NCBI RefSeq assembly: GCF_020164585.1
Contig: NZ_JAIQZF010000006.1
Location: forward strand, 248,001 to 312,000
Reading direction: 5' to 3'
DNA length: 64,000 nucleotides
From: Psychroflexus curvus
Lineage (GTDB): Bacteria > Bacteroidota > Bacteroidia > Flavobacteriales > Flavobacteriaceae
Both the position numbers and the translations under genes were made by a program. The notes under the pieces were generated by a model. It was not told where the DNA came from, did not search any database, and saw only the letters and a list, made by a program, of their open reading frames with translations. Positions 1 to 64,000 of this stretch are shown piece by piece; the first letter of the stretch is position 1, and every line of letters begins with the position of its first letter.

Positions 1-113
1 TAGATTCAGACGATATGAAGAAACTCAGTGGTCTGGATAAGCACTACAGATACGTTAACGGAAAATTCTTTGAAACCTCTGACGGAAAGTATTCCAATAT
101 TTTTGACGAGTAA
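1..113 (+). CDS. C-terminal end of an unidentified protein (5' truncated by window edge)
   Basis: An open frame runs from the window edge to a TAA at 111-113 and encodes about 36 residues ending in KYSNIFDE. The peptide is charged, with lysine, aspartate and aromatic residues, and has no motif I can assign. It is taken as real because a strong terminator hairpin lies about 130 bases downstream with no other gene between. The product cannot be named from this fragment. Confidence 0.5.
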   Translation, partial: DSDDMKKLSGLDKHYRYVNGKFFETSDGKYSNIFDE

Positions 114-241
114 CTGAAGAATACTGAATATGGAATAAGAAACACCAAATCTTGAATATTTTATTTCAACTTCCTCCTAATTCCTAAAACCTACCAACTC
201 AATTACTCAAAAACTCACAAACTACTGACTACTAAATTTAG

Positions 242-296
242 AAAATCAGAGTGAAACAACTTTTAACTAAGCTAGTTTCATTCTGATTTTTTATCA
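242..296 (+). terminator. Long intrinsic terminator hairpin
   Basis: A 16-base left arm (242-257, AAAATCAGAGTGAAAC) pairs with the right arm (275-290) with a single G:T position, and a T run follows. It would end transcription of the truncated gene at the window start. The stretch between that gene and this hairpin (114-241) is rich in A, C and T with degenerate ACTCA-like words and holds no gene I can see. Confidence 0.75.
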
Positions 297-341
297 AAAA
301 AATGGAATGTGATGCTTTAAACTTAGAGATAATTTAAATTT

Positions 342-425
342 GACTCACGACTCACGACTCACGACTCACGACTCACGACTCACGACTCACGACTCACGAC
401 TCACGACTCACGACTCACGACTCAC
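342..425. repeat. Heptanucleotide tandem array, 12 perfect copies of GACTCAC
   Basis: Twelve identical 7-base units run without interruption from 342 to 425. The last unit supplies the TGA stop of miaE, which is read on the other strand (tca at 422-424). Read forwards, the array gives a repetitive THDSRLT peptide that is only a by-product of the repeat. Because 7 is not a multiple of 3, copy-number change cannot preserve a frame, but the array lies outside the coding part of miaE, so slippage there would alter only its 3' untranslated region. Confidence 0.95.
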
Positions 426-1006
426 CATCCATGCACCGAAGCTCCGTCCTGGAAAGACTCCAAAATTTCAGCTTCATAATCTAGCAGCTCCGACCATTTT
501 TGATTCACTTCATCCACATCATGGTATTGACGTGCAAATCCTAAAAACATGGTGTAATGATTGGCCTCGCTTATCATCAGTTTGCGGTAGAAACGCTTCA
601 ATTTTTCGTCGCTCAATTCCTCAGACAATAATCTAAAACGTTCACAGCTCCTGGCTTCTATCAAGGCTGCATAGAGCAGGCGATGAGCAAGTTGCGTCTG
701 TCGACTGCCCCCTTTAGGAAAAAAAGTCACCAGTTTTGCCACATAATCATCTTTGCGATCTCTTCCTAAAGGAATATTTTTCTCTTTCAATAAGTCATGC
801 ACCATTTTGAAATGACTCATCTCCTCCTGCACCAGTTCTGTCATAGCCGTTACTAACTCGGTATATTCCGGAAAAGAAACAATCAAAGAAATGGCGGTAG
901 ACGCCGCTTTTTGCTCGCAATAGGCGTGATCTATCAGGATTTCATCAATATTTTTCTCGGCGATGTTTGCCCATCGCGGATCGGTAGGTAATTTTAGTCC
1001 AAGCAT
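422..1006 (-). CDS. miaE: tRNA-(ms2io6A)-hydroxylase MiaE
   Basis: Protein of 194 residues matching the MiaE family, a ferritin-like non-haem diiron monooxygenase that hydroxylates the isopentenyl group of ms2i6A37 in tRNAs reading UNN codons. Visible diiron-type ligands are the glutamates and histidines in QEEMSHF, IEARSCERF and SEANHY, spaced as in a four-helix diiron bundle. The start lies 5 bases after the dnaX stop, so the two genes are probably cotranscribed from the dnaX promoter. The stop codon lies inside the last unit of the heptanucleotide array. Family assignment is firm; the exact modification state of the substrate tRNA is inferred from the family. Confidence 0.93.
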   Translation of the reverse strand: MLGLKLPTDPRWANIAEKNIDEILIDHAYCEQKAASTAISLIVSFPEYTELVTAMTELVQEEMSHFKMVHDLLKEKNIPLGRDRKDDYVAKLVTFFPKGGSRQTQLAHRLLYAALIEARSCERFRLLSEELSDEKLKRFYRKLMISEANHYTMFLGFARQYHDVDEVNQKWSELLDYEAEILESFQDGASVHGW

Positions 1007-1011
1007 AACAT

Positions 1012-2883
1012 TTATATATCTAGATCAAAAGTCGTTCTCAACAATTCCAAATTTGGATTTTTCTCACACAATTTTTCAAATTTCTCTCGCGGTGTGTACA
1101 CGTATTTCTTTTCAGACGTATGGTTCACGGAAATGTCCAGACTTATCAGGGTATTCTGCAGTTTTTCTCTCAGATACCTCATCAAATCTCCCTGGTCCTG
1201 TATCAAATTCAGTCGCATGGAGTCGTTGGGGAGTTCCAGTTTTATCACTTTACCATCGAGTTTTGGTTGGGAGGTTCCCATGACTGAAGCCACGATTTTA
1301 CTACCATTTTCAGATAAAAGCTGGATATATTCTTTCCAGGCTTTTTGCATATCTTCTTCGGTAAATTCCGATGTCAAAACCTCTTCCTCAGGCTTATCTT
1401 TTTTCAGCTGTTCCTTCAGCCTTTTCTTCTCCTGTATGCTTTTTATAGAAAGCCCGTTCACCTTTTTAGGCGTATGCTTCAGGGAAGGCCTTATGCGTTC
1501 CTGAGGTTCTTCAACAGTATGTTTTTCTTCTGAACTTCCTGACTGTATCTCGCTGACAGGTTTTGCTTCGGTTGACTTTGCTTCGGTTGGATTTGTGTTT
1601 TTAGCTGGTGAGCTTTGCGCTTCGGTTGACTTCAGGTCAACGTCCTGAGCTGGGGAAACCTCTGAAATATTTTCTTTCACTTTATCCTCAGGTTCAACTG
1701 AAGCTTTTTCGACCGGTTTTTCTGTAGTGGGTTGAGATTGAGCTACTTCAGTAAATTGAGAAGAAGCCTCCTCCACCTCTTTGGGACTTAAGATGTGTTG
1801 CTTAGTCTTTTTTTTTTCGGTGGAGTTTGGATCGGTAAGCGAAGCTAACTTCATCAGACAAAGCTCCACATGCAAACGTTGGTTTTGACTCAATTTGTAA
1901 TTAAAATCACAGGTGTTGGCTAAATCTATTCCTTCCTGTAAAAATGTATAGGACGTCGCCTGCGACTGCTCAAAATATCTGGATTTGGTAAGTTCCCCAA
2001 CTTCCAGCAATGAAATCGTCTTCTGATTCTTAGCAACCATTAGGTCTCTGAAGTGAGATGCCAGTCCTGCAATAAAATGTTGTCCGTCAAAACCTTTGGC
2101 TAGAATCTCATTAAAGTAAATTAAAGTTTCAGGGATATTGTTTTCTAAAAGAAAATCTGTAGTTCTAAAGAAGGTTTCATAATCTAAAACGTTCAGGTTC
2201 TCAGTAACTGCTTCGCGAGTAAGCTTATTACCGCTAAAACTGACTACCCTATCGTAAGTAGACAATGCATCACGCATAGCGCCATCCGCCTTTTGAGCTA
2301 TGATATGTAACGCATCTTCATCTGCATCAACGCCTTCTTTTATAGCAATATCAGCCAAATGTTCTTTGATGTCTCTAACGGTGATTCGTTTAAAATCAAA
2401 TATTTGGCATCGCGATAAGATAGTTGGAATTATTTTGTGCTTCTCTGTAGTTGCTAAAATAAAAATAGCATGCTTTGGCGGTTCTTCCAATGTTTTCAAA
2501 AACGCATTAAAAGCCGACTGAGAAAGCATATGCACCTCATCGATAATATAAACTTTATACTTTCCAGATTGTGGTGGAATTCTTACCTGGTCGGTAAGAT
2601 TTCTGATGTCATCTACAGAATTGTTGGATGCCGCATCCAATTCAAAAATATTGAATGCAAAATCAGTGGTTTCATCATCTGTAGCATCCTGGTTGATTTT
2701 TTTGGCAAGGATCCTTGCGCAAGACGTTTTTCCAACACCTCTAGGCCCCGTAAAAAGAAGGGCTTGAGCTAGATGATCGTTGTTGATAGCGTTAAGCAAT
2801 GTATTGGTAATTGCCTTTTGTCCAACAACGTCTTCAAAAGTTTCTGGTCTGTATTTTCTGGCAGAGACAACAAAATGTTCCAT
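1012..2883 (-). CDS. dnaX: DNA polymerase III subunit gamma/tau
   Basis: Clamp-loader ATPase of 623 residues. Walker A GPRGVGKTS is at about 46-54, Walker B IIDEVH at 113-118, sensor 1 ATTE at 144-147 and the arginine-finger SRC motif at 157-159. The cysteine cluster that usually follows Walker A in bacterial DnaX and binds zinc is absent: the segment at about 62-82 has no cysteine, a trait I associate with Flavobacteriia rather than damage. Residues about 365-490 are a low-complexity Thr/Glu/Ala/Lys linker with TEAKSTEAK-like repeats, followed by a tau-like C-terminal domain. No frameshift signal for a short gamma form was noticed. It heads an operon with miaE. Confidence 0.96.
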   Translation of the reverse strand: MEHFVVSARKYRPETFEDVVGQKAITNTLLNAINNDHLAQALLFTGPRGVGKTSCARILAKKINQDATDDETTDFAFNIFELDAASNNSVDDIRNLTDQVRIPPQSGKYKVYIIDEVHMLSQSAFNAFLKTLEEPPKHAIFILATTEKHKIIPTILSRCQIFDFKRITVRDIKEHLADIAIKEGVDADEDALHIIAQKADGAMRDALSTYDRVVSFSGNKLTREAVTENLNVLDYETFFRTTDFLLENNIPETLIYFNEILAKGFDGQHFIAGLASHFRDLMVAKNQKTISLLEVGELTKSRYFEQSQATSYTFLQEGIDLANTCDFNYKLSQNQRLHVELCLMKLASLTDPNSTEKKKTKQHILSPKEVEEASSQFTEVAQSQPTTEKPVEKASVEPEDKVKENISEVSPAQDVDLKSTEAQSSPAKNTNPTEAKSTEAKPVSEIQSGSSEEKHTVEEPQERIRPSLKHTPKKVNGLSIKSIQEKKRLKEQLKKDKPEEEVLTSEFTEEDMQKAWKEYIQLLSENGSKIVASVMGTSQPKLDGKVIKLELPNDSMRLNLIQDQGDLMRYLREKLQNTLISLDISVNHTSEKKYVYTPREKFEKLCEKNPNLELLRTTFDLDI

Positions 2884-2887
2884 GTCA

Positions 2888-2918
2888 CAAATATAGTTTT
2901 ATGAAAAGTATTCGGCAA
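2888..2918 (-). promoter_or_regulatory. Bacteroidota-type promoter of dnaX, probably giving a leaderless mRNA
   Basis: On the minus strand a TTG (complement of 2916-2918) is followed after exactly 20 bases by TATATTTG (complement of 2888-2895), a perfect TAnnTTTG -7 element. Only four bases separate it from the dnaX ATG, so the transcription start should fall on or next to the start codon. The match to the consensus is direct; the leaderless conclusion is inference. Confidence 0.65.
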
Positions 2919-2966
2919 CGCCAGTTCAATTTTAATTTAAAATTTTAGAAACCTAGTTGATGCAAG

Positions 2967-3140
2967 TCAAACTTTCTTGTCATCGTTTTTAGCAATGATC
3001 CAAATGGCATGCACAATGCCAGGCACAAAACCTAAAATGGTAAGTAAGATATTGAGCCAAAAGGCTCCTCGGATTCCAACGGTAAGAAAAACGCCCAAGG
3101 GCGGAAGTAGGATGGCAAATATAATTCTGAGAATACTCAT
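2967..3140 (-). CDS. Pmp3/YqaE-family small membrane protein
   Basis: A 57-residue protein starting at the ATG complementary to 3138-3140 and ending with TGA at 2967-2969. It begins MSILRIIFAILLPPLGVFL and has two hydrophobic segments (about 4-22 and 28-50) joined by a GIRGAFWLNI stretch, then a charged KNDDKKV tail. The PPLGV motif and two-helix layout are typical of the UPF0057/Pmp3 (YqaE) family, small inner-membrane proteins often linked to salt or membrane stress. Its precise function is unknown in bacteria. It lies upstream of dnaX in the same direction. Confidence 0.85.
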   Translation of the reverse strand: MSILRIIFAILLPPLGVFLTVGIRGAFWLNILLTILGFVPGIVHAIWIIAKNDDKKV

Positions 3141-3293
3141 AGGTTTGATTTCAAAATTTTGCCTAATTTATTGAATTATCTTTCCGGTAACAAACTATTT
3201 AAGATTTAACTGCAGAGCCCTTTCAAATTCAAAATTCCAATTTTTGCACACAATTTTTATAAATTAGGCATCTCAATCATTTTACAAATTCTT

Positions 3294-6200
3294 ATGAAAA
3301 AATTATATGTATTTCTGTTGATCGCTTTTATTTCAGTTGAAACCTTTAGTCAGGGGACCATGTTATTACGACAGCCTACGTTATCGGCTGATGATGTGGT
3401 TTTTGTTTATGCCAATGACTTGTGGAAAGCACCGCGATCCGGTGGTGATGCGATTCGGTTAACCACTTATGAAGGCTATGAATCTTCTCCTCATTTCTCG
3501 GATGACGGGGAATGGATTGCCTTTAGTGCAGCATACGACGGCAATACAGATGTCTATGTGATACCCGTTGAAGGAGGAAGCCCTAAACGCCTGACTTATC
3601 ATCCGGGAGGTGATATTGTGCAAGGCTGGACGCCTTCTGGTGAAGTGCTGTTCCGAACAGGAAGAAAGTCACACCCTACCCAAACCACACAATTATATAC
3701 GGTTTCTACTGATGCTAGTTTTCCTCAGCCTTTAGTAGATGTTCGTGCAGCTTATGGTGAAGTTTCTGAAAATGAAAAATTCTTAGCCTACACCCCAATC
3801 ACCTCATGGGATCCCGAGTGGAGAAATTACCGGGGCGGACAGGCCTTACCCATTTGGATTTTAAATTTGAACAACAAGGAACTGACAAGAACTCCACAGT
3901 TAGACAAGGAAAGGCATTTGGACCCAGTTTGGGTTGGACAAAAAGTATATTACTTGTCAGAGCGAGATTATGTGAGTAATATCTGGAGTTATGATATGAC
4001 CTCTCAAAAAGAAGAACAGATTACCTTCCATAAAAAATTTGATATCAAAAGTTTAGATGCTTTTGGAGATCAGATTGTATACGAACAAGGGGGGTATTTA
4101 CACACCCTGAATACAAAAACCAAATCAGTTAAACAGCTGGAAATCAATGTAGCTGGTGATTTGAATTTTAGCAGGGAACGATGGGAAGATGTTACGGCAG
4201 GAAATGTGAGTAACCCAAACCTTTCGCCTAATGGCAAAAGAGCTGTTTTTCAGCATAGAGGTGATATTTTCACCTTCCCCAAAGAGGAGGGAAGCTGGAG
4301 AAATATCACACAAAGCAGTGGTGTGGCAGACAGGTTTCCAATCTGGTCGCCACAGGGAGATAAAATCGCCTGGTTTTCAGATGCAAGTGGTGAATATCGA
4401 TTGGTAGTTGCCAATCAATTTGGTGAAAACCAAAGATCTTATGTTTTAGAAAATCCAACCTTTTACTTCACTCCAGACTGGTCACCAGACGGAAAACTGA
4501 TCAGCTATACCGACACTGATTACAACCTGTGGTACATCAATTTAGAAAATGGAAAAGTTAAAAAAGTAGATACAGACGGTTTTGCACATCCTAACAGGAC
4601 TATGAATCCTAACTTTTCACCTGACAGTAGGTTCATTGCTTATGAAAAACAGCAAAACAGCCATTTCAAAGCTATTTTCGTTTACGATATAGAATCGGGA
4701 AATACTCATCAGGTGTCAGATCCATTGGCAGATGCTACCTCACCACAATGGGATAAATCTGGAGAGTATCTGTATTTTTTGGCAAGTACAGATTATGGAT
4801 TAAACACAGGCTGGCTGGATATGAGTTCTTATGATCCCTCAGTTACCAGAAGTTTATATACAGTAGTTTTAAGCGCTGATGGGAAGGCTCCAAATTTGCC
4901 AAAAAGCGATGAAGAAGCAGCTAACAAAGCCGAAGACGATAAAGACAAAAAGAAGACTGATAAAAAACAAGAAAACAAAATCGTAAATATTGATTTTGAG
5001 AATATTCAAGACAGAGTAGTTGCATTGAAATTGCCAGCAAGGAATTATCAATTTATTAGAAGTTCTCAGGAACAAAAGCTATTCATAGCAGAAACGATTC
5101 CAAACCAAGATGGATTAAAAGTGCATGACTATGACGTAAAAGAAGAAAAGGCTGAAGATTTTGAAGAAGAAGTAAGTCAAATGGTGGTGTCCAAAAATGG
5201 AGATTTTACACTTTTTCAAAAAGGAGGAAGCTGGAACGTAACGGATACCAAAGGAAAAGTAAAACCGGAGGATAACATTTCAGTTTCAGCCAAAATGAAT
5301 GTTGATCCAAAAGCTGAGTATGCGCAGATTTTTAAAGAGGGCTGGAGGTTTATGCGTGATTTTCTTTACGTTGACAATGTCCATGGCGCACCCTGGGATA
5401 AAGTGTATAGCTGGTATCAACCATGGGTTGAGCATGTTCATCACAGAACTGATTTGAATTATTTGGTAGATATCTTAAGCGGCGAAGTGGCTATAGGTCA
5501 TTCTTATGTTTCTGGTGGAGATATGCCAGATGTGGAACGAGTTCCTGTAGGTTTGCTAGGAGCTGATTATGAAATTGAAAACGGTCATTATAAAATCAGC
5601 AAAATATATGACGGTGAGAAATGGAATCCAGATATTGAAGCTCCTTTGGGTCTAACCGGCCAGAAGATAGAAGTAGGAGATTATATTTTGGAAGTGAATG
5701 GAAGACCCATCACTGCAGATGATAATATTTATGAACACTTCGCACAGACTGCAGGAAGGACAGTGTCTTTGATGGTCAATAGTAAGGCATCATTATCTGG
5801 TGCAGAACGCGTTTATGTCGAACCGGTCAGAAGAGAAAATGGACTTAGGTATATAGACTGGGTAGAAAGCAACAGACGCAAGGTCGATGAGATGTCCGAC
5901 GGAAAACTGGCCTATGTCTATATCCCTAATACAAGTCAACCAGGATTTACGAGCTTTAATCGTTATTATTTCTCACAACAGGATAAAAAGGGAGTTGTTT
6001 TAGACGAAAGAAACAACGGAGGTGGTTCTGCTGCAGATTACATGATAGATATTATGACCCGCGAACCTATTGGCTATTTCAATAGTAAAGCTGGAGATAA
6101 TAGACCCTGGACATCGCCTTTGGCTGGGATCTGGGGGCCAAAAGTGATGATCATCAACGAAAGAGCTGGTTCTGGAGGGGATTTACTGCCTTATATGTTC

Positions 6201-6536
6201 AAGAAAAAAGATATTGGTCTTTTGGTAGGAACGCGCACCTGGGGCGGACTTGTGGGTACCTGGGATACGCCACAATTTATTGATGGCGGTAGAATGGTAG
6301 CGCCAAGAGGTGGTTTTTATGATACCGATGGAGAATGGGCTGTTGAAGGTGAAGGTGTAGCTCCAGATATTGAAGTGATTGATGCTCCTAAAATGGCTTT
6401 ACAAGGCAGGGATGCACAGTTGGAAAAAGCAGTACAAGAAGCCCTGAAATTACTGGAAACCGAAGAATTTAAAATGAAACCAGAGCCTGAAGCTCCGGTG
6501 AGATGGAAGCGACCCGAAGGCTATGACAAGAACTAA
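3294..6536 (+). CDS. Tricorn-like S41 family peptidase, exported
   Basis: Protein of 1080 residues with a signal peptide (about 1-20, ending TFSQ). Domains in order: a beta-propeller built from WD40/PD40-like repeats (about 25-520), a lysine/acid linker (about 535-562), a tricorn-core domain (about 690-770), a PDZ-like segment (about 790-870) and a C-terminal S41 protease domain. The probable nucleophile is Ser960 in the AGSGGD motif, with DERNNGGGS upstream as the oxyanion region. By homology to archaeal tricorn protease it should degrade peptides; the signal peptide places it in the periplasm or outside. A bidirectional terminator follows. Substrates are unknown. Confidence 0.92.
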   Translation: MKKLYVFLLIAFISVETFSQGTMLLRQPTLSADDVVFVYANDLWKAPRSGGDAIRLTTYEGYESSPHFSDDGEWIAFSAAYDGNTDVYVIPVEGGSPKRLTYHPGGDIVQGWTPSGEVLFRTGRKSHPTQTTQLYTVSTDASFPQPLVDVRAAYGEVSENEKFLAYTPITSWDPEWRNYRGGQALPIWILNLNNKELTRTPQLDKERHLDPVWVGQKVYYLSERDYVSNIWSYDMTSQKEEQITFHKKFDIKSLDAFGDQIVYEQGGYLHTLNTKTKSVKQLEINVAGDLNFSRERWEDVTAGNVSNPNLSPNGKRAVFQHRGDIFTFPKEEGSWRNITQSSGVADRFPIWSPQGDKIAWFSDASGEYRLVVANQFGENQRSYVLENPTFYFTPDWSPDGKLISYTDTDYNLWYINLENGKVKKVDTDGFAHPNRTMNPNFSPDSRFIAYEKQQNSHFKAIFVYDIESGNTHQVSDPLADATSPQWDKSGEYLYFLASTDYGLNTGWLDMSSYDPSVTRSLYTVVLSADGKAPNLPKSDEEAANKAEDDKDKKKTDKKQENKIVNIDFENIQDRVVALKLPARNYQFIRSSQEQKLFIAETIPNQDGLKVHDYDVKEEKAEDFEEEVSQMVVSKNGDFTLFQKGGSWNVTDTKGKVKPEDNISVSAKMNVDPKAEYAQIFKEGWRFMRDFLYVDNVHGAPWDKVYSWYQPWVEHVHHRTDLNYLVDILSGEVAIGHSYVSGGDMPDVERVPVGLLGADYEIENGHYKISKIYDGEKWNPDIEAPLGLTGQKIEVGDYILEVNGRPITADDNIYEHFAQTAGRTVSLMVNSKASLSGAERVYVEPVRRENGLRYIDWVESNRRKVDEMSDGKLAYVYIPNTSQPGFTSFNRYYFSQQDKKGVVLDERNNGGGSAADYMIDIMTREPIGYFNSKAGDNRPWTSPLAGIWGPKVMIINERAGSGGDLLPYMFKKKDIGLLVGTRTWGGLVGTWDTPQFIDGGRMVAPRGGFYDTDGEWAVEGEGVAPDIEVIDAPKMALQGRDAQLEKAVQEALKLLETEEFKMKPEPEAPVRWKRPEGYDKN

Positions 6537-6555
6537 TTTAAAGTCTTACAATAAA

Positions 6556-6600
6556 AAAAAGAATCGTGAAAGAAAATATCTTTTGCGATTCGTTTTTTTA
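6556..6600. terminator. Bidirectional intrinsic terminator
   Basis: GAATCG (6561-6566) pairs with CGATTC (6586-6591). An A run precedes and a T run follows, so it can serve both the tricorn-like gene on the plus strand and the GNAT gene on the minus strand, which converge here. Confidence 0.65.
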
Positions 6601-6635
6601 TTATGAAGCGAGGTAAGAATTTAATATCTGAAAAT

Positions 6636-7154
6636 CTATACCCTCTTCAGCATCACATAATTGGGATTGGAGTGTTGTTCGCTGATTTTAAAGTCGTGTT
6701 CGCCAATGATTTTGAAATGGCTCTTTTTATAAAATTTGAGTCCCTTTTCATTTTCGGTCCAGACAAAAAGCCATAAAGCTTTCTGATGTTGTTTTTTGGC
6801 GAGTTCTAAATTATGAACTAAAAGCATCTCACCAAGCCCAAGACCGTAGAAGTCTTTTAAAAGATAAAGCCTTTCAAATTTGGCCACAGGTAACAGGTCT
6901 GTAAGCGGATGTTGTTCGTCCAGGATAAGTTTGGAATAGCCTGCGAGTTGATTATCCACATAGATTTTACTGAAATAGATACGTGGATTTTCTAAAGCTT
7001 CAGATAAGGTCCTGATTGAAAAGTGCTTATCGATGTAATTCTGGATATCTGCTGGACTGGCACTATGCCCATGCGATTCTACAAAAGTCTTCTGACTCAG
7101 CTCTGCCAGGGATTCAACTTCAGATGAACTTATAGGCTTTATGGCAATTGACAT
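6636..7154 (-). CDS. GNAT family N-acetyltransferase
   Basis: About 172 residues from the chosen start MSIAIKPISS. A longer reading starting 12 codons upstream (7190) adds a hydrophobic MLRMLLFAEKFK stretch that is unlike the usual GNAT N-terminus, so the downstream ATG is preferred. The acetyl-CoA loop region is visible as LLKDFYGLGLGEMLL (the R/Q-x-x-G-x-G/A type), followed by a typical beta-bulge strand ALWLFVWTENEKGLKFYKK. Members acetylate amines with acetyl-CoA; the acceptor here is unknown. The gene is divergent from the metallo-beta-lactamase-fold gene, with a palindrome between them. Confidence 0.85.
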   Translation of the reverse strand: MSIAIKPISSSEVESLAELSQKTFVESHGHSASPADIQNYIDKHFSIRTLSEALENPRIYFSKIYVDNQLAGYSKLILDEQHPLTDLLPVAKFERLYLLKDFYGLGLGEMLLVHNLELAKKQHQKALWLFVWTENEKGLKFYKKSHFKIIGEHDFKISEQHSNPNYVMLKRV

Positions 7155-7215
7155 TTTGAATTTTTCTGCAAATAAAAGCATTCGCAACAACTTAACTTCA
7201 TAATAAAAGTTGAAT

Positions 7216-7241
7216 TATCTTTGAACATCAAGTTAACTTGA
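7216..7241 (+). promoter_or_regulatory. Promoter -7 element and 14-base perfect palindrome
   Basis: TATCTTTG at 7216-7223 fits the TAnnTTTG -7 consensus for the plus-strand gene at 7257. Five bases later a perfect palindrome, TCAAGTTAACTTGA, occupies 7228-7241, covering the expected transcription start. It lies in the 102-base gap between two divergent genes, so a bound regulator could act on both. The elements are seen directly; the operator role is inference. Confidence 0.55.
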
Positions 7242-7256
7242 ATCAAAATCAGAAGA

Positions 7257-8021
7257 ATGACTTATCATCACCTTAGAAATGCGACTGCTATAATTCAAAC
7301 AAAAAATGATTTTATATTGGTAGACCCTATGCTTGGTGACGTGGGGACGATTGAGGCTTTTGCTAAAGAGCGTTTTCCTCCTTATCGAAACCCTTTGGTT
7401 GAGCTACCAAAAAGCGCTGAATCTTTGCTTGAAAAAATAACGCATGTGCTGATAACTCATCAACACGCGGATCATCTGGATGAGGCTGGAATTGCTTTTC
7501 TGAAGGACAAACAGCTTAGGGTGACTTGTAGTGTTTTGGACGCGAAAGATTTGAAGGAGAAAGGATTACGAGTAGTTCAGGAATTGGACTATAACACGTC
7601 TCAAACTTTTTTGGAAGGAAGTATTGAGGGAATTCCGGCCCGTCATGGTTATGGTAACGTAGCTGAGTTGATGGGGAATGTGATGGGATTTTATATAGAA
7701 TTACCCGATGAGCCAAGTTTATACCTGGCGTCTGATACCATTCTGACGGATGAAGTTGCCAAAGTTCTGGTGAATTACCAGCCCAAAATCTCTGTTATTC
7801 CATGCGGCTCTGCTCAGTTGGATGCTTATGACCCTATCTTGATGACTAAAGAAGATATTGTGAGGTTTACCAACTTGAATTTTGGAACAACGATTTGTAA
7901 TCATCTGGAAGCTTTGAATCACTGTCCGACCAAGAGAGAACCCTTAAAGTCAAAATTTAAGGAACAACATCTTAGCCACAAAGCCTGGATTCCTGAAGAT
8001 GGGGAATCGAAAATGTTTTAA
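7257..8021 (+). CDS. MBL fold metallo-hydrolase
   Basis: Protein of 254 residues with the metallo-beta-lactamase signature HQHADH (about 71-76), which supplies metal ligands, and later conserved histidine and aspartate positions (ARHGYG, ASDTIL, CNHLEALNH). The layout resembles the UlaG/PF12706-type branch of the superfamily, cytoplasmic hydrolases acting on phosphodiester or lactone bonds. No signal peptide is visible. The specific substrate cannot be told. It is divergent from a GNAT acetyltransferase and has its own promoter with a palindromic site at the start. Confidence 0.87.
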   Translation: MTYHHLRNATAIIQTKNDFILVDPMLGDVGTIEAFAKERFPPYRNPLVELPKSAESLLEKITHVLITHQHADHLDEAGIAFLKDKQLRVTCSVLDAKDLKEKGLRVVQELDYNTSQTFLEGSIEGIPARHGYGNVAELMGNVMGFYIELPDEPSLYLASDTILTDEVAKVLVNYQPKISVIPCGSAQLDAYDPILMTKEDIVRFTNLNFGTTICNHLEALNHCPTKREPLKSKFKEQHLSHKAWIPEDGESKMF

Positions 8022-8049
8022 TCCTTAATTAACCACTTTTAATATATAT

Positions 8050-9417
8050 ATGAAAACAATTTACATCTGCTTACTGGCCGTTTTACTTTCATTTTCAAAC
8101 TATGCTCAGGACCTCTCTGGTGACTGGACTGGCAAATTGAAGTTTGAAGGATATACGCTGGATCTTAATTTCAAAATCTATAAAAATGAAAGTGATCACG
8201 TTTCCTTATTAAGTGTTCCCGCACAATCTCTTAATGATTTTAAGGCAAGCTCTACGTCTTTAGTGGATTCGATATTAAAGATTGAACTGAAGCCTTTAGG
8301 AATTAAATACCAGGGGAAATGGTCTTCAAAAGATACGGTTGTCGGAAATTTTTTTCAAAATAACCTGTCTTTAAAATTGAATCTAATTCGTGGTCATACT
8401 AAGTTGAACAGACCACAGGAGCCGCAGCCACCTTTCAAGTATTACGTAGAAGATGTGGTGTTCAGAAACGAAACCGACAGCATCAACCTTGCAGGAACAC
8501 TTACTTTACCCAAAAAAGAAGGAAAATTTCCTGTAATTATCTTGATAAGTGGTAGCGGTCCGCAGGATAGAAATAGTACTATTATGGGACACAAGCCTTT
8601 TCTGCTGCTGGCTCACGAACTTACTCAAAGTGGAGTAGGAGTGCTGAGGTATGACGAAAGAGGTGTTGGACGGTCTGAGGGTGATTTTCAGGAAACCAGC
8701 CTCGATGATTTTGTATCTGATGCAAAGTCAGCCTACAACTTTTTGAAAGTCAGGAATGATGTAGATCAACAAAACATAGGCCTTTTAGGTCACAGTATTG
8801 GAGGGGTTATAGCTCCAAAACTTGCTCTGCAGGAAGATGTGTCTTTTATGGTGTTGCTAGCAGCCCCAGGTATTGATGGCGATGAAATGATGCTGAAACA
8901 AAGAGCAGATTTTCTTAAGCTCAGAGGAATGAATGCTACTCAGGTAGAACAATCCAATGCTATTTTTGAAAACACGTATAATTTTATCAGGACAACCAGC
9001 GCAAGAGGCAAACAGCTGGAGGCTGAACTGACTCAGTTTATGACCGATAATTATGCAGACACGATGCTGGAGAAAGAATTGATGGCTATTGTAGAGCAAT
9101 TGTCATCTAAAGAAATAGTGGGTCTTTTAAGAAGCAGACCTTCAGAATATCTAGGATTGGTTGATTGCCCTGTACTGGCTATCGGGGGAACAAATGATTT
9201 CCAGGTGTCTTCAAAAGAAAACTTAGAGGCAATTGAATTCGCACTTAAAAAAGGAGGCAACGAAGCGGTTGAAGTAAAAGAATTTGAAGGGGTAAACCAT
9301 CTATTTCAGGAAAGTGAAACTGGAGATATTAGTGAGTATGCAACGATTGAACAGACAATGTCCCCGGAAGTCTTAGCGTATATAAAAGACTGGTTGACCA
9401 GAACTTTAGATAAATAA
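8050..9417 (+). CDS. Exported alpha/beta hydrolase
   Basis: Protein of 455 residues with a signal peptide (about 1-19, ending NYAQ). An N-terminal beta-rich domain (about 20-130) precedes an alpha/beta-hydrolase domain. The nucleophile elbow is GHSIGG with Ser249, preceded by the oxyanion-side ISGSGPQDRN motif; the acid is probably in GGTNDFQV and the histidine in EGVNHLF near residue 418. This architecture matches the exported esterase/peptidase-like family common in Bacteroidota. The substrate is unknown. A second secreted protein follows 15 bases later, suggesting cotranscription. Confidence 0.9.
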   Translation: MKTIYICLLAVLLSFSNYAQDLSGDWTGKLKFEGYTLDLNFKIYKNESDHVSLLSVPAQSLNDFKASSTSLVDSILKIELKPLGIKYQGKWSSKDTVVGNFFQNNLSLKLNLIRGHTKLNRPQEPQPPFKYYVEDVVFRNETDSINLAGTLTLPKKEGKFPVIILISGSGPQDRNSTIMGHKPFLLLAHELTQSGVGVLRYDERGVGRSEGDFQETSLDDFVSDAKSAYNFLKVRNDVDQQNIGLLGHSIGGVIAPKLALQEDVSFMVLLAAPGIDGDEMMLKQRADFLKLRGMNATQVEQSNAIFENTYNFIRTTSARGKQLEAELTQFMTDNYADTMLEKELMAIVEQLSSKEIVGLLRSRPSEYLGLVDCPVLAIGGTNDFQVSSKENLEAIEFALKKGGNEAVEVKEFEGVNHLFQESETGDISEYATIEQTMSPEVLAYIKDWLTRTLDK

Positions 9418-9432
9418 CTTAAAATTAAGCCA

Positions 9433-10182
9433 ATGAAAAATTTATGTTTTACTTTGACATTACTGTGCTTCGCTAGTCTCCTTTCTGCTCAGTCTATGAA
9501 AGGTGCCTGGCAATTGATAAGTTTAAATGGTGAAAAGGTCACCGACAGAGAGGTTATTAAAATAGCGACAGATAATTATTTTGCCTTAGGTTCAAAGCGC
9601 ATTGAGGACAATTCATTTCTGGGAGCAGCTGGAGGAGAATACAAATTGAAAGGTGATAAACTCATTGAAAAGAGAGATTTTGATACGTATGACAGCTCGA
9701 AAATTAATGCAGTAAAAGAATATCGACTAACCTGGATCGACGATAAAAAAGTTCAAATAACTGATAGTAAGCACACAAAGATTTGGAAAAAACGATCTTC
9801 AGAAATCGACGAATTATCAGGAAATTGGGTGATTACAGGTCGAAAGCGCGGGGGAGTTATGATGGAAATGAAACCACTTGACAGACGTACGATTAAAATC
9901 TTAACTGCAAATCGTTTTCAATGGGTAGCGTTTAATTCGGCTACTAAAACATTTATGGCATCAGGAGGCGGAACTTACTCTGCTCAGGATGGAATTTATA
10001 CTGAGCATATCACTTTTTTCTCAAAAGATAAAAATAGAGTAGGAGCCCATCTTGATTTCAACTTTGAAGTCATCGACGGCAAATGGCATCATAAAGGACA
10101 AAGTTCTGGAGGAAAATCTATTTATGAAATTTGGTCACCCTACTCTGAGACTTACCCTAACGCATTAAAGACTCAAAATTAA
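9433..10182 (+). CDS. Secreted protein with two DUF4488-like (lipocalin-like) repeats
   Basis: Protein of 249 residues with a signal peptide (about 1-19, ending LLSAQ). Two similar beta-rich modules are seen, about 22-120 and 128-238. Each opens with a GxW motif (KGAWQLIS, SGNWVITG), contains a threonine/asparagine-F turn (TDNYFALG, TANRFQWV) and a Gly-rich AAGGEY/SGGGTY strand, and closes with W-containing ends (IWKK, EIWSPY). This resembles the DUF4488/lipocalin-like family of Bacteroidota. The function is unknown; small-molecule binding is possible. It probably shares a transcript with the upstream hydrolase. Confidence 0.75.
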   Translation: MKNLCFTLTLLCFASLLSAQSMKGAWQLISLNGEKVTDREVIKIATDNYFALGSKRIEDNSFLGAAGGEYKLKGDKLIEKRDFDTYDSSKINAVKEYRLTWIDDKKVQITDSKHTKIWKKRSSEIDELSGNWVITGRKRGGVMMEMKPLDRRTIKILTANRFQWVAFNSATKTFMASGGGTYSAQDGIYTEHITFFSKDKNRVGAHLDFNFEVIDGKWHHKGQSSGGKSIYEIWSPYSETYPNALKTQN

Positions 10183-10245
10183 AATATTCATTTTATCATT
10201 ATTTTATAGAATAATAGTGATATCACAAATCCTTGTTGTCGCTTA

Positions 10246-10298
10246 TTGCTATAAATGCATTTTTATTTACATTTGTTTAACAAATGGTGAGTGGTCAC
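10246..10298 (+). promoter_or_regulatory. Promoter of the first PAS-DHp gene with GTGA-N4-TCAC dyad
   Basis: TTG (10246-10248), a 19-base spacer and TACATTTG (10268-10275) make an excellent Bacteroidota promoter. GTGA (10287-10290), GTGG, TCAC (10295-10298) follow just downstream of the expected start site, 19 bases before the ATG. The same dyad with a different centre (GCAA) occurs before the paralogue at 11645. A further palindrome GTGATATCAC lies upstream at 10217-10226. In RNA the dyad would be a 4-base stem with a tetraloop. Confidence 0.6.
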
Positions 10299-10317
10299 TT
10301 ATTCTAAATACAAATTA

Positions 10318-11349
10318 ATGCAAGATGAAATCCTTATTAATCACATATCTCAATCTCTTATAAATTCTAAAATATATGATGTAGTCGTAACCGATATAAA
10401 TGGAGATTATGTTTTTGTAAATGAGACTTTTCACAGTCGGTTTTCATTTATAACAGATGATTTTACGGGAAAGCCTTCCTCTATAGCCATGCATCCTGAT
10501 GAATACCTTAAAACTGAAGATATAGTCATTAAGTGTTTTGCAAACCCAAAGCATTGTTTCCCCATAGAATTAAGGAAGCCCTTACGAAATGGAAAAGGGT
10601 ATAACTGGACACAGTGGGAGTTTTCAGCTATTTTAGACAATAATCAAGAGCCTATAGGTATTCTGTGTATAGGTTTTGATATTACTGGACCAGAGCATAA
10701 TAACTTGCAACTTAAGGAGTTTCAAACGAAGCTGACTAAAACTATTGAGTCTATTCCTCATCCTATGCTTATTCTGGATGATGAACAAAACATAAATTAT
10801 ATCAACAGGGAATTTGAGGTTGTTTTTGGGTTTTCTATTAGTGAAATTATAGGTAAAAAAATAGAAATTCTTTTTCCGGAACATCATAAAGAAAATTATA
10901 ATAGACTTCTGGGGAATTACATTGCTGAAAATCAAAAAAAAATTAGAGTGAATCCCTACCGAGATTTCAAAAACAATAAAAATGAAAATATAACGGTAGG
11001 TATCAGTTTAAATAGTTTTTATGACAACGGTAATCTAAATATCATCATGATTATCGAAGACCTGACTTTAGCTAAGCAAAATCAAGATACGATTATCAAT
11101 CAAAATAATGCTTTCAGACAAATCGCCTGGAAACATTCTCATGAACTCAGGAAACCAGTGGCTAATATTTTAGGTTTATCCAATTTACTCGATATTAAAG
11201 ATTTAAAGAGTGAAACCAATTATAAAACCATTTCTTATTTAAGGGAAGCTGCAAATGAACTTGACCTTATCACACAAAGTATTGTGAAAGAAGCAATTGA
11301 GAATGAGTGTGAAGTTGAATTCGAAAAAAATAAACGTAATTTGTTTTAG
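10318..11349 (+). CDS. PAS-PAS-DHp protein lacking a histidine-kinase ATPase domain (copy 1)
   Basis: Protein of 343 residues from the ATG at 10318. A GTG start at 10291 is possible, but only the chosen start aligns with the paralogue. Two PAS domains are seen (about 18-130 and 145-262; the second with PHPMLILDDEQNI and the usual FGFS...IIG segment), then a HisKA-like DHp domain with HSHELRKP, where His275 is the phospho-acceptor candidate. The chain ends 68 residues later with no N, G1 or G2 box, so no HATPase domain. No membrane segments are present, so it is cytoplasmic. A second PAS-DHp gene of the same length follows. It may be phosphorylated by a partner kinase or act by binding; that is inference. 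Confidence 0.85.
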   Translation: MQDEILINHISQSLINSKIYDVVVTDINGDYVFVNETFHSRFSFITDDFTGKPSSIAMHPDEYLKTEDIVIKCFANPKHCFPIELRKPLRNGKGYNWTQWEFSAILDNNQEPIGILCIGFDITGPEHNNLQLKEFQTKLTKTIESIPHPMLILDDEQNINYINREFEVVFGFSISEIIGKKIEILFPEHHKENYNRLLGNYIAENQKKIRVNPYRDFKNNKNENITVGISLNSFYDNGNLNIIMIIEDLTLAKQNQDTIINQNNAFRQIAWKHSHELRKPVANILGLSNLLDIKDLKSETNYKTISYLREAANELDLITQSIVKEAIENECEVEFEKNKRNLF

Positions 11350-11644
11350 ATCATTAAGTTTTTAAAATCAGAAACTTATATATAGGATACTTCTTTCCAG
11401 TATTTTTTTGTTGAGAAAAAAAGAATAGGTTTCACAAACATCATTAGCTATGAAATTTGGCATTTAATTTCAGAGGTAAATCCCAGCGGTTTCATGAGTC
11501 AAAAATATGATTTTTAAAATCTATTATTTTTTCACAGCAAAATGTTTTAAGCCGTAATAATTATTTTTACGCTTTTAATTTTGATATCATTTTTAAATTA
11601 TATTTACTTTACTATTGGTGAGCAATCACTTTAAATTCATATAA
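11350..11644 (+). promoter_or_regulatory. Intergenic region with conserved dyad before the second PAS-DHp gene
   Basis: This 295-base gap contains no coding frame I can support. Near its end TATATTTA (about 11599-11606) is a one-mismatch -7 element. The dyad GTGA (11618-11621), GCAA, TCAC (11626-11629) sits 15 bases before the ATG and matches the element before copy 1, including the preceding TTGG/ATGG and following CTTT/CTTA. An upstream TGATATCA palindrome (11582-11589) also resembles the one before copy 1. Confidence 0.45.
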
Positions 11645-12676
11645 ATGCAAAATGGTTTTATTACTGATACCATACCACAAGCTCTTAAAAATTCTAAACT
11701 TTATGATGTTGTAGTTATAGACTTGAGTGGAAATTATATGTTCGTCAATGAAACGTTTCAAAATCGATTTTCATTTATTACTGATGATTTTATCGGAAAA
11801 CATTCTTTCATTACCACGCATCCTGATGAATACCATAAAATTGAGGAAATAGTCATGAAATGTCTTTCCCATCCTCAACATTGTTTTCCTGTTGAAATCA
11901 GAAAACATATTGAAAATGAAAAAGGATATATCTGGACGCAATGGGAGTTTTCAGCCATACTAGATAAAGATCAGCAGCCTGTTGGGATTTTATGTGTCGG
12001 CTTTGATATTACCAGACCAGAGCATAATAATATGAAACTTAAAGAATCTAAAAATAAAGTGACTAAAACAATTGAGGCTGTTCCTCATCCCATGCTTATT
12101 TTAGATGATAAACAGACCATAGGATTTGTCAACACCGAATTTGAAGTTGTCTTTGGATTTTCACATGATGACATATTAGGTAGAAAATTAGATATCCTGT
12201 TCCCGGAAAATCTTAAAGAAAAATATTCAAGACTTTTCGCTAATTACATCAATGATGAACCTAAAAAATTAAGATTAAATAATTATCGAAATTTTAAAAC
12301 CAGTAAAAATAAAAACTTAACAGTGGGTATCAGTTTAAATAGTTTTAAGGATGATGATAATCTTAATATCATTATGATCATTGAAGATTTGACACTGGCT
12401 AAGCAAAACCAGGATACAATTATCAATCAAAACAATGCCTTCAGGGAAATCGCCTGGAAACATTCTCATGAGTTGAGAAAACCTGTGGCTAATATTTTGG
12501 GACTCTCAAATTTGCTGGACCTTAATGATCTTCAAAGTGACACCAATTATAAAACCATTTCTTACTTAAAGGACGCTGCCAAGAATCTCGATCTTATCAC
12601 TAAAAGTATCGTGAAAGAGGCATCCAAGAATGAGTACGGTGTTAAATTCAAAAAAAATAAACGTAATTTGTTTTAA
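11645..12676 (+). CDS. PAS-PAS-DHp protein lacking a histidine-kinase ATPase domain (copy 2)
   Basis: Protein of 343 residues that aligns with copy 1 over its full length without gaps. Roughly two thirds of positions are the same by eye, and the match is strongest from the linker KQNQDTIINQNNAF to the end. It has the same two PAS domains and the same DHp helix with HSHELRKP (candidate His275), and it stops before any ATPase domain, ending in the same KNKRNLF tail. The first PAS has diverged most, which would fit different ligands or partners. The gene ends before a strong terminator shared with the convergent E1 gene. It is a tandem duplication of copy 1. Confidence 0.85.
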   Translation: MQNGFITDTIPQALKNSKLYDVVVIDLSGNYMFVNETFQNRFSFITDDFIGKHSFITTHPDEYHKIEEIVMKCLSHPQHCFPVEIRKHIENEKGYIWTQWEFSAILDKDQQPVGILCVGFDITRPEHNNMKLKESKNKVTKTIEAVPHPMLILDDKQTIGFVNTEFEVVFGFSHDDILGRKLDILFPENLKEKYSRLFANYINDEPKKLRLNNYRNFKTSKNKNLTVGISLNSFKDDDNLNIIMIIEDLTLAKQNQDTIINQNNAFREIAWKHSHELRKPVANILGLSNLLDLNDLQSDTNYKTISYLKDAAKNLDLITKSIVKEASKNEYGVKFKKNKRNLF

Positions 12677-12750
12677 ATCCAGTAGTCTTAAAAATTAAAA
12701 AACTTATAAGTTGGATTTAATTCAGTATCAGGTCGAATTTTAAACAAAAA

Positions 12751-12782
12751 AAGCCATCCGCCTAAGGCGAATGGCTTTTTTG
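12751..12782. terminator. Bidirectional terminator between PAS-DHp copy 2 and the E1 gene
   Basis: AAGCCATCCGCC and GGCGAATGGCTT form a stem with one C/A mismatch and a TAA loop, with an A run before and a T run after. The core CATCCGCCTnAGGCG recurs in the terminator at 46930-46965. Confidence 0.85.
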
Positions 12783-12797
12783 TTTGTTAAAAGATAA

Positions 12798-15209
12798 TTA
12801 CATCAGTTTGGGATAATCCTCCGGTTTAAATTCACGTAGAATAGCATAAACTTTTTCAAATACATCTTCTGCAGAAGGTTTAGAGAAATAATCCCCATCC
12901 GTTCCATAAGCCGGACGATGGGCCTTCGCTGTGAGGGTTTGAGGTTGACTATCCAAAGATTTATAACCATTTTGTTCTTCTAAGATTTGCTGAAGAATAT
13001 ATGCCGAAGCTCCTCCAGGTACATCTTCATCAACTACCAATAGCCTGTTTGTCTTCTCAAGGCTCTTCACAATGTCGTGATTTAAGTCAAACGGTACCAA
13101 AGACTGGCAGTCTATGATTTCCACATCGATATCGACTTCCTGCAAATCCTTAGCAGCTTGCTCAATGATTCTTAAGGTTGAACCATAAGAAACAATAGTT
13201 AAGTCACTTCCCTCACGAATAGTTTCTACCTTCCCAACAGGTGTTTTAAACTCTCCGAGGTTATTTGGTTTTTTCTCTTTAAGTCTGTATCCATTTAAAC
13301 ATTCAATAATAAGTGCAGGCTCATCGCTTTCCAGCATGGTATTGTAAAACCCAGCCGCTTTGGTCATATTTCTTGGGACCAATACATTAACGCCGCGTAT
13401 TAAATTTAGAATTCCACCCATAGGTGAACCTGAATGCCAGATGCCTTCCAGTCTGTGTCCACGAGTTCTGACTATCAGTGGTGATTTTTGTTTTCCTTTG
13501 CTTCTGTAAGCAGTAGTGGCCAGGTCATCGCTCATAATTTGTAAAGCATAAAGCAAATAATCCAGATATTGAATCTCAGCTATTGGCCGTAATCCTCTTA
13601 AGGACATTCCAATACCCTGACCTAAAATGGTAGCTTCACGTATTCCTGTGTCGGCTACTCTTAATTTTCCATACTTTTCCTGAAGTCCTTCCAGACCCTG
13701 ATTGACATCACCAATTTCTCCGGCATCTTCTCCAAAAATTAAGGTTTCTGGTCGGGTCTCAAATATCTTATCAAAATTATCTCTTAATATAACTCTGGCA
13801 TCCACATCTTCAGCATCTTCGTCATAAGTAGGTTCTAAAGCTTCAATGTTGGTAGCCTTACCATCATATTCACTCCACAGATGGCTACTGTAATCGGGCT
13901 GGGTTCTAGCTCTGAACTCTTTGATCCACTGAATCAGTTTCTTTTTTGCATCAGACTCTTCTCCTCTTACATAGCGCAAAGCTTTTCTTGCTGTGGAAAG
14001 AATGACAGATTTTATTGGCTCGTCGTTTTCTTTGAGTTCTTTTACCAAAGAAGCGATAAAGTTTTTATTTTCAGAAGAATTTGCAAGATCAGTCAATAAC
14101 TTAACCACTGTTCTATTTTCAGATTTGGCTGTTTTTCCAAAAGCAGTCCAGGCCGCCTTTTTGCCATCTCTTACTTCTTTTTTGATGCTTTTTTCAAGTT
14201 CTACCAATTCTTCTTCAGTACAAAATCCGTTGGAAATCATCCATTCACGCATCTTTGTGTTACAGTCGTGCTCTCTTTCCCACTGCAATCTTTCATCCGT
14301 CTTATAGCGTTCGTGCGATCCGGAGGTAGAATGACCCTGGGGTTGAGTGACTTCAACAACATGAATCAAAACAGGGACATGCTGCTCTCTGGCAATTTTC
14401 TCTGCCTTCTCGTAAGTTTCAATTAAAGCAGGATAATCCCAGCCTTTAACGACTAATATCTTATAACCGTTGGTATCGTTTTCTTTTTGAAAGCCTTTAA
14501 GGATTTCAGATATGTTTTCTTTGGTGGTTTGATGTCTTGCATGAACCGAAATTCCATAATCATCGTCCCACACATTGATGACCATTGGTACTTGCAACAC
14601 ACCAGCTGCATTGAATGTTTCCCAAAAATGACCTTCACTTGTACTTGCGTTTCCAATAGTTCCCCAGGCGATTTCATTACCGTTGTTAGAAAATTTTTCA
14701 GAATCGATGCCATCTACATTTCTATAAATTTTGGAGGCTTGGGCAAGACCAAGCAAACGTGGCATCTGACCCGCAGTAGGAGAGATGTCTGCACTTGAGT
14801 TTTTTTGTTCAGTTAGGTTTTTCCAGCTTCCATCTTCATTTAAACTGTGCGTCATAAAATGACCACCCATCTGGCGACCGCCAGACATAGGTTCATCTTC
14901 CAGATTGGTATTGGCATAAAGTCCAGCAAAAAACTGCTCAATCGTCAATTCTCCGATAGCCATCATAAACGTTTGATCTCTATAATAACCAGAACGAAAA
15001 TCTCCATTTCTAAACGATTTGGCCCAAGCTAACTGAGGTACCTCTTTTCCATCACCAAAAATTCCAAATTTTGCTTTACCAGTTAAGACTTCACGTCTTC
15101 CAAGCAAACTGCATTCTCTACTGGTGACGGCTATTTTATAATCTTCTAGAACTTGTTTTTTGAACTCGTCAAAAGAAAGATCTTCTTTTTTTTGAAGTTT
15201 ATCTTGCAT
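12798..15209 (-). CDS. 2-oxoacid dehydrogenase E1, alpha and beta subunits fused
   Basis: Protein of 803 residues. The first part (about 20-340) resembles the E1 alpha subunit, with a TPP-binding region GNASTSEG...VWDDDYGIS. The last part (from about 455) resembles the E1 beta subunit, with FGEDAGEIGDVNQGLEG, PIAEIQYLDY and a C-terminal transketolase-like domain (VSYGSTLRI). Such one-piece E1 proteins are common in Flavobacteriia and are usually annotated as branched-chain 2-oxoacid dehydrogenase E1; they decarboxylate a 2-oxoacid with thiamine diphosphate and pass the acyl group to lipoyl-E2. No E2 or E3 gene is in the window, so the substrate (2-oxoisovalerate type or pyruvate) is not settled. 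Confidence 0.9.
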   Translation of the reverse strand: MQDKLQKKEDLSFDEFKKQVLEDYKIAVTSRECSLLGRREVLTGKAKFGIFGDGKEVPQLAWAKSFRNGDFRSGYYRDQTFMMAIGELTIEQFFAGLYANTNLEDEPMSGGRQMGGHFMTHSLNEDGSWKNLTEQKNSSADISPTAGQMPRLLGLAQASKIYRNVDGIDSEKFSNNGNEIAWGTIGNASTSEGHFWETFNAAGVLQVPMVINVWDDDYGISVHARHQTTKENISEILKGFQKENDTNGYKILVVKGWDYPALIETYEKAEKIAREQHVPVLIHVVEVTQPQGHSTSGSHERYKTDERLQWEREHDCNTKMREWMISNGFCTEEELVELEKSIKKEVRDGKKAAWTAFGKTAKSENRTVVKLLTDLANSSENKNFIASLVKELKENDEPIKSVILSTARKALRYVRGEESDAKKKLIQWIKEFRARTQPDYSSHLWSEYDGKATNIEALEPTYDEDAEDVDARVILRDNFDKIFETRPETLIFGEDAGEIGDVNQGLEGLQEKYGKLRVADTGIREATILGQGIGMSLRGLRPIAEIQYLDYLLYALQIMSDDLATTAYRSKGKQKSPLIVRTRGHRLEGIWHSGSPMGGILNLIRGVNVLVPRNMTKAAGFYNTMLESDEPALIIECLNGYRLKEKKPNNLGEFKTPVGKVETIREGSDLTIVSYGSTLRIIEQAAKDLQEVDIDVEIIDCQSLVPFDLNHDIVKSLEKTNRLLVVDEDVPGGASAYILQQILEEQNGYKSLDSQPQTLTAKAHRPAYGTDGDYFSKPSAEDVFEKVYAILREFKPEDYPKLM

Positions 15210-15417
15210 TTTATCAATTTTATGACTCTTGCGAAGATACTAAATTCCGATGAGAAATTTCGCTAGCAAAGAAAGCATAAATGAATAATTCGTAATAGAA
15301 TAAGGATTAATTTATTTTTTATAAAAATATATCAATTTTAATGAAGTTAAATTGATGATTTATCAATCTAATAGCTCTAAAAATAATCAAATTTGCTTTA
15401 TCGACTTTAGTTAAACT

Positions 15418-18400
15418 TTAGCCAACCACCTGCAGCTGACTGTAGCCCTGAGCATTTCTTTCCAAGACAATTTGCGTTTGAATTCTCTCTTTTAACGTGC
15501 TAACATGGCTTATGATACCAATGGTTTTGTTGCTTTCAGCCTGTAAACGTTCCAGCGTATCTAAAGTGACATCTAGTGTTTCAGGATCTAAAGTTCCGAA
15601 GCCTTCATCGATAAATAAACTATTGATTTCCACATTTCTGGAAGCTAAATCAGACAATCCCAGAGCCAAAGCCAGACTCATCAGAAAGGTTTCTCCTCCA
15701 GACAGGGTCTTCACAGATCGTCGCATTCCCCCCATATGATGATCGATCACATAAAGCTGGTCTTTGTCTTCCTTAGGTAAATAGCGATCCAATTCATAGC
15801 GGTCGTTCAGGTGTTTTAGGCGTTTATTCCCCAAGTAAATCAAACGTTGCAAACTCAAATCTTGTGCAAATTTATTGAACTCTGTTCCCGTAGCATCCCC
15901 AATCAGCTTGTTCAGAATCTCCCATTTTTTGTTGGCTTTCTGCTCCTCAGCTATACTTCTCTCTATACTTACAAAACGTTCAATACGGTCTTTGTTATTT
16001 TTCAACTGCCTGTTGACTTCTTCAATTTCGTTTTTTGTGTTCTGGAAAGTATTGGACAAGTCAGTTATAGCCAATTCAGCTTGATTTTTATCAGTGAAAA
16101 ATTCAAATCTTAAGTCATTAATCTGAGTTTTGATGCCTTTTAGTTTTTCCTTCTGAATTTGTATTCGTTCGTTTAATTCATTGAGCTGTTGGCTTAGTGC
16201 CTGGTAGTCTGCCGACTTCATTCGAGATGAATTGGCCTTCGAAATGCTTGAAAATGCACTGGCTTTTATTTTAGGCTCTAAGTTCTCCTGAAGTTGTAGC
16301 CGTTTGCTTTCAACTCGGCTTAAGTTTTCATTCTCTTTGCTTAATGATTTTTTAGTTGTGGATATATTCGAATTTAAAGTGATCCAGTTTTTCTTCAGTT
16401 CAGAAACTAAATTATCTAAATGCTCTCCAGCATATAGAGTTCTCATTTTAGCCTTTAACTGACTTCCTTGTTCCTTGATTAACTGAAGTTTATACAAAAC
16501 ATCTATAGAATTTTCTAAAGCCTGAATTTCTGCCTGGAGCTGTTTTGTTTTTTCAAGATTTTCAATCTCCTGCCCGACAGAACCTTCTAACTCCAAAAAT
16601 GTTTTCCCTTCAAGTTGAGGAAGAATAAATTCAAAGTTTTTAGCAAAAACCTCTTTTCTTTGGGTCAGATTCAGCTTTAAATCTTCAAGTTCAGCTTTCT
16701 GTTCTTCAACACGTTCGGTTTTTGAATCTTGCTGAGCATTTAAAGTTTCAATTGCTTTGGAAAGCAACTGAAGCTCCTCTTTTTTAGTTTTCAACTTTTT
16801 ATCCAATTCAGAATCAAGAGCAGGAGCATGCTCAAAATACGGATGGTCTTTAGAACCGCAGACAGGACAGGGCTCGTTCTCTACCAGTTTTTTTCTGAGG
16901 TCTTCAACTTCCAGCCTTAAGTTTTGATTTTCTTTTTCAGTCTCCAGATGTGTGACCTCTTTTTTAAGGGTCTCGAAAGCAGTTTCTTTTTCTGAAATCA
17001 GTTTCGGAAATTTAGCGAGTTCTTCTTTATCCAACTTGATTTGCTGGCTAAGTCTGGCAGACCTTTCTTCTAATTCAGTTAAGGATTTATCCTCATGTTT
17101 AGCTTCCTTGACCTGATTCAACAACTGGTTTTTCGCTTTTATGCTCTCATCTAAAGTTGTATCACCCTCAAGCTGAATGGCAAAACCTTCAACTTTTTGT
17201 TTTGAAACCTTCAATTTGTCCTGAAGTTCACTTCTAAAATCAGGTATAGCTTGAGTTTTGAATTTCAAATTCAAAACCTCCAGTTCTCTGGTCAAAATTT
17301 CAAGTTTAGACTTATAGTCGTTGAGTTTTAGTTGCTTTTCGTTCTCAAGCTTCTGATATTCTTTAAGCAATTCATCTAATCGATGCTCAGTTTCAGAAGC
17401 TTCAACTTCAGTGTTAAGAAGTTCCTGAACCTTACTTTTTAAATCTTTAATCTGTGTTTGAAGTTGAGATAGATCGTTTTCTAAAGTTTCTATGGTTTCA
17501 ACCTGACTTTCCTTTTTTTCTGCAAGAGCATTATATTCCATAAGTTGTTCTTCAAAAGCCAAAGTTTTAGAGTGTTTGCTTAATTTATCGGCATTTTTAC
17601 TTTGAAATTCCTTAAATTCGGTCTTGTACTGCTCAAGTTTTTTGGATTCAGCTTCCAGTTCATTATCTCGTTTCTCCTTAGTTTTAAGTTGATCCAGGTC
17701 TTTTTCATAGCGAGAAAGTGAGAGTTGTTGCTCTTTCTCTTGTTTTTCAAGCTCAGCTTTATTTTTCTGCTTCAGTTGAAGTTCTTCTTCACTTAAAAGC
17801 TTTAGCCTGATATCTTCCATCAAAGTTTTTTGACTGGAGATTTTAGACCTCAGTGCATTATATTTTTCAAATACTTTTCTTCCAATTTGTCTGTAAATCG
17901 ACGTATTGGTGATTTTTTCTAAAAGCTCACTTCGCTCTTTTTCATTGGATTGAAGCAGGGTTGCAAATTCTCCCTGAGATAATAAAACCGATTTTACGAA
18001 TTGATCATAAGACAAACCAATCAGCCGTTGAATCTCTGTCAGTACCTCAGATTTCTTTTCACTAAAAAAAGTTTCAGTAACAGGATTCCATAAATCCATC
18101 TGATACTCCCTTAATTTATTATTTCTATTGGTTGAAATGGACCAGGTAGAAGTGAAGGTGCCAGAATTGCAGGAGAATTTGACTTTTGCGTAAGCTTCTT
18201 TTTGGTATTTGGTCAGTATGCTTCCATCCTGTTCAATCTTATTTTTGGTGACACTTGGTATTCTAGGGGTTCTGCCGTAAAGTGCCAGACAAATCGCATC
18301 GAGCAGGGTGCTTTTTCCACTTCCCGTTGGTCCAATGATAGCAAACAAACCACCAGTGTTTAGTGGTGATTCATTAAAATTGATTTCATGTTCACCTCTT

Positions 18401-18441
18401 AGTGAATTGATGTTTTTAAAATGCAGGCTTTCAATTTTCAT
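15418..18441 (-). CDS. sbcC: Exonuclease SbcCD subunit C (Rad50-like ATPase)
   Basis: SMC-like protein of 1007 residues. Walker A GPTGSGKST is at 37-45, two long Glu/Lys/Leu-rich coiled coils flank a zinc-hook CPVC near residue 524-527, and the C-terminal half carries the signature TLSGGETF and Walker B LFIDEGFGTLD. With SbcD it forms an ATP-dependent nuclease that opens hairpins and trims protein-blocked DNA ends. The ATG overlaps the sbcD stop by four bases (ATGA), so translation is probably coupled. The length is close to that of the E. coli protein. The 208-base gap after its stop (towards the E1 gene) shows no feature. Confidence 0.95.
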   Translation of the reverse strand: MKIESLHFKNINSLRGEHEINFNESPLNTGGLFAIIGPTGSGKSTLLDAICLALYGRTPRIPSVTKNKIEQDGSILTKYQKEAYAKVKFSCNSGTFTSTWSISTNRNNKLREYQMDLWNPVTETFFSEKKSEVLTEIQRLIGLSYDQFVKSVLLSQGEFATLLQSNEKERSELLEKITNTSIYRQIGRKVFEKYNALRSKISSQKTLMEDIRLKLLSEEELQLKQKNKAELEKQEKEQQLSLSRYEKDLDQLKTKEKRDNELEAESKKLEQYKTEFKEFQSKNADKLSKHSKTLAFEEQLMEYNALAEKKESQVETIETLENDLSQLQTQIKDLKSKVQELLNTEVEASETEHRLDELLKEYQKLENEKQLKLNDYKSKLEILTRELEVLNLKFKTQAIPDFRSELQDKLKVSKQKVEGFAIQLEGDTTLDESIKAKNQLLNQVKEAKHEDKSLTELEERSARLSQQIKLDKEELAKFPKLISEKETAFETLKKEVTHLETEKENQNLRLEVEDLRKKLVENEPCPVCGSKDHPYFEHAPALDSELDKKLKTKKEELQLLSKAIETLNAQQDSKTERVEEQKAELEDLKLNLTQRKEVFAKNFEFILPQLEGKTFLELEGSVGQEIENLEKTKQLQAEIQALENSIDVLYKLQLIKEQGSQLKAKMRTLYAGEHLDNLVSELKKNWITLNSNISTTKKSLSKENENLSRVESKRLQLQENLEPKIKASAFSSISKANSSRMKSADYQALSQQLNELNERIQIQKEKLKGIKTQINDLRFEFFTDKNQAELAITDLSNTFQNTKNEIEEVNRQLKNNKDRIERFVSIERSIAEEQKANKKWEILNKLIGDATGTEFNKFAQDLSLQRLIYLGNKRLKHLNDRYELDRYLPKEDKDQLYVIDHHMGGMRRSVKTLSGGETFLMSLALALGLSDLASRNVEINSLFIDEGFGTLDPETLDVTLDTLERLQAESNKTIGIISHVSTLKERIQTQIVLERNAQGYSQLQVVG

Positions 18442-19649
18442 TCTTCCGTATAATTCAGTTCTTCGAGGATTTCTTCAAAAGCAGAGATGAGTTCCAGCTT
18501 GGTGTCTTCGGTTTCGTCACTACCTTCCAGTTTCTTTTGAAAAACCTGTTTTGGTGTAAAATCAGACACCTGACTTTCTGCAGTAGAAACTCCACGCTCA
18601 ACTTCAGAAGCATTTTTGAAGGTTACTTTATGCTTTACGATTTCGCAGTTTTCAATATCAAAAGCTTCAATCATCTGTTCCAACTCATAGGTTATGGAAG
18701 CGGAAGATTCGGCTTCAATCATTTCGATTTCTATCAGAGTTTTTAAGGGATGATCATTTTTAACCAATACCAACTTTTCTTTGACCTCTTCCAGACTTCC
18801 TTTGATCAAAATCAAATCTCTGAATTTGGGAATACAAATGCTTTCGGGTTCAAAAGAGATTTCCGTATCGATGACTAAAATGCGTTTTTCATTTTTTCGT
18901 TCACTAAAGGACAATGGAATAGGAGAGCCGCTATAAAAAATAGGCGTGTCGGCTGTTAGTCGCTGCGGCTTGTGAATATGTCCTAGCGCTATATAATCGT
19001 ATTTATTGCCAAAATGTGAAGCCTCCAGACCTGCTAAATTCCCGATTTGGATATCGCGCTCACTTTCTGACACGCTGGCACCCGTTGCAAACAAATGTCC
19101 CATACCCATCAGAGGAACATCACGAAAATTTTCTTTGGCAAGTTTAGCTGTTTCCTGAAAGTGAAAGGCAATACTTTCTTTCATAGCTTCCTGTTTGTTG
19201 TCATGATTTTCAGCATCAAACTGTCGCTGAAAGTTTCTGCTTCTTAAATAAGGAATCGCTGCAATGACTAATTTGATATCATTTTCAGAAGAAATCGGAA
19301 TCAAACTGTCTTCAAACTGCTCTGGCATTTGTCCAATGACATGGATGTCCAACTGATTAAGGATTTCTTTTGGAGCATCCAAAACACTTGGGGAGTCGTG
19401 ATTTCCTCCAGTGATGATGATTTTGAAATCAAATTTTTTGAGTTTGATGAGTGTCCTGTAATACTGACTTCTAGACTCGCTGGATGGGTTTGAAAAATCG
19501 AATACATCTCCAGAAATCAATAAGACATCAATAGGGTTTCGATTTAGATACTCACAAAGCCAATTGACGAACAGGTCAAAGTCTTCAGCTAAATCTGTTT
19601 TATGAAGTCGTTTTCCAATGTGCCAGTCTGCCGTATGTAGTATTTTCAT
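18438..19649 (-). CDS. sbcD: Exonuclease SbcCD subunit D (Mre11-like nuclease)
   Basis: Protein of 403 residues with the calcineurin-like phosphoesterase motifs in order: ADWHIG (about 7-12), GDVFDF, GGNHDSP, GMGHLF and ALGHIHKPQ, which bind two manganese ions in this family. The start MKILHTADWHIG is typical. It is the nuclease subunit of SbcCD and is translated just before sbcC with a 4-base overlap. The palindrome-processing role of SbcCD is worth noting given the hairpin-forming repeats elsewhere in the window, though no link is shown. Confidence 0.95.
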   Translation of the reverse strand: MKILHTADWHIGKRLHKTDLAEDFDLFVNWLCEYLNRNPIDVLLISGDVFDFSNPSSESRSQYYRTLIKLKKFDFKIIITGGNHDSPSVLDAPKEILNQLDIHVIGQMPEQFEDSLIPISSENDIKLVIAAIPYLRSRNFQRQFDAENHDNKQEAMKESIAFHFQETAKLAKENFRDVPLMGMGHLFATGASVSESERDIQIGNLAGLEASHFGNKYDYIALGHIHKPQRLTADTPIFYSGSPIPLSFSERKNEKRILVIDTEISFEPESICIPKFRDLILIKGSLEEVKEKLVLVKNDHPLKTLIEIEMIEAESSASITYELEQMIEAFDIENCEIVKHKVTFKNASEVERGVSTAESQVSDFTPKQVFQKKLEGSDETEDTKLELISAFEEILEELNYTEE

Positions 19650-19657
19650 AAATGAGC

Positions 19658-20338
19658 TTAAAGTGATTTGTAATAGCCTAATTTAAACCATAAGCGATGT
19701 CTGAATCTATCTTCAACCAGATAATCATCGGTTCTGTAATCTAAACCTACTTCAAATTTATTTTTATCATCGAAATAAAAGCCGAGGGAGACGGCAAATC
19801 TATTTTCCAAATCGTCTTCACTGCTTTGAGTCATATAGATGAGCTCGTTGGATACAGATAAATATTTTTCACCTGGATCCAAACTCAAGCCTTGTAAAGG
19901 AACCTGTCCTTTTATTCTGTAGCGCGCTCTGAACAAGAGCGGTGCTTCTTTATAAAAAGTCTCATCGATTCGGATTCGATGACCAATTCTGTAGAATGAT
20001 TCTCTTTGCAGAATAGAAACTTGCTGAATTGTTCTGTGCGTGTTTTCGCCTTCTTCGATTCTATATTGATAACCAATTCCTGCTTTGACGAATGGTGAAA
20101 GTTTCCGACTGATGAAGCTTTGTAGATCGGTTAGTCTGTGTACATATTCAAGCTCTTCGTTGAGGTTGTTGGAGTCATATATTCCATTTTGAGATTCAAT
20201 TTTGTGAGTCACAGAATAGTTTTCTGAAATCTTATAACTTAGTGAAGCTTCTGGAAGAAAGCCAAAAGTAAACCGTTCGCCTTGAGCTTTAACTGAAAAT
20301 GATACTATAAATAAGACTATTAAAAAGCGTTTATTCAT
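19658..20338 (-). CDS. DUF2490 domain-containing exported protein
   Basis: Protein of 226 residues with a signal peptide (about 1-18, ending VKAQ) and alternating aromatic/polar beta-strand texture typical of an outer-membrane barrel. It has a C-terminal RHRLWFKLGYY segment with aromatic residues near the end. This matches DUF2490, a family of Bacteroidota outer-membrane proteins of unknown function. It lies 8 bases upstream of sbcD and 2 bases downstream of another secreted protein gene on the same strand, so the run aroQ to sbcC may be one operon. Confidence 0.8.
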   Translation of the reverse strand: MNKRFLIVLFIVSFSVKAQGERFTFGFLPEASLSYKISENYSVTHKIESQNGIYDSNNLNEELEYVHRLTDLQSFISRKLSPFVKAGIGYQYRIEEGENTHRTIQQVSILQRESFYRIGHRIRIDETFYKEAPLLFRARYRIKGQVPLQGLSLDPGEKYLSVSNELIYMTQSSEDDLENRFAVSLGFYFDDKNKFEVGLDYRTDDYLVEDRFRHRLWFKLGYYKSL

Positions 20339-20340
20339 CT

Positions 20341-20913
20341 CTAATAATCTAGGTTATCAGTGGCTTTCAAGTTGATGACTCTTTTTTCTAGAAAAGTGCC
20401 TTTGGCATCAAACAAGCCTTCCCACAACTCATCTTCAGTATCTGATTTTCCGTAGAATTCAATTTCATAATTTATGGTGATATCTTCAAATTCATCTTCA
20501 TCGATGACATCTTCAAGATTCTCTCCTTCGCCTGTATATTGAATCTGGATTTTTGAAATTGAAAACTTGGTGTAATTGGCTTTTAAATAGGTCAAAATGA
20601 CTTTCAGCACTTCCCTTTCGAGTTCATTTTCATCGATTAAGACTTCCACATTCCGGACATTCCCATCTAAGTCAAATTCAACGCTATGCAGATGATTTTT
20701 GTGCTTTAGCTTAGCTTCAAAGACTTCTTTTTCTCCATCAGTCTGTAAATACCATTTGGTTTTACGTTTCTTTTCGAAAGCATCATTCAGCCATTCTATG
20801 GCTCGCTCATGAACCTCTCCTTTTTTTACTCTTTTTTCAACTTCATTTTTTTCCTGAGCATTGCCGATGGCGACACATAAAAGAAAAAATAAGATGGTAT
20901 TAATTTGTAACAT
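20341..20913 (-). CDS. Secreted acidic protein, function unknown (PepSY-like texture)
   Basis: Protein of 190 residues with a signal peptide (about 1-19, ending GNAQ). The mature part is strongly charged and alternates beta-strand segments ending in FDLDGNVRNVEVLI and FDAKGTFLEKRVI, a two-repeat layout reminiscent of PepSY-like/BLIP-fold periplasmic proteins. No catalytic motif is visible. The gene lies between aroQ and a DUF2490 outer-membrane protein gene with very short spacers. The partner relation with DUF2490 is a guess from adjacency. Confidence 0.7.
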   Translation of the reverse strand: MLQINTILFFLLCVAIGNAQEKNEVEKRVKKGEVHERAIEWLNDAFEKKRKTKWYLQTDGEKEVFEAKLKHKNHLHSVEFDLDGNVRNVEVLIDENELEREVLKVILTYLKANYTKFSISKIQIQYTGEGENLEDVIDEDEFEDITINYEIEFYGKSDTEDELWEGLFDAKGTFLEKRVINLKATDNLDY

Positions 20914-20933
20914 ACCTGTGTAAGTATAATTTT

Positions 20934-21350
20934 TTAATCAAGGAAACTTCTTATCGCTAATTCATAACTCCTCAAACCAAAACCAATAATGATACCAAAA
21001 GCGTTCGGTGAAACATAAGAATGTTTTCGAAATTCTTCCCTGGCATGGGTGTTGGAAATATGCACTTCAATAACCGGTGTCCCAATGGCCTTGATAGCAT
21101 CTCCAATAGCCACCGACGTGTGAGTGTAAGCAGCAGCATTGAGGATAATACCATCCACATTATCATCTGCTTCCTGTAATTCTGAAATTAATTCGCCTTC
21201 TATATTAGATTGGAAGTAAGACAACTCAACGGCTTTAAACTCAAACTGAAGTTCAGTGAAATAATCTTTAAAAGTAGACTTACCGTAAATTTCGGGTTCT
21301 CTTTTTCCTAATATATTCAAATTAGGACCATTGATGACATGTATTTTCAT
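20934..21350 (-). CDS. aroQ: 3-dehydroquinate dehydratase, type II
   Basis: Protein of 138 residues from MKIHVINGPNLNILG, the standard type II start. An in-frame ATG seven codons upstream (21371) overlaps the -7 promoter element and is unlikely to be used. Key motifs are GPNLNILGKREPEIYG with the catalytic tyrosine, LNAAAYTHTS, and EVHISNTHAREEFR with the catalytic histidine. The enzyme removes water from 3-dehydroquinate to give 3-dehydroshikimate in the shikimate pathway; aroC for the last step of that pathway is at 59787. It is the first gene of a minus-strand run. Confidence 0.95.
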   Translation of the reverse strand: MKIHVINGPNLNILGKREPEIYGKSTFKDYFTELQFEFKAVELSYFQSNIEGELISELQEADDNVDGIILNAAAYTHTSVAIGDAIKAIGTPVIEVHISNTHAREEFRKHSYVSPNAFGIIIGFGLRSYELAIRSFLD

Positions 21351-21368
21351 AGGGCTTATCTTAGTTCT

Positions 21369-21376
21369 CAAATTTA
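21369..21376 (-). promoter_or_regulatory. -7 promoter element of aroQ
   Basis: The complement reads TAAATTTG, a perfect TAnnTTTG element, placing the transcription start near 21362 and a leader of about a dozen bases before the ATG at 21350. No clear -33 TTG is seen. Its position decides against the longer aroQ reading. Confidence 0.5.
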
Positions 21377-21692
21377 TTAAAATAAATACTTTGTTACTAC
21401 TATATTTTATAAGTTATAATTTTGAATAAGATAAAGAGCTTGTTTTAACTTTATAAAACAAGAGTATTCTTTAATGAATCACGCATCCCTTTGTTTTAAG
21501 TTCGAGCCTGCCTTCCTAAGCGGAACGCAGGCAGGCAAAGTCGAAAACCTTATTAAGCTACAAGGCTATAAATCCATCTCGACTTTTACCCTGTCTCTTA
21601 CCCTTAAAATCAATTGAAGTATACAAAAACCTACTTTAGCTTTTTGTACACATAACGCTTAGTCAACTTTTTTATGTAAAAATTTGAATTGA
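21377..21692. other. Gene-free stretch between aroQ and the S24 repressor
   Basis: No coding frame is supported here. It holds one copy of the GC-rich dispersed repeat (21493-21549) and an inverted repeat, TACAAAAA (21622-21629) with TTTTTGTA (21641-21648), separated by 12 bases. The latter could be a weak terminator or a binding site. Confidence 0.5.
21493..21549. repeat. Dispersed GC-rich palindromic repeat, copy R1
   Basis: The core GCCTGCCTTCC...GGAACGCAGGCAGGC (21506-21536) is an imperfect inverted repeat inside an AT-rich gap. The whole 57-base stretch, starting GTTTTAAGTTCGAG and ending AAAGTCGAAAACC, matches R2 at 35751-35806 with only a few substitutions and one gap. Its reverse complement shares the CCTGCGTT...GGCAGG core with R3 and R4. 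Confidence 0.85.
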
Positions 21693-21731
21693 TTAGGATT
21701 TTTTCCTTAATTTTATGGAATTATTCCTAAT
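21693..21731 (+). promoter_or_regulatory. Paired TTAGGA dyads before the S24 repressor gene (candidate auto-operator)
   Basis: Two neighbouring dyads are seen: TTAGGA (21693-21698) with TCCTTAA (21704-21710), and TTATGGAA (21713-21720) with TTCCTAA (21725-21731). All four half-sites are variants of TTAGGA. They lie 15-54 bases before the ATG at 21747, over the probable promoter, as expected for an autoregulated LexA/C1-type repressor. Operator function is inference. Confidence 0.5.
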
Positions 21732-21746
21732 TAAGTATAAACGGTC

Positions 21747-22520
21747 ATGAAATCAGATTTACCCTTAGAAATTCAGCGTTTTAAACAAATTCGAGAAGAA
21801 AACAATTTTACGCAAACTGAGTTTGCTGAAATCCTGAATATTAAAAATACCACTTCAGATATTGAACGAGGTAAAACCAAGCTTTCAGGTCAGGTGGTGA
21901 TGACGCTTTTAAAGATGTTTGAAGTCAATCCGCTTTGGCTATATGGCGAAAGCTTTCAGAAAAAACTGGATGTGCATCACATCAATTCTATGCCGAAGGT
22001 GATTTCTGTCGATGAAACCAATTCAAGAGAAAACATGCTGCTGGTGAACCAAAAAGCTGCTGCGGGTTATCCCCAAAACATTGGCGATGCCGAATGGTAT
22101 CATCAGTTGCCAGCTTTTGAAATGCCTATCCCTCAGTTCAGAAACGCATCTTATAGAGGTTTTCAGGTAGAAGGGGATAGCATGGAACCCAACTTTCATT
22201 CTGAAGACTGGGTTCTTGGAAAATCAGTGGAAAGTCTTCAACAGGCTATGAATCATAAAGTTTATGTATTTGTTTTACAGGATTCTGTAATGGTTAAAAA
22301 ATTGCATAAACATCCACACTCTCATAAAATTTCACTGATTTCTACCAATTCCTATTATCCACCCTATGAGGTGGAAGCTTCCGAAGTTCAGGAAATCTGG
22401 GAAGTGACCAGTAAACTAACCTTCTCCATCAATGAAAATTCAGAAAATAGCATGCTTAAAAAACTGGAGCAGTCTATGGAAGAATTGAAGACTCAACTTA
22501 ATTCGATAAAACCTAGCTAG
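21747..22520 (+). CDS. XRE-family repressor with S24 (LexA-like) self-cleavage domain
   Basis: Protein of 257 residues. An N-terminal helix-turn-helix (about 9-66, FTQTEFAEILNIKNTTSDIERG) precedes a linker with the Ala-Gly cleavage site AAAGYP (106/107) and a C-terminal S24 peptidase domain with Ser145 in EGDSMEP and Lys184 in VMVKKL. By family, RecA-stimulated self-cleavage would relieve repression under DNA damage. It differs from LexA proper in its XRE-type DNA-binding domain. Downstream DUF2461 starts at the very next base and a BCCT transporter follows, so these are probable targets along with itself. No phage genes are nearby. Confidence 0.9.
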   Translation: MKSDLPLEIQRFKQIREENNFTQTEFAEILNIKNTTSDIERGKTKLSGQVVMTLLKMFEVNPLWLYGESFQKKLDVHHINSMPKVISVDETNSRENMLLVNQKAAAGYPQNIGDAEWYHQLPAFEMPIPQFRNASYRGFQVEGDSMEPNFHSEDWVLGKSVESLQQAMNHKVYVFVLQDSVMVKKLHKHPHSHKISLISTNSYYPPYEVEASEVQEIWEVTSKLTFSINENSENSMLKKLEQSMEELKTQLNSIKPS

Positions 22521-23177
22521 ATGAATTTTGAACGTTTATTCGATTTTCTTGAAATCCTCAACAAAAACAACAGCAAGGAGTGGATGGATGAACATAGAAG
22601 TCAGTACGAAACCGTAAAAGCAGATTATGTAAATTGGCTTGAAGATTTGGATCTTAAACTTTCCAAAATCGATGAGGATTACTATTCCTCTTCAGGTAAA
22701 AAAGCCATCAATCGCATCAATAATAATCTATTGTATCATCCCAACAAGCCCACTTACAAAGACCATTTTGGAGCCGGGCTGGACAAACGCCCTAAGACTG
22801 GTGACTTTTATATCCATTTAGGCATCGATGAGATTTTTGTGGCTGGAGGATTTTATAAACCCAAATCTGAATATCTGAAAAGTATTCGTGAAGCCATAGA
22901 TTATAACGGAGATGAATTTAAAGACATCATCAATTCCAAAACCTTCCGAAACCATTTTGGAGGCTTAATGGAAGATGTGGACCAATTGAAAACAGCGCCC
23001 AAAGGCTTTTCTCAGAGCCATAAACATATCGACCTGCTAAGACTGAAAAGCTTCGCATCTATGAAGCCTTTTGAAAGAAAAGATGTCCTTGCAGAAGATT
23101 TTAAAAACAAGGTCATCGAAACTTATAGAGCTATGCTATCCTTCAGAAGGTATCTAAACAAAGCGGTAACCGTGTAA
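22521..23177 (+). CDS. DUF2461 (TIGR02453) family protein
   Basis: Protein of 218 residues matching the DUF2461 family: an N-terminal NNSKEWMDEHR motif, a basic RINNNLLYHPNKPTYKDHFGAG segment region, FYIHLG, and a FSQSHKHIDLLRLKSF motif near the end. The family is widespread and cytoplasmic, with no proven activity. The start codon directly follows the stop of the S24 repressor gene (no spacer), which indicates cotranscription and possibly regulation by that repressor. Confidence 0.85.
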   Translation: MNFERLFDFLEILNKNNSKEWMDEHRSQYETVKADYVNWLEDLDLKLSKIDEDYYSSSGKKAINRINNNLLYHPNKPTYKDHFGAGLDKRPKTGDFYIHLGIDEIFVAGGFYKPKSEYLKSIREAIDYNGDEFKDIINSKTFRNHFGGLMEDVDQLKTAPKGFSQSHKHIDLLRLKSFASMKPFERKDVLAEDFKNKVIETYRAMLSFRRYLNKAVTV

Positions 23178-23186
23178 TTCTATTTT

Positions 23187-24677
23187 TTGAAATTTCTCCG
23201 GGACAAAAATCAGTTAGTCATAGCCTCCCTTTTCATTTTTGGGCTTACAGGGCTGTGTTTTGTCATTTTTCCTGAAGGCTCTTTTCAAATCATTCATACA
23301 ACTTCTGTTTGGGTGAGATCCTTATTTGGACAGCTCTACCTGGTCCTTGGCTTATGTATTTGCCTTTATCTTTTAGTGATTGCCTTTTCTCCATTAGGAA
23401 AAAAGAAACTGGGTTCTGGTAAGCCGGAATATTCCACTTTGTCATGGCTGGCCATGATGTATTCTACTGGCATGGGAGCCGGTATTATCTTAAGAGCTGT
23501 CCATGAACCTGTTTTTATGATGCAGCAGCCCGGAATAGAAATCTTAAGACCAGAGCAAATACATGGCTTTGAAATGACTTTTTACCACTGGGGATTCACA
23601 GCCTGGGCTTTTTACGGACTTTTTGCCTTATTCATTGCCTACCTGCTTTTTATCAAAAATGAAAACATTCAGCTAAGCCATCTCCTCCCAAAACTGTCAA
23701 ATCCTGTAGTTACCAAATGTATAGATCTGCTGGTCATACTCACCACTGTTTTTGGTGTCGTTAGCGCTGTGGCACTTGGTATTCGGCAGGTAGAAGGCGG
23801 TATCAACTTCGTTGTTGGGTCGCGGCTCGGAATCATATTAAGCCTTAGCCTTTGTGTTCTTATTTTTTCTTTGGCTTTATTTTCTTCGATAAAAGGCTTA
23901 AGAAAAGGCATCCGCCACTTGTCAAACATCAATATTTCTTTAACGCTGGTACTATTGGCTTATGTCATTTTCAATACAGATGTAGGTCTGATTTTCAGTA
24001 ACTTTTATGAATCGATTTTAGCTTTGATTCAGGATTTTATACCCCTTAGCCTGGCGATAGGAAACTTCGATTTCAGAGAAGAATTTCTATCGGACTGGAC
24101 CTATTACTACTGGGCGTTTTGGCTGGCCTGGGCACCTTTTACGGGTATTTTTATCGCCAGGATTTCGAAAGGAAAAAGTATCAGAGAATTGATTTTGGGT
24201 GTGCTTATTGTGCCGAGTTTAGGCTCGTTTCTATGGTTTACAAGTTTTGGGACAGCCGCTGTAGAACTTATCAATTCAGAATTGGTGAGCAGTTTTGCTT
24301 TCAATGATGTGTTTTCGGCCACCTTTGTGCTTTTGGAACAGTTCCCATTTGGGTTTTATGCTGTGATTTTGGCCATTTTACTCTTGGTGGGATTTCTAAT
24401 CACTTCGGTCGATTCAGCCATATACGTCCTGAGTATGTTCTCCGATCTCACCAAAATAAACCCATCATCTTATCACAAATGGATCTGGGGCATTCTATTG
24501 TTTCTGGTGACTTTAGGGTTTCTGATGATTGGAAAATTTAGTGGAGCCAGTGATGTGCTCGAGGCTGTCCAGAAGTTACTCATCGTAAGTTCATTGGCCT
24601 TAGCTTTGCTTAGTATCCCCTTTATTATTGGATTTACACTAAGCCTCATTCGACATCATAATTCCAAGCAGGATTGA
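23187..24677 (+). CDS. BCCT family betaine/choline/carnitine-type transporter
   Basis: Membrane protein of 496 residues with about 12 hydrophobic helices. BCCT features are the glycine-rich stretch STGMGAGIILRAVHEP in the third helix and the conserved Trp-rich segment WTYYYWAFWLAWAPFTG with FIARISKGKSIRE. These secondary transporters take up quaternary amines, often with sodium and under osmotic stress. The substrate is not determinable; the Trp/aromatic box suggests a trimethylammonium compound. The start appears to be TTG at 23187, 9 bases after the DUF2461 stop. The stop lies at the edge of repeat R3. Confidence 0.9.
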   Translation: MKFLRDKNQLVIASLFIFGLTGLCFVIFPEGSFQIIHTTSVWVRSLFGQLYLVLGLCICLYLLVIAFSPLGKKKLGSGKPEYSTLSWLAMMYSTGMGAGIILRAVHEPVFMMQQPGIEILRPEQIHGFEMTFYHWGFTAWAFYGLFALFIAYLLFIKNENIQLSHLLPKLSNPVVTKCIDLLVILTTVFGVVSAVALGIRQVEGGINFVVGSRLGIILSLSLCVLIFSLALFSSIKGLRKGIRHLSNINISLTLVLLAYVIFNTDVGLIFSNFYESILALIQDFIPLSLAIGNFDFREEFLSDWTYYYWAFWLAWAPFTGIFIARISKGKSIRELILGVLIVPSLGSFLWFTSFGTAAVELINSELVSSFAFNDVFSATFVLLEQFPFGFYAVILAILLLVGFLITSVDSAIYVLSMFSDLTKINPSSYHKWIWGILLFLVTLGFLMIGKFSGASDVLEAVQKLLIVSSLALALLSIPFIIGFTLSLIRHHNSKQD

Positions 24678-24735
24678 ACCCGCCTGCGTGTCTTGATCGG
24701 GCAGGCCCGCCTGCGTGTCTTGGACAGGCAGGTTC
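24676..24735. repeat. Dispersed GC-rich repeat, copy R3 (two tandem units)
   Basis: Two units are in tandem: 24679-24705 and 24706-24735, the first 27 bases of each differing at three positions (core CCCGCCTGCGTGTCTTG...GGCAGG). The outer ends GAACC and GGTTC are inverted. The element fills the whole gap between two convergent genes and touches both stop codons (TGA 24675-24677 and the waaA stop 24734-24736). The second unit matches R4, in reverse complement, at 27 of 30 positions. Confidence 0.9.
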
Positions 24736-25969
24736 ACAAGTCAATAGATGATATAATTTTTTGGGTTGCCCCAGCTTCAGAGTTTACAAAATGTCCGCAA
24801 ATCTGTCCGCTTTTCTCTCTAAATGTCTTATCTGTAACAAGTTTTTTGAATAAGCCTTCAAATTCTTTCTCAGAATCTACACTAAAAACCCCTCCCAGAC
24901 GTCTTAACATCTTAGCCTCGGGAAATTTGTCATAATTTTCACCAATAACAATTGGAATTCCAAAAGCCGCAGGTTCCAGAATGTTATGCAGTCCGCTTAA
25001 TCCCATGCCTCCTCCAACATAAGCCATGTTGGCATAGCTGTAAATTTTGGTCAGTAGACCAATCGTATCTATGATAAGAACCTCGTAATTTTGAAGATTT
25101 TGATTTTCAATTTCAGAATAGCATATCACTTTTTTGCGGATGTCTTTTTTTAATTTCTGAATTTGTGCGGCGTTGATTTGATGCGGAGCGATAACCAGCT
25201 TCACCTGTGCAGGTGCCTTGTTCATGGCGTCCAGAGTGATAGTTAGATCTTCAGGCCAGGTGCTTCCAAATACCATGGTGAGTTCACCTGAAGCTGTAAA
25301 GTCATCCATGAAACTTAACTTATTATCCATACCTAACTGAGCAATGACACGGTCGTAGCGGGTATCCCCTGAGATGCTGGCTTGTTCAAAACCATGGTTT
25401 TTTAGCAGTTTTAAGGACTCTTCGTTCTGAACAAAAAGATGGTCAAACTTACCCAGGGCCTTAGCCATAAATTTTCCCATGGGTCTAAAGTACAGCTGCT
25501 CTGGTCTGAATAACCCAGAAATAAGATAAGACTTGACTTGCCGGTTGTTTAACACATCCATCAGGTTCGGCCAAATTTCATATTTGACAAAAAAAGCGGC
25601 TTCTGGGTTAAGGATATCCAGAAATCGTCTGGCATTTTTTTTAGTATCCAGCGGTAAATAGGTGACTATATCCAGTTTAGAATCCTTCTTTTTAATTTCA
25701 TACCCCGAGGGTGAAAAGAAACTCACTGCGATTTTATAATCGGGATGCGTTTGTTTTAAAGCTTGAATGACAGGAACCGCCTGCTCATATTCGCCAAGAG
25801 AAGCGGCATGAAACCATATAACTTTATCATCTTCAGAAACTTGAGATTGTAATTTGCCTTTCCAATTCGCTCTTCCTTCTACAAATAACTTCATCTTAGG
25901 ACTGATTAATTTTAAGACAGGCAGGAGTAATTTAAAACTAGATATGATGAACTGGTATAAAGACTTCAA
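24734..25969 (-). CDS. waaA: 3-deoxy-D-manno-octulosonic acid (Kdo) transferase
   Basis: Protein of 411 residues of the WaaA/KdtA glycosyltransferase family (GT30). Visible motifs: an N-terminal membrane-associated segment, WFHAASLGEYEQ, the EIWPN motif, a GSTWPEDL segment and the C-terminal YVGGGMGLSGLHNILEPAAFG nucleotide-sugar site. It transfers Kdo from CMP-Kdo to lipid IVA in lipopolysaccharide assembly at the inner membrane. An LpxH-like gene for the same pathway lies at 58749. It converges on the BCCT gene with only the R3 repeat between. Divergent from the DegT aminotransferase. Confidence 0.94.
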   Translation of the reverse strand: MKSLYQFIISSFKLLLPVLKLISPKMKLFVEGRANWKGKLQSQVSEDDKVIWFHAASLGEYEQAVPVIQALKQTHPDYKIAVSFFSPSGYEIKKKDSKLDIVTYLPLDTKKNARRFLDILNPEAAFFVKYEIWPNLMDVLNNRQVKSYLISGLFRPEQLYFRPMGKFMAKALGKFDHLFVQNEESLKLLKNHGFEQASISGDTRYDRVIAQLGMDNKLSFMDDFTASGELTMVFGSTWPEDLTITLDAMNKAPAQVKLVIAPHQINAAQIQKLKKDIRKKVICYSEIENQNLQNYEVLIIDTIGLLTKIYSYANMAYVGGGMGLSGLHNILEPAAFGIPIVIGENYDKFPEAKMLRRLGGVFSVDSEKEFEGLFKKLVTDKTFREKSGQICGHFVNSEAGATQKIISSIDL

Positions 25970-26030
25970 ATTAGATTTTTTTCAAAAATAAGCTTTTAGC
26001 TGAATTGTCTCTTTAGATACTTAATATTCT

Positions 26031-26038
26031 TATTTTTG
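26031..26038 (+). promoter_or_regulatory. -7 promoter element of the DegT-family gene
   Basis: TATTTTTG fits TAnnTTTG and leaves a leader of about 9 bases before the ATG at 26054. A TTG at 26005-26007 is 23 bases upstream, a little farther than usual. Confidence 0.45.
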
Positions 26039-26053
26039 TGAAGAAAAAAAATT

Positions 26054-27220
26054 ATGAGAAAACTACAAATGGTTGATCTTAAGGGTCAATACGATAAAAT
26101 AAAGGATGAAGTCGATGAGTCCATTTTTGAGGTTTTAAATACAACGTCCTATATCAACGGGCCTGCCGTAAAGCAGTTTCAGGAGAATTTGGAAGAGTAT
26201 ATGGGTGTTAAGCACGTGATTCCATGTGCCAACGGAACCGATGCTTTACAAATTGCAATGATGGGACTGGGCTTAAAGCCAGGGGATGAAGTCATCACCG
26301 TCGATTTTACTTTTGCAGCGACTGTAGAAGTGATTGCGCTGTTAAATTTGACGCCCGTTCTCATTGATGTAGATAAAGATACTTTCAACATAGATTTAAA
26401 TAAACTGGAAAAAGCGATTACACCCAAAACCAAAGCTATTGTGCCTGTGCATTTGTTTGGACACGTTGCTCAGATGGAAGAAATCACGGAAATAGCTAAA
26501 AAGCATAATCTCTATGTGATTGAAGATAATGCCCAAGCCATTGGAGCTAACTATACTTTTAAAGATGGGTCTCAGCAAAAGGCCGGTACGATTGGGGATG
26601 TAGGAGCGACATCCTTTTTTCCTTCCAAAAATCTGGGAGCCTACGGAGATGGTGGTGCTATTTTCACAAACGATGATGAGTTAGCTCATACGATTAGAGG
26701 CATTGTCAATCACGGGATGTATGAGCGTTACCACCATGATGTGGTGGGTGTCAATTCAAGACTGGACAGTGTACAGGCGGCGGTTTTGGACATCAAACTC
26801 AAGCATTTGGATCATTACAGTTCAAGACGTCAAAATGCAGCCAGACATTACACAGAGGCTTTGAGCAAATCTGAACACATTGAAACGCCGCAAACTGAAA
26901 CTCACAAAAAATGCGATAATTCAAATGGCATTTGCCATACCTGCGATTGTCATGTTTTTCATCAGTACACCATCAAAATCAAAAATGGAAAGCGCAACGC
27001 CTTAGCAGAGCATTTTAAGAAAAACAACATTCCACACGGTATTTATTATCCAATTCCGTTGCATTCTCAAAAGGCTTACAAAGATGAGCGTTATGATGAA
27101 AAGGAGTTTGCCGTTACCAATCAGCTGGTAGAAGAAGTGATTTCTTTACCCATGCACACCGAACTGGATCAAGAACAAATCGATTATATCACTTCAGAAA
27201 TTATTAAGGTAGTAGGGTAG
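26054..27220 (+). CDS. DegT/DnrJ/EryC1/StrS family aminotransferase with cysteine-rich insert
   Basis: PLP-dependent aminotransferase of 388 residues acting on nucleotide-linked keto sugars in this family. Motifs are NGTDALQIAM, VIEDNAQAIGA and the PLP lysine in FFPSKNLGAYGDGG. An insert near the C-terminal third carries Cys287-x6-Cys294-x2-Cys297-x-Cys299 followed by HVFHQYTI, a spacing able to bind a metal. Position next to waaA suggests surface polysaccharide synthesis; the substrate is unknown. A terminator follows at 27262. The fold assignment is firm and the sugar role is inferred. Confidence 0.9.
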   Translation: MRKLQMVDLKGQYDKIKDEVDESIFEVLNTTSYINGPAVKQFQENLEEYMGVKHVIPCANGTDALQIAMMGLGLKPGDEVITVDFTFAATVEVIALLNLTPVLIDVDKDTFNIDLNKLEKAITPKTKAIVPVHLFGHVAQMEEITEIAKKHNLYVIEDNAQAIGANYTFKDGSQQKAGTIGDVGATSFFPSKNLGAYGDGGAIFTNDDELAHTIRGIVNHGMYERYHHDVVGVNSRLDSVQAAVLDIKLKHLDHYSSRRQNAARHYTEALSKSEHIETPQTETHKKCDNSNGICHTCDCHVFHQYTIKIKNGKRNALAEHFKKNNIPHGIYYPIPLHSQKAYKDERYDEKEFAVTNQLVEEVISLPMHTELDQEQIDYITSEIIKVVG

Positions 27221-27261
27221 TTAACTATGGATTATCTGGTAAATAAAGTATTTTTTTATCA

Positions 27262-27288
27262 CCCTGAACTTGTTTCAGGGTTTTTTTT
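27262..27288 (+). terminator. Terminator of the DegT-family gene
   Basis: CCCTGAA (27262-27268) pairs with TTCAGGG (27274-27280) over a 5-base loop, followed by eight T residues. Confidence 0.8.
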
Positions 27289-27297
27289 GACCCCTCA

Positions 27298-27365
27298 GGC
27301 TAGTGCGAGACTTCTGTTAGCCGACAAAGGCTTGCTCGCGACAGCGATAGGTACGAGCAAGATGC
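27298..27365. repeat. GC-rich hairpin repeat, copy A, upstream of the toxin-antitoxin pair
   Basis: Bases 27298-27331 (GGCTAGTGCGAGAC...ACAAAGGC) match copy B (28255-28288) at 32 of 34 positions. The following bases hold a second stem, TTGCTCG (27332-27338) with CGAGCAA (27354-27360). The sequence is much richer in G and C than the genes around it and contains no supportable gene. Confidence 0.85.
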
Positions 27366-27395
27366 AGGAGCCTGCAAAGCAGAAACAAGCTAAAA

Positions 27396-27430
27396 AAAGT
27401 TACCAAATAAGGTAACTTTAGCTATCTTTG
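27396..27430 (+). promoter_or_regulatory. Toxin-antitoxin operator (9+9 perfect dyad) and -7 promoter element
   Basis: AAAGTTACC (27396-27404), six bases, GGTAACTTT (27411-27419) form a perfect inverted repeat. TATCTTTG (27423-27430), a perfect TAnnTTTG element, follows, and the toxin ATG is at 27437, so the mRNA may be leaderless. The dyad covers the -33 region, the usual place for antitoxin or antitoxin-toxin autorepression. Sequence elements are direct; repression is inferred from the family. Confidence 0.75.
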
Positions 27431-27436
27431 CATGGT

Positions 27437-27775
27437 ATGAGAATAATCAAAGAGTCCACTTTAACCAAAATTTGTAGGCAAAGTCGGTATCAGCTGGCTG
27501 AAGAGTCTCTTAAGTCCTGGATTTATGAGGTTAGATACTCCACATGGAGCAATGCTAACGAATTGAAAGCAAAATATGGTAGTGCCAGTATTATTAGTTC
27601 AAAGCGAGTGGTGTTCAATATTAAAGCTAATGATTATCGCTTGATCGTCGATATAGAATATAAATTAAAAATTGTTTTTGTAGTCTGGTTCGGAACTCAT
27701 AAGGAATATGATAAAATAGAAGTCAAAACTATAAAATATGAAAATAAAACTATTAAAAACAGAGCAAGACTATAA
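27437..27775 (+). CDS. higB: HigB-type mRNA interferase toxin
   Basis: Protein of 112 residues with the HigB/RelE-superfamily toxin pattern: a basic N-terminus, LKSWIYEVRYSTWSNANELKAKYGSAS, then VVFNIKANDYRLIVDIEYKLKIVFVVWFGTHKEYDKI split over the rest, which is the conserved NIKGNxYRL...FIGTHxEYD core of HigB. Such toxins cleave mRNA on the ribosome. The start at 27437 is chosen because an in-frame TTG at 27428 lies within the promoter. The gene overlaps the antitoxin gene by 38 bases in another frame, and toxin-first order is typical of HigBA. The C-terminal KNRARL tail is rich in basic residues. Confidence 0.9.
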   Translation: MRIIKESTLTKICRQSRYQLAEESLKSWIYEVRYSTWSNANELKAKYGSASIISSKRVVFNIKANDYRLIVDIEYKLKIVFVVWFGTHKEYDKIEVKTIKYENKTIKNRARL

Positions 27776-28184
27776 CGAAGCCTGCGAACGTATTTACACT
27801 TTGATAAATAGTGATAAAAATTCGATAGAATCCACCAGTTCAAAAGGTGAGGAGATTGAACTTTTATCTTTGCTTGTAGAAAAATACGAAAGAGAACATT
27901 TCCCCATAGAAGCGCCAAGCCCAATAGAGGCCATAAAATTTCGAATGGAGCAAATGAATTTGAAACAAATTGATTTAGCACCATTATTTGGTGGAAAAAC
28001 TAGAATATCTGAAGTTTTAAATGAAAAACGACCCTTAACCTTAAAAATGATAACCCTTCTAAATAGGTATTTAGGGGTGCCTCTAGAATCGTTGATTACA
28101 GGAAATAAAGATGTGAAACTGGATCCTGAAAAACAACAAAAACTTTTAAATATAGATTCAATTAAAAAATACGTCTCAGATTGA
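27738..28184 (+). CDS. higA: HigA-type antitoxin with helix-turn-helix
   Basis: Protein of 148 residues. The N-terminal part (about 1-55) is acidic and helical and probably wraps the toxin. The C-terminal part has an XRE helix-turn-helix (about 65-125; MEQMNLKQIDLAPLFGGK, RISEVLNEKRPLT). It should neutralise HigB and repress the operon through the dyad at 27396-27419. The gene starts inside the toxin gene, so its translation is probably coupled to the toxin's. No gene-like sequence exists between its stop and repeat copy B. Confidence 0.9.
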   Translation: MKIKLLKTEQDYNEACERIYTLINSDKNSIESTSSKGEEIELLSLLVEKYEREHFPIEAPSPIEAIKFRMEQMNLKQIDLAPLFGGKTRISEVLNEKRPLTLKMITLLNRYLGVPLESLITGNKDVKLDPEKQQKLLNIDSIKKYVSD

Positions 28185-28254
28185 AAAGTGACCTTGATTT
28201 AAAACGCAGGCGTGTGCCAGTCGGAGTACTGAAATGATAACTTAATTATAATAA

Positions 28255-28348
28255 GGCTAGTGCGAGACGTCTGTCAGCCGACAAAGGCAGTCTCGCGCTA
28301 GCAATATAGAAAACTGAGATAGGGCACGAGCGAGACGCTCGCGTGAGC
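28255..28348. repeat. GC-rich hairpin repeat, copy B, downstream of the toxin-antitoxin pair
   Basis: GCTAGTGCGAGAC (28256-28268) pairs with GTCTCGCGCTAGC (28290-28302) with one G:T pair, a 13-base stem enclosing a smaller GCC...GGC hairpin. A second hairpin, CGAGCG AGA CGCTCG, follows at about 28327-28341. The first 34 bases match copy A at 32 positions in the same orientation, 957 bases apart. Confidence 0.85.
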
Positions 28349-28384
28349 TTTCGGATAATTAATAATTTAGAAAAATTGATAAAC

Positions 28385-28414
28385 AAAAAAGCCTCGAAGA
28401 TCGAGGCTTTTTTT
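28385..28414 (-). terminator. Terminator of clpS
   Basis: GCCTCGA (28391-28397) pairs with TCGAGGC (28401-28407) over a 3-base loop, with A and T runs outside. On the minus strand it begins directly after the clpS stop codon. Confidence 0.85.
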
Positions 28415-28688
28415 ATATGATTTCAGCGCTTATACCAGCTCTTAAAATTTCGGTACATCGGGGCTTCAGATCGTCAAAATCCCCAGATTTGACGGCGCAT
28501 TTCCCTTTATAATGAATAAGTAAAGTACATTGTTCTGCTTGTAAAGCATCGTGATCACAAGTCTTGATCAGGGTTTCGATGACGTGGTCAAAGGTGTTGA
28601 CTTCATCATTATACACAATGATTTCGTGTGAATCTGTCAGCTTTTCCTCAACATCAACTTCTTCTAAAACTTCTTCCTTAACACTCAT
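28413..28688 (-). CDS. clpS: ATP-dependent Clp protease adaptor ClpS
   Basis: Protein of 91 residues. The family core is present: a flexible acidic N-terminus (about 1-22), then the NDEVNTFDHVIETL motif with the N-degron pocket residues, and a later CTLLIHYKGKCAVKSG segment. ClpS delivers proteins bearing N-end-rule residues to ClpAP-type proteases. It is separated from prmA by 45 bases on the same strand. Confidence 0.92.
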   Translation of the reverse strand: MSVKEEVLEEVDVEEKLTDSHEIIVYNDEVNTFDHVIETLIKTCDHDALQAEQCTLLIHYKGKCAVKSGDFDDLKPRCTEILRAGISAEII

Positions 28689-28733
28689 AATCCATTTTTA
28701 GTGCAAATATAAAGAGAAAACTAAAATCAATTT

Positions 28734-29558
28734 TTAATTTTTTGTGAATTTGGCGGCTACCCAATTTTCTTTTACCTGATTCTTAACGAATGTCAATTCA
28801 TTTTTAAAGGCTTCCTTCTGAATCAATTCCAGGTCTTCCTTATAAAATCCACTGAAATAAATTATACCTCCAGAAACTAAGTGACTGGTATAAGTGGACA
28901 TGTCTTCCAGTAAAATATTTCTATTGATGTTGGCTAAGATCAAATCGTAGTCATTTTCAATTTTCTCAGCGCCCCCCAGAATAACCCGCCCTTCACAAGA
29001 GTTGCGTTCCAGGTTTTCTTCAGTATTTTCGACACACCAGGTATCAATGTCAATATAATCTACAGATTTAGCGCCTCGAATATCAGCTAGAATCCCTAAA
29101 ACACCAGTGCCGCAACCCATGTCCAGCACCCTTTTGTCTTCACAGTCTTCGTCGAGAAGCAGTTCAGAAATTTGATAAGTCGTGGCATGATGACCAGTAC
29201 CAAAAGACATTTTTGGTTCGATGATGATATCGATTTCAGCCTTGGTTTTGGGATGAAAAGGTGCTCGTATTGTGCATCTGTTATCGATGTGAATAGGGTG
29301 GAAGTTTTTTTCCCACTCTTCGTTCCAGTTGACCTGCTCTATGGTCGATTTGTTATAAGATATTTCAAACTCATCAGATTTCAAAACATGCACTTCTTCC
29401 AAAAGAGAATATTTATCCTCAGTTTGTTCGATATAGGCCAGAAGTCCGTTGTCGAAATCCTCGAAGCTTTCAAAAGGCAATTCACCCAATTCAGCCAGTA
29501 GAATATCTCTACCAGACTGAAGTGGGTGAATTGTAAATTTATACTCTATGTAAATCAT
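28734..29558 (-). CDS. prmA: Ribosomal protein L11 methyltransferase
   Basis: Protein of 274 residues. The N-terminal substrate-recognition domain (about 1-110) is followed by a class I SAM-dependent methyltransferase domain with SFGTGHHATT, the motif I DMGCGTGVLGI, and motif IV LILANINRNIL. It methylates ribosomal protein L11 on lysines and the N-terminus. The gene starts one base after the tpiA stop, so tpiA and prmA are cotranscribed. Confidence 0.94.
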   Translation of the reverse strand: MIYIEYKFTIHPLQSGRDILLAELGELPFESFEDFDNGLLAYIEQTEDKYSLLEEVHVLKSDEFEISYNKSTIEQVNWNEEWEKNFHPIHIDNRCTIRAPFHPKTKAEIDIIIEPKMSFGTGHHATTYQISELLLDEDCEDKRVLDMGCGTGVLGILADIRGAKSVDYIDIDTWCVENTEENLERNSCEGRVILGGAEKIENDYDLILANINRNILLEDMSTYTSHLVSGGIIYFSGFYKEDLELIQKEAFKNELTFVKNQVKENWVAAKFTKN

Positions 29559-29559
29559 T

Positions 29560-30312
29560 TTAAAACGACATCACGATTTCAGCAAAGCTATTTGCATCCA
29601 AAGAAGCACCACCGATAAGTCCACCATCAACATCTTTTTTGGCAAAAATTTCTTTAGCATTGTTAGGTTTTACACTCCCACCGTAAAGAATTGAGGTTTG
29701 GTCGGCAATATTTTGATTGTATTTTTTAGCTAGTACATTACGAATATGTTCGTGAATTTCCTGAGCTTGTTCTGGAGAGGCCGTTTCTCCGGTTCCGATA
29801 GCCCAAACAGGTTCGTAGGCGATAACCACATTTTCCATCTCCGAAGCACTGAGGTGAAAAAGTCCCTTTTCCAACTGGTCCTTAACCACATCAAAATGCT
29901 TGTCAGCTTTTCTCTGATCCAGCATTTCACCGATACAAAACATAATTTTAAGGTCATGTTTTAATGCAGCCGTTGCTTTTTTAGCGAGTAATTCATCAGA
30001 TTCGTTATAAATTGCTCTCCTTTCACTGTGACCAATGATCACGTATTCCACACCTACACTTTTAAGCATGTCTGGAGAAATTTCACCCGTGTAGGCACCT
30101 TCTTCATTCTCATTGATATTTTGAGAGGAGATTTTGATTGAAGAATCATTTAAATTTTGATGAACAGCATACAGGTTTGTGAATGTTGGTGCAATAACCA
30201 CCTCAACCTCTGCCTTGGAAAAATCCTTGAGCTTCAATTCGTTTAAAAGATGGAGCGATTCATCCAGATTGCAATTCATTTTCCAGTTTCCAGCTACAAT
30301 TTGAGTTCTCAT
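29560..30312 (-). CDS. tpiA: Triose-phosphate isomerase
   Basis: Protein of 250 residues with all hallmark motifs: GNWKMN at the N-terminus (catalytic lysine), IGHSERR (catalytic histidine), AYEPVWAIGTG (catalytic glutamate and mobile loop) and YGGSVKPNN near the C-terminus. It interconverts dihydroxyacetone phosphate and glyceraldehyde 3-phosphate in glycolysis. The length is standard. Lies in a minus-strand run ending at clpS. Confidence 0.97.
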   Translation of the reverse strand: MRTQIVAGNWKMNCNLDESLHLLNELKLKDFSKAEVEVVIAPTFTNLYAVHQNLNDSSIKISSQNINENEEGAYTGEISPDMLKSVGVEYVIIGHSERRAIYNESDELLAKKATAALKHDLKIMFCIGEMLDQRKADKHFDVVKDQLEKGLFHLSASEMENVVIAYEPVWAIGTGETASPEQAQEIHEHIRNVLAKKYNQNIADQTSILYGGSVKPNNAKEIFAKKDVDGGLIGGASLDANSFAEIVMSF

Positions 30313-30330
30313 ATGTATTATTTTACTTGT

Positions 30331-31398
30331 TTATATTCTTGGATCTAATAATTTATAAATAATATCCACTAAGATATTAATAATGATAAAAATGATGGCA
30401 ATCGTTAACACGGCTCCCATGATAATTGGCAAATCTAAGGTATTTAAGGCATCTACTATTTCTTTTCCAATTCCATTCCACCCAAAAATGTATTCTACAA
30501 AAACTGCCCCTGCAAGCATAGATGCAAACCATCCTGATATGGCGGTGACTACGGGATTTAAGGCATTTTTTAAACTATGATTCATAATGACTGAATAGGA
30601 ATTTAGTCCTTTAGCTCTTGCGGTTCTTATGTAATCTTGTTGGAATACTTCCAAGAGAGAACTTCTCATCAATTGAACCACTACTGCCAATGGTCTAATT
30701 CCAAGTACAAATGCTGGTAAAATCAGATTTTTAAAGTGAAATATTTTTTTTTCTCCAAAATCGTCAAGTTCATATAAATTACCTGTCATATTGAGTCCCG
30801 TGTATTCTTTGAGGACGTATCCAAATAGCCAGGCCGCTAAAATGGCAGAAAAGAAAGAAGGCAGGCTCATGCCAAACGTGCTAAAGACTTGTATGCTCTT
30901 ATCTATCCAGGTATCTTTTTGAAGTGCAGAAATTATTCCCAAAATAATTCCGATAATGAGTGCTATCACAATGGAAGAAATTGCAAGAATAGCGGTGTTT
31001 GGAAGGGTTTGTTTGATGATGTTAAGCACTTTTTGATCCTGCCGTTGAAAAGAAGTCCTTAGATACGGTGTCTTCAAGAAAATAGCACCATCAAAAAAAG
31101 AGATCAGCTGAGTTCCCGTATATTTATCTTCTTCAAAAAAGGTGAAATCTACTTTGTCTGAACTATGCCAGGAAATCGGTGATAAATCATTGATATAATA
31201 GAGATACTGCTGACCAATACTTTTATCAAAACCATACTTTTCTTTTTGGAGTTTGAGTTGTTCTTGTGTTTCATTTTGACCAAGCATCATTTGAGCTGGA
31301 TCACCTGGCAGGACACTAAACAGAAAAAAAATCACGGTAACTACACCAAGAACGGTGAAGAGGGCATAGATAGTTTTCTGTAAGATTTTTTTTAGCAA
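30331..31398 (-). CDS. Oligopeptide/dipeptide-type ABC transporter permease (DppB/OppB-like)
   Basis: Membrane protein of 355 residues with about six hydrophobic helices. The first helix ends in FLFSVLPGDPAQMMLGQ, typical of DppB/OppB proteins. The ATPase-contact EAA-type loop is IRTARAKGLNSYSVIMNH. A periplasmic loop of about 90 residues follows the first helix. No second permease, binding protein or ATPase gene lies beside it: it is between tpiA and a DoxX-like gene. Its partners must be encoded elsewhere, as is common in Bacteroidota. The substrate is presumed to be peptides. Confidence 0.88.
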   Translation of the reverse strand: MLKKILQKTIYALFTVLGVVTVIFFLFSVLPGDPAQMMLGQNETQEQLKLQKEKYGFDKSIGQQYLYYINDLSPISWHSSDKVDFTFFEEDKYTGTQLISFFDGAIFLKTPYLRTSFQRQDQKVLNIIKQTLPNTAILAISSIVIALIIGIILGIISALQKDTWIDKSIQVFSTFGMSLPSFFSAILAAWLFGYVLKEYTGLNMTGNLYELDDFGEKKIFHFKNLILPAFVLGIRPLAVVVQLMRSSLLEVFQQDYIRTARAKGLNSYSVIMNHSLKNALNPVVTAISGWFASMLAGAVFVEYIFGWNGIGKEIVDALNTLDLPIIMGAVLTIAIIFIIINILVDIIYKLLDPRI

Positions 31399-31404
31399 TT
31401 GATA

Positions 31405-32499
31405 TTAGTTTTGAAACTCATCTGCATCACTCCAATGGAGTTTATTGGTTATTGTTCCTTTCTTGAGTACAACCAAGCCTGGATTAGCCCTGACAATTGT
31501 TTTAATTGTTGTTTCATCAGCAAAATAGAAATTAAAATCCAGATCGAAATCAGATTTTATCCTCGAAATATCCTTTTGTCCTGAAGCGGTTAGTCCAATG
31601 ATTTTGAAATTTTGCTTTGATGCTTTTTGAAGTGCTGACACAATTTCAGGCCAGCCTTCGCGTTCAGTTTTAGAAAGATTATAAGTAACAACAATAAGCA
31701 GTTTGTCTTCCTGCATCAGTTCTTCAGTATAATCTTCGCCGTCTTTCATCAAAGCAAAATCGTGAATAGGAGGCTTGTATCCTTCTTCGATTAACCTTGT
31801 TTCAACTCCAATAAATTCGCCAGCCACTTCCGGATAACTACCAGTGGTGATATGCGTTTCCTGACTGCCATTGACGTCAAATGTCCATTCATATTCATAC
31901 ACTGCTTTTTTGGCATTTTCTGGATAGCTGATAGCTTCTGGGATATTTGTACCAATTTTGTAGGCTCTAAAATCAATAGCAGGGAGATGCATCAAGACAT
32001 GATAAGCAAAATATAAACAAGTAATTGTAGCCGCAAATACTACCCATTTTAAGGATGCTTTAGCAAAAATGGGGTTAAGATATTTTTCATTGAAAAATAA
32101 TATCAAAATCAAAATCAGCAATATGACATCTTTTCCAAAAGATTGCCAGGGCGTTAGTGGAATGGCATCACCAAAGCAACCGCAATCGGTAACTTTATTG
32201 AAATAAGCTGAATAAAAGGTAAGGAAAGTAAAAAACAGAATCATAAGCAGAAGACTCCATCTGGTAAACTTTGGCGCATAACCTATGAGAAGGGTTAAGC
32301 CTAAAAGCAATTCATAAATCACAATAAATATGGCCAATACCAAAGCGTAGGGAACCAAAAATTCGAGATTGAGAACACCTACGCCGAAATATTCTTCAAG
32401 TTTGTATGAAAAACCAACGGGATCATTCAATTTGACAAACCCGCTAAACATGAATAAAACTCCGACAAATAGTCTTGAAAAGCCTACGATATATTTCAT
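31405..32499 (-). CDS. BT_3928-type protein: DoxX/MauE-like membrane domain plus thioredoxin-like domain
   Basis: Protein of 364 residues. The first about 165 residues contain four or more membrane helices of the DoxX/MauE type with a conserved DCGCFGD motif. The rest is a soluble, probably periplasmic, thioredoxin-like fold (LLIVVTYNLSKTEREGW, LVVLKKGTI) without an evident CxxC pair. This matches the Bacteroidota BT_3928 family. A role in quinone-linked or thiol redox chemistry is inferred from the domains. The gene lies 6 bases upstream of the permease gene. Confidence 0.85.
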   Translation of the reverse strand: MKYIVGFSRLFVGVLFMFSGFVKLNDPVGFSYKLEEYFGVGVLNLEFLVPYALVLAIFIVIYELLLGLTLLIGYAPKFTRWSLLLMILFFTFLTFYSAYFNKVTDCGCFGDAIPLTPWQSFGKDVILLILILILFFNEKYLNPIFAKASLKWVVFAATITCLYFAYHVLMHLPAIDFRAYKIGTNIPEAISYPENAKKAVYEYEWTFDVNGSQETHITTGSYPEVAGEFIGVETRLIEEGYKPPIHDFALMKDGEDYTEELMQEDKLLIVVTYNLSKTEREGWPEIVSALQKASKQNFKIIGLTASGQKDISRIKSDFDLDFNFYFADETTIKTIVRANPGLVVLKKGTITNKLHWSDADEFQN

Positions 32500-32522
32500 A
32501 CGATTATTTTAAAATGCTGGTT

Positions 32523-33065
32523 TCATTTTCCTTTGAAGTTTAAATGAATAAGAGCAAAAACTGAATAATTAATGATATCCAGATAGCCTGCTTCGATACC
32601 TTCGCTTACCAAAGTTTGACCTGCATTATCTTCAATTTGCTTAATACGCAGGAGCTTTTGCAGAATAAGATCGGTGAGTGAACTCACTCTCATTTTTCTC
32701 CATACTTCTCCATAATCGTGGTTTTTGTCGATCATCAGAGTTTTAGCCTTGTCAACTTGAAGGTTGTATTGAATTAAAGCTTCTTCAGCAGTAAGGTCGG
32801 CTTTTTCAGATATACCTAATTCGATTTGGATTAAAGCCATAATCGAATAATTGATGATTCCAATAAATTCAGAATCTTCGTTTTCTTCTACTTTTTGAGT
32901 TTTATTTTCCTGCAGGCTTCGGATTCTACTGGCTTTTATAAAGATTTGATCGGTTAAGGAAGTGAGTCTTAAAATTCTCCAGGCAGTACCGTAGTCTTTA
33001 GTTTTCTTAACAAAAAGATCTCTGCTGTCCTTAATAATAAGGTCAAATTGTTCGTTTGTCTTCAT
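32523..33065 (-). CDS. DUF1599 domain-containing protein
   Basis: Protein of 180 residues with two similar halves (about 5-85 and 100-178). Each contains a KKTKDYGTAWRILRLTSLTDQI / KNHDYGEVWRKMRVSSLTDLI pattern and an EFIGIINYSIMALIQ / GYLDIINYSVFALIH pattern. This is the DUF1599 family, named also as a nucleotide-modification-associated domain. The biochemical role is unproven. It is the first gene of the minus-strand run down to clpS. Confidence 0.85.
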   Translation of the reverse strand: MKTNEQFDLIIKDSRDLFVKKTKDYGTAWRILRLTSLTDQIFIKASRIRSLQENKTQKVEENEDSEFIGIINYSIMALIQIELGISEKADLTAEEALIQYNLQVDKAKTLMIDKNHDYGEVWRKMRVSSLTDLILQKLLRIKQIEDNAGQTLVSEGIEAGYLDIINYSVFALIHLNFKGK

Positions 33066-33232
33066 AGCTTAACAAAAAGGTAAATTTCGACTAATTATAA
33101 TAGAATACAAAAACAAAACGTAGAATAGTAGTAATTTAGCGTGGCATAGGAATTGAACCAATAAAAACACAATCGTGATTTCAATTGGAAATCAAGATCT
33201 TTCAAACTATTAAACGTAAAAAGAGCAGCTGA

Positions 33233-33248
33233 GTCAGTAATTACTGAC
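33233..33248. promoter_or_regulatory. 16-base perfect palindrome just upstream of lon
   Basis: GTCAGTAATTACTGAC is perfectly self-complementary and ends 20 bases before the lon ATG, in a 203-base gap between divergent genes. No close TAnnTTTG element was seen nearby. A repressor or stress-regulator site is the simplest reading, but no family is identified. Confidence 0.5.
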
Positions 33249-33268
33249 ATTTTGACAAAAAAATAATT

Positions 33269-35716
33269 ATGGCAAAATCCGGACTATTTAATCTAGATAA
33301 TTTATCATCAGAAAATATAGATGAAGATGCAGAGTTAATCCCTTTAATGACTTCAGAAGATGAAGAAGAAATAAATCGAGAAGTCTTACCTGACGATCTA
33401 CCAATTCTACCCTTAAAGAACACAGTTCTCTTTCCAGGAGTTGTAATTCCTATTACAGCTGGCAGAGATAAATCTATTAAATTAATTAATGATGCCAATA
33501 ATGGTAACAAAATAATTGGCGTTGTCGCTCAAAGAAATGACGAAGATGAGCATCCAAATTATAAAGACATTCACAAAGTTGGTGTAGTGGCAAGGATTCT
33601 TAGGGTTTTAAAAATGCCTGATGGGAACACTACAGTCATTATCCAGGGAAAAAAGAGATTTAAAATTTCTGAACCTGTGAGTGAACAACCTTACTTAAGA
33701 TGTAAGATTGAGGAATTTGAAGAGTTTAAACCTATTCCAGACGACGAAGAATTTAAAACCATTATAGATTCTGTGAAGGATTTATCGCTTCGTATTATAA
33801 AGGACAGCCCTAATATTCCTTCTGAAGCTTCATTTGCAATCAAAAACATTGAAAGTTCTTCTTTCTTAATCAATTTTGTGTCTTCCAACATGAATGTAGA
33901 AGTAGAAGACAAGCAAAAACTTTTAGAAACAAGTGACCTTAAAGAAAGAGCCCTTTCTACTTTAAAATATATGAATGTTGAGTTTCAGAAGTTAGAGCTC
34001 AAAAATGACATTCAGTCTAAGGTTCAAAGTGATATGAGCCAGCAACAGCGTGAATATTTTCTTCATCAGCAGATGAAAACTATCCAAGAAGAGTTGGGTG
34101 GAGTGTCTTCTGAAGGTGAAATTGAGGAAATGCGCGAGCGTTCGAAATCAAAAACGTGGAAAGATTCTGTAAATTCTCATTTTAAAAAGGAATTGGCTAA
34201 ACTTCAAAAAATGAATCCGCAAGTGGCTGAATATTCAATTCAGAGAAATTATTTGGATTTATTTTTAGATCTGCCCTGGGATAATACAAGTGAAGATCTC
34301 TTTGACTTAAAAAGAGCTCAAAAAATACTTGATCGAGATCATTTTGGTCTGGAAGATGTCAAAAGAAGAATTATAGAATATTTAGCAGTTCTCAAATTGA
34401 GAAAAGACATGAAATCTCCGATCCTTTGTTTATATGGTCCTCCTGGTGTTGGTAAAACATCGCTAGGGAAGTCTATAGCTGAAGCTTTGGGTAGAAAATA
34501 TGCAAGAGTTTCTCTTGGGGGTTTACGTGATGAAGCTGAAATACGCGGTCATAGAAAAACCTATATTGGAGCGATGCCAGGTAGAATTATTCAGAGTTTG
34601 AAGAAAGTAGGTACCAATAACCCAGTATTTGTATTGGATGAAATTGATAAACTAGGTAACAGTCATCAGGGCGACCCGTCTTCTGCCTTGCTGGAAGTCT
34701 TGGACCCAGAACAAAATAACGATTTTCACGATAACTTTTTAGAAGTGGGTTATGACTTATCAAAAGTGATGTTTGTAGCCACTTCTAACGATTTATCCTC
34801 TATACATCCGGCACTAAGAGATAGAATGGAAATTATTCGTGTGAATGGCTATACGGTAGAGGAGAAGATTGAAATTGCCAAACGTCATTTATTGCCTAAG
34901 CAAATAAAAGAGCATGGTATCAAAAAAGAAAATATCAAGCTTGGTAAGCAACAACTCGAAAAAATTATAGACGGGTATACAAGAGAATCCGGGGTACGTA
35001 ACCTCGAGAAGAAAATTGCGAAAGTAGTAAGAAACATAGCTAAAAGTATTGCTATGGAAGAAGACTATGATGTGAAAGTGAGCAGTGAGCAGGTAGAGAA
35101 AATTTTAGGGCCTTACAGACCAAAAAACACTTACGAAAACAACGAAGTTGCTGGAGTAGTTACTGGTCTGGCATGGACGAGCGTGGGAGGTGAGATTCTA
35201 TTTATTGAATCCATATTATCTAAAGGAAAAGGCAATTTAACGATTACCGGAAACTTAGGAAAAGTGATGAAAGAATCTGCTACTATTGCGATGGAATATA
35301 TCAAGTCCAATGCAGAAAAGTTCAATTTGAACCCAGATATTTTCACAGATTACAATGTACACATTCACGTTCCTGAAGGCGCAACACCTAAAGATGGACC
35401 AAGTGCAGGAATCACCATGTTAACCTCTTTGGTTTCACTTTTCACTCAGCGTAAAGTGAAAAAGAATTTGGCAATGACAGGAGAAATTACCTTAAGGGGT
35501 AAAGTATTACCGGTTGGAGGTATTAAAGAAAAAATTCTTGCTGCTAAACGTGCTAAAATCAAAGAACTCATCCTTAGTGAAGAGAACAGGAAAGACATTG
35601 AAGAAATAAAAGAAGATTATTTGAAAGGCCTTACTATAAACTATGTTAACGAAATGCATGAAGTTTTAGATTTGGCTATTTTGAAGCAAAAGGTTAAGGA
35701 CGCGAAGATACTTTAA
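33269..35716 (+). CDS. lon: ATP-dependent protease Lon
   Basis: Protein of 815 residues. The order is an N-terminal substrate-binding domain (about 40-245, [14 protein letters not shown]), coiled coil, the AAA+ domain with Walker A GPPGVGKT at 390-397 and FVLDEIDK Walker B, and a C-terminal protease domain with the Ser-Lys dyad Ser712 (PKDGPSAG) and Lys753 (GGIKEK). It degrades misfolded and regulatory proteins in the cytoplasm. Short for the N-terminal extension common in Bacteroidota but complete. A 16-base palindrome precedes the start. Antitoxins such as HigA are typical Lon substrates by family knowledge. Confidence 0.97.
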
Positions 35717-35750
35717 AGCTTTTGGTAAGTGGACCTAAATACTATTATTT

Positions 35751-35806
35751 GTTTAAGCTCGAACCTGCCTTCCTAAGCGAAACGCAGGCAGGCGAAGTCG
35801 AGAACC
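35751..35806. repeat. Dispersed GC-rich palindromic repeat, copy R2
   Basis: The sequence from GTTTAAGCTCGAAC to AAGTCGAGAACC closely matches R1 with a few substitutions and one gap. It contains the same imperfect dyad, CCTGCCTTCC and GCAGGCAGG. It is followed by TCTCGACTCCGCTCGA (about 35814-35829), also partly palindromic. It occupies the 270-base gap between lon and porQ, which has no gene. Confidence 0.85.
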
Positions 35807-35986
35807 AACTCCATCTCGACTCCGCTCGATGCTAAAACACTTAAAATCCTAGCATTCCATTAAATCAAATTTTTAAATTTTCTGAGGCTCGATGTGACAT
35901 TATCCATTACAACTAGTACAATTAAGTATTAATTCAAAATAAATTACATTGCAAAGCGTTTCTTAACAGGGAGCTAAAGACTTTTC

Positions 35987-37009
35987 ATGAAACCTAAGTT
36001 ATTTTTTCTTGTTATTGTTTTAGGTGTGACTTGGTCTTCTTTGGCTCAAATTGGCGGTCAGAGTACCTATCAGTTTCTGAATTTGCCTATCTCTCCAAAA
36101 ATTTCTGCACTTGGAGGAAAGAATGTAACTTCTTATTCTTCAGACCCAGCAAATGCAATGGCTAATCCTGCCCTGATTAATTTTGAAATGCACAATCAAC
36201 TGTCTACCAATTACATGAATTATTTTGCGGATGTAAATTATGGAACTGCTTCATACGCTTACGACATAGGCAGAAGAACACAAATCTTACAAGCAGGTGT
36301 TACTTATATCGATTATGGGAGTTTTGATGGGTTTGACGAATCTGGTAATTCAACAGCAGAATTTGGTGGTCAAGAGACTGCATTCTCTGTTGGCTATGCG
36401 AGACGAATAGGAAGAACCGATTTTTATGCAGGAGCCAACTTAAAGTTAATATCCTCAAAACTTGAACAGTATACTTCTTTTGCTGGAGCCTTAGATTTAG
36501 GTTTAAGCTATATTTACTCGGAGTGGGATTTGGTGATTTCAGGAGTTATGAGAAATGCAGGATTTCAATTTAAAGCATTCAATGATGTTAGAGAATCTAT
36601 GCCGTTTGAAGTGATTTTAGGAATTTCACAAAAATTAAAAAAAGCACCAATCCGCTGGCATATTACCTTAGAAAACTTACAAGAATGGAATATAGCATTT
36701 CGAAATACAGCCAGAGATGTACAAGATTTGAGCGGAAATGTAACAGCAGATGATCCTGGTTTTATCAATAACGCTTTGCAACATGCTATTTTAGGAGCAG
36801 AGCTTTTTCCCGATGGTGTTTTCAGTATTCAGCTCGGCTATAACTTCAGGAGAGGTGAGGAGCTGAGAATTCAGGATCAAAGGGCTTTTTCCGGACTTAC
36901 AGGCGGGGTGAGTATACGATTCAATAAATTAAGATTCAGTTACTCCTATGCGCAATTCAACAGAGCCGCAAGCTCAAGTTTTTTTGGACTGAACATCGAT
37001 CTTCAATAA
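35987..37009 (+). CDS. porQ: Type IX secretion system protein PorQ
   Basis: Protein of 340 residues with a signal peptide (about 1-20, ending SLAQ). It has the PorQ start GGQSTYQFLNLP and a repeated outer-membrane-barrel strand pattern of the PorV/PorP class, ending in FGLNIDLQ. PorQ belongs to the outer-membrane attachment complex (PorU, V, Q, Z) of the type IX secretion system. It is followed after one base by the stop of a convergent gene. Family identity is strong from the N-terminal motif and length. Confidence 0.9.
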   Translation: MKPKLFFLVIVLGVTWSSLAQIGGQSTYQFLNLPISPKISALGGKNVTSYSSDPANAMANPALINFEMHNQLSTNYMNYFADVNYGTASYAYDIGRRTQILQAGVTYIDYGSFDGFDESGNSTAEFGGQETAFSVGYARRIGRTDFYAGANLKLISSKLEQYTSFAGALDLGLSYIYSEWDLVISGVMRNAGFQFKAFNDVRESMPFEVILGISQKLKKAPIRWHITLENLQEWNIAFRNTARDVQDLSGNVTADDPGFINNALQHAILGAELFPDGVFSIQLGYNFRRGEELRIQDQRAFSGLTGGVSIRFNKLRFSYSYAQFNRAASSSFFGLNIDLQ

Positions 37010-37010
37010 G

Positions 37011-38015
37011 TTAGTCATCGTTCCTGATAAAATCAGAAATAAAATAGCTCAACACATAACCGATGCTTTCTTTTTGATTGGCTTCAAAACCACATATATG
37101 AAAGAATTGAGCTTGTTCTTTTCTAATCACTTTTAAAAATGTTCTTATATCTCTCACGCTAAACCCTGAAGAAGAGTCGCAACAGGAAGACAAGCCCTGT
37201 ATAGATTTTAAATCCAGTTTAAAACCCAGTTCCCGATTTAAAAAATCAACCGCATTTTTGAAACGTATACACTTATCCAAGGTAGTAAGGTGCAAACAAT
37301 CCTCATATAAATAAAAACCCAAATTTTTAGAGGAATTCATAACATCAAGATTTTCCTGGGAGACATAATTTTTATGTATCCCAAACGTATGATGCTTATT
37401 TATGTACACAGTATCAAAATAAGCTTTGTTTTGTTTGAGATGGTCTGTGTTATTTTCAAACATTACATTGACTCGTGTTGAAATATCCAAGAGGCTAACC
37501 GTTGATTTTTTAATTAAACTCACACCTTTTATGAGGTCAAATGTATTGCTGTGTTGCCCGCCAATGGCGATGGGTATTTTACCAGAAGCACAAATGGCTT
37601 GAACAATTTTATAAATAGTTTTTTCAAGTATGCTGTGGAGTAGGTTTATTTTTTCTGAACCTGCCCGTCCAAGAAACGCAGGTGGGTTTGATTCCAGTTT
37701 ATTTAGTTCTTCAGAAATGACTTCACTATCAAGTTCGCCTAAAACAATCAGGTTTTCTCCCCGATTAAACTCATTATGTTGAATATTCAATAAACTTTTT
37801 AAGACGGTCTGAAACATATCAAAGTGTCCAAGTTCAAACTCTTCGGATGAATTTAAAAGTGTGGGTATTCCAAACAACACGTACTCAGCTTCGTTACTTT
37901 CCAGTTGATCAAGACCCGTAACCGTGATGACTTTTTCTCCAAATTTCTGTCCACTTGAATCATGATGAATATGTTTTGAGAGACTTTTAGCGTCACTAAA
38001 TTTGAAATAAGTCAT
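37011..38015 (-). CDS. Arginase/formimidoylglutamase-family protein with degenerate metal site
   Basis: Protein of 334 residues from the ATG at 38015; a TTG start at 38048 would add 11 residues. Ureohydrolase layout is recognisable: the GGQHS motif (IAIGGQHSNTFDLIKG), SLLDISTRV where the family has DAHxD, and GLSSCCDSSSGFS where active members have an SxDxDxxDP motif. Several manganese-binding aspartates and histidines are thus missing, so hydrolysis is doubtful. Residues encoded by 37657-37686 (PPAFLGRAGS) derive from the dispersed repeat R4. It is convergent with porQ and divergent from a trans-sulfuration gene. It may be a pseudoenzyme under weak constraint. Confidence 0.75.
   Translation of the reverse strand: MTYFKFSDAKSLSKHIHHDSSGQKFGEKVITVTGLDQLESNEAEYVLFGIPTLLNSSEEFELGHFDMFQTVLKSLLNIQHNEFNRGENLIVLGELDSEVISEELNKLESNPPAFLGRAGSEKINLLHSILEKTIYKIVQAICASGKIPIAIGGQHSNTFDLIKGVSLIKKSTVSLLDISTRVNVMFENNTDHLKQNKAYFDTVYINKHHTFGIHKNYVSQENLDVMNSSKNLGFYLYEDCLHLTTLDKCIRFKNAVDFLNRELGFKLDLKSIQGLSSCCDSSSGFSVRDIRTFLKVIRKEQAQFFHICGFEANQKESIGYVLSYFISDFIRNDD
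37657..37686. repeat. Dispersed GC-rich repeat, copy R4, in frame inside a coding sequence
   Basis: The reverse complement, CCCACCTGCGTTTCTTGG and so on, matches R3 unit 2 (24706-24735) at 27 of 30 positions, and shares the CCTGCGTT/GGCAGG core with R1 and R2. It is translated within the arginase-family gene as PPAFLGRAG without a stop or frame break. It is clearly richer in G and C than the gene around it. Confidence 0.85.
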
Positions 38016-38104
38016 AAGATTAGGTTTATAACCTTTGAAATTATACAAAAATTCGTTTATTCAAAAATTTTATACTCTAAATCTAGTAGTTAATTGTAAT
38101 GAAT

Positions 38105-38112
38105 TAAATTTG
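38105..38112 (+). promoter_or_regulatory. -7 promoter element of the trans-sulfuration gene
   Basis: TAAATTTG is a perfect TAnnTTTG element, 15 bases before the ATG at 38128. It lies inside the apparent upstream extension of the frame, which supports the downstream start. No good -33 TTG was found. Confidence 0.5.
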
Positions 38113-38127
38113 AGAAAAAATAAGAAA

Positions 38128-39270
38128 ATGCAAAACGGACTTAATACAATATGTGTTCACAGTGGAGAAGTAGAAGATAAAGTGTATAATGGAGCTGTAT
38201 CTCCAATGTATTTATCTACAGCCTATGCTTATGACGGACTAGAAACTTCTATTTATCCCAGATATTTCAATAGTCCTAATCAACATATGTTAGCAAAAAA
38301 AGTTGCTGAACTGGAACATGCTGAATCCGCCTTGATTTTTGGAAGTGGAATGGCTGCTATTACTACTGCCATGTTAAGCCTATTGAAATCCGGGGATCAC
38401 GTTATACTTCAAAATCAAATTTATGGAGGCACCAGAAACTTCATCATTGAAGAATGTCAACAGTACGGGATTCACTACGATTTTGTAGATGTGAATAATC
38501 CGGCTGCCCTAAAATCTACTTTGAGACCAGAAACCAAACTGATTTATATTGAAACTCCTTCCAATCCTTTGCTAGAGATCACGGATATAGCTATTGTTAC
38601 TCAGTTTGCAAAAGAGAATAATGTTTTGACAATGGCAGACAATACCTTTGCTAGCCCAATCAACCAAAGACCAATTGATCTTGGTATAGATATAGTCATC
38701 CATAGCGCTACAAAATACCTTGGCGGGCACAGCGATATTACTGCCGGAGCTGTAGCGTCTTCCAAAGAAATTATGAAAAACGTGTTTTCTAAAGCTAAAA
38801 ATTTCGGTGGCAGCTTAGCAGACCAAACGGTTTGGCTTTTAGAACGAAGCATGAAAACATTAAACTTAAGAGTCACTCAACAATCTATAAATGCACAGAA
38901 TATGGCAGAATATCTGGAAAATTCTGAATATGTAGATCGTGTCTATTATCCAGGTTTGAAATCTCACCCTCAGCATAAACTGGCTAAATCACAAATGCTA
39001 GGTTTTGGAGGAATGTTGTCTTTCGACTTGAATGATAAATGTGATATTTCAAAGTTTTTTAATGGATTGCAACTCATAAAAAATGTATTGAGTCTGGGAG
39101 GCGTAGAGAGTACTGTTTTATCTCCAGAAAAAACATCGCATTCACTTCTAAGCCCGGAAGAGCGAAAAGCCCAGGGCATAAAATCAAATCTTGTAAGATT
39201 TTCAGTTGGTATTGAAGATACACAAGACCTTAAAAGAGATCTTCAGATGGCATTTTCATCAAGTTTGTAA
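38128..39270 (+). CDS. Trans-sulfuration PLP enzyme (cystathionine gamma-synthase/lyase or methionine gamma-lyase family)
   Basis: Protein of 380 residues from MQNGLNTICVHSGE; an upstream extension to 38035 overlaps the promoter and is rejected. The family motifs are SALIFGSGMAAI, NQIYGGTRNF, ADNTFASPINQRP and the PLP lysine in HSATKYLGGHSD, with SLGGVESTVLSP near the C-terminus. Members cleave or form C-S bonds in methionine and cysteine metabolism; which reaction applies cannot be read safely from motifs. The gene is monocistronic and faces away from the arginase-family gene. Confidence 0.9.
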   Translation: MQNGLNTICVHSGEVEDKVYNGAVSPMYLSTAYAYDGLETSIYPRYFNSPNQHMLAKKVAELEHAESALIFGSGMAAITTAMLSLLKSGDHVILQNQIYGGTRNFIIEECQQYGIHYDFVDVNNPAALKSTLRPETKLIYIETPSNPLLEITDIAIVTQFAKENNVLTMADNTFASPINQRPIDLGIDIVIHSATKYLGGHSDITAGAVASSKEIMKNVFSKAKNFGGSLADQTVWLLERSMKTLNLRVTQQSINAQNMAEYLENSEYVDRVYYPGLKSHPQHKLAKSQMLGFGGMLSFDLNDKCDISKFFNGLQLIKNVLSLGGVESTVLSPEKTSHSLLSPEERKAQGIKSNLVRFSVGIEDTQDLKRDLQMAFSSSL

Positions 39271-39353
39271 GTATCAGCTCATACTATAAACAGAACTTAT
39301 TAAAGTATAAGAAGAGATGTTAAAAATCTTATTTCAACCCTCTTGTTGTATCG

Positions 39354-39361
39354 TATTTTTG
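39354..39361 (+). promoter_or_regulatory. -7 promoter element of the peroxiredoxin operon
   Basis: TATTTTTG fits TAnnTTTG and would give a leader of about 28 bases before the ATG at 39396. Confidence 0.5.
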
Positions 39362-39395
39362 TAACTGAATTATTAATCAATTAAATAGATATTAT

Positions 39396-40034
39396 ATGTC
39401 AATAGTAGGAAAAAAATTCCCAGATTTAAAAGTAAACGCCATGGACGAAATGGGTGACACGTTTGAAATCAATGTTTTAGAAAAAGCTCAGAAGGAAAAC
39501 AAGAAAGTTGTTTTATTTTGGTATCCAAAAGATTTTACTTATGTGTGCCCAACTGAATTACATGCTTTTCAGGAGGCTTTACCAGAATTTGAAAAAAGAA
39601 ACACAATTGTTATAGGTGCTTCTTGTGACACAGCAGAAGTTCACTTCGCCTGGTTGAACACTTCTAAAGATCACGGTGGTATAGAAGGTGTGACTTATCC
39701 AATTCTTGCCGATTCTAACAGAAATTTAAGCAGTAGACTTGGTATCCTCGACATTACAAATGAGCGTTATGATGATGAAGATGGACACCTTACTGTAGAT
39801 GGAGATAATGTATCTTACAGGGCTACTTATTTAATCGATGAAGAAGGTACAGTATTCCAGGAAAGCATTAATCATATGCCATTAGGAAGAAATGTAAATG
39901 AATTTATCAGAATGGTAGATGCCTATACTCATGTGCAAAAACATGGTGAAGTTTGTCCAGCCAACTGGGAAGAAGGAAAAGATAGCATGAAAGCAGACAG
40001 AGAAGGTGTTGCTTCTTACTTATCTAGTAACTAA
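39396..40034 (+). CDS. 2-Cys peroxiredoxin (AhpC/Prx1 type)
   Basis: Protein of 212 residues. The peroxidatic Cys51 is in DFTYVCPTE and the resolving Cys187 is in GEVCPANW, the typical 2-Cys arrangement. It reduces hydrogen and organic peroxides in the cytoplasm. The next gene encodes a thioredoxin-like protein, the likely reductant. The three genes 39396-40619 form an operon closed by a strong terminator. Confidence 0.94.
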   Translation: MSIVGKKFPDLKVNAMDEMGDTFEINVLEKAQKENKKVVLFWYPKDFTYVCPTELHAFQEALPEFEKRNTIVIGASCDTAEVHFAWLNTSKDHGGIEGVTYPILADSNRNLSSRLGILDITNERYDDEDGHLTVDGDNVSYRATYLIDEEGTVFQESINHMPLGRNVNEFIRMVDAYTHVQKHGEVCPANWEEGKDSMKADREGVASYLSSN

Positions 40035-40075
40035 TTTTCTTAGTTTTTCAACTGAATCAATTAAAATAAGAAATT

Positions 40076-40390
40076 ATGTTTAAAGAAATAAATCAAGATA
40101 ATTTAGCAGAGTCGGTTAAAGACAACGATATAGTTGTAGTTCAGTATTCAGCTACCTGGTGTGGAAACTGTAGATTGATGAAGCCTAAATTTAAAAAGTT
40201 AGCAGGTGAGAACGAAGATATTCCGTTCATAATGGTAGATGCAGAAAAATTTCCTGAATCTAGAAAGTTAGCGAACGTAAATAATCTTCCAACTTTTGCA
40301 ACTTTTGTAAATGGAGAATTTAAGAACCAGGTTCAAACCAACAAATTTGAATCCCTAAAAGAATTAGTCAATGAAGTTACCAGTAATTAA
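40076..40390 (+). CDS. Thioredoxin family protein (CGNC active site)
   Basis: Protein of 104 residues with the active site WCGNC (Cys29, Cys32) and the cis-proline segment NNLPTFATF. The canonical thioredoxin has CGPC; the asparagine variant shifts redox potential in other proteins. No signal peptide is seen, so it acts in the cytoplasm and most likely reduces the peroxiredoxin encoded upstream. Its 3' end overlaps the following gene by 20 bases. Confidence 0.92.
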   Translation: MFKEINQDNLAESVKDNDIVVVQYSATWCGNCRLMKPKFKKLAGENEDIPFIMVDAEKFPESRKLANVNNLPTFATFVNGEFKNQVQTNKFESLKELVNEVTSN

Positions 40391-40619
40391 GCATTTTCAG
40401 AAAAACAATGATGTTCAAAAACTTGAACACACCATTGAAGTTTTAGAATCTTTTACAGAACACAGGTCTGTTAAAGAAGATGAAATGGATATCGTTGGAG
40501 AGATAATCACTAATATAGCTGGTGCTATTGAAATGGATAAAATGGTAAAAGAAGGTATGTCTGAAAAAGACGCCGCCAATACATTTGCTCAGCGTGTATT
40601 AGGTTCTATCGATAGATAG
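40371..40619 (+). CDS. DUF6952-like small helical protein
   Basis: Protein of 82 residues, acidic and predicted helical, with LEHTIEVLESF and DIVGEIITNIAGAIEM segments and no catalytic motif. It begins within the thioredoxin gene (20-base overlap in another frame), so translation is probably coupled. I recall this small family occurring after peroxiredoxin-thioredoxin pairs in Flavobacteriia; the function is unknown and a link to peroxide defence is inferred from position. Confidence 0.75.
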   Translation: MKLPVIKHFQKNNDVQKLEHTIEVLESFTEHRSVKEDEMDIVGEIITNIAGAIEMDKMVKEGMSEKDAANTFAQRVLGSIDR

Positions 40620-40644
40620 AACATATAATTTACAGATTATGAAA

Positions 40645-40673
40645 GGAAACTGCTCTTGCAGTTTCCTTTTTTT
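40645..40673 (+). terminator. Terminator of the peroxiredoxin operon
   Basis: GGAAACTGC (40645-40653), TCTT, GCAGTTTCC (40658-40666) and seven T residues make a strong intrinsic terminator. Confidence 0.92.
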
Positions 40674-40716
40674 ATGTGTAAAAAAAAAACGTAAATTTCG
40701 ATTTATAATAAGTGAA

Positions 40717-41091
40717 ATGTTTCAGTTGAAAACCATAAAAGAGCGTCTCAAGTCTTTTGTTTATGCATTTAGAGGCCTGTCCTATTTAGTTTCTAAAGAA
40801 GACAGTTTTAAATTTCAGCTTTTGTTTTCTGCTGTTTTTATTTTTGCTGGCTTTTATTTTGAGATTTCTACTTCAGAATGGTTTGCTCAACTTGGCATGA
40901 TGGCTTTGGTATTGAGTGCAGAAAGTCTAAATTCTGCTATTGAACAATTGGCGGATTATATTCAACCTAAACATGACAAAGCCATAGGTAAGATTAAGGA
41001 TATTTCGGCAGGGGCAGTATTGGTCTCTGGCATTTTTGCTTTCGTCATCGGTTTAATTATTTATATTCCTCATATCCTGGCTTTAATTTGA
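40717..41091 (+). CDS. dgkA: Diacylglycerol kinase family protein
   Basis: Protein of 124 residues with three hydrophobic helices. Motifs are FRGLSYLVSKEDSFKFQ near the N-terminus, the AESLNSAIEQLADYIQP active-site helix, and KAIGKIKDISAGAVL. This is the DgkA/undecaprenol kinase family of small integral membrane kinases. The ATG at 40717 is chosen: a longer reading from 40639 would pass through the terminator hairpin and begin with a cysteine/lysine-rich stretch foreign to the family. Confidence 0.9.
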   Translation: MFQLKTIKERLKSFVYAFRGLSYLVSKEDSFKFQLLFSAVFIFAGFYFEISTSEWFAQLGMMALVLSAESLNSAIEQLADYIQPKHDKAIGKIKDISAGAVLVSGIFAFVIGLIIYIPHILALI

Positions 41092-41142
41092 TTAGTTAAA
41101 GCGGTTTATATTTGTATTTTTGTTTCCTACTTTATTATCTCT

Positions 41143-43539
41143 ATGGCTAAAACAAGACGGAGCAAAACAACTCAACCAAAGCAAGCAAAGACTAGCTTCA
41201 GTTTTAAAGCATCTAAACGAACCAAAATTATTTTTGGAAGTTTTCTATTATTGTTTTCCGTAGGTCTTTTTGTTTCTTTTATCTCCTATTTTTTCAACTG
41301 GCAGGCAGATCAATCTATGCTTGGAAATGTTTTGGAAAGAGATGAAACCGCAAATAACTGGCTTAGCAAATTTGGGGCTTATGTTAGCCATTTACTCGTT
41401 TATAAAGGTTTTGGCGTTCCTGTAATTAGCCTTCCAGCCATGCTATCTATCACGGGTATATACTTATTTCTAAATTTAAAGCTTTTTAAAATTAGATCCC
41501 TTTGGTTTTGGGGGACATATCTCATACTATGGTTCTCTTTGTGTTTTGGTTTTTTTGCTAGCTCTCACCCCATTTTAGGGGGAGTAGTTGGGTATGAATT
41601 GAATGATTTTCTTCAGGACTATATAGGTAAATTAGGCGTTGTTCTTGTTTTAATATTTATGTTGATTATCTATTTGGTGTCTAGGTTAAATTTGACTCCC
41701 GATGCCTTGTTAAAATCTTTTACTCATCACAAAAAGAATGTGAAAGAAGAAGTTTCTGAAATTAAATTTGAACGTCATATAAATACAGAAGAATCAGAGT
41801 CTGAGCATGTCACTCCTTCAAATTCAAAAGCAGCTGAAAACCAGAATCAGGATAAGGATGTTGAAATAGAAAGTTCCTTTAGCGAGAAATCTTCAACAGA
41901 ACCAACCGAGAAAGAAAAAATTGTTATCAAGTCTGAAGATGAGGATGATGTTGAAATGGAGGTGGAGACTGCTCAAGATGAGGAAGAATCCGATCAACTC
42001 AGTAAAAAACTTGTGCAGGATTTTGGTGAATTCGATCCTACCTTGGAACTGGCTAATTATCAGTTCCCGAGTATAGAATTACTAAAGGATTACAATTCTG
42101 GCCGTGGGATTACCATAGATCAAAAAGAACTGGAGCAGAATAAAAATAAAATTGTAGACACTCTTAAAAACTATAAAATTGAGATTGCCCAAATTAAAGC
42201 TACGGTTGGGCCTACCGTTACACTTTATGAAATAGTACCTGAGGCAGGGATTAGAATCTCAAAAATAAAAAATCTGGAAGATGACATTGCTCTATCACTT
42301 TCTGCTTTAGGGATAAGAATCATTGCTCCAATTCCGGGTAGAGGAACAATTGGAATTGAAGTACCTAATCAAAATCCGTCCGTTGTACCGATGAGGTCTG
42401 TTGTTGCTTCCAATAAATTCCAAAATGCAGAGATGGAACTTCCTATTGCTATGGGAAAAACCATTTCTAACGAAACGTATACAGTAGATCTTGCCAAAAT
42501 GCCACACTTGCTTATGGCAGGGGCTACCGGTCAGGGAAAATCTGTAGGACTTAATGTCATACTGACTTCACTTCTGTATCAAAAACATCCAGCCGAAGTC
42601 AAGTTTGTTTTGGTGGATCCCAAAAAAGTAGAATTGACTTTATTCAATAAAATCGAAAGACATTATCTGGCAAAGCTACCGGATACGGAAGAAGCTATCA
42701 TTACTGATAATACTAAAGTCATAAATACACTGAACTCACTTTGCATCGAAATGGACAATCGTTACGATTTATTGAAAGATGCCATGGTTCGCAATATCAA
42801 GGAATACAATACCAAGTTTAAAGCTCGAAAATTAAATCCAGAAAACGGTCATAAATTTTTACCTTATATTGTTTTGGTTGTAGATGAATTCGCAGATCTT
42901 ATAATGACTGCGGGTAAGGAGGTTGAGATGCCTATAGCCAGGCTTGCTCAACTGGCGAGAGCTATTGGGATACATTTGATCATTGCTACGCAGCGACCAT
43001 CTGTAAATGTAATCACAGGAATGATAAAAGCTAACTTCCCTGCAAGAATGGCCTTTAGAGTGACTTCCAAAATTGACTCCAGAACTATTTTGGATGCTGG
43101 TGGAGCAGATCAGCTTATTGGTAGGGGAGATATGTTGTTTACTCAGGGCAATGATTTAATTCGCCTGCAATGTGCCTTTGTTGATACTCCGGAAGTTGAA
43201 AGAATTACCGACTTTATAGGTTCACAAAAAGCTTACTCAGATGCTCATCTTTTACCAGAGTATTCTGGGGAAGAATCTGGCATAGGTGTTGATAATGATA
43301 TCGAGGACAGAGACAAACTCTTTAAAGATGCTGCAGAAGTTATAATCACAGCTCAACAAGGCTCCGCTTCCCTTTTACAACGAAAATTAAAACTTGGTTA
43401 TAACCGGGCCGGTCGAATCATAGATCAACTTGAAGCCGCAGGAATTGTAGGCCCTTTTGAAGGAAGTAAAGCAAGACAAGTTCTCGTGCCAGATTTTACA
43501 GCACTTGAAGAGTTACTCAAAAACGAACAGAATTCATAA
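41143..43539 (+). CDS. ftsK: DNA translocase FtsK/SpoIIIE
   Basis: Protein of 798 residues. An N-terminal membrane domain with four hydrophobic helices (about 25-185) is followed by an acidic linker (about 200-290) and the alpha/beta/gamma translocase module. Walker A GATGQGKSV is at about 460-468 and Walker B is VLVVDEFADL; the C-terminal winged-helix gamma domain (SASLLQRKLKLGYNRAGRIID) is present. It pumps DNA to clear the division septum and aids dimer resolution. The 51-base gap to dgkA and 11-base gap to lolA fit a shared transcript. Confidence 0.95.
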   Translation: MAKTRRSKTTQPKQAKTSFSFKASKRTKIIFGSFLLLFSVGLFVSFISYFFNWQADQSMLGNVLERDETANNWLSKFGAYVSHLLVYKGFGVPVISLPAMLSITGIYLFLNLKLFKIRSLWFWGTYLILWFSLCFGFFASSHPILGGVVGYELNDFLQDYIGKLGVVLVLIFMLIIYLVSRLNLTPDALLKSFTHHKKNVKEEVSEIKFERHINTEESESEHVTPSNSKAAENQNQDKDVEIESSFSEKSSTEPTEKEKIVIKSEDEDDVEMEVETAQDEEESDQLSKKLVQDFGEFDPTLELANYQFPSIELLKDYNSGRGITIDQKELEQNKNKIVDTLKNYKIEIAQIKATVGPTVTLYEIVPEAGIRISKIKNLEDDIALSLSALGIRIIAPIPGRGTIGIEVPNQNPSVVPMRSVVASNKFQNAEMELPIAMGKTISNETYTVDLAKMPHLLMAGATGQGKSVGLNVILTSLLYQKHPAEVKFVLVDPKKVELTLFNKIERHYLAKLPDTEEAIITDNTKVINTLNSLCIEMDNRYDLLKDAMVRNIKEYNTKFKARKLNPENGHKFLPYIVLVVDEFADLIMTAGKEVEMPIARLAQLARAIGIHLIIATQRPSVNVITGMIKANFPARMAFRVTSKIDSRTILDAGGADQLIGRGDMLFTQGNDLIRLQCAFVDTPEVERITDFIGSQKAYSDAHLLPEYSGEESGIGVDNDIEDRDKLFKDAAEVIITAQQGSASLLQRKLKLGYNRAGRIIDQLEAAGIVGPFEGSKARQVLVPDFTALEELLKNEQNS

Positions 43540-43550
43540 TTTATCATATC

Positions 43551-44204
43551 ATGAAAACAGTAAAGACGTTAAGCTTAATTTTTTTAATTCTATTTATTTC
43601 AAATATCGGTTTTGCTCAAAATGATAACGAAGCTAAAGCATTGGTAAAAGAGGTGCTGGATAAAGTTGAGTCTTACGATAACTTTGTTATTGATTTTACT
43701 TATTCTCTCGAAAATACGGAACAGAACGTAAAACAAGAAACTCGTGGTGATGTTAGTATTAATGACAAAAAATATGTGTTGAACCTCATGGGAACCACTC
43801 AGATTTTTGACGGAGAAAAAATATACACTATTGTTCCTGAAGATGATGAAGTTACTATTTCTAAGTATGATGAATCAAATAGTGAGCAAATCACACCTTC
43901 CAAAATGTTGACTTTCTACGAAGAAGGATACCGTTTCAAAATGGATTTACTACAAGATGTTGGTGGTCGAAAAATTCAATATGTTGAGTTGATTCCGATG
44001 GATTCCAATAATGAAATGAAAAAAATCCTACTTGGTATTGATAAGCAGACCAAACATATTTATAATCTAATTCAAATTCAACCAGACGATACAAAGATTG
44101 AATTTAGAGTTACTAAATTTAAAACAAACGAACCTTTATCCGAGAAGCATTTTCAATTTGATAGATCAAAATATGCAGATTATTACATCAACGAATTAGA
44201 TTAA
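43551..44204 (+). CDS. lolA: LolA-like outer-membrane lipoprotein carrier protein
   Basis: Protein of 217 residues with a signal peptide (about 1-23, ending IGFAQ). The LolA layout is visible: a helical ALVKEVLDKVESYDNFVIDF start, QETRGDVSINDKKYVLNL, IFDGEKIYTIVPEDDEV and RVTKFKTNEPLSEKHFQF at the end. It shuttles lipoproteins across the periplasm. It lies 11 bases after ftsK and 10 before an LptF/G-like gene. Confidence 0.9.
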   Translation: MKTVKTLSLIFLILFISNIGFAQNDNEAKALVKEVLDKVESYDNFVIDFTYSLENTEQNVKQETRGDVSINDKKYVLNLMGTTQIFDGEKIYTIVPEDDEVTISKYDESNSEQITPSKMLTFYEEGYRFKMDLLQDVGGRKIQYVELIPMDSNNEMKKILLGIDKQTKHIYNLIQIQPDDTKIEFRVTKFKTNEPLSEKHFQFDRSKYADYYINELD

Positions 44205-44214
44205 ATTTCAGGTA

Positions 44215-45783
44215 TTGAAAATTCTAGACCGATATATTTTAACCTCATTTGTGAAAACCTTTTTTTCTGTTTTTACGATTTTGATGTTTATTTTTATTCT
44301 TCAGTCGGTATGGAGATTTATTGAAGAATTCGCAGGAAAAGACATCGATCTGGATATCATTTCAAAGTTTTTGTTTTTTCTCCTTCCTAACCTAATTCCA
44401 ATGGTTTTGCCATTGACAATCCTGCTGGCTTCGATCATGACTTTTGGAAGCTTTGCAGAGCAGTATGAATTTGCAGCTATGAAATCTGCTGGTATTTCGT
44501 TGCAGAGAGCAATGCGAAGCCTTATTGTCTTTATTTTACTACTCGCTGTTGTTACTTTTTATTTTTCGAATACTGTTATCCCTCATGCCGAAGGTAAGGT
44601 GCTGAATATGCGTAAAAATATTGCCCAGGTAAAACCATCGATGGCTATTGTTGAGGGTGCTTTCAATGATTTGGGAGATATAAATATTAAAGTGAGTAAA
44701 AAAAGTGGTCCCAATGGTAAAAATCTGAATGATGTTATTATTCACAAGAAGTCTGAAAGTAGAATAGGAAATTATACGGTGATTAAAGCAGATCGAGGTG
44801 TTTTGGAATCGGGATTAAATTCCAATGTACTGTCTCTTGTTTTGTATGATGGTAATTATTACGATGAAATTCCAACTAAAACCTATCAGCAAAACTTAAA
44901 GGCTCCTTTTGTGAAATCTGCATTTGAAATATATGTCTTAAATATTGATTTATCAGATTTTAACGATGTAGACCTCAAAGATGAAAGTTACAGACATCCT
45001 TATAAAATGCTGAATATAAGCGAACTTAAAATCCAGTTGGATTCATTTTCTAGTGATTATAATCAAAGAAGAGAAAGCTACGATAGATTCATAAAACAAA
45101 GAAGTGGAGTAAATAGAGTTTTAAATACTGAAAAAAAAATTGAAACTAAAGAAGACGATTCAAGAAAAATTAATCAAAGTATTGACAAACGTTTAAGCAA
45201 TGAACCTGTATCTTCAGATTCATTAAATGCTAAAGTAGAAAGTTACGACCTTTATTCAACATTATCTGTAGACAGCCTGTTTTGGGAGTATAACGATAGG
45301 CAGCGGTCACAGCTTTTCAATGTGGCAACTAATTCAGTGAATAGTATTATCCCACAGATTAGTTCTAAGAAAAATCAGATGAAACAAAGGAAGATGTTAT
45401 TAAACAAGATTGAAATGTCAATGCATAATAAATATGCTTTGCCATTTGCCTGTATTATCTTATTCTTTGTAGGGGCGCCTTTGGGAGCTATTATAAGAAA
45501 AGGAGGTTTAGGACTCCCTATGGTCGTAGCCATTATAGTGTTTTTGACTTACCACTTTATAGGTTTATTTGCCGGTAATAGTGCGGAGGGAGGTAGTATC
45601 CCTGCATTTTTAGGATCCTGGTTATCTACTATAATTCTTTTTCCTTTTAGTGTTTATCTCACTTATAGAGCTACAACAGATCAGGGATTTGTGAATTTAG
45701 ATTTTATATTTGTCCCCATTGAAAAGGGGATAAAAAAGATTAAAACGAACATTTTTAATATCAGAAATAAAGAAAATGACTGA
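44215..45783 (+). CDS. LptF/LptG family permease
   Basis: Protein of 522 residues with three N-terminal hydrophobic helices (about 10-120), a large beta-rich middle region (about 140-390) and three C-terminal helices. The start is MKILDRYILTSFVKTF, from a TTG codon at 44215. LptF/G form the inner-membrane part of the ABC system extracting lipopolysaccharide. The middle region is longer than in the proteobacterial proteins and includes a charged segment (about 290-345). The end overlaps the ribBA start by 8 bases, so translation is probably coupled. Confidence 0.9.
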   Translation: MKILDRYILTSFVKTFFSVFTILMFIFILQSVWRFIEEFAGKDIDLDIISKFLFFLLPNLIPMVLPLTILLASIMTFGSFAEQYEFAAMKSAGISLQRAMRSLIVFILLLAVVTFYFSNTVIPHAEGKVLNMRKNIAQVKPSMAIVEGAFNDLGDINIKVSKKSGPNGKNLNDVIIHKKSESRIGNYTVIKADRGVLESGLNSNVLSLVLYDGNYYDEIPTKTYQQNLKAPFVKSAFEIYVLNIDLSDFNDVDLKDESYRHPYKMLNISELKIQLDSFSSDYNQRRESYDRFIKQRSGVNRVLNTEKKIETKEDDSRKINQSIDKRLSNEPVSSDSLNAKVESYDLYSTLSVDSLFWEYNDRQRSQLFNVATNSVNSIIPQISSKKNQMKQRKMLLNKIEMSMHNKYALPFACIILFFVGAPLGAIIRKGGLGLPMVVAIIVFLTYHFIGLFAGNSAEGGSIPAFLGSWLSTIILFPFSVYLTYRATTDQGFVNLDFIFVPIEKGIKKIKTNIFNIRNKEND

Positions 45784-46909
45784 AAGAAAAATTAAGCTTG
45801 ACTCCATACAAGAAGCTATTGATGACGTAAGAGCTGGTAAAGTAATAATTGTTGTAGATGATGAAGATAGAGAGAACGAGGGTGATTTCTTGGCAGCTGC
45901 AGAAAAAGTAACTCCTGAAATCATCAATTTTATGGCTAAATATGGCAGGGGCCTTATTTGTTCACCTCTTACCGAGGGAAGATGTAAAAATTTACATCTG
46001 ACTACAATGGTCGGTAATAATACCGATCCTATGGAAACGGCGTTTACAGTCTCTGTAGATTTGAGAGGTAACGGTGTTACTACAGGTATCTCAGCTTCCG
46101 ATAGAGCTAAGACTATTCAAGCACTTTGTGATGAAAGTACAAAATCTGATGATCTTAATCGTCCAGGTCATATTTTCCCGCTAATTGCAAAAGAAGGCGG
46201 CGTTTTAAGAAGAACCGGACACACAGAAGCATCTATAGATTTTGCAAGATTAGCAGGATTAAAGCCTGCTGGAGTTATTTGTGAAATCATGAATGAAGAT
46301 GGAACTATGGCCAGGCTCCCTCAGCTTGTGGACGTAGCTAAAAAACACGATCTTAAATTAGTTTCTATTGAAGATCTTGTAGCTTATAGAATGCAACACG
46401 ATTCTTTAATTGAAAAATCCGAGGATTTTGAATTAAATACCAGATTTGGTCAATTTAGACTAAGAGCTTACCACCAAACGACAAATGATCAGGTGCATTT
46501 AGCTTTAACAAAAGGTACCTGGAAAACAGATGAGCCTGTATTGGTAAGAATGAATTCCACCTTGGTAAATAACGATATCCTTGGAACATTGACATCCAAC
46601 GCAGACCAGAAATTGGACGATATGTTTAAACTGCTAAATGTTGAAGGAAAGGGAGTTATCGTTTTTATAAACCAGGATATACAGGGATTAAATTTAATTT
46701 CAAGATTAAAAGAACTAAAGCAAAATCAAACCGGTGACATTGCTAAGGCTCCAAGAGTAATGATGGACGAAAAAGACTTTGGTATCGGTGCTCAAATACT
46801 ACATGACTTAGGCGTTCATAAAATAAAATTAATGTCTAACTCTCAACATAAAAAAAGGGTTGGAATGATAGGATATGGTCTTGAAATTATCGATTATGTA
46901 AATTATTAA
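45776..46909 (+). CDS. ribB: RibBA-type protein: DHBP synthase with degenerate GTP cyclohydrolase II domain
   Basis: Protein of 377 residues. The N-terminal domain (about 1-205) is a complete 3,4-dihydroxy-2-butanone 4-phosphate synthase with DDEDRENEGDF and RPGHIFPL, making the four-carbon unit of riboflavin from ribulose 5-phosphate. The C-terminal domain (about 210-377) resembles GTP cyclohydrolase II (DFGIGAQILHDLGV, YGLEII), but the zinc cysteines are gone: NSTLVNND stands in place of the SECLTGD motif and SNAD in place of CDCG, and QDIQGLNL replaces the QEGRGIG motif. Cyclohydrolase activity is therefore unlikely. Confidence 0.92.
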   Translation: MTERKIKLDSIQEAIDDVRAGKVIIVVDDEDRENEGDFLAAAEKVTPEIINFMAKYGRGLICSPLTEGRCKNLHLTTMVGNNTDPMETAFTVSVDLRGNGVTTGISASDRAKTIQALCDESTKSDDLNRPGHIFPLIAKEGGVLRRTGHTEASIDFARLAGLKPAGVICEIMNEDGTMARLPQLVDVAKKHDLKLVSIEDLVAYRMQHDSLIEKSEDFELNTRFGQFRLRAYHQTTNDQVHLALTKGTWKTDEPVLVRMNSTLVNNDILGTLTSNADQKLDDMFKLLNVEGKGVIVFINQDIQGLNLISRLKELKQNQTGDIAKAPRVMMDEKDFGIGAQILHDLGVHKIKLMSNSQHKKRVGMIGYGLEIIDYVNY

Positions 46910-46929
46910 AATTTGTTATTCCGATCAAA

Positions 46930-46965
46930 AAAAAACCATCCGCCTCAGGCGGATGGTTTTTTTTT
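46930..46965. terminator. Bidirectional terminator between ribBA and rpoD
   Basis: CCATCCGCC (46936-46944), a TCA loop and GGCGGATGG (46948-46956) form a perfect stem between A and T runs. The stem core resembles that at 12751-12782. Confidence 0.92.
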
Positions 46966-46981
46966 GATTTTAAGATAAACC

Positions 46982-47848
46982 CTATCCTAAATACTTTTTA
47001 AGCATTTTATTTTTGGACTGATGCTTTAGACGTCTGATCCCTTTTTCTCTAATTTGTCTTACGCGTTCTCTACTTAAATCAAAAGTATCGCCAATTTCCT
47101 GAAGCGTCATTGCTGGCTGATTACCAATGCCATAATTTAGTCGAATGACATCAGCTTCACGTTGAGATAAAGTTTCAAGAGCTCTGTTGATTTCGATACT
47201 CAAAGAATCTCTCATCAATTGATCGTCTGGAGTAGGTGAGTCCCCGGAACTTAACACATCGTATAAATTAGAATCATTTTCTCCTTCTTTAAAAGGGGCA
47301 TCCATAGAAAGATGACGCCCAGAATTTTTGAGAGCAACTTTCACCTGAGATTCGCTCATATCTAATTCTTTGGCAATTTCTATTGCAGAAGGTGGGCGTT
47401 CATTAACCTGCTCGAGATGAGAAAATGTTTTATTTATTTTATTGATGACTCCAATTTTATTAAGAGGAAGCCTTACGACACGTGATTGTTCCGCGAGAGC
47501 CTGTAAAATGGATTGTCTAATCCACCAGACAGCATAAGAAATAAATTTGAAACCACGAGTTTCATCGAATCGCTTAGCTGCTTTCACTAGACCTACATTT
47601 CCTTCATTAATTAAATCTGGGAGTTTTAAGCCTTGATTTTGATATTGTTTTGCAACAGAGACGACAAACCTTAAATTAGCATTAGTTAATTTTTCCAAAG
47701 CCATCTGATCGCCTTCTCTAATACGCTGAGCTAACTCCACCTCTTCTTCAGCGGTTATTAAATCTACTTTACTTATATCCTGAAGATATTTGTCTAAAGA
47801 CTTAGATTCACGATTAGTGACTTGTTTGGTAATTTTAAGCTGTCTCAT
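46982..47848 (-). CDS. rpoD: Primary RNA polymerase sigma factor RpoD/SigA
   Basis: Protein of 288 residues. Region 1.2 ([25 protein letters not shown]), region 2 ([30 protein letters not shown] and [13 protein letters not shown]), region 3 and region 4 with the helix-turn-helix [20 protein letters not shown] are all present. Region 1.1 and the non-conserved region are absent, as is normal in Bacteroidota. This sigma factor recognises the TTG/TAnnTTTG promoters seen throughout the window. It stands alone, with a terminator after it. Confidence 0.95.
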
Positions 47849-47964
47849 ATATAATTTTTATATAATAGTTAATAACTGAAATCTTGCTATAATACAACTA
47901 AAAACTTAGAAAGTCAAGTATATTAGACTTATATGTATGTCAGATTCAGTATTTTATTATATAA

Positions 47965-48393
47965 TTAAGAAGTCAAAAGAAATAAACTGTAACCAAAGAT
48001 GAAAGTCCATTGAAAAGTTCTAATCCAATTTAGAGTGGCTAATTTTCTGGAGGAGATTTTAAGGTCCAAATTACCCTCGATTTTTTGATGAAGTGGGACA
48101 AAATAAAGAAAGGTGCTTATCCAAGTTGAAAGTACGAGAAGTAGATAAATCAGGTTAATGGTTGAAAACTCAAAAAGAGATAGATAAACAGCGATTGCCA
48201 TTTGAATAAACATTAAGGGCGCCACTACGACTGTTATTCTAGGAGTATAATACTTATGCCATTTTAAAAGGTCTGATTCCTGATAAAATGAAAACCCAGG
48301 ATAGACAATAAGTTGAACCATCCAGATAAGCACTACTAGCCCAAAATCTATGACCAGTCTAAGTGAGAATATATGTTCTAAAATCAAATTCAT
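47965..48393 (-). CDS. Four-helix membrane protein, function unknown
   Basis: Protein of 142 residues with four hydrophobic helices (about 12-32, 52-72, 80-100 and 122-141). A VIWMVQLIVYPGFSFY segment and HKYYTPRITVVVAP recall DUF1772/DUF4149-like small membrane proteins, but the family is not certain. It overlaps the upstream membrane-protein gene by four bases (ATGA), so the two are likely cotranslated and may form a complex. Confidence 0.7.
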   Translation of the reverse strand: MNLILEHIFSLRLVIDFGLVVLIWMVQLIVYPGFSFYQESDLLKWHKYYTPRITVVVAPLMFIQMAIAVYLSLFEFSTINLIYLLLVLSTWISTFLYFVPLHQKIEGNLDLKISSRKLATLNWIRTFQWTFIFGYSLFLLTS

Positions 48394-48779
48394 TTTTCTG
48401 TGAGTTTCCAGTTATAGCTTTGATGAACTTTTTTAAGAATAAAGAAAAAAGGAATCCACCATATGAAATCATTTGTAATTAACGTATAAAAAAATTCAAA
48501 AGGGACTTTACCTTCTAAATAATTGAACACAAAACCCAGAGGACCGAAAATTTTTCCTAAGAAGCCTACAGCTACAATAGGCCAATGCCTTAAGGGATCA
48601 AATGAAGCCCACCAGTAACCCAATCCAAATACGCCTATCACCATGCCCATTCCCTGCCAAATCATAGGCTGAGTTGGAAGTTCCATCCCAACGAGTTCAA
48701 AAAAATGATTTGGAAAAATAACCACCCAGGCTCCCCAAAGGAGATTATATACAGCTGCTAATTTTAGTGTTAATTTCAT
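48390..48779 (-). CDS. Small four-helix membrane protein, function unknown
   Basis: Protein of 129 residues with four hydrophobic segments (about 5-25, 40-60, 68-88 and 100-118). It contains a KLAAVYNLLWGAWVVIFPN start and a GQGMGMVIGVFGLGYWWAS-type helix. Proteins of this kind in Flavobacteriia are sometimes labelled alkyl hydroperoxide reductase, a name the sequence does not support, since it has no catalytic cysteine. It is cotranscribed with the four-helix protein that follows. Confidence 0.7.
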   Translation of the reverse strand: MKLTLKLAAVYNLLWGAWVVIFPNHFFELVGMELPTQPMIWQGMGMVIGVFGLGYWWASFDPLRHWPIVAVGFLGKIFGPLGFVFNYLEGKVPFEFFYTLITNDFIWWIPFFFILKKVHQSYNWKLTEK

Positions 48780-48843
48780 TTTTCAAAAGTAAATAGACCA
48801 CTGTGAAACAAGTTTAAATATTTATAAAATTCTTCAAACAAAA

Positions 48844-48874
48844 AAAGCGTCCAGCTTAACGACTGAACGCTTTT
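48844..48874. terminator. Terminator of the AhpD-like gene
   Basis: AAGCGT-CAG and CTG-ACGCTT arms, with one bulged C/A position and an 8-base loop, lie between A and T runs. It lies just after the AhpD-like gene stop on the minus strand. Confidence 0.65.
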
Positions 48875-48896
48875 CAAATTATGTTATATACTAAGA

Positions 48897-49442
48897 TTAT
48901 TTCTCCCATTTAAACTCCGCAAACATATCGTCAACTGGAGTTTTACCAATGTGATTGATGTAATTACTCATCGTTTTCATACCAACACCTGTAACCACTC
49001 CAGCAATGTGCTCATCTCCGTAGCCTGCATCTTTGAAGGCTCTTGTGGCTTCCTCTGTAGGATACCCTCTTTCTTTTGCCACAGAAGTTGCAAATTTTGA
49101 AAGCGCATCCAACTTAGCATCTGGTAAGTCTTTTTGAGCTCTTAGTGCATCCAAGATATCTCGGGAAACATTACTTTGCTTCATCGCTATAAAACTATGG
49201 GCAGCTACACAATAGGTGCAGCCGTTATAAATGGCAACAGATAATAAAACCACCTCTTGCTCTTGTGATGTAAATCCAGAATCATTTCTGAAGGTTTCGT
49301 CTGCCTGTGTATAAGCTTTTAGCAGAGATGGGTTATTCGCCATCATTTTGAACAAGTTCGGTACAGCTCCCATTTTGGTTTTTGTATTTTCCATAATTCC
49401 TTTTGCTGGCTCTTTTGCTTCGTTTATTTCTAATAATTTCAT
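48897..49442 (-). CDS. Carboxymuconolactone decarboxylase/AhpD family peroxidase-like protein
   Basis: Protein of 181 residues, mostly helical, with the AhpD active-site motif CTYCVAAHS, including the two redox cysteines and the histidine used in proton relay. AhpD-like proteins support reduction of peroxiredoxins or have peroxidase activity. The N-terminal AKGIMENTKTKMGAVPNLFKMMANNP is typical of the peroxidase-related subgroup. It stands alone between terminators. Confidence 0.9.
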   Translation of the reverse strand: MKLLEINEAKEPAKGIMENTKTKMGAVPNLFKMMANNPSLLKAYTQADETFRNDSGFTSQEQEVVLLSVAIYNGCTYCVAAHSFIAMKQSNVSRDILDALRAQKDLPDAKLDALSKFATSVAKERGYPTEEATRAFKDAGYGDEHIAGVVTGVGMKTMSNYINHIGKTPVDDMFAEFKWEK

Positions 49443-49498
49443 ATATCTGATTTTTAATTTGTTTGAAGAGTCGAGATTTTGTGAATGATCTTACAAAA

Positions 49499-49525
49499 AA
49501 AAAACCACTCAAAGGAGTGGTTTTA
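49499..49525 (-). terminator. Terminator of the FKBP gene
   Basis: AACCACTC (49503-49510) pairs with GAGTGGTT (49515-49522) over a 4-base loop, with A and T runs either side. It separates the FKBP gene from the AhpD-like gene on the minus strand. Confidence 0.85.
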
Positions 49526-49551
49526 AAGTATTATGTATAGAATTGAAGAAA

Positions 49552-49986
49552 TTAGCTTTTAATTTCAACTAGTTCTAATTCAAACGTAAGATCATGACCT
49601 GCGAGCGGATGATTTGCATCTACTACGATATGGTCATCTTTTACTTCAGCAACTCTTAATTGTCTTTCAGTTCCATCAGGATTTTGAGAAACCAATCCCA
49701 TTCCTACTTCTGGTTTAATTTCTTCAGGAAGTTGGTCTTTGGGTACTTCTTGAAAAAGCTCTTTTTTCACGTCTCCGTAAGCTTCTTCTTTAGGTATTTC
49801 AATGGTTTTTTTCTCAGCTTCTTTCATATTGAGAACACCAGTTTCAAATCCAGGAATGATTGTACCTTCACCAAGTGTAAATTCAATTGGCTCTCTTTCC
49901 AAAGAACTGTCAAAAACTTGACCTGTTGAAGCTAACTTTCCAGTGTAATGTACTTTTACTGTGTCTTTTTCTTTAACTTGACTCAT
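49552..49986 (-). CDS. FKBP-type peptidyl-prolyl isomerase, SlyD/SlpA-like
   Basis: Protein of 144 residues without a signal peptide. The FKBP pattern is VKVHYTGKLASTGQVFDSS at the start and PLAGHDLTFELELVEI at the end, with an inserted flap domain between (about 66-118), the arrangement seen in SlyD/SlpA. These are cytoplasmic foldases with chaperone-like insert domains. The metal-binding histidine-rich tail of SlyD is missing, so SlpA-like is the better name. Confidence 0.92.
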   Translation of the reverse strand: MSQVKEKDTVKVHYTGKLASTGQVFDSSLEREPIEFTLGEGTIIPGFETGVLNMKEAEKKTIEIPKEEAYGDVKKELFQEVPKDQLPEEIKPEVGMGLVSQNPDGTERQLRVAEVKDDHIVVDANHPLAGHDLTFELELVEIKS

Positions 49987-50037
49987 AATAATAATTTATT
50001 GATTTCTAATTAATTAGAATTCTTACTTAATTAGTTG

Positions 50038-50045
50038 CAAAGGTA
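50038..50045 (-). promoter_or_regulatory. -7 promoter element of the FKBP gene
   Basis: The complement reads TACCTTTG, a perfect TAnnTTTG, giving a leader of roughly 45 bases before the ATG at 49986. Confidence 0.5.
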
Positions 50046-50173
50046 TAATTTAAGACCCCAAACCCAATTTTATATGGATTTAATTCAAGATTTTAATGGA
50101 ATTTTAACCTTAACTAAGATAAGTGTTGTCAAAATTGAATATAATTTAGCCATAAATACTATTACGTAACTTT

Positions 50174-50608
50174 ATGGGAGATAAGTCAAAAAAACCAGAT
50201 CAGGTGGTTTATAATGAAGAAACCGAAAAATATGAGGCTGGACTATTGCCTTACGCAACAAATTCAAGCGCTCCCAAAATTACTCCTACAGACTTGACTG
50301 GTTGGAAAAATTCTAATGTGAGCAAAGTCAATCATCAAATCAAAACAGAATATGAAGAGCTAAGAAACCAATATGAAAAGTTGATGGCTCAATTCGAATA
50401 TAACAATCTTATTTACAGTGCAGAGTTCAGCTTCGAACCTATTGTTGGTCAAACCTATCATTTATATAAAAAGAAAAACGGAAATATTTTTTTATCAATC
50501 ATTTCTCCAAATGAGTGTAATTTTCAGTTTAAAGGGAGCTTTAAATTGAATGAAGATAAAATGTGGATACGCTTAAATACGAAAGCTAATACTAAATCTT
50601 TAAAATAA
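50174..50608 (+). CDS. DUF2452 domain-containing protein
   Basis: Protein of 144 residues matching DUF2452: an N-terminal KKPDQVVYNEETEKYEAGLLPY segment, a helical middle (VNHQIKTEYEELRNQYEKL) and an aromatic VGQTYHLYKKKNG motif near 95-107. The family occurs widely in Bacteroidota and has no known activity. No signal peptide. The next gene starts 5 bases after its stop, indicating cotranscription. Confidence 0.85.
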   Translation: MGDKSKKPDQVVYNEETEKYEAGLLPYATNSSAPKITPTDLTGWKNSNVSKVNHQIKTEYEELRNQYEKLMAQFEYNNLIYSAEFSFEPIVGQTYHLYKKKNGNIFLSIISPNECNFQFKGSFKLNEDKMWIRLNTKANTKSLK

Positions 50609-50613
50609 GACAG

Positions 50614-51459
50614 ATGAAAATTTACAAATGGATGCTGTTAATTTTAGTAATTGTTTTTACAGCATGCAAGTCAGAAACGAAAGATAAAACTGAAGATGGT
50701 GTCAATGTTGTTATTGAAAAAAACGACATAAAAATAATTGGAAAAGAAATTTCTTATGATACCGATTCTACTCTCATGAGAGGTTACATTTCACATAATG
50801 AAGCCCTGGAAGGAAAAAGACCAGGTATACTTGTAGTACATGAATGGTGGGGTCACGATGAATTTGCTAGAGAAAAAGCAGATGAACTTGCTGAGCTGGG
50901 ATATGTTGCACTGGCTGTAGATATGTATGGTCAAGGAAAACAGGCGCAGCATCCTGACGAAGCCATGGAGTTTTCCAGCAACGTGATGAAAAATTTTGAC
51001 ACCGCTAAACAACGCTTTATGGCGGCAATGCAAGCTTTAAAAGCAGACAAGAACGTAGACCCTGATAATATCTCAGCCATTGGTTTTTGTTTTGGAGGTA
51101 GTGTAGCCTTAGCTATGGCTAACTCAGGAGTAGATCTCGATGCTGTTGCGGTTTTCCATAGTGGATTAGGATTGCCAGTCATGCCTACCGAAGATATAAA
51201 AACAAAGCTTTTAATTCAAAATGGTGCTGAAGACAAAATGATAACCGATGAACAGGAAAAAGAATTCAAAGCTCAATTAGATGCTGTGAATGCTGATTAT
51301 GAGTACATCGCTTATGAAGGTGTAATGCATTCGTTCACTAATAAAGATGCCGATAGTCTGGCGAAAAAATATGAACTTCCATTGGCGTATGATGAAGAAG
51401 TTGCAACAAAATCCTGGGAAAAAATGACAAATTTTTTAGAAGATATTTATAGCAACTAG
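50614..51459 (+). CDS. Dienelactone hydrolase family lipoprotein
   Basis: Protein of 281 residues with a lipoprotein signal (LVIVFTACKSE, lipid-bearing cysteine about residue 18). The alpha/beta-hydrolase fold has the dienelactone-hydrolase nucleophile GFCFGG (cysteine in place of serine), an acid in QNGAEDKM and a histidine in GVMHSF. VVHEWWGHDEFAREKADEL is the typical family N-terminal strand and helix. It is anchored in a membrane facing the periplasm. The substrate is unknown. Confidence 0.92.
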   Translation: MKIYKWMLLILVIVFTACKSETKDKTEDGVNVVIEKNDIKIIGKEISYDTDSTLMRGYISHNEALEGKRPGILVVHEWWGHDEFAREKADELAELGYVALAVDMYGQGKQAQHPDEAMEFSSNVMKNFDTAKQRFMAAMQALKADKNVDPDNISAIGFCFGGSVALAMANSGVDLDAVAVFHSGLGLPVMPTEDIKTKLLIQNGAEDKMITDEQEKEFKAQLDAVNADYEYIAYEGVMHSFTNKDADSLAKKYELPLAYDEEVATKSWEKMTNFLEDIYSN

Positions 51460-51477
51460 TTAAGTTTGTTGCCAATG

Positions 51478-51514
51478 AAAAGCCTGCTTGGTATCATTAT
51501 CCAAGCAGGCTTTT
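51478..51514. terminator. Bidirectional terminator between the DLH gene and upp
   Basis: AAAGCCTGCTTGG (51479-51491) pairs perfectly with CCAAGCAGGCTTT (51501-51513) over a 9-base loop. It lies between two convergent genes. Confidence 0.92.
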
Positions 51515-51538
51515 CTGGTTTATGGCTTTAAAGGTAAT

Positions 51539-52201
51539 TTATAATTTTTGTCCATAAGCTAAATCACCAGCATCACCAAGTCCTGGGATAATGTAGCCTT
51601 TCTGATTCAATTTTTCATCTATCGCTCCAATCCATAGATGGGCATTTTCTGGCAGATAATCCTGGATCAAATCAACTCCTGGTTGAGCACCTATAACGGA
51701 CAAGACATGAATTGATTTAGGATTTCCTAATCGTTCCAGGGCTTTAAATACATTAATCATAGAAAGTCCCGTAGCCAGCATTGGATCTACCAAGACAAGC
51801 GTTTTTCCTTCAAGGCTTGGAGAAGCTAGATACTCTATAACAATTTCGAAATCCTCTTCAGGATTAGAATCGCTGGATTTCTTTCTAAATGCAGAGACAA
51901 AAGCATTATCTGCTTCATCAAAATAATTAAGAACACCGTTATGCAGCGGTACGCCAGCTCTTAAAATGGAACCTATAACTATATTTTCATTCATTTTATT
52001 AAAAGATGATATGCTGAGAGGAGTCTTAAATTTACGGGATTTAAAATCTAAGGACTTACTCATTTCATAACTTAAAATTTCTCCAATCCTTTCAATATTT
52101 CTTCGGAATTTCATTCGGTCTTTCTGTATGGTTTCGTCACGAATTTGATATAAATAATGATTTAAAATTGAATTGGTTTGACTTAAATTATGAATTGTCA
52201 T
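51539..52201 (-). CDS. upp: Uracil phosphoribosyltransferase
   Basis: Protein of 220 residues. Motifs are GSILRAGVPLHNG, the PRPP loop VDPMLATGLSM and the uracil-binding GYIIPGLGDAGDLAYG at the C-terminus. It makes UMP from uracil and PRPP in pyrimidine salvage. A TACTTTTG element (complement of 52215-52222) lies 13 bases before the ATG and is the probable -7 box. Confidence 0.95.
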   Translation of the reverse strand: MTIHNLSQTNSILNHYLYQIRDETIQKDRMKFRRNIERIGEILSYEMSKSLDFKSRKFKTPLSISSFNKMNENIVIGSILRAGVPLHNGVLNYFDEADNAFVSAFRKKSSDSNPEEDFEIVIEYLASPSLEGKTLVLVDPMLATGLSMINVFKALERLGNPKSIHVLSVIGAQPGVDLIQDYLPENAHLWIGAIDEKLNQKGYIIPGLGDAGDLAYGQKL

Positions 52202-52332
52202 GAGGGTTTTTTTTCAAAAGTAATTTATTTTAAACACAGTTCCCAATCGAAGTTAAGAGTTTAATCTTTGTTAATTGAATTTAGAGTTGTTGCATATTTA
52301 GTAATTTAAAAGTCAATTTAATATTAATAGAC

Positions 52333-54294
52333 ATGGCAAAAAATGTAACTCAGAAATTAATTGAATCTCATCTCATAGAAGGTGATATGACGGCAGGGGA
52401 AGAAATTGGAATTAAAATAGATCAAGCATTACTTCAAGATGCAACAGGTACTTTAGTTCAGCTTGAACTTGAAGCAATGGGTTTGGATAGAGCAAAAACA
52501 GAAGTTGCTGTTCAATACGTGGATCACAACCTACTTCAAACCGACTATAAGAATGCAGATGACCACCAATTTTTAAAATCAGCGGCACAGCGGTTTGGAT
52601 TATGGTTTAGCCGGCCAGGAAATGGAGTAAGTCATCCTGTACACATGGAACGCTTTGGGAAACCAGGAAAAACAATGGTAGGATCCGATTCTCATACTTG
52701 CGCAGCAGGATCACTAGGTATGCTTGCTATCGGTACCGGAGGTTTAGACGTTGCTGCAGCTATTGCAGGACAGCCTTATTTTGTAAAAATGCCAAAAGTC
52801 ATGGGGGTAAAACTCACAGGTAAACTTCCAGACTGGGTCAGTGCAAAAGATGTAGTCTTAGAAATGCTGAGAAGGCACGATGTGAAAGGAGGAGTGGGGA
52901 AAATTATAGAATATTATGGTGCTGGTTTAAAAGAATTAAGTGCTATGGATCGTCACGTTATCGCGAACATGGGAGCAGAACTTGGTGCAACCACGTCTGT
53001 ATTTCCAAGTGATGAAGAAACTAGGCGTTTTCTGAAATCTCAAAATAGGGAAGAAGACTGGACTGAGTTACTGGCTGATGAAGGCTGTAAATATGATCAT
53101 CATGATGAAATTATTTTGGATGAGTTAGTGCCGTTGATTGCTTTACCAACAAGTCCAGGCAATGTGGTCCCTGTTTCAGAAGTTGCTGGAAAAGATATCA
53201 GTCAGGTGGTAATTGGTTCTTCTGCCAATCCCGGTTTAAGAGATTTTTGGATCGCAAGTGCTATTGTAAAAGACAAAAGCATAAGTCCTGAAGTAAGTTT
53301 TGACATTAACCCAACATCAAGACAAATCATGCAGAATATGATTGAAAACAAGACCTTTGGAAATCTTATAAAATCTGGTGCTCGATTTCATCAGTCCGGC
53401 TGCATGGGATGTATAGGTATGGGCCAGGCTCCAGCAAGCGGAACCATAAGCTTAAGAACCATGCCTCGTAATTTCCCCGATAGAAGTGGAACTAAAGATG
53501 ATCAAGTTCATTTATGTAGCCCCGAAACCGCCGCAGCATCCGCACTGATGGGGAAAATAACAGACCCAAGAGATTTGGAGAAAGAATTTGGTATGAAGTA
53601 TCCTAAATTCGAATATCCAACTTACGAAATTATCAATACCGATATGCTTGTTGCTCCCATAGAGGATAACAAAAATGTAAAATTGGAAAAGGGACCTAAT
53701 ATCAAGACCTTACCGGAAATTCCAAAACTTGAAAAATCTTATCAAGTTCCAGTTTTACTAAAAATGGGAGACAATATTTCCACAGATGAAATATTGAAAG
53801 CTGGCGCAGAGGTTTTGCCTTTCAGAAGTAACCTGCCAGAAATTAGTAAATATTCCTTTACTGTCATTGATGATACCTTTTATGATAGAGCCATGGAGGC
53901 TAAAGCATCCAGAGGGGGACACGTGGTTGTAGCTGGTGAAAATTACGCGCAGGGTTCAAGCCGTGAGCATGCTGCTTTAGCCCCTAAATACCTTGGGCAA
54001 ATCGCCGTGATTGCTAAAAGTTATGCCAGAATTGCCTGGCAAAACCTAGTTAATTTTGGTATTCTACCTCTAGAGTTTATCAATGAATCTGACTATGATT
54101 TGATTGAACAAGGAGATGATATAGAATTAAAAGATGTTATTAGTTCTGTTGAATCTAAAGAGCCTATCGATGTGGTAATTCATAAATCCAATGGTGCCAA
54201 TAAGACCTTTCAAGCTAATCATACGTTAAGTGATCGTCAGATAGAAATCCTTATTAAAGGTGGGATTATTAACGATTTTAGAGAACGACTTTAA
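52333..54294 (+). CDS. Aconitate hydratase, Aquifex-type short form
   Basis: Protein of 653 residues. The [4Fe-4S] ligand cysteines are in GSDSHTCAAG and SGCMGCIGMG. The swivel domain with GENYAQGSSREHAA lies in the C-terminal quarter. It is about 100 residues shorter than the mitochondrial-type enzyme and fits the putative aconitase family (TIGR01342). It should interconvert citrate and isocitrate in the TCA cycle. The terminator after its stop is shared with raiA. Confidence 0.92.
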   Translation: MAKNVTQKLIESHLIEGDMTAGEEIGIKIDQALLQDATGTLVQLELEAMGLDRAKTEVAVQYVDHNLLQTDYKNADDHQFLKSAAQRFGLWFSRPGNGVSHPVHMERFGKPGKTMVGSDSHTCAAGSLGMLAIGTGGLDVAAAIAGQPYFVKMPKVMGVKLTGKLPDWVSAKDVVLEMLRRHDVKGGVGKIIEYYGAGLKELSAMDRHVIANMGAELGATTSVFPSDEETRRFLKSQNREEDWTELLADEGCKYDHHDEIILDELVPLIALPTSPGNVVPVSEVAGKDISQVVIGSSANPGLRDFWIASAIVKDKSISPEVSFDINPTSRQIMQNMIENKTFGNLIKSGARFHQSGCMGCIGMGQAPASGTISLRTMPRNFPDRSGTKDDQVHLCSPETAAASALMGKITDPRDLEKEFGMKYPKFEYPTYEIINTDMLVAPIEDNKNVKLEKGPNIKTLPEIPKLEKSYQVPVLLKMGDNISTDEILKAGAEVLPFRSNLPEISKYSFTVIDDTFYDRAMEAKASRGGHVVVAGENYAQGSSREHAALAPKYLGQIAVIAKSYARIAWQNLVNFGILPLEFINESDYDLIEQGDDIELKDVISSVESKEPIDVVIHKSNGANKTFQANHTLSDRQIEILIKGGIINDFRERL

Positions 54295-54376
54295 TATTTT
54301 ATTCAAAGTCAAAAGAGTTTGAACTATTTACTAGAAGCAGTTTCTTAAATTCTTTTTGTTTAAATAAATCAAATAA

Positions 54377-54414
54377 AAAAACCAGTCTCAAGTATGTTAA
54401 GAGACTGGTTTTAT
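54377..54414. terminator. Bidirectional terminator between aconitase and raiA
   Basis: AAACCAGTCTC (54379-54389) pairs with GAGACTGGTTT (54401-54411), flanked by A and T runs, with an 11-base loop. Confidence 0.9.
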
Positions 54415-54432
54415 ATTATAAGTTGTTAGATA

Positions 54433-54735
54433 TTATCTGGTTGACATCTTTTCTTTCTTCTTTTGAAGTTGTCTTTTGATATCATCGGCTGTGTTTGAAA
54501 TAGCCATTTCAAAAGATTTTTCATTAGAAGATGCAAAAACGTTTTGACCTGGAGCACTTAATTTGATTTCGCAAATCATTCCCGTTTCCGGGCTTGATGT
54601 ATTTTCAGTTTTAAAAAAAACTTCACCTCTTACGATCCAATCGTATCTATTTTCAAGTTTTTCTAATTTTTTAGTGACTAATTCTTCTAGTCTCTCACTT
54701 GCTGTGACGTGTACGTAATTGAAATTGATGTCCAT
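54433..54735 (-). CDS. raiA: Ribosome hibernation-promoting factor/RaiA family
   Basis: Protein of 100 residues of the short HPF/YfiA type: MDINFNYVHVTASERLEELVTKKLEKLENRYD at the N-terminus in the usual beta-alpha layout, then NTSSPETGMICEIKLSAPG and a basic C-terminal helix (DDIKRQLQKKKEKM). It binds the 30S subunit and blocks translation in stationary phase. The long-form C-terminal dimerisation domain is absent. Confidence 0.93.
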   Translation of the reverse strand: MDINFNYVHVTASERLEELVTKKLEKLENRYDWIVRGEVFFKTENTSSPETGMICEIKLSAPGQNVFASSNEKSFEMAISNTADDIKRQLQKKKEKMSTR

Positions 54736-54953
54736 AAATTATAAATTTTAAGTTGTCTATTTATTTTTGATTAGAAGGAGATGTTGAATCTTCTCTAACC
54801 TTCAGCTGATTTATAAATTTAAGAAATTAAATTCACTGATTTCCATTTTTTCAAAATTTTAATGTGAAACTGACTTATTTAACTTTTACTTTTAATCCAA
54901 AAACGAACTAGTTGAGTTGTCTAATAAATTTCTGTTTAATATTATCGTTTGTT

Positions 54954-54961
54954 TACATTTG
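54954..54961 (+). promoter_or_regulatory. -7 promoter element of the FAD/Fe-S oxidoreductase gene
   Basis: TACATTTG is a perfect TAnnTTTG; the ATG is 43 bases further on at 55005. The rest of the 269-base gap (54736-55004) shows no gene or clear motif. Confidence 0.5.
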
Positions 54962-55004
54962 ATTTGTAGTCTTCTATGTTATTTTTGAATTTGATTCAAG
55001 ACTA

Positions 55005-57926
55005 ATGCAAAACCCACTGTTCCAAAACTTATCCGCCTCTCTGGAAGGAAATCTTTATATTGATAAACTGCACAAATCTATTTATGCTACAGATGCATCG
55101 GTATATAGGGAAATTCCACTTGCCGTCATTTATCCTAAAACCCAATTAGATCTAAAAAAGATTATTGAGTTTACCCTAAAACATAAACTTTCTATTACAC
55201 CTCGTGCTGCAGGAACTTCCTTGGCTGGCCAGTGTGTTACCGACGGAATTGTTCTTGATTTGAGTAAGTACTTTGTAAATAAACTTGAATTTAATGCCAA
55301 TAGTAAGACGATTCGTCTACAACCTGGGGTTGTTCGGGATGCTTTAAATAAAAGCTTTAAGAAGGAGCATCTGTTTTTTGGGCCTAATACGTCTACAAGT
55401 AATAGGTGTAATGTGGGTGGGATGTTCGGTAATAATTCATCAGGAACGACTTCCATTAAATATGGTGTGACACGAGATAAAGTTATTTCTTCTAAAGGTT
55501 TTCTTTCCGACGGGAGTTTTATTGAAGTCAAACCGCTTACCAAAAAAGGATTTCAGCAAAAATTAGAATTGAATTCACTTGAAGGTGAAATTTATAGGTA
55601 TTTCAATACTCTTTTTCAAGAAGATAATATTGAAAGTCTTCTGGAAACTGGTTTCCCTAAAGCTTCTATTCATCGAAGAAATACTGGTTATTCCATAGAT
55701 GAACTTTACAATTCTTCCTTTTTCAAAACTGATTCCAATACTCACTTCAATCTCAATAAACTCTTGTGTGGAAGTGAAGGAACCTTATATATCGCCACCG
55801 AACTGGAACTTAAATTAGACGATGTCCAGCCTCAATATTCTGCAATGGTAGCAGCGCATTTTTATAGTATTTCAGACTGTTTAGAATCTGTAAAGACTAC
55901 GGTTTCTCATGATTTATTTACATGCGAAATGATGGATAAAACCATTCTGGATTGTACTAAGAATAGTATGAAATACAAAGGTCACAGGTTTTTTATTGAA
56001 AAAGACCCCGAAGCTATTTTGATGCTTGAACTTAGATCTGATTCGCTTGATGACTTGAAACAGCAAGTCAGGAATCTTTTATCAGATTTAAAGTCTTCCA
56101 CCAAATCCTATGCTTCTCCTGTTTTAAAAGCTGGTGAAATAGATCTGGCTGTAGAATTAAGAAAAGCAGGACTTGGATTACTTGGAAATCTAAAAGGTGA
56201 TGAAAAGGCAGTAGCCTGTATTGAAGATACGTCCGTTACTATTGAAGATTTACCTCATTACATTTCAGATTTTTCCAAAATCATGAAATCCTATAATCAA
56301 AAAGCAGTGTATTACGCCCATGCTGGAGCCGGAGAACTGCATTTAAGACCTATTTTAAATTTAAAAACGTCCAAGGGTGTTGAAGAGTTTAAAACTATAT
56401 CCACCGATGTCGCTCATTTGGTAAAATCTTACGATGGTGCTTTAAGTGGAGAACATGGCGACGGAAGAGTAAGAGCTCCTTTTACGAAGTTGATGGTTGG
56501 TGAAGAATGTTATAAGTTATTTCAGCAAATTAAGCATGTTTTTGATCCACATAACCTTTTAAACCCCGGTAAAATTGTCAATCCAAAACCCATCGATACA
56601 GATTTACGATATGAAGTGGATAGACATGAACCTGAGGTGTCTACCAAACTAGATTTTTCCAGCAATCTTGGTATTTTAAGAGCTGCAGAGCAGTGTAATG
56701 GGAGTGGAGATTGTAGGAAATCTCACGAATTTGAAGGAGGAATGTGCCCGAGTTATCAGGCCACCAAAAATGAAAAAGATACAACAAGAGCAAGAGCTAA
56801 TATGCTAAGGGAAGTCTTAACCCAAAAGCATCAGGATGAAAATGCCTTTGACGATAAGAATCTGAAAGAAATTTTTGACCTCTGTATAAGTTGCAAAGCT
56901 TGTAAAAATGAATGCCCCAGCAATGTTGATGTTGCAGCATTTAAAACTGAATTTCTTTATCAATACCAAAAGGCAAATGGAATTGAATTGAGAACTAAAG
57001 TTTTTGCGAAGAACAATCTTATCAATAAACTAGCATCCCCTGTAGCACCAATTTACAATTGGTTGAATACAAATTCACTTACCTCTAAATTTATAAAACA
57101 AACTGCTGGAATTGCAAAAGAGAGAAGTTTACCTAAATTGAGCTTTCACTCTCTAAGACAAAAAATTGATAAAGGTTTAATTTCATTAAAACCCATTGGT
57201 GAAACGAAAAAATCTGTTTATCTATTTGTAGATGAATTTACCAATTTTTTAGATGTTGAAATAGGTATTGATGCTATAGAATTGCTCACCAAACTTGGTT
57301 ATGAAGTAAAAGTCTTAAAACACGAAGAAAGTGGAAGGGCTTATTTTTCAAAAGGATTGCTAGATGAAGCTCAGCATTTCGTAGATAAAAACATAACTAC
57401 TTTCAAGACAAAAATTACAGAAGAATCCCCTTTACTGGGAGTTGAACCATCTTCAATTTTAAGTTTCAGGGATGAATATTTAAAATTGGCTTCAGATAAA
57501 AATTCAGCAGAAGAACTTTCTAAACACGTGTTTTTGATTGAAGAATTTCTAAATGCTGAAATTCAGTCTGGAAATTTAAAATCAGACCAATTTTCAGATG
57601 AAAAAAAAGAGGTTAAAATCCATAACCACTGTTATCAAAAAGCCTTATCCAACCAAATTCATACGTTTAATCTCCTGAATTTACCCAGAAACTTTAAAGT
57701 TACTTTAATTCCATCTGGCTGTTGTGGTATGGCTGGAAGCTTTGGTTTCGAGAAAGAGCATTATAAAGTAAGCCAGGATATAGGGGAATTAGTTTTATTT
57801 CCTGCTGTGAGAAAATCGAATGCTATTATTTGTGCAAACGGCACGAGTTGCAGACATCAAATAAAAGACGGAACTAAAAAAGAGGCTCTGCATCCAGTCT
57901 CAATATTGAATAAGTACGTTCTATGA
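55005..57926 (+). CDS. FAD-binding and [4Fe-4S]-binding oxidoreductase (D-lactate/2-hydroxyacid dehydrogenase type)
   Basis: Protein of 973 residues. An N-terminal FAD-binding (PCMH-type) domain has ITPRAAGTSLAGQCV and GGMFGNNSSGT. The FAD-oxidase C-terminal domain follows (about 275-540, GEHGDGR). Next come two iron-sulfur segments, C-N-G-S-G-D-C-R...C and CISCKACKNECPSNVD (about 627-642), and a C-terminal cysteine-rich part with HNHCYQKAL and SGCCGMAG, as in the GlcF/CCG domain. The architecture fits YdiJ-like enzymes that oxidise D-lactate or D-2-hydroxyglutarate. Its 3' end overlaps a convergent gene by 6 bases. Confidence 0.92.
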   Translation: MQNPLFQNLSASLEGNLYIDKLHKSIYATDASVYREIPLAVIYPKTQLDLKKIIEFTLKHKLSITPRAAGTSLAGQCVTDGIVLDLSKYFVNKLEFNANSKTIRLQPGVVRDALNKSFKKEHLFFGPNTSTSNRCNVGGMFGNNSSGTTSIKYGVTRDKVISSKGFLSDGSFIEVKPLTKKGFQQKLELNSLEGEIYRYFNTLFQEDNIESLLETGFPKASIHRRNTGYSIDELYNSSFFKTDSNTHFNLNKLLCGSEGTLYIATELELKLDDVQPQYSAMVAAHFYSISDCLESVKTTVSHDLFTCEMMDKTILDCTKNSMKYKGHRFFIEKDPEAILMLELRSDSLDDLKQQVRNLLSDLKSSTKSYASPVLKAGEIDLAVELRKAGLGLLGNLKGDEKAVACIEDTSVTIEDLPHYISDFSKIMKSYNQKAVYYAHAGAGELHLRPILNLKTSKGVEEFKTISTDVAHLVKSYDGALSGEHGDGRVRAPFTKLMVGEECYKLFQQIKHVFDPHNLLNPGKIVNPKPIDTDLRYEVDRHEPEVSTKLDFSSNLGILRAAEQCNGSGDCRKSHEFEGGMCPSYQATKNEKDTTRARANMLREVLTQKHQDENAFDDKNLKEIFDLCISCKACKNECPSNVDVAAFKTEFLYQYQKANGIELRTKVFAKNNLINKLASPVAPIYNWLNTNSLTSKFIKQTAGIAKERSLPKLSFHSLRQKIDKGLISLKPIGETKKSVYLFVDEFTNFLDVEIGIDAIELLTKLGYEVKVLKHEESGRAYFSKGLLDEAQHFVDKNITTFKTKITEESPLLGVEPSSILSFRDEYLKLASDKNSAEELSKHVFLIEEFLNAEIQSGNLKSDQFSDEKKEVKIHNHCYQKALSNQIHTFNLLNLPRNFKVTLIPSGCCGMAGSFGFEKEHYKVSQDIGELVLFPAVRKSNAIICANGTSCRHQIKDGTKKEALHPVSILNKYVL

Positions 57927-58718
57927 ATTCGGACTTAATAAATAAGTCTCTATCTCTTGAGAGGAGTTAAAATCAACATCAGGAATTTCTATCCCTAGTT
58001 GTTCCGGGATATCTTCAAAAATGATTTTTGTATTTACCTCGCTTTTTACGAGACCAATATCTTTTGCATAGTAATTAGTAATGCTAGTGATTTTTTGTTT
58101 TTGTAATACAGTGAAAGTGTTGAAAACGATAAACACGTTTGCTGAAAGTGACACTTGAATTTCTGATATGAAAACGTCTTCGTAACTCATATTATTTATG
58201 ACTTTTGAAGTCAAAAACCCTTTGTGTACTGAACTTATTTCAAATATGAAATCAACAGGAAAACCATTTATATCTTGCTGGAATGTTCCAGAGGACACAG
58301 ACATAATACCTCCCTGAGATGAATTTACATCGTAAAGGACCATGTCCTGGAGAGGTATTTCTAAATTGGATAACTCACTTTCTAAATCTATACTGTAATC
58401 GCCTTCAAGAACTATCCTTTGATTTGCATTTTGCTTATAAACCTTGCCAGAAGAAAGCATACTGCTGAAAACCCCAACCGATTCATCGCTGGTTTGAGTA
58501 AAACCGTATTTATTCTGAATCTTCTCATTTACAGACACTATTTCAGTGCCTTGAATATTTACTGAATTTTGGTTGAACTGATTCTTATAAGTCCATGCAT
58601 TTCCAACTTCAAGTGGAAAATAATCAACATCAGAATATAAAGAAGGATCTTCTTCTTCTGAACAGGATAAACAAAAGGAGATAAATATTAACGTAAATGC
58701 AAATGTGAATTTTTTCAT
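57921..58718 (-). CDS. Lipoprotein of unknown function
   Basis: Protein of 265 residues with a lipoprotein signal (FISFCLSCSEEED, lipidated cysteine about residue 19) and an acidic stretch after the cysteine, common on surface lipoproteins of Bacteroidota. DYFPLEVGNAWTYKNQF at about 32-48 is a motif seen in many Bacteroidota periplasmic proteins. The remainder is beta-rich with no catalytic motif. It follows the LpxH-like gene in the same direction with a 30-base gap. Confidence 0.75.
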   Translation of the reverse strand: MKKFTFAFTLIFISFCLSCSEEEDPSLYSDVDYFPLEVGNAWTYKNQFNQNSVNIQGTEIVSVNEKIQNKYGFTQTSDESVGVFSSMLSSGKVYKQNANQRIVLEGDYSIDLESELSNLEIPLQDMVLYDVNSSQGGIMSVSSGTFQQDINGFPVDFIFEISSVHKGFLTSKVINNMSYEDVFISEIQVSLSANVFIVFNTFTVLQKQKITSITNYYAKDIGLVKSEVNTKIIFEDIPEQLGIEIPDVDFNSSQEIETYLLSPNS

Positions 58719-58748
58719 GATTATGAAGATACAAACAAATTACGGAAA

Positions 58749-59579
58749 TTATCCGTTTTTAATTTTCTTACCAGCAAAATCTTTAAATTCATTTACAAAA
58801 TCTACCAAATTAATAGGAGAATTATCTTCGAGTTCTTTTTCAAAATGACTATACTGAAAAAGATTCCAGCGTTTATTGTGATATTCCAATGCGGTGAGGT
58901 TCTCAACCCAATCCCCTGAATTTAAATAAAGACAAGTGCCATTTTTGTTTACCTTTCTGGAAATCTGAGGTTGATGGATATGACCGCAAATAACGTAATG
59001 ATAACCATTTTCTATAGCCAAGTCTGTTGCTGTTTTTTCAAAATCATCTATAAATTTTACTGCTTTTTTTACTGAATTTTTAATCTTTTTGGAAAGTGAA
59101 TATTTTTCTCTTCCTAATTTCATTAAAATGAAATTCAAAAATCTATTGCCTAAAATGAGCATATCATAGCCCCAGCCACCAAGTTTAGCAATCCATTTAG
59201 CATTTTGAACAGAAATATCAAACACGTCCCCATGAAAAAACCAGGCTTTTTTGCCATCTAGATTCAAAATCAATTTGTCTACAAGTTTGATGTTTCCTAT
59301 TTCAAAGTCACTCAACTTTCTAAGCATTTCGTCATGATTACCAGTAATGTAAACGATTTCTGTACCAGACATTGAAAACTCAATTAAAGTTCTAATGATT
59401 TCAAGATGTGTTTTTGGGAAATAATTTTTTCTGAATTGCCAAATATCAATGATATCTCCGTTTAGAATAATTTTTTCAGGAGCTATTGATTTCAGATAAT
59501 TGAGTAACTCCTGTGCATGACAGCCAAAGGTGCCTAAATGAATATCGGATAAAACAACTAAATCTATTTTTCTTTTCAA
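58749..59579 (-). CDS. LpxH-like metallophosphoesterase (UDP-2,3-diacylglucosamine diphosphatase type)
   Basis: Protein of 276 residues with the calcineurin-like motifs LSDIHLG, NGDIIDIWQFR, TGNHDEML, FHGDVFD and GHIHQP. The pattern is close to LpxH, which releases UMP to give lipid X in lipid A synthesis; the GDxxDxW segment supports that. Substrate remains to be shown, since several phosphoesterases of this type exist in Bacteroidota. waaA of the same pathway lies at 24734. Confidence 0.85.
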   Translation of the reverse strand: MKRKIDLVVLSDIHLGTFGCHAQELLNYLKSIAPEKIILNGDIIDIWQFRKNYFPKTHLEIIRTLIEFSMSGTEIVYITGNHDEMLRKLSDFEIGNIKLVDKLILNLDGKKAWFFHGDVFDISVQNAKWIAKLGGWGYDMLILGNRFLNFILMKLGREKYSLSKKIKNSVKKAVKFIDDFEKTATDLAIENGYHYVICGHIHQPQISRKVNKNGTCLYLNSGDWVENLTALEYHNKRWNLFQYSHFEKELEDNSPINLVDFVNEFKDFAGKKIKNG

Positions 59580-59744
59580 AACCTTGTGTTTTTATAAAGT
59601 AACGGAAATATAAGCTTTAGTTAGTAAACTAAATATCATGAAAGTTTGAGCTATATGTTATGTAATCGACTAAGTACTTAACCATAATTTTACCTTATTT
59701 ATAAAAATTGCTATATTTATTAGCTAATCTGTTTTGATTGTTTT

Positions 59745-59773
59745 TTGATTATTGCCTAAAACAATTACATTTG
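59745..59773 (+). promoter_or_regulatory. Promoter of aroC
   Basis: TTG (59745-59747), an 18-base spacer and TACATTTG (59766-59773) match the Bacteroidota consensus. The ATG follows 13 bases later, so the leader is very short (about 7 bases). Confidence 0.65.
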
Positions 59774-59786
59774 TTCAAAACATCAT

Positions 59787-60845
59787 ATGGCATCAAATAG
59801 TTTCGGGAATTTTTTAAAACTCACCACATATGGTGAATCCCATGGAGTTTCTATTGGAGGAATTCTCGACGGAGTACCACCAGGAATCAAACTTGATTTG
59901 GAGAAAATTCAACTTGAATTGGACCGAAGAAAACCCGGACAATCTTCTATAGTTACGCAACGAAAAGAATCTGATATTGTACACTTTAAATCGGGGATCT
60001 TTGACGGCGTAACTACAGGTTTACCTATAGGATTTGAAATCCAAAACACAGATAATAAATCTAAAGATTATGGTCATATCAAAGACGTTTTTAGACCTAA
60101 TCATGCTGATTTTACCTACGACCAAAAATATGGTCAAAGGGATTATAGAGGCGGAGGACGGTCTAGTGCCAGAGAAACTGCATCTTGGGTTGTTGGCGGA
60201 GCTATAGCCAAACAAATTTTGACTGATGTGAAATTCACAGCCTACACACATTCTGTTGGTGCTCTTGAATTAACAGAAAAAGATTCAATCGACTTTAATG
60301 CTATAGAGAAAAACCCTGTACGGTGTCCCAATCAGAAAGTAGCCTCAGAAATGGAAGCTTACATCAAGCAAATCAGAAAGGAAGGCGACACCATTGGAGG
60401 TATTGTAAAATGTGTGATTTCCAACGTTCCTAAAAATTTGGGTGATCCCATTTTTGAAAAACTACATGCCAGTCTTGGCAAAGCCATGATGACTATCAAT
60501 GCTGTAAAAGGATTTGACTACGGTTCAGGTTTTGACGGTATTTCCATGAAGGGAAGTGAGCATAATGATTTGTTCAATACCGATGGTACTACCAAAACTA
60601 ACCATAGCGGGGGCATACAAGGTGGTATATCCAACGGAATGGATATTAACTTTAGAGTGGCTTTCAAACCTGTAGCCACCTTGATGCAAAAACAAAAAAC
60701 GATAAATAAACATTCAGAAGAAGTAGAAATGCAGGGGAAAGGAAGACACGATCCATGCGTAGTTCCCAGAGCAATCCCTGTCGTTGAAGCCATGGCGGCT
60801 TTAGTAATAGCAGATGCTTATTTACTCAATAAATCCCTTAATTAA
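59787..60845 (+). CDS. aroC: Chorismate synthase
   Basis: Protein of 352 residues with the signatures [16 protein letters not shown] at the N-terminus, [20 protein letters not shown] (FMN/phosphate region) and [15 protein letters not shown], all typical. It converts 5-enolpyruvylshikimate 3-phosphate to chorismate using reduced FMN. It starts a short operon with the symporter gene, 5 bases downstream. aroQ at 20934 belongs to the same pathway. Confidence 0.97.
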
Positions 60846-60850
60846 TAAAA

Positions 60851-62176
60851 ATGAAAAAATTAGAACTACACTGGCAGATTCTTCTTGGAATGGGCCTCGG
60901 AATCTTATTTGCTTTTATATTATCTTATTTTGAATGGGGTAGTGAATTTATTTCAGATTGGATTAAGCCTTTTGGAACTATTTTTATAAATGCATTGAAG
61001 CTGATAGCAGTTCCTCTGATATTGGCCTCCTTAATAAAAGGGGTTTCAGACTTAAAGGATATTTCCAGTTTATCTCAAATGGGTTTGAGGACGATTTTAA
61101 CTTATCTGTCGACTACTATTATTGCAGTAAGCATCGGACTTATTATTGTTAATGTTTTTGAGCCTGGAAAAAGTATAGAAAGCGATACCAGAGAAGAGCT
61201 TGTTGAAAGCTATGGTGGAGACGCAGAATTAACTCGTCAAAATGCTGAGAAACAAAAAGAATCTGGTCCATTACGAGCTCTTGAAGATTTGGTACCCGAT
61301 AATATTTTTGGCGCAGCATCTAATAACTCTAACATGTTACAGGTTATTTTCTTTGCTATTTTTTTCGGAATAGGAATGATTCTTATCCCTGAAAAAAAGT
61401 CAAGACCCATCAAGGAGTTTTTCGATTCGCTAAATGAAGTGATATTGAAAATGATAGATTTGATTATGCTTGCTGCACCTTATGGTGTTTTTGCTTTATT
61501 AGCAGCACTTGTAGTTGAAGCTCCAAGTACAGATTTATTTGTTGCACTAGCTTATTATGCTATTTGTGTCGTTGGTGGTCTGTTACTAATGATTGGTTTT
61601 TATGCGTTGATAGTTGGAATATTTACAAAAAAGTCTCCACTATACTTTCTCAAAGGAATTTCACCTGCTCAATTATTAGCTTTTTCAACAAGTTCCAGTG
61701 CCGCCACTTTGCCTGTAACTATGGAGAGGGTAGAGGAACACCTAGGGGTTCATCGTCAAGTCTCAAGTTTTGTATTACCCATAGGCGCTACAATCAACAT
61801 GGATGGAACTAGTCTTTATCAGGCTGTTGCAGCTGTTTTTATAGCTCAGGCATTTGGAATTGAATTAAGTTTTGCAGCTCAGTTGGGTATTATCGCCACA
61901 GCCACTTTAGCTTCAATAGGTTCTGCAGCAGTTCCTGGAGCAGGAATGGTGATGTTGGTTATTGTCTTGGGTCAGGCTGGTATTCCTGAAGCTGGTTTAG
62001 CCTTAATATTTGCTGTAGACCGGCCACTGGATATGATAAGAACTAGTGTGAATGTTACTGGAGATGCCGCCGTTGCAATGCTTGTAGCAAAATCACAAGA
62101 TAAGCTGGGTGATCCTCAAGTTAAAGAATGGGATGATAAATACAAAAAAGAAGATTTTGATAATCAAATTGAATAG
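60851..62176 (+). CDS. Dicarboxylate/amino acid:cation symporter (DAACS, GltP-type)
   Basis: Membrane protein of 441 residues with eight hydrophobic segments and re-entrant hairpins. Family motifs are STSSSAATLPVTM (hairpin HP1), GATINMDGTSLY (TM7, sodium/substrate site) and GSAAVPGAGMVML (HP2), then VNVTGDAAVA (TM8). It imports glutamate, aspartate or C4-dicarboxylates with sodium or protons. A loop (about 110-150) rich in charged residues replaces the short proteobacterial loop. Substrate choice is not certain. Confidence 0.92.
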   Translation: MKKLELHWQILLGMGLGILFAFILSYFEWGSEFISDWIKPFGTIFINALKLIAVPLILASLIKGVSDLKDISSLSQMGLRTILTYLSTTIIAVSIGLIIVNVFEPGKSIESDTREELVESYGGDAELTRQNAEKQKESGPLRALEDLVPDNIFGAASNNSNMLQVIFFAIFFGIGMILIPEKKSRPIKEFFDSLNEVILKMIDLIMLAAPYGVFALLAALVVEAPSTDLFVALAYYAICVVGGLLLMIGFYALIVGIFTKKSPLYFLKGISPAQLLAFSTSSSAATLPVTMERVEEHLGVHRQVSSFVLPIGATINMDGTSLYQAVAAVFIAQAFGIELSFAAQLGIIATATLASIGSAAVPGAGMVMLVIVLGQAGIPEAGLALIFAVDRPLDMIRTSVNVTGDAAVAMLVAKSQDKLGDPQVKEWDDKYKKEDFDNQIE

Positions 62177-62310
62177 CTAAAGACTAGCTCAAACTGATCA
62201 AAGCAGTTTATTATTTATGTGCTTCTATTTTCAGTTTGAATCCAGGACGAATTTGGTTGTCAAACTTCAATCCAAAAATTATGTATACACATTTTTTAAA
62301 AATCAAAAAC

Positions 62311-63189
62311 ATGAAAATTTCTGATAGTTTATTTTTAGTTCTAAGTACGGTCATTCTGTTTTTATCATGCAAAACAGAAGAAAAAAAGTTTTTTGGAGAA
62401 CCTCAAGTCATCGCAAGTGGATTTCAATTTACGGAAGGTCCCCACTGGCTTGATGGGGAAGGTTTGATTTTCAGCGATATTCCAGCAAGTAAGATTTATA
62501 TATGGAAAGCCGATAAAGATACTGTTGAGGTATGGCTCGATCCTTCTGGTCGCTCAAATGGTATAGATGCAATGCCAAACGGAGATATTATTATCGCACA
62601 ACATTCTGGAAAAATAAGTCGTGTAAATTCTGATAAAAGCACAAAAACTTTAGCTTCAACTTACAAGGGGAAAAAACTTAACAGTCCAAATGACTTAGCC
62701 ATTACATCTGATAGCGTTGTGTTTTTTACAGATCCAACTTTCGGTGTAAGCGGTGAGCCTGAATTAGAGTTTTCTGGTGTGTATCAACTAAAAAATGATA
62801 GTTTAAAACTTGTTTATGACGAATTTAAACTGCCCAACGGTATAGCTCTATCAGCAGACGAAAGGTTCTTATTTGCAGGTGATTCTGAAACTGGTGACAT
62901 TATAAAATTTAATCTTGATGAAAAAGCTGAAATCATTTCTAAAGAACTTTTTGCCAATATAGGTGAGCCTACTGAATTAGGTGGAGCTGATGGCATGCTA
63001 ATGGATAATGATAACCGTTTATATACAACAGGACCTAATGGTCTGACAGTTTTTGATGAGTCAGGAAAACAAATAGCTCAACTAAAGTTCAAAGAACAAA
63101 TCACCAACCTATCATGGGGAAGTGAAGTAGGTGAGACTTTGTTTGTAACTGCATCTGATAAAGTATATAAAGTTGAGGTACAGAATTGA
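62311..63189 (+). CDS. SMP-30/gluconolactonase-like lipoprotein
   Basis: Protein of 292 residues from the ATG at 62311; an earlier start at 62236 is rejected because the lipoprotein signal MKISDSLFLVLSTVILFLSC begins here. The mature part is a six-bladed beta-propeller of the SMP-30/gluconolaconase family: FTEGPHWLDGEGLIFSDI, SPNDLAI, FTDPTFG and GGADGMLMDND, with Glu, Asn and Asp positions that bind calcium in the family. It probably hydrolyses sugar lactones outside the inner membrane. A strong terminator follows. Confidence 0.88.
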   Translation: MKISDSLFLVLSTVILFLSCKTEEKKFFGEPQVIASGFQFTEGPHWLDGEGLIFSDIPASKIYIWKADKDTVEVWLDPSGRSNGIDAMPNGDIIIAQHSGKISRVNSDKSTKTLASTYKGKKLNSPNDLAITSDSVVFFTDPTFGVSGEPELEFSGVYQLKNDSLKLVYDEFKLPNGIALSADERFLFAGDSETGDIIKFNLDEKAEIISKELFANIGEPTELGGADGMLMDNDNRLYTTGPNGLTVFDESGKQIAQLKFKEQITNLSWGSEVGETLFVTASDKVYKVEVQN

Positions 63190-63210
63190 ATTCAATCCCA
63201 ATTATAAATA

Positions 63211-63242
63211 AAAAGGGCTGTCTACAAAAAGACAGCCCTTTA
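63211..63242. terminator. Bidirectional terminator after the SMP-30 gene
   Basis: AAAGGGCTGTC and GACAGCCCTTT form an 11-base perfect stem at about 63213-63242 with an 8-base loop. It also serves the minus-strand acyl-CoA dehydrogenase gene. Confidence 0.93.
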
Positions 63243-63264
63243 ATTTAGATGAATTATGGAACAC

Positions 63265-64000
63265 TTACATTGCGTACTTATTGTCTTCAACAATTTTATC
63301 TGCAATCGTATTTCTAAGATCAACAATGTTTGGATAATTTTCGTATTTAGTATAACGCTTTAACCCCATCAACATCATTTTTTGCTCGTCGCCTTCAGCA
63401 AAAGAAATAATTCCTTCTTTAGCTTTTTCATTGATTTTATCCACTGCTTTGTATAATCTCAGTTTAGCCATAGCGATTTGAACTTTTTGAGTATCTTCTC
63501 CAAAACGCTTAGCATTTTTTTCTGCTCTTAATATCGCAGACTCTGCCATATACGTTTCAATTAAAATATCAGCAGAGGCCAATAGAAGCTGCTGATGTTC
63601 TTCTAGCTTTTCACCATATTTTTGTGCAGCACTTCCTGCCACCATCAAAAATACTTTTTTGAGTTTTTTAAGCATCGCTTTTTCCTCAGAAAGAAGTTGT
63701 GTATAGTCTGGCGTTTCAAACGAAGGAATACCGGTAAGTTCATCTGAAACAGCTTTAGCTGGACCAAGTAAATCTACGTGGCCCTTCATGGCTTTTTTAA
63801 CTAACATACCAACAGCTAGCATCCTGTTGATTTCATTTGTTCCTTCATATATTCTGGATATTCTAGCATCTCTCCAAGCTGACTCCATTGGAGCATCTGC
63901 AGAAAATCCCATACCCCCGTATATCTGAATACCTTCATCGGTGCATTTTTGAATATCTTCTGATACGGCTACTTTTAAAATAGAACATTCGATAGCAAAT
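63265..64000 (-). CDS. Acyl-CoA dehydrogenase, C-terminal part (5' end beyond window)
   Basis: About 244 residues are visible. The frame is open to the window edge, where FAIECSILKVAVSEDIQKC leads into GIQIYGGMGFSAD and RIYEGTNEINR, the standard C-terminal helical domain motifs of acyl-CoA dehydrogenases. It continues about 200 residues beyond these (FETPDYTQLLSEEKAMLKKL onwards), longer than short-chain forms, which fits the roughly 600-residue flavobacterial type. It oxidises acyl-CoA to trans-2-enoyl-CoA in beta-oxidation with FAD. The internal ATG at 63912 is not a start. Confidence 0.93.
   Translation of the reverse strand, partial: FAIECSILKVAVSEDIQKCTDEGIQIYGGMGFSADAPMESAWRDARISRIYEGTNEINRMLAVGMLVKKAMKGHVDLLGPAKAVSDELTGIPSFETPDYTQLLSEEKAMLKKLKKVFLMVAGSAAQKYGEKLEEHQQLLLASADILIETYMAESAILRAEKNAKRFGEDTQKVQIAMAKLRLYKAVDKINEKAKEGIISFAEGDEQKMMLMGLKRYTKYENYPNIVDLRNTIADKIVEDNKYAM

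Follow-up and report, generated by a model that had tools for sequence, protein, structure and literature searches.

Ten or more conserved genes of one Psychroflexus genome carry an in-frame 27-nucleotide repeat, probably a mobile hairpin

The DNA analysed here, referred to as the window, is a stretch of 64,000 nucleotides from Psychroflexus curvus, whose genome carries the handle G000. A minus-strand open reading frame for an arginase-family protein runs through a short dispersed repeat, R4, and translates as ...LES-N-PPAFLGRAG-SEKIN... across it (Table 1). The orthologues suggest that this protein starts at an ATG (Met12) rather than at the listed TTG, and NCBIfam returned only a weak agmatinase match for it. 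R4 resembles the intergenic repeat R3 in the same window: positions 37657-37686 share 27 of 30 bases with 24735-24706 (minus strand) of one R3 unit and 24 of 30 with the second unit, and no further ungapped place reaching 19 of 30 was found in the 64-kb window. As R3 consists of two head-to-tail units with a period of 27, the natural repeat unit is 27 nt long. A preliminary description had claimed both the 27/30 match and the contribution of PPAFLGRAG without a stop or frameshift; both claims held, with the unit refined to 27 nt. No Rfam family matched at the R4 site. Counterparts of R3 were seen in G004 (one copy, L044) and in G024 (two, L045/L051), between open reading frames of similar lengths. 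Across the whole of G000, 3.0 Mb in 35 contigs, 13 places fit a 27-nt pattern with wildcards that allowed at most three mismatches. The same pattern read backwards gave none, and a looser pattern gave 34 matches against 1 in the control.

Table 1. Positions of the R4 unit, its host gene and related repeats within the window
Feature	Position	Strand	Description	Score or size
R4 host gene	37011..38048	-	arginase-family protein, PF00491 20.9 bits (cut-off 22)	345 aa from listed TTG
R4	37660..37686	+	27-nt unit CCTGCCCGTCCAAGAAACGCAGGTGGG, in gene, +9 residues	model R1 match 40.4 bits
R4 left flank TTCTGAA	37653..37659	+	adjoins CCTG end of unit; pre-exists in empty sites	
R4 right flank TTTGAT	37687..37692	+	frequent right-hand side among copies	
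R3 unit	24706..24732	-	one of two head-to-tail, intergenic	44.0 bits (model R1)
R3 second unit	24679..24705	-	period exactly 27	40.2 bits (model R1)
Different but related repeat class, 29 nt	21507..21535	+	outside any ORF >=100 aa	22.4 bits
Different but related repeat class, 29 nt	35764..35792	+	outside any ORF >=100 aa	22.5 bits

Orthologues of the R4 host gene are present in 34 of 59 relatives. In the three nearest (G024, G004 and G008) the aligned orthologue DNA lacks exactly the 27 bases of R4 and keeps the CTGAA on its left; identity is 63% for the G024 gene and 61-62% for the G004 gene. The G001 orthologue (L019) shows a 27-nt gap at R4 together with 12 extra bases close by, and the L018 row, which had been aligned in the wrong orientation, was disregarded. 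The protein alignment covered 28 of 35 relative places, L028 having been excluded for its stop and six others not included. PPAFLGRAG occurs in none of these 28 proteins; exactly nine columns are missing in four of them (L015, L016, L017 and L022), and the rest carry loops of other lengths, so the R4 place is a naturally variable loop. In the AlphaFold model of the host protein (mean pLDDT 83.9), residues 118-127 form a coil that joins the helices at 108-117 and 128-154, and residues 121-130 have a mean pLDDT of 48, which places the R4 peptide in a low-confidence loop. We consider it very likely that R4 is an insertion into its host gene, absent from the orthologues. The preliminary description had named two outcomes that would refute it, namely orthologues having the same residues without any repeat, and an untranslated pseudogene. 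The first is answered by the alignment above. The second is rejected, since the gene is free of internal stops in 33 of the 34 relatives that have it and its dN/dS is 0.16 against G024, 0.18 against G004 and 0.12 against G008, values that are rough because dS is high (1.5-3.1). A resemblance of R4 to R3 by mere chance is all but excluded: we found nothing in its support, and the empty orthologous sites, the 13 genomic matches against none and the lack of any other comparable place in the window all speak against it. In G000 and its nearest relatives the host protein reads LDISTRV or LDLSTHV, and in other orthologues NIDAHTD. From sequence alone we infer that arginase-type metal binding has probably been lost in this group, which would form a pseudoenzyme branch, with DAHTD kept in the more distant orthologues.

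The repeat-encoded peptides also occur elsewhere in the genome, and the phenomenon is larger than the preliminary description had stated: at least ten conserved genes of G000 hold the unit in frame, the R4 host and nine more, each with uninserted orthologues. For the nine, open reading frames around fetched copies were read and then aligned with their orthologues, using concatenated queries and some DNA alignments. The insert is absent from all aligned relatives of a 5'-nucleotidase C-terminal-domain protein (10/10) and of threonine synthase (ThrC, 6/6), for which the orthologue search listed none in G004, G005 or G017. It is missing from 8 of 10 relatives in PrmC, where G024 and G004 are filled, and from 8 of 10 in RsmE, where G004 is filled and G017 has a different insert. 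DXS lacks it in 7 of 9 relatives, with one unit in G001 and a remnant in G004; in G000 the DXS gene carries four tandem head-to-tail units amounting to 36 residues, which fall between two matched stretches of PDB chain 8a29_A. Homoserine dehydrogenase (HSD) is without the insert in 6 of 9 relatives, G004 having the eroded PESQTPEVV, G005 nine unrelated residues and G008 a different sequence. The O-methyltransferase, uninserted in 6 of 9, has 18 residues in G000 (two nested units) and nine in G024. An alpha/beta hydrolase, uninserted in 5 of 10, has 18 residues in G000, about nine in G005, a related insert in G025 and small differences in G004, G017 and G021. Finally, a glycosyltransferase lacks the insert in 4 of 7 relatives, being eroded in G024 and G004 and different in G005.

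Nine-residue inserts of unrelated sequence were observed at the same positions in other species (L102, L112, L127 and L194), namely in the O-methyltransferase of G021 and G025 and in the HSD and glycosyltransferase of G005; such positions may be hot spots for insertion, or the copies there may have eroded completely. Five more candidate genes are known to us as open reading frames alone, without orthologue comparison, with the unit in what we take from reading the sequences to be the C-terminus of an S41 peptidase in G000 (L075/L280), a DUF349-like protein in G024 (L056), a PhzF-like protein and a lipoprotein in G001 (L266, L268), and TrpC in G008 (L282).

It could be argued that the R4 segment is ancestral in its host gene and was lost in the relatives. 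PrmC, RsmE and the glycosyltransferase do have older inserts that are common to two or three species, some of them eroding, which lends this reading some support. Against it, all 28 aligned orthologues are without R4, so that the segment would have to have been lost many times over, and in the nearest species to the exact 27 nt; we regard this reading as very unlikely.

The genes that received the unit appear to be functional. When the ten proteins were compared with NCBIfam, DXS, ThrC, HSD, PrmC and RsmE scored above the curated cut-offs, the hydrolase, nucleotidase and glycosyltransferase matched below them, and the O-methyltransferase had no match. Each of the five proteins above the cut-offs is encoded by one full-length copy in G000; the same five-gene search otherwise gave partial weak matches in frames of 829 aa and 321 aa. 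For all ten genes, dN/dS lay between 0.04 and 0.18 in every unsaturated comparison (threonine synthase against G008 being the one saturated), indicating purifying selection. Taken together, the single full-length copies in the five genes checked and the low dN/dS values show that the inserted copies behave as working genes. That inserts persist in single-copy enzymes might suggest selection for the nine residues as a functional peptide motif. This is very unlikely, as the hosts are unrelated, several frames are used, the peptides vary between hosts and frames (PPAFLGRAG, TRLRFLDGQV and PARLNHAGK), and some have eroded (PESQTPEVV and SQSDRNNEAG).

An alignment of 33 copies with their flanks showed a nearly invariant CCTGCC....CAGG frame around a variable middle. 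The unit is laid out as a predicted 23-nt hairpin, CCTGC...GCAGG, followed by a 4-nt tail, YRGG, or, read on the other strand, as a tetranucleotide followed by the hairpin. The stem is 5+3 bp, made of CCTGC:GCAGG and an inner 3-bp stem, and is paired in 86% of cells. Covariation is modest: the score of the unit was reached by 6 of 500 shuffles, the numbers of double-change pairs and of further pair types were not above shuffles (reached by 434/500 and 385/500, respectively), and the 8 double-change cells are spread over two pairs, a single inner pair accounting for 7. R4 itself folds no better than its shuffles (z -0.28), and an R3 unit folds better than shuffles on one strand (z -3.23). In two G000 genes a second unit is nested inside the first, after its CCTG. 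The consensus unit has no stop in any frame and its 27 nt equal nine codons, which is why insertions keep genes readable. We considered whether openness in all six frames is an adapted trait and found this unconvincing: 15 of 31 copies have no stop in any of the six frames, compared with 34% of their shuffles, so that the property is mostly one of composition. Selection on length was likewise not retained. Copies in the validated genes are 27 nt long and other lengths occur in none of those genes, apart from one 31-base regex match, in the O-methyltransferase, which combines the CCTG of the outer copy with the inner 27, while a few copies of other lengths lie within short unvalidated open reading frames (L210, L225). 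Since repeat class and length are confounded, this pattern alone proves nothing.

The flanks of the unit point to a preferred target. In a hand-made list of 23 flanks, in which some places are counted in more than one species, TTCNGA adjoins the CCTG end at 17 sites, including 10 of the 14 genic ones, and TTT lies within four bases downstream of the unit at 18. This list omits, among others, the S41 site, L006/L007, L013, L045/L051, L047, L050, L052, L054, L055, L057 and L074. In an unpicked set of 27 places in the family, TTCNGA was found within 7 nt at 8 places and within 16 nt at 10, compared with 1 of 27 on the other side; the preference is thus weaker here than in the hand-made list. Of the 19 unpicked places without the motif, about half belong to tandem or nested groups, in which they are an inner unit or one that follows another, and true misses outside such groups include L001, L049, L050, L052 and L057. 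In 8 of 9 genes an uninserted orthologue already has TTCNGA, which identifies the motif as target rather than cargo. Exact matches are lacking in the G000 flanks of DXS, threonine synthase, 5'-nucleotidase and HSD and in the two hydrolase empty sites taken. No target-site duplication, the classical criterion for a MITE, was found at the aligned empty sites.

In the genomes searched, matches to the unit came from the genus alone. A tighter pattern matched in 5 of 60 genomes, all within the genus, and in none of the 33 non-genus genomes; over the genome collection, the exact pattern found two contigs, both of Psychroflexus sediminis, in a scan that would miss diverged kin and possibly left out the genome analysed here. 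A covariance model, R1, gave matches in 19 of 27 genus genomes, with places at E<=1 numbering at least 72 in G000, 70 in G024, 29 in G001, 22 in G004, 21 in G008 and 19 in G005, these counts being lower bounds because at most 150 candidates per genome were scored. They also lump together the gene-invading class and further CCTGCC palindromes (26-31 nt long, mostly intergenic). Loci of the unit class proper in G000 number 11 within genes, the ten proven and that of the S41 peptidase, and five to seven in intergenic DNA.

Several other repeats and arrangements were observed along the way. At L273 (G001:C4:84113-84328) eight 27-nt units stand head to tail, and no open reading frame at the first of them exceeds 91 aa. 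Another unit, L249 (G000:C1:464755-464781), is flanked by TrpC-like sequence and lies upstream of a GTPase-like gene without a long TrpC frame; it may mark a gene relic. Some units (L253, L255, L257 and L263) sit within a larger palindrome (CCCTGAA...TTTCAGGGT, ATGCTGAA...TTCAGCAT), as if they had possibly been inserted into another repeat at a similar target. The window also holds another dispersed repeat (GCGAGAC...CTCGCG) at 27297-27349 and 28254-28306, the two copies being 85% alike, which resembles palindromes GCGCGATTGCATCGCGC near Y1 transposase matches. At 342-425 the heptamer GACTCAC forms a tandem array, and similar ACTCACGA-like flanks stand beside several 28-29-nt CCTGCC palindromes elsewhere.

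Altogether, we think it likely (probability roughly 0.8) that R4 is a copy of a very small, non-autonomous, mobile REP-like hairpin of 27 nt with a preferred target in Psychroflexus. The unit is gained cleanly, 27 nt or a multiple at a time, with no target duplication to be seen, and its CCTG end frequently adjoins a TTCNGA that was there before; it can nest in itself or grow in tandem by 27s. Copies may spread by single-strand (HUH/Y1-type) transposition in trans or by a similar site-preferring reaction, and the inserted peptides would mostly be neutral loop extensions, tolerated rather than recruited by selection. The precise gain of 27 nt or multiples, the pre-existing preferred flank, the persistence in constrained genes and the erosion with age are shown. 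The enzyme that moves the unit has not been identified, transposition in trans is an inference, and neither excision nor a new insertion of the unit was observed. A bolder reading holds that the single 27-nt unit is itself the mobile entity, among the smallest known, with its own target TTCNGA|TTTRA and a nine-codon, frame-neutral length that lets it colonise coding as readily as intergenic DNA; we hold this joint claim to be somewhat less likely than not. If it were true, the unit would drive the repeated gain of nine-residue peptides across the genus, including in single-copy core enzymes.

It is tempting to speculate that a host Y1/HUH transposase, of the IS200/IS605 type or a RAYT, moves the unit as a REP or orphan end by acting on the single-stranded hairpin and its 4-nt foot, which could possibly name the enzyme that our preferred explanation leaves unspecified. 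IS200/IS605 elements end in hairpins, roughly 20-25 nt in size, at whose foot stands a tetranucleotide guide (PMC6006769), and the 4-nt tail and 23-nt hairpin fit this size and layout. The absence of target duplication, the left-flank preference and the fact that 24 of 27 genus genomes have Y1 matches, G000 having three such matches, are also in its favour. Against it, the 27-nt unit is absent from the flanks of the 25 Y1 places inspected out of 61 listed (14 + 11 distinct places, scanned for CCTGC..GCAGG palindromes), where only imperfect or shorter look-alikes were seen. These flanks hold other palindromes instead, AATCCYTTCAGGATT-like, GCCCCGAAGGGGC-like (judged by eye) and GCGCGATTGCATCGCGC-like, and on G000:C4 the Y1 match has a 29-nt palindrome of the other class some 4 kb away. 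Moreover, Y1 matches occur whether or not the unit is frequent in a genome, some sit in frames of 900-1,300 aa that are other proteins, and the sequences YINNQKEHH and YIANQKQHH in two G000 proteins resemble the motif of subclass 1.2, whose members are generally without IS200 terminal structures (PMC6006769). The unit also has no GTAG tag. There are no biochemical data, and on balance we lean slightly against this reading.

A further possibility is that no dedicated enzyme is involved, in which case template switching or repair at hairpin-prone sites would copy the unit, while replication slippage would lengthen its tandems. The exact period-27 tandems in DXS and the eight-unit array in G001, the coexistence of other GC-rich palindrome classes and the 19 of 27 unpicked places without TTCNGA would agree with this. 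On the other hand, many unlinked, clean 27-nt insertions, often sharing a one-sided motif, are not expected of random copying, and we hold this reading to be rather unlikely.

The likely mobile hairpin can be set beside several known systems. The preliminary description had likened R4 to the Rickettsia palindromic elements (RPE), and this held in part, for the mode of action and not for membership. Like the Psychroflexus unit, RPE are dispersed palindromes found in frame in many genes, where they add peptides to conserved enzymes, and the RPE trait of in-frame insertion with empty orthologous sites is met by our unit in ten genes. RPE-4 and RPE-6 are CGTC REPs with a terminal CGTC tag (often TGTC or CCTC), a stem of 8-9 bp and a short CCA-like tail (PMC3733652), whereas our unit has CGTC only internally, a 5+3 bp stem and a YRGG tail, and was not found in Rickettsiales in the exact-pattern scan of the genome collection, which diverged kin would escape. 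The unit therefore works like an RPE without being one, because it lacks the terminal GTAG/CGTC tag and differs in sequence; it also differs in being a 27-nt unit with a preferred flank in a free-living flavobacterium. Intragenic GTAG/CGTC REPs occur in diverse bacteria, where dimers or groups encode 20-30 residues and clusters 43-82 (PMC3733652), and the authors discuss that in-frame REPs may be neutral in flexible linkers or loops (PMC3733652). These are also short palindromes within open reading frames, but they are mostly intergenic with a predominance of inverted (HH) dimers, whereas the Psychroflexus copies are head-to-tail or nested and have more genic loci in G000; the GTAG tetranucleotide at the hairpin foot is replaced by YRGG (CCYR on the other strand). 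REPINs and RAYT-mobilised REPs (PMC3116915) share with our unit a hairpin with a short foot (in our unit a predicted one), dispersal and a presumed non-autonomous nature. In contrast, REPINs are inverted doublets whose singlets are held to be remnants (PMC3116915), while in Psychroflexus the single unit is apparently what inserts, and no linked RAYT was found beside it at the 25 of 61 listed Y1 places.

The statement in the preliminary description that no such case was known in Flavobacteriia also held only in part. PARCEL, palindromic amphipathic coding repeats in tandem 25-residue form, are described in Psychroflexus torquis and a 'Flavobacteria bacterium' (PMC2996958). They resemble our unit as palindromic DNA that is read as protein, but the tandem 25-residue arrays that define them are not met by units of nine residues, single to four in tandem, in housekeeping genes. 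Very small mobile repeats of cyanobacteria (Elhai 2008; SDR5) are reported to be mobile-looking units of a few tens of bases, like the Psychroflexus unit. Neither the 27-nt family nor single in-frame insertions of a dispersed repeat in Psychroflexus or Flavobacteriia were reported in the literature searched, mostly without subscription papers. In-frame intragenic REPs are thus already known from many bacteria, and what is likely to be new, as far as that literature goes, is the 27-nt Psychroflexus family. In it, a tiny palindrome, probably mobile, enters coding sequence precisely, repeatedly and apparently harmlessly in a free-living bacterium, with empty sites available in close relatives. 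How proteins come to acquire short insertions can be studied here in a tractable natural system, and the fixed length and preferred flank of the unit make it a clean case for finding the enzyme that moves REP-like single units.
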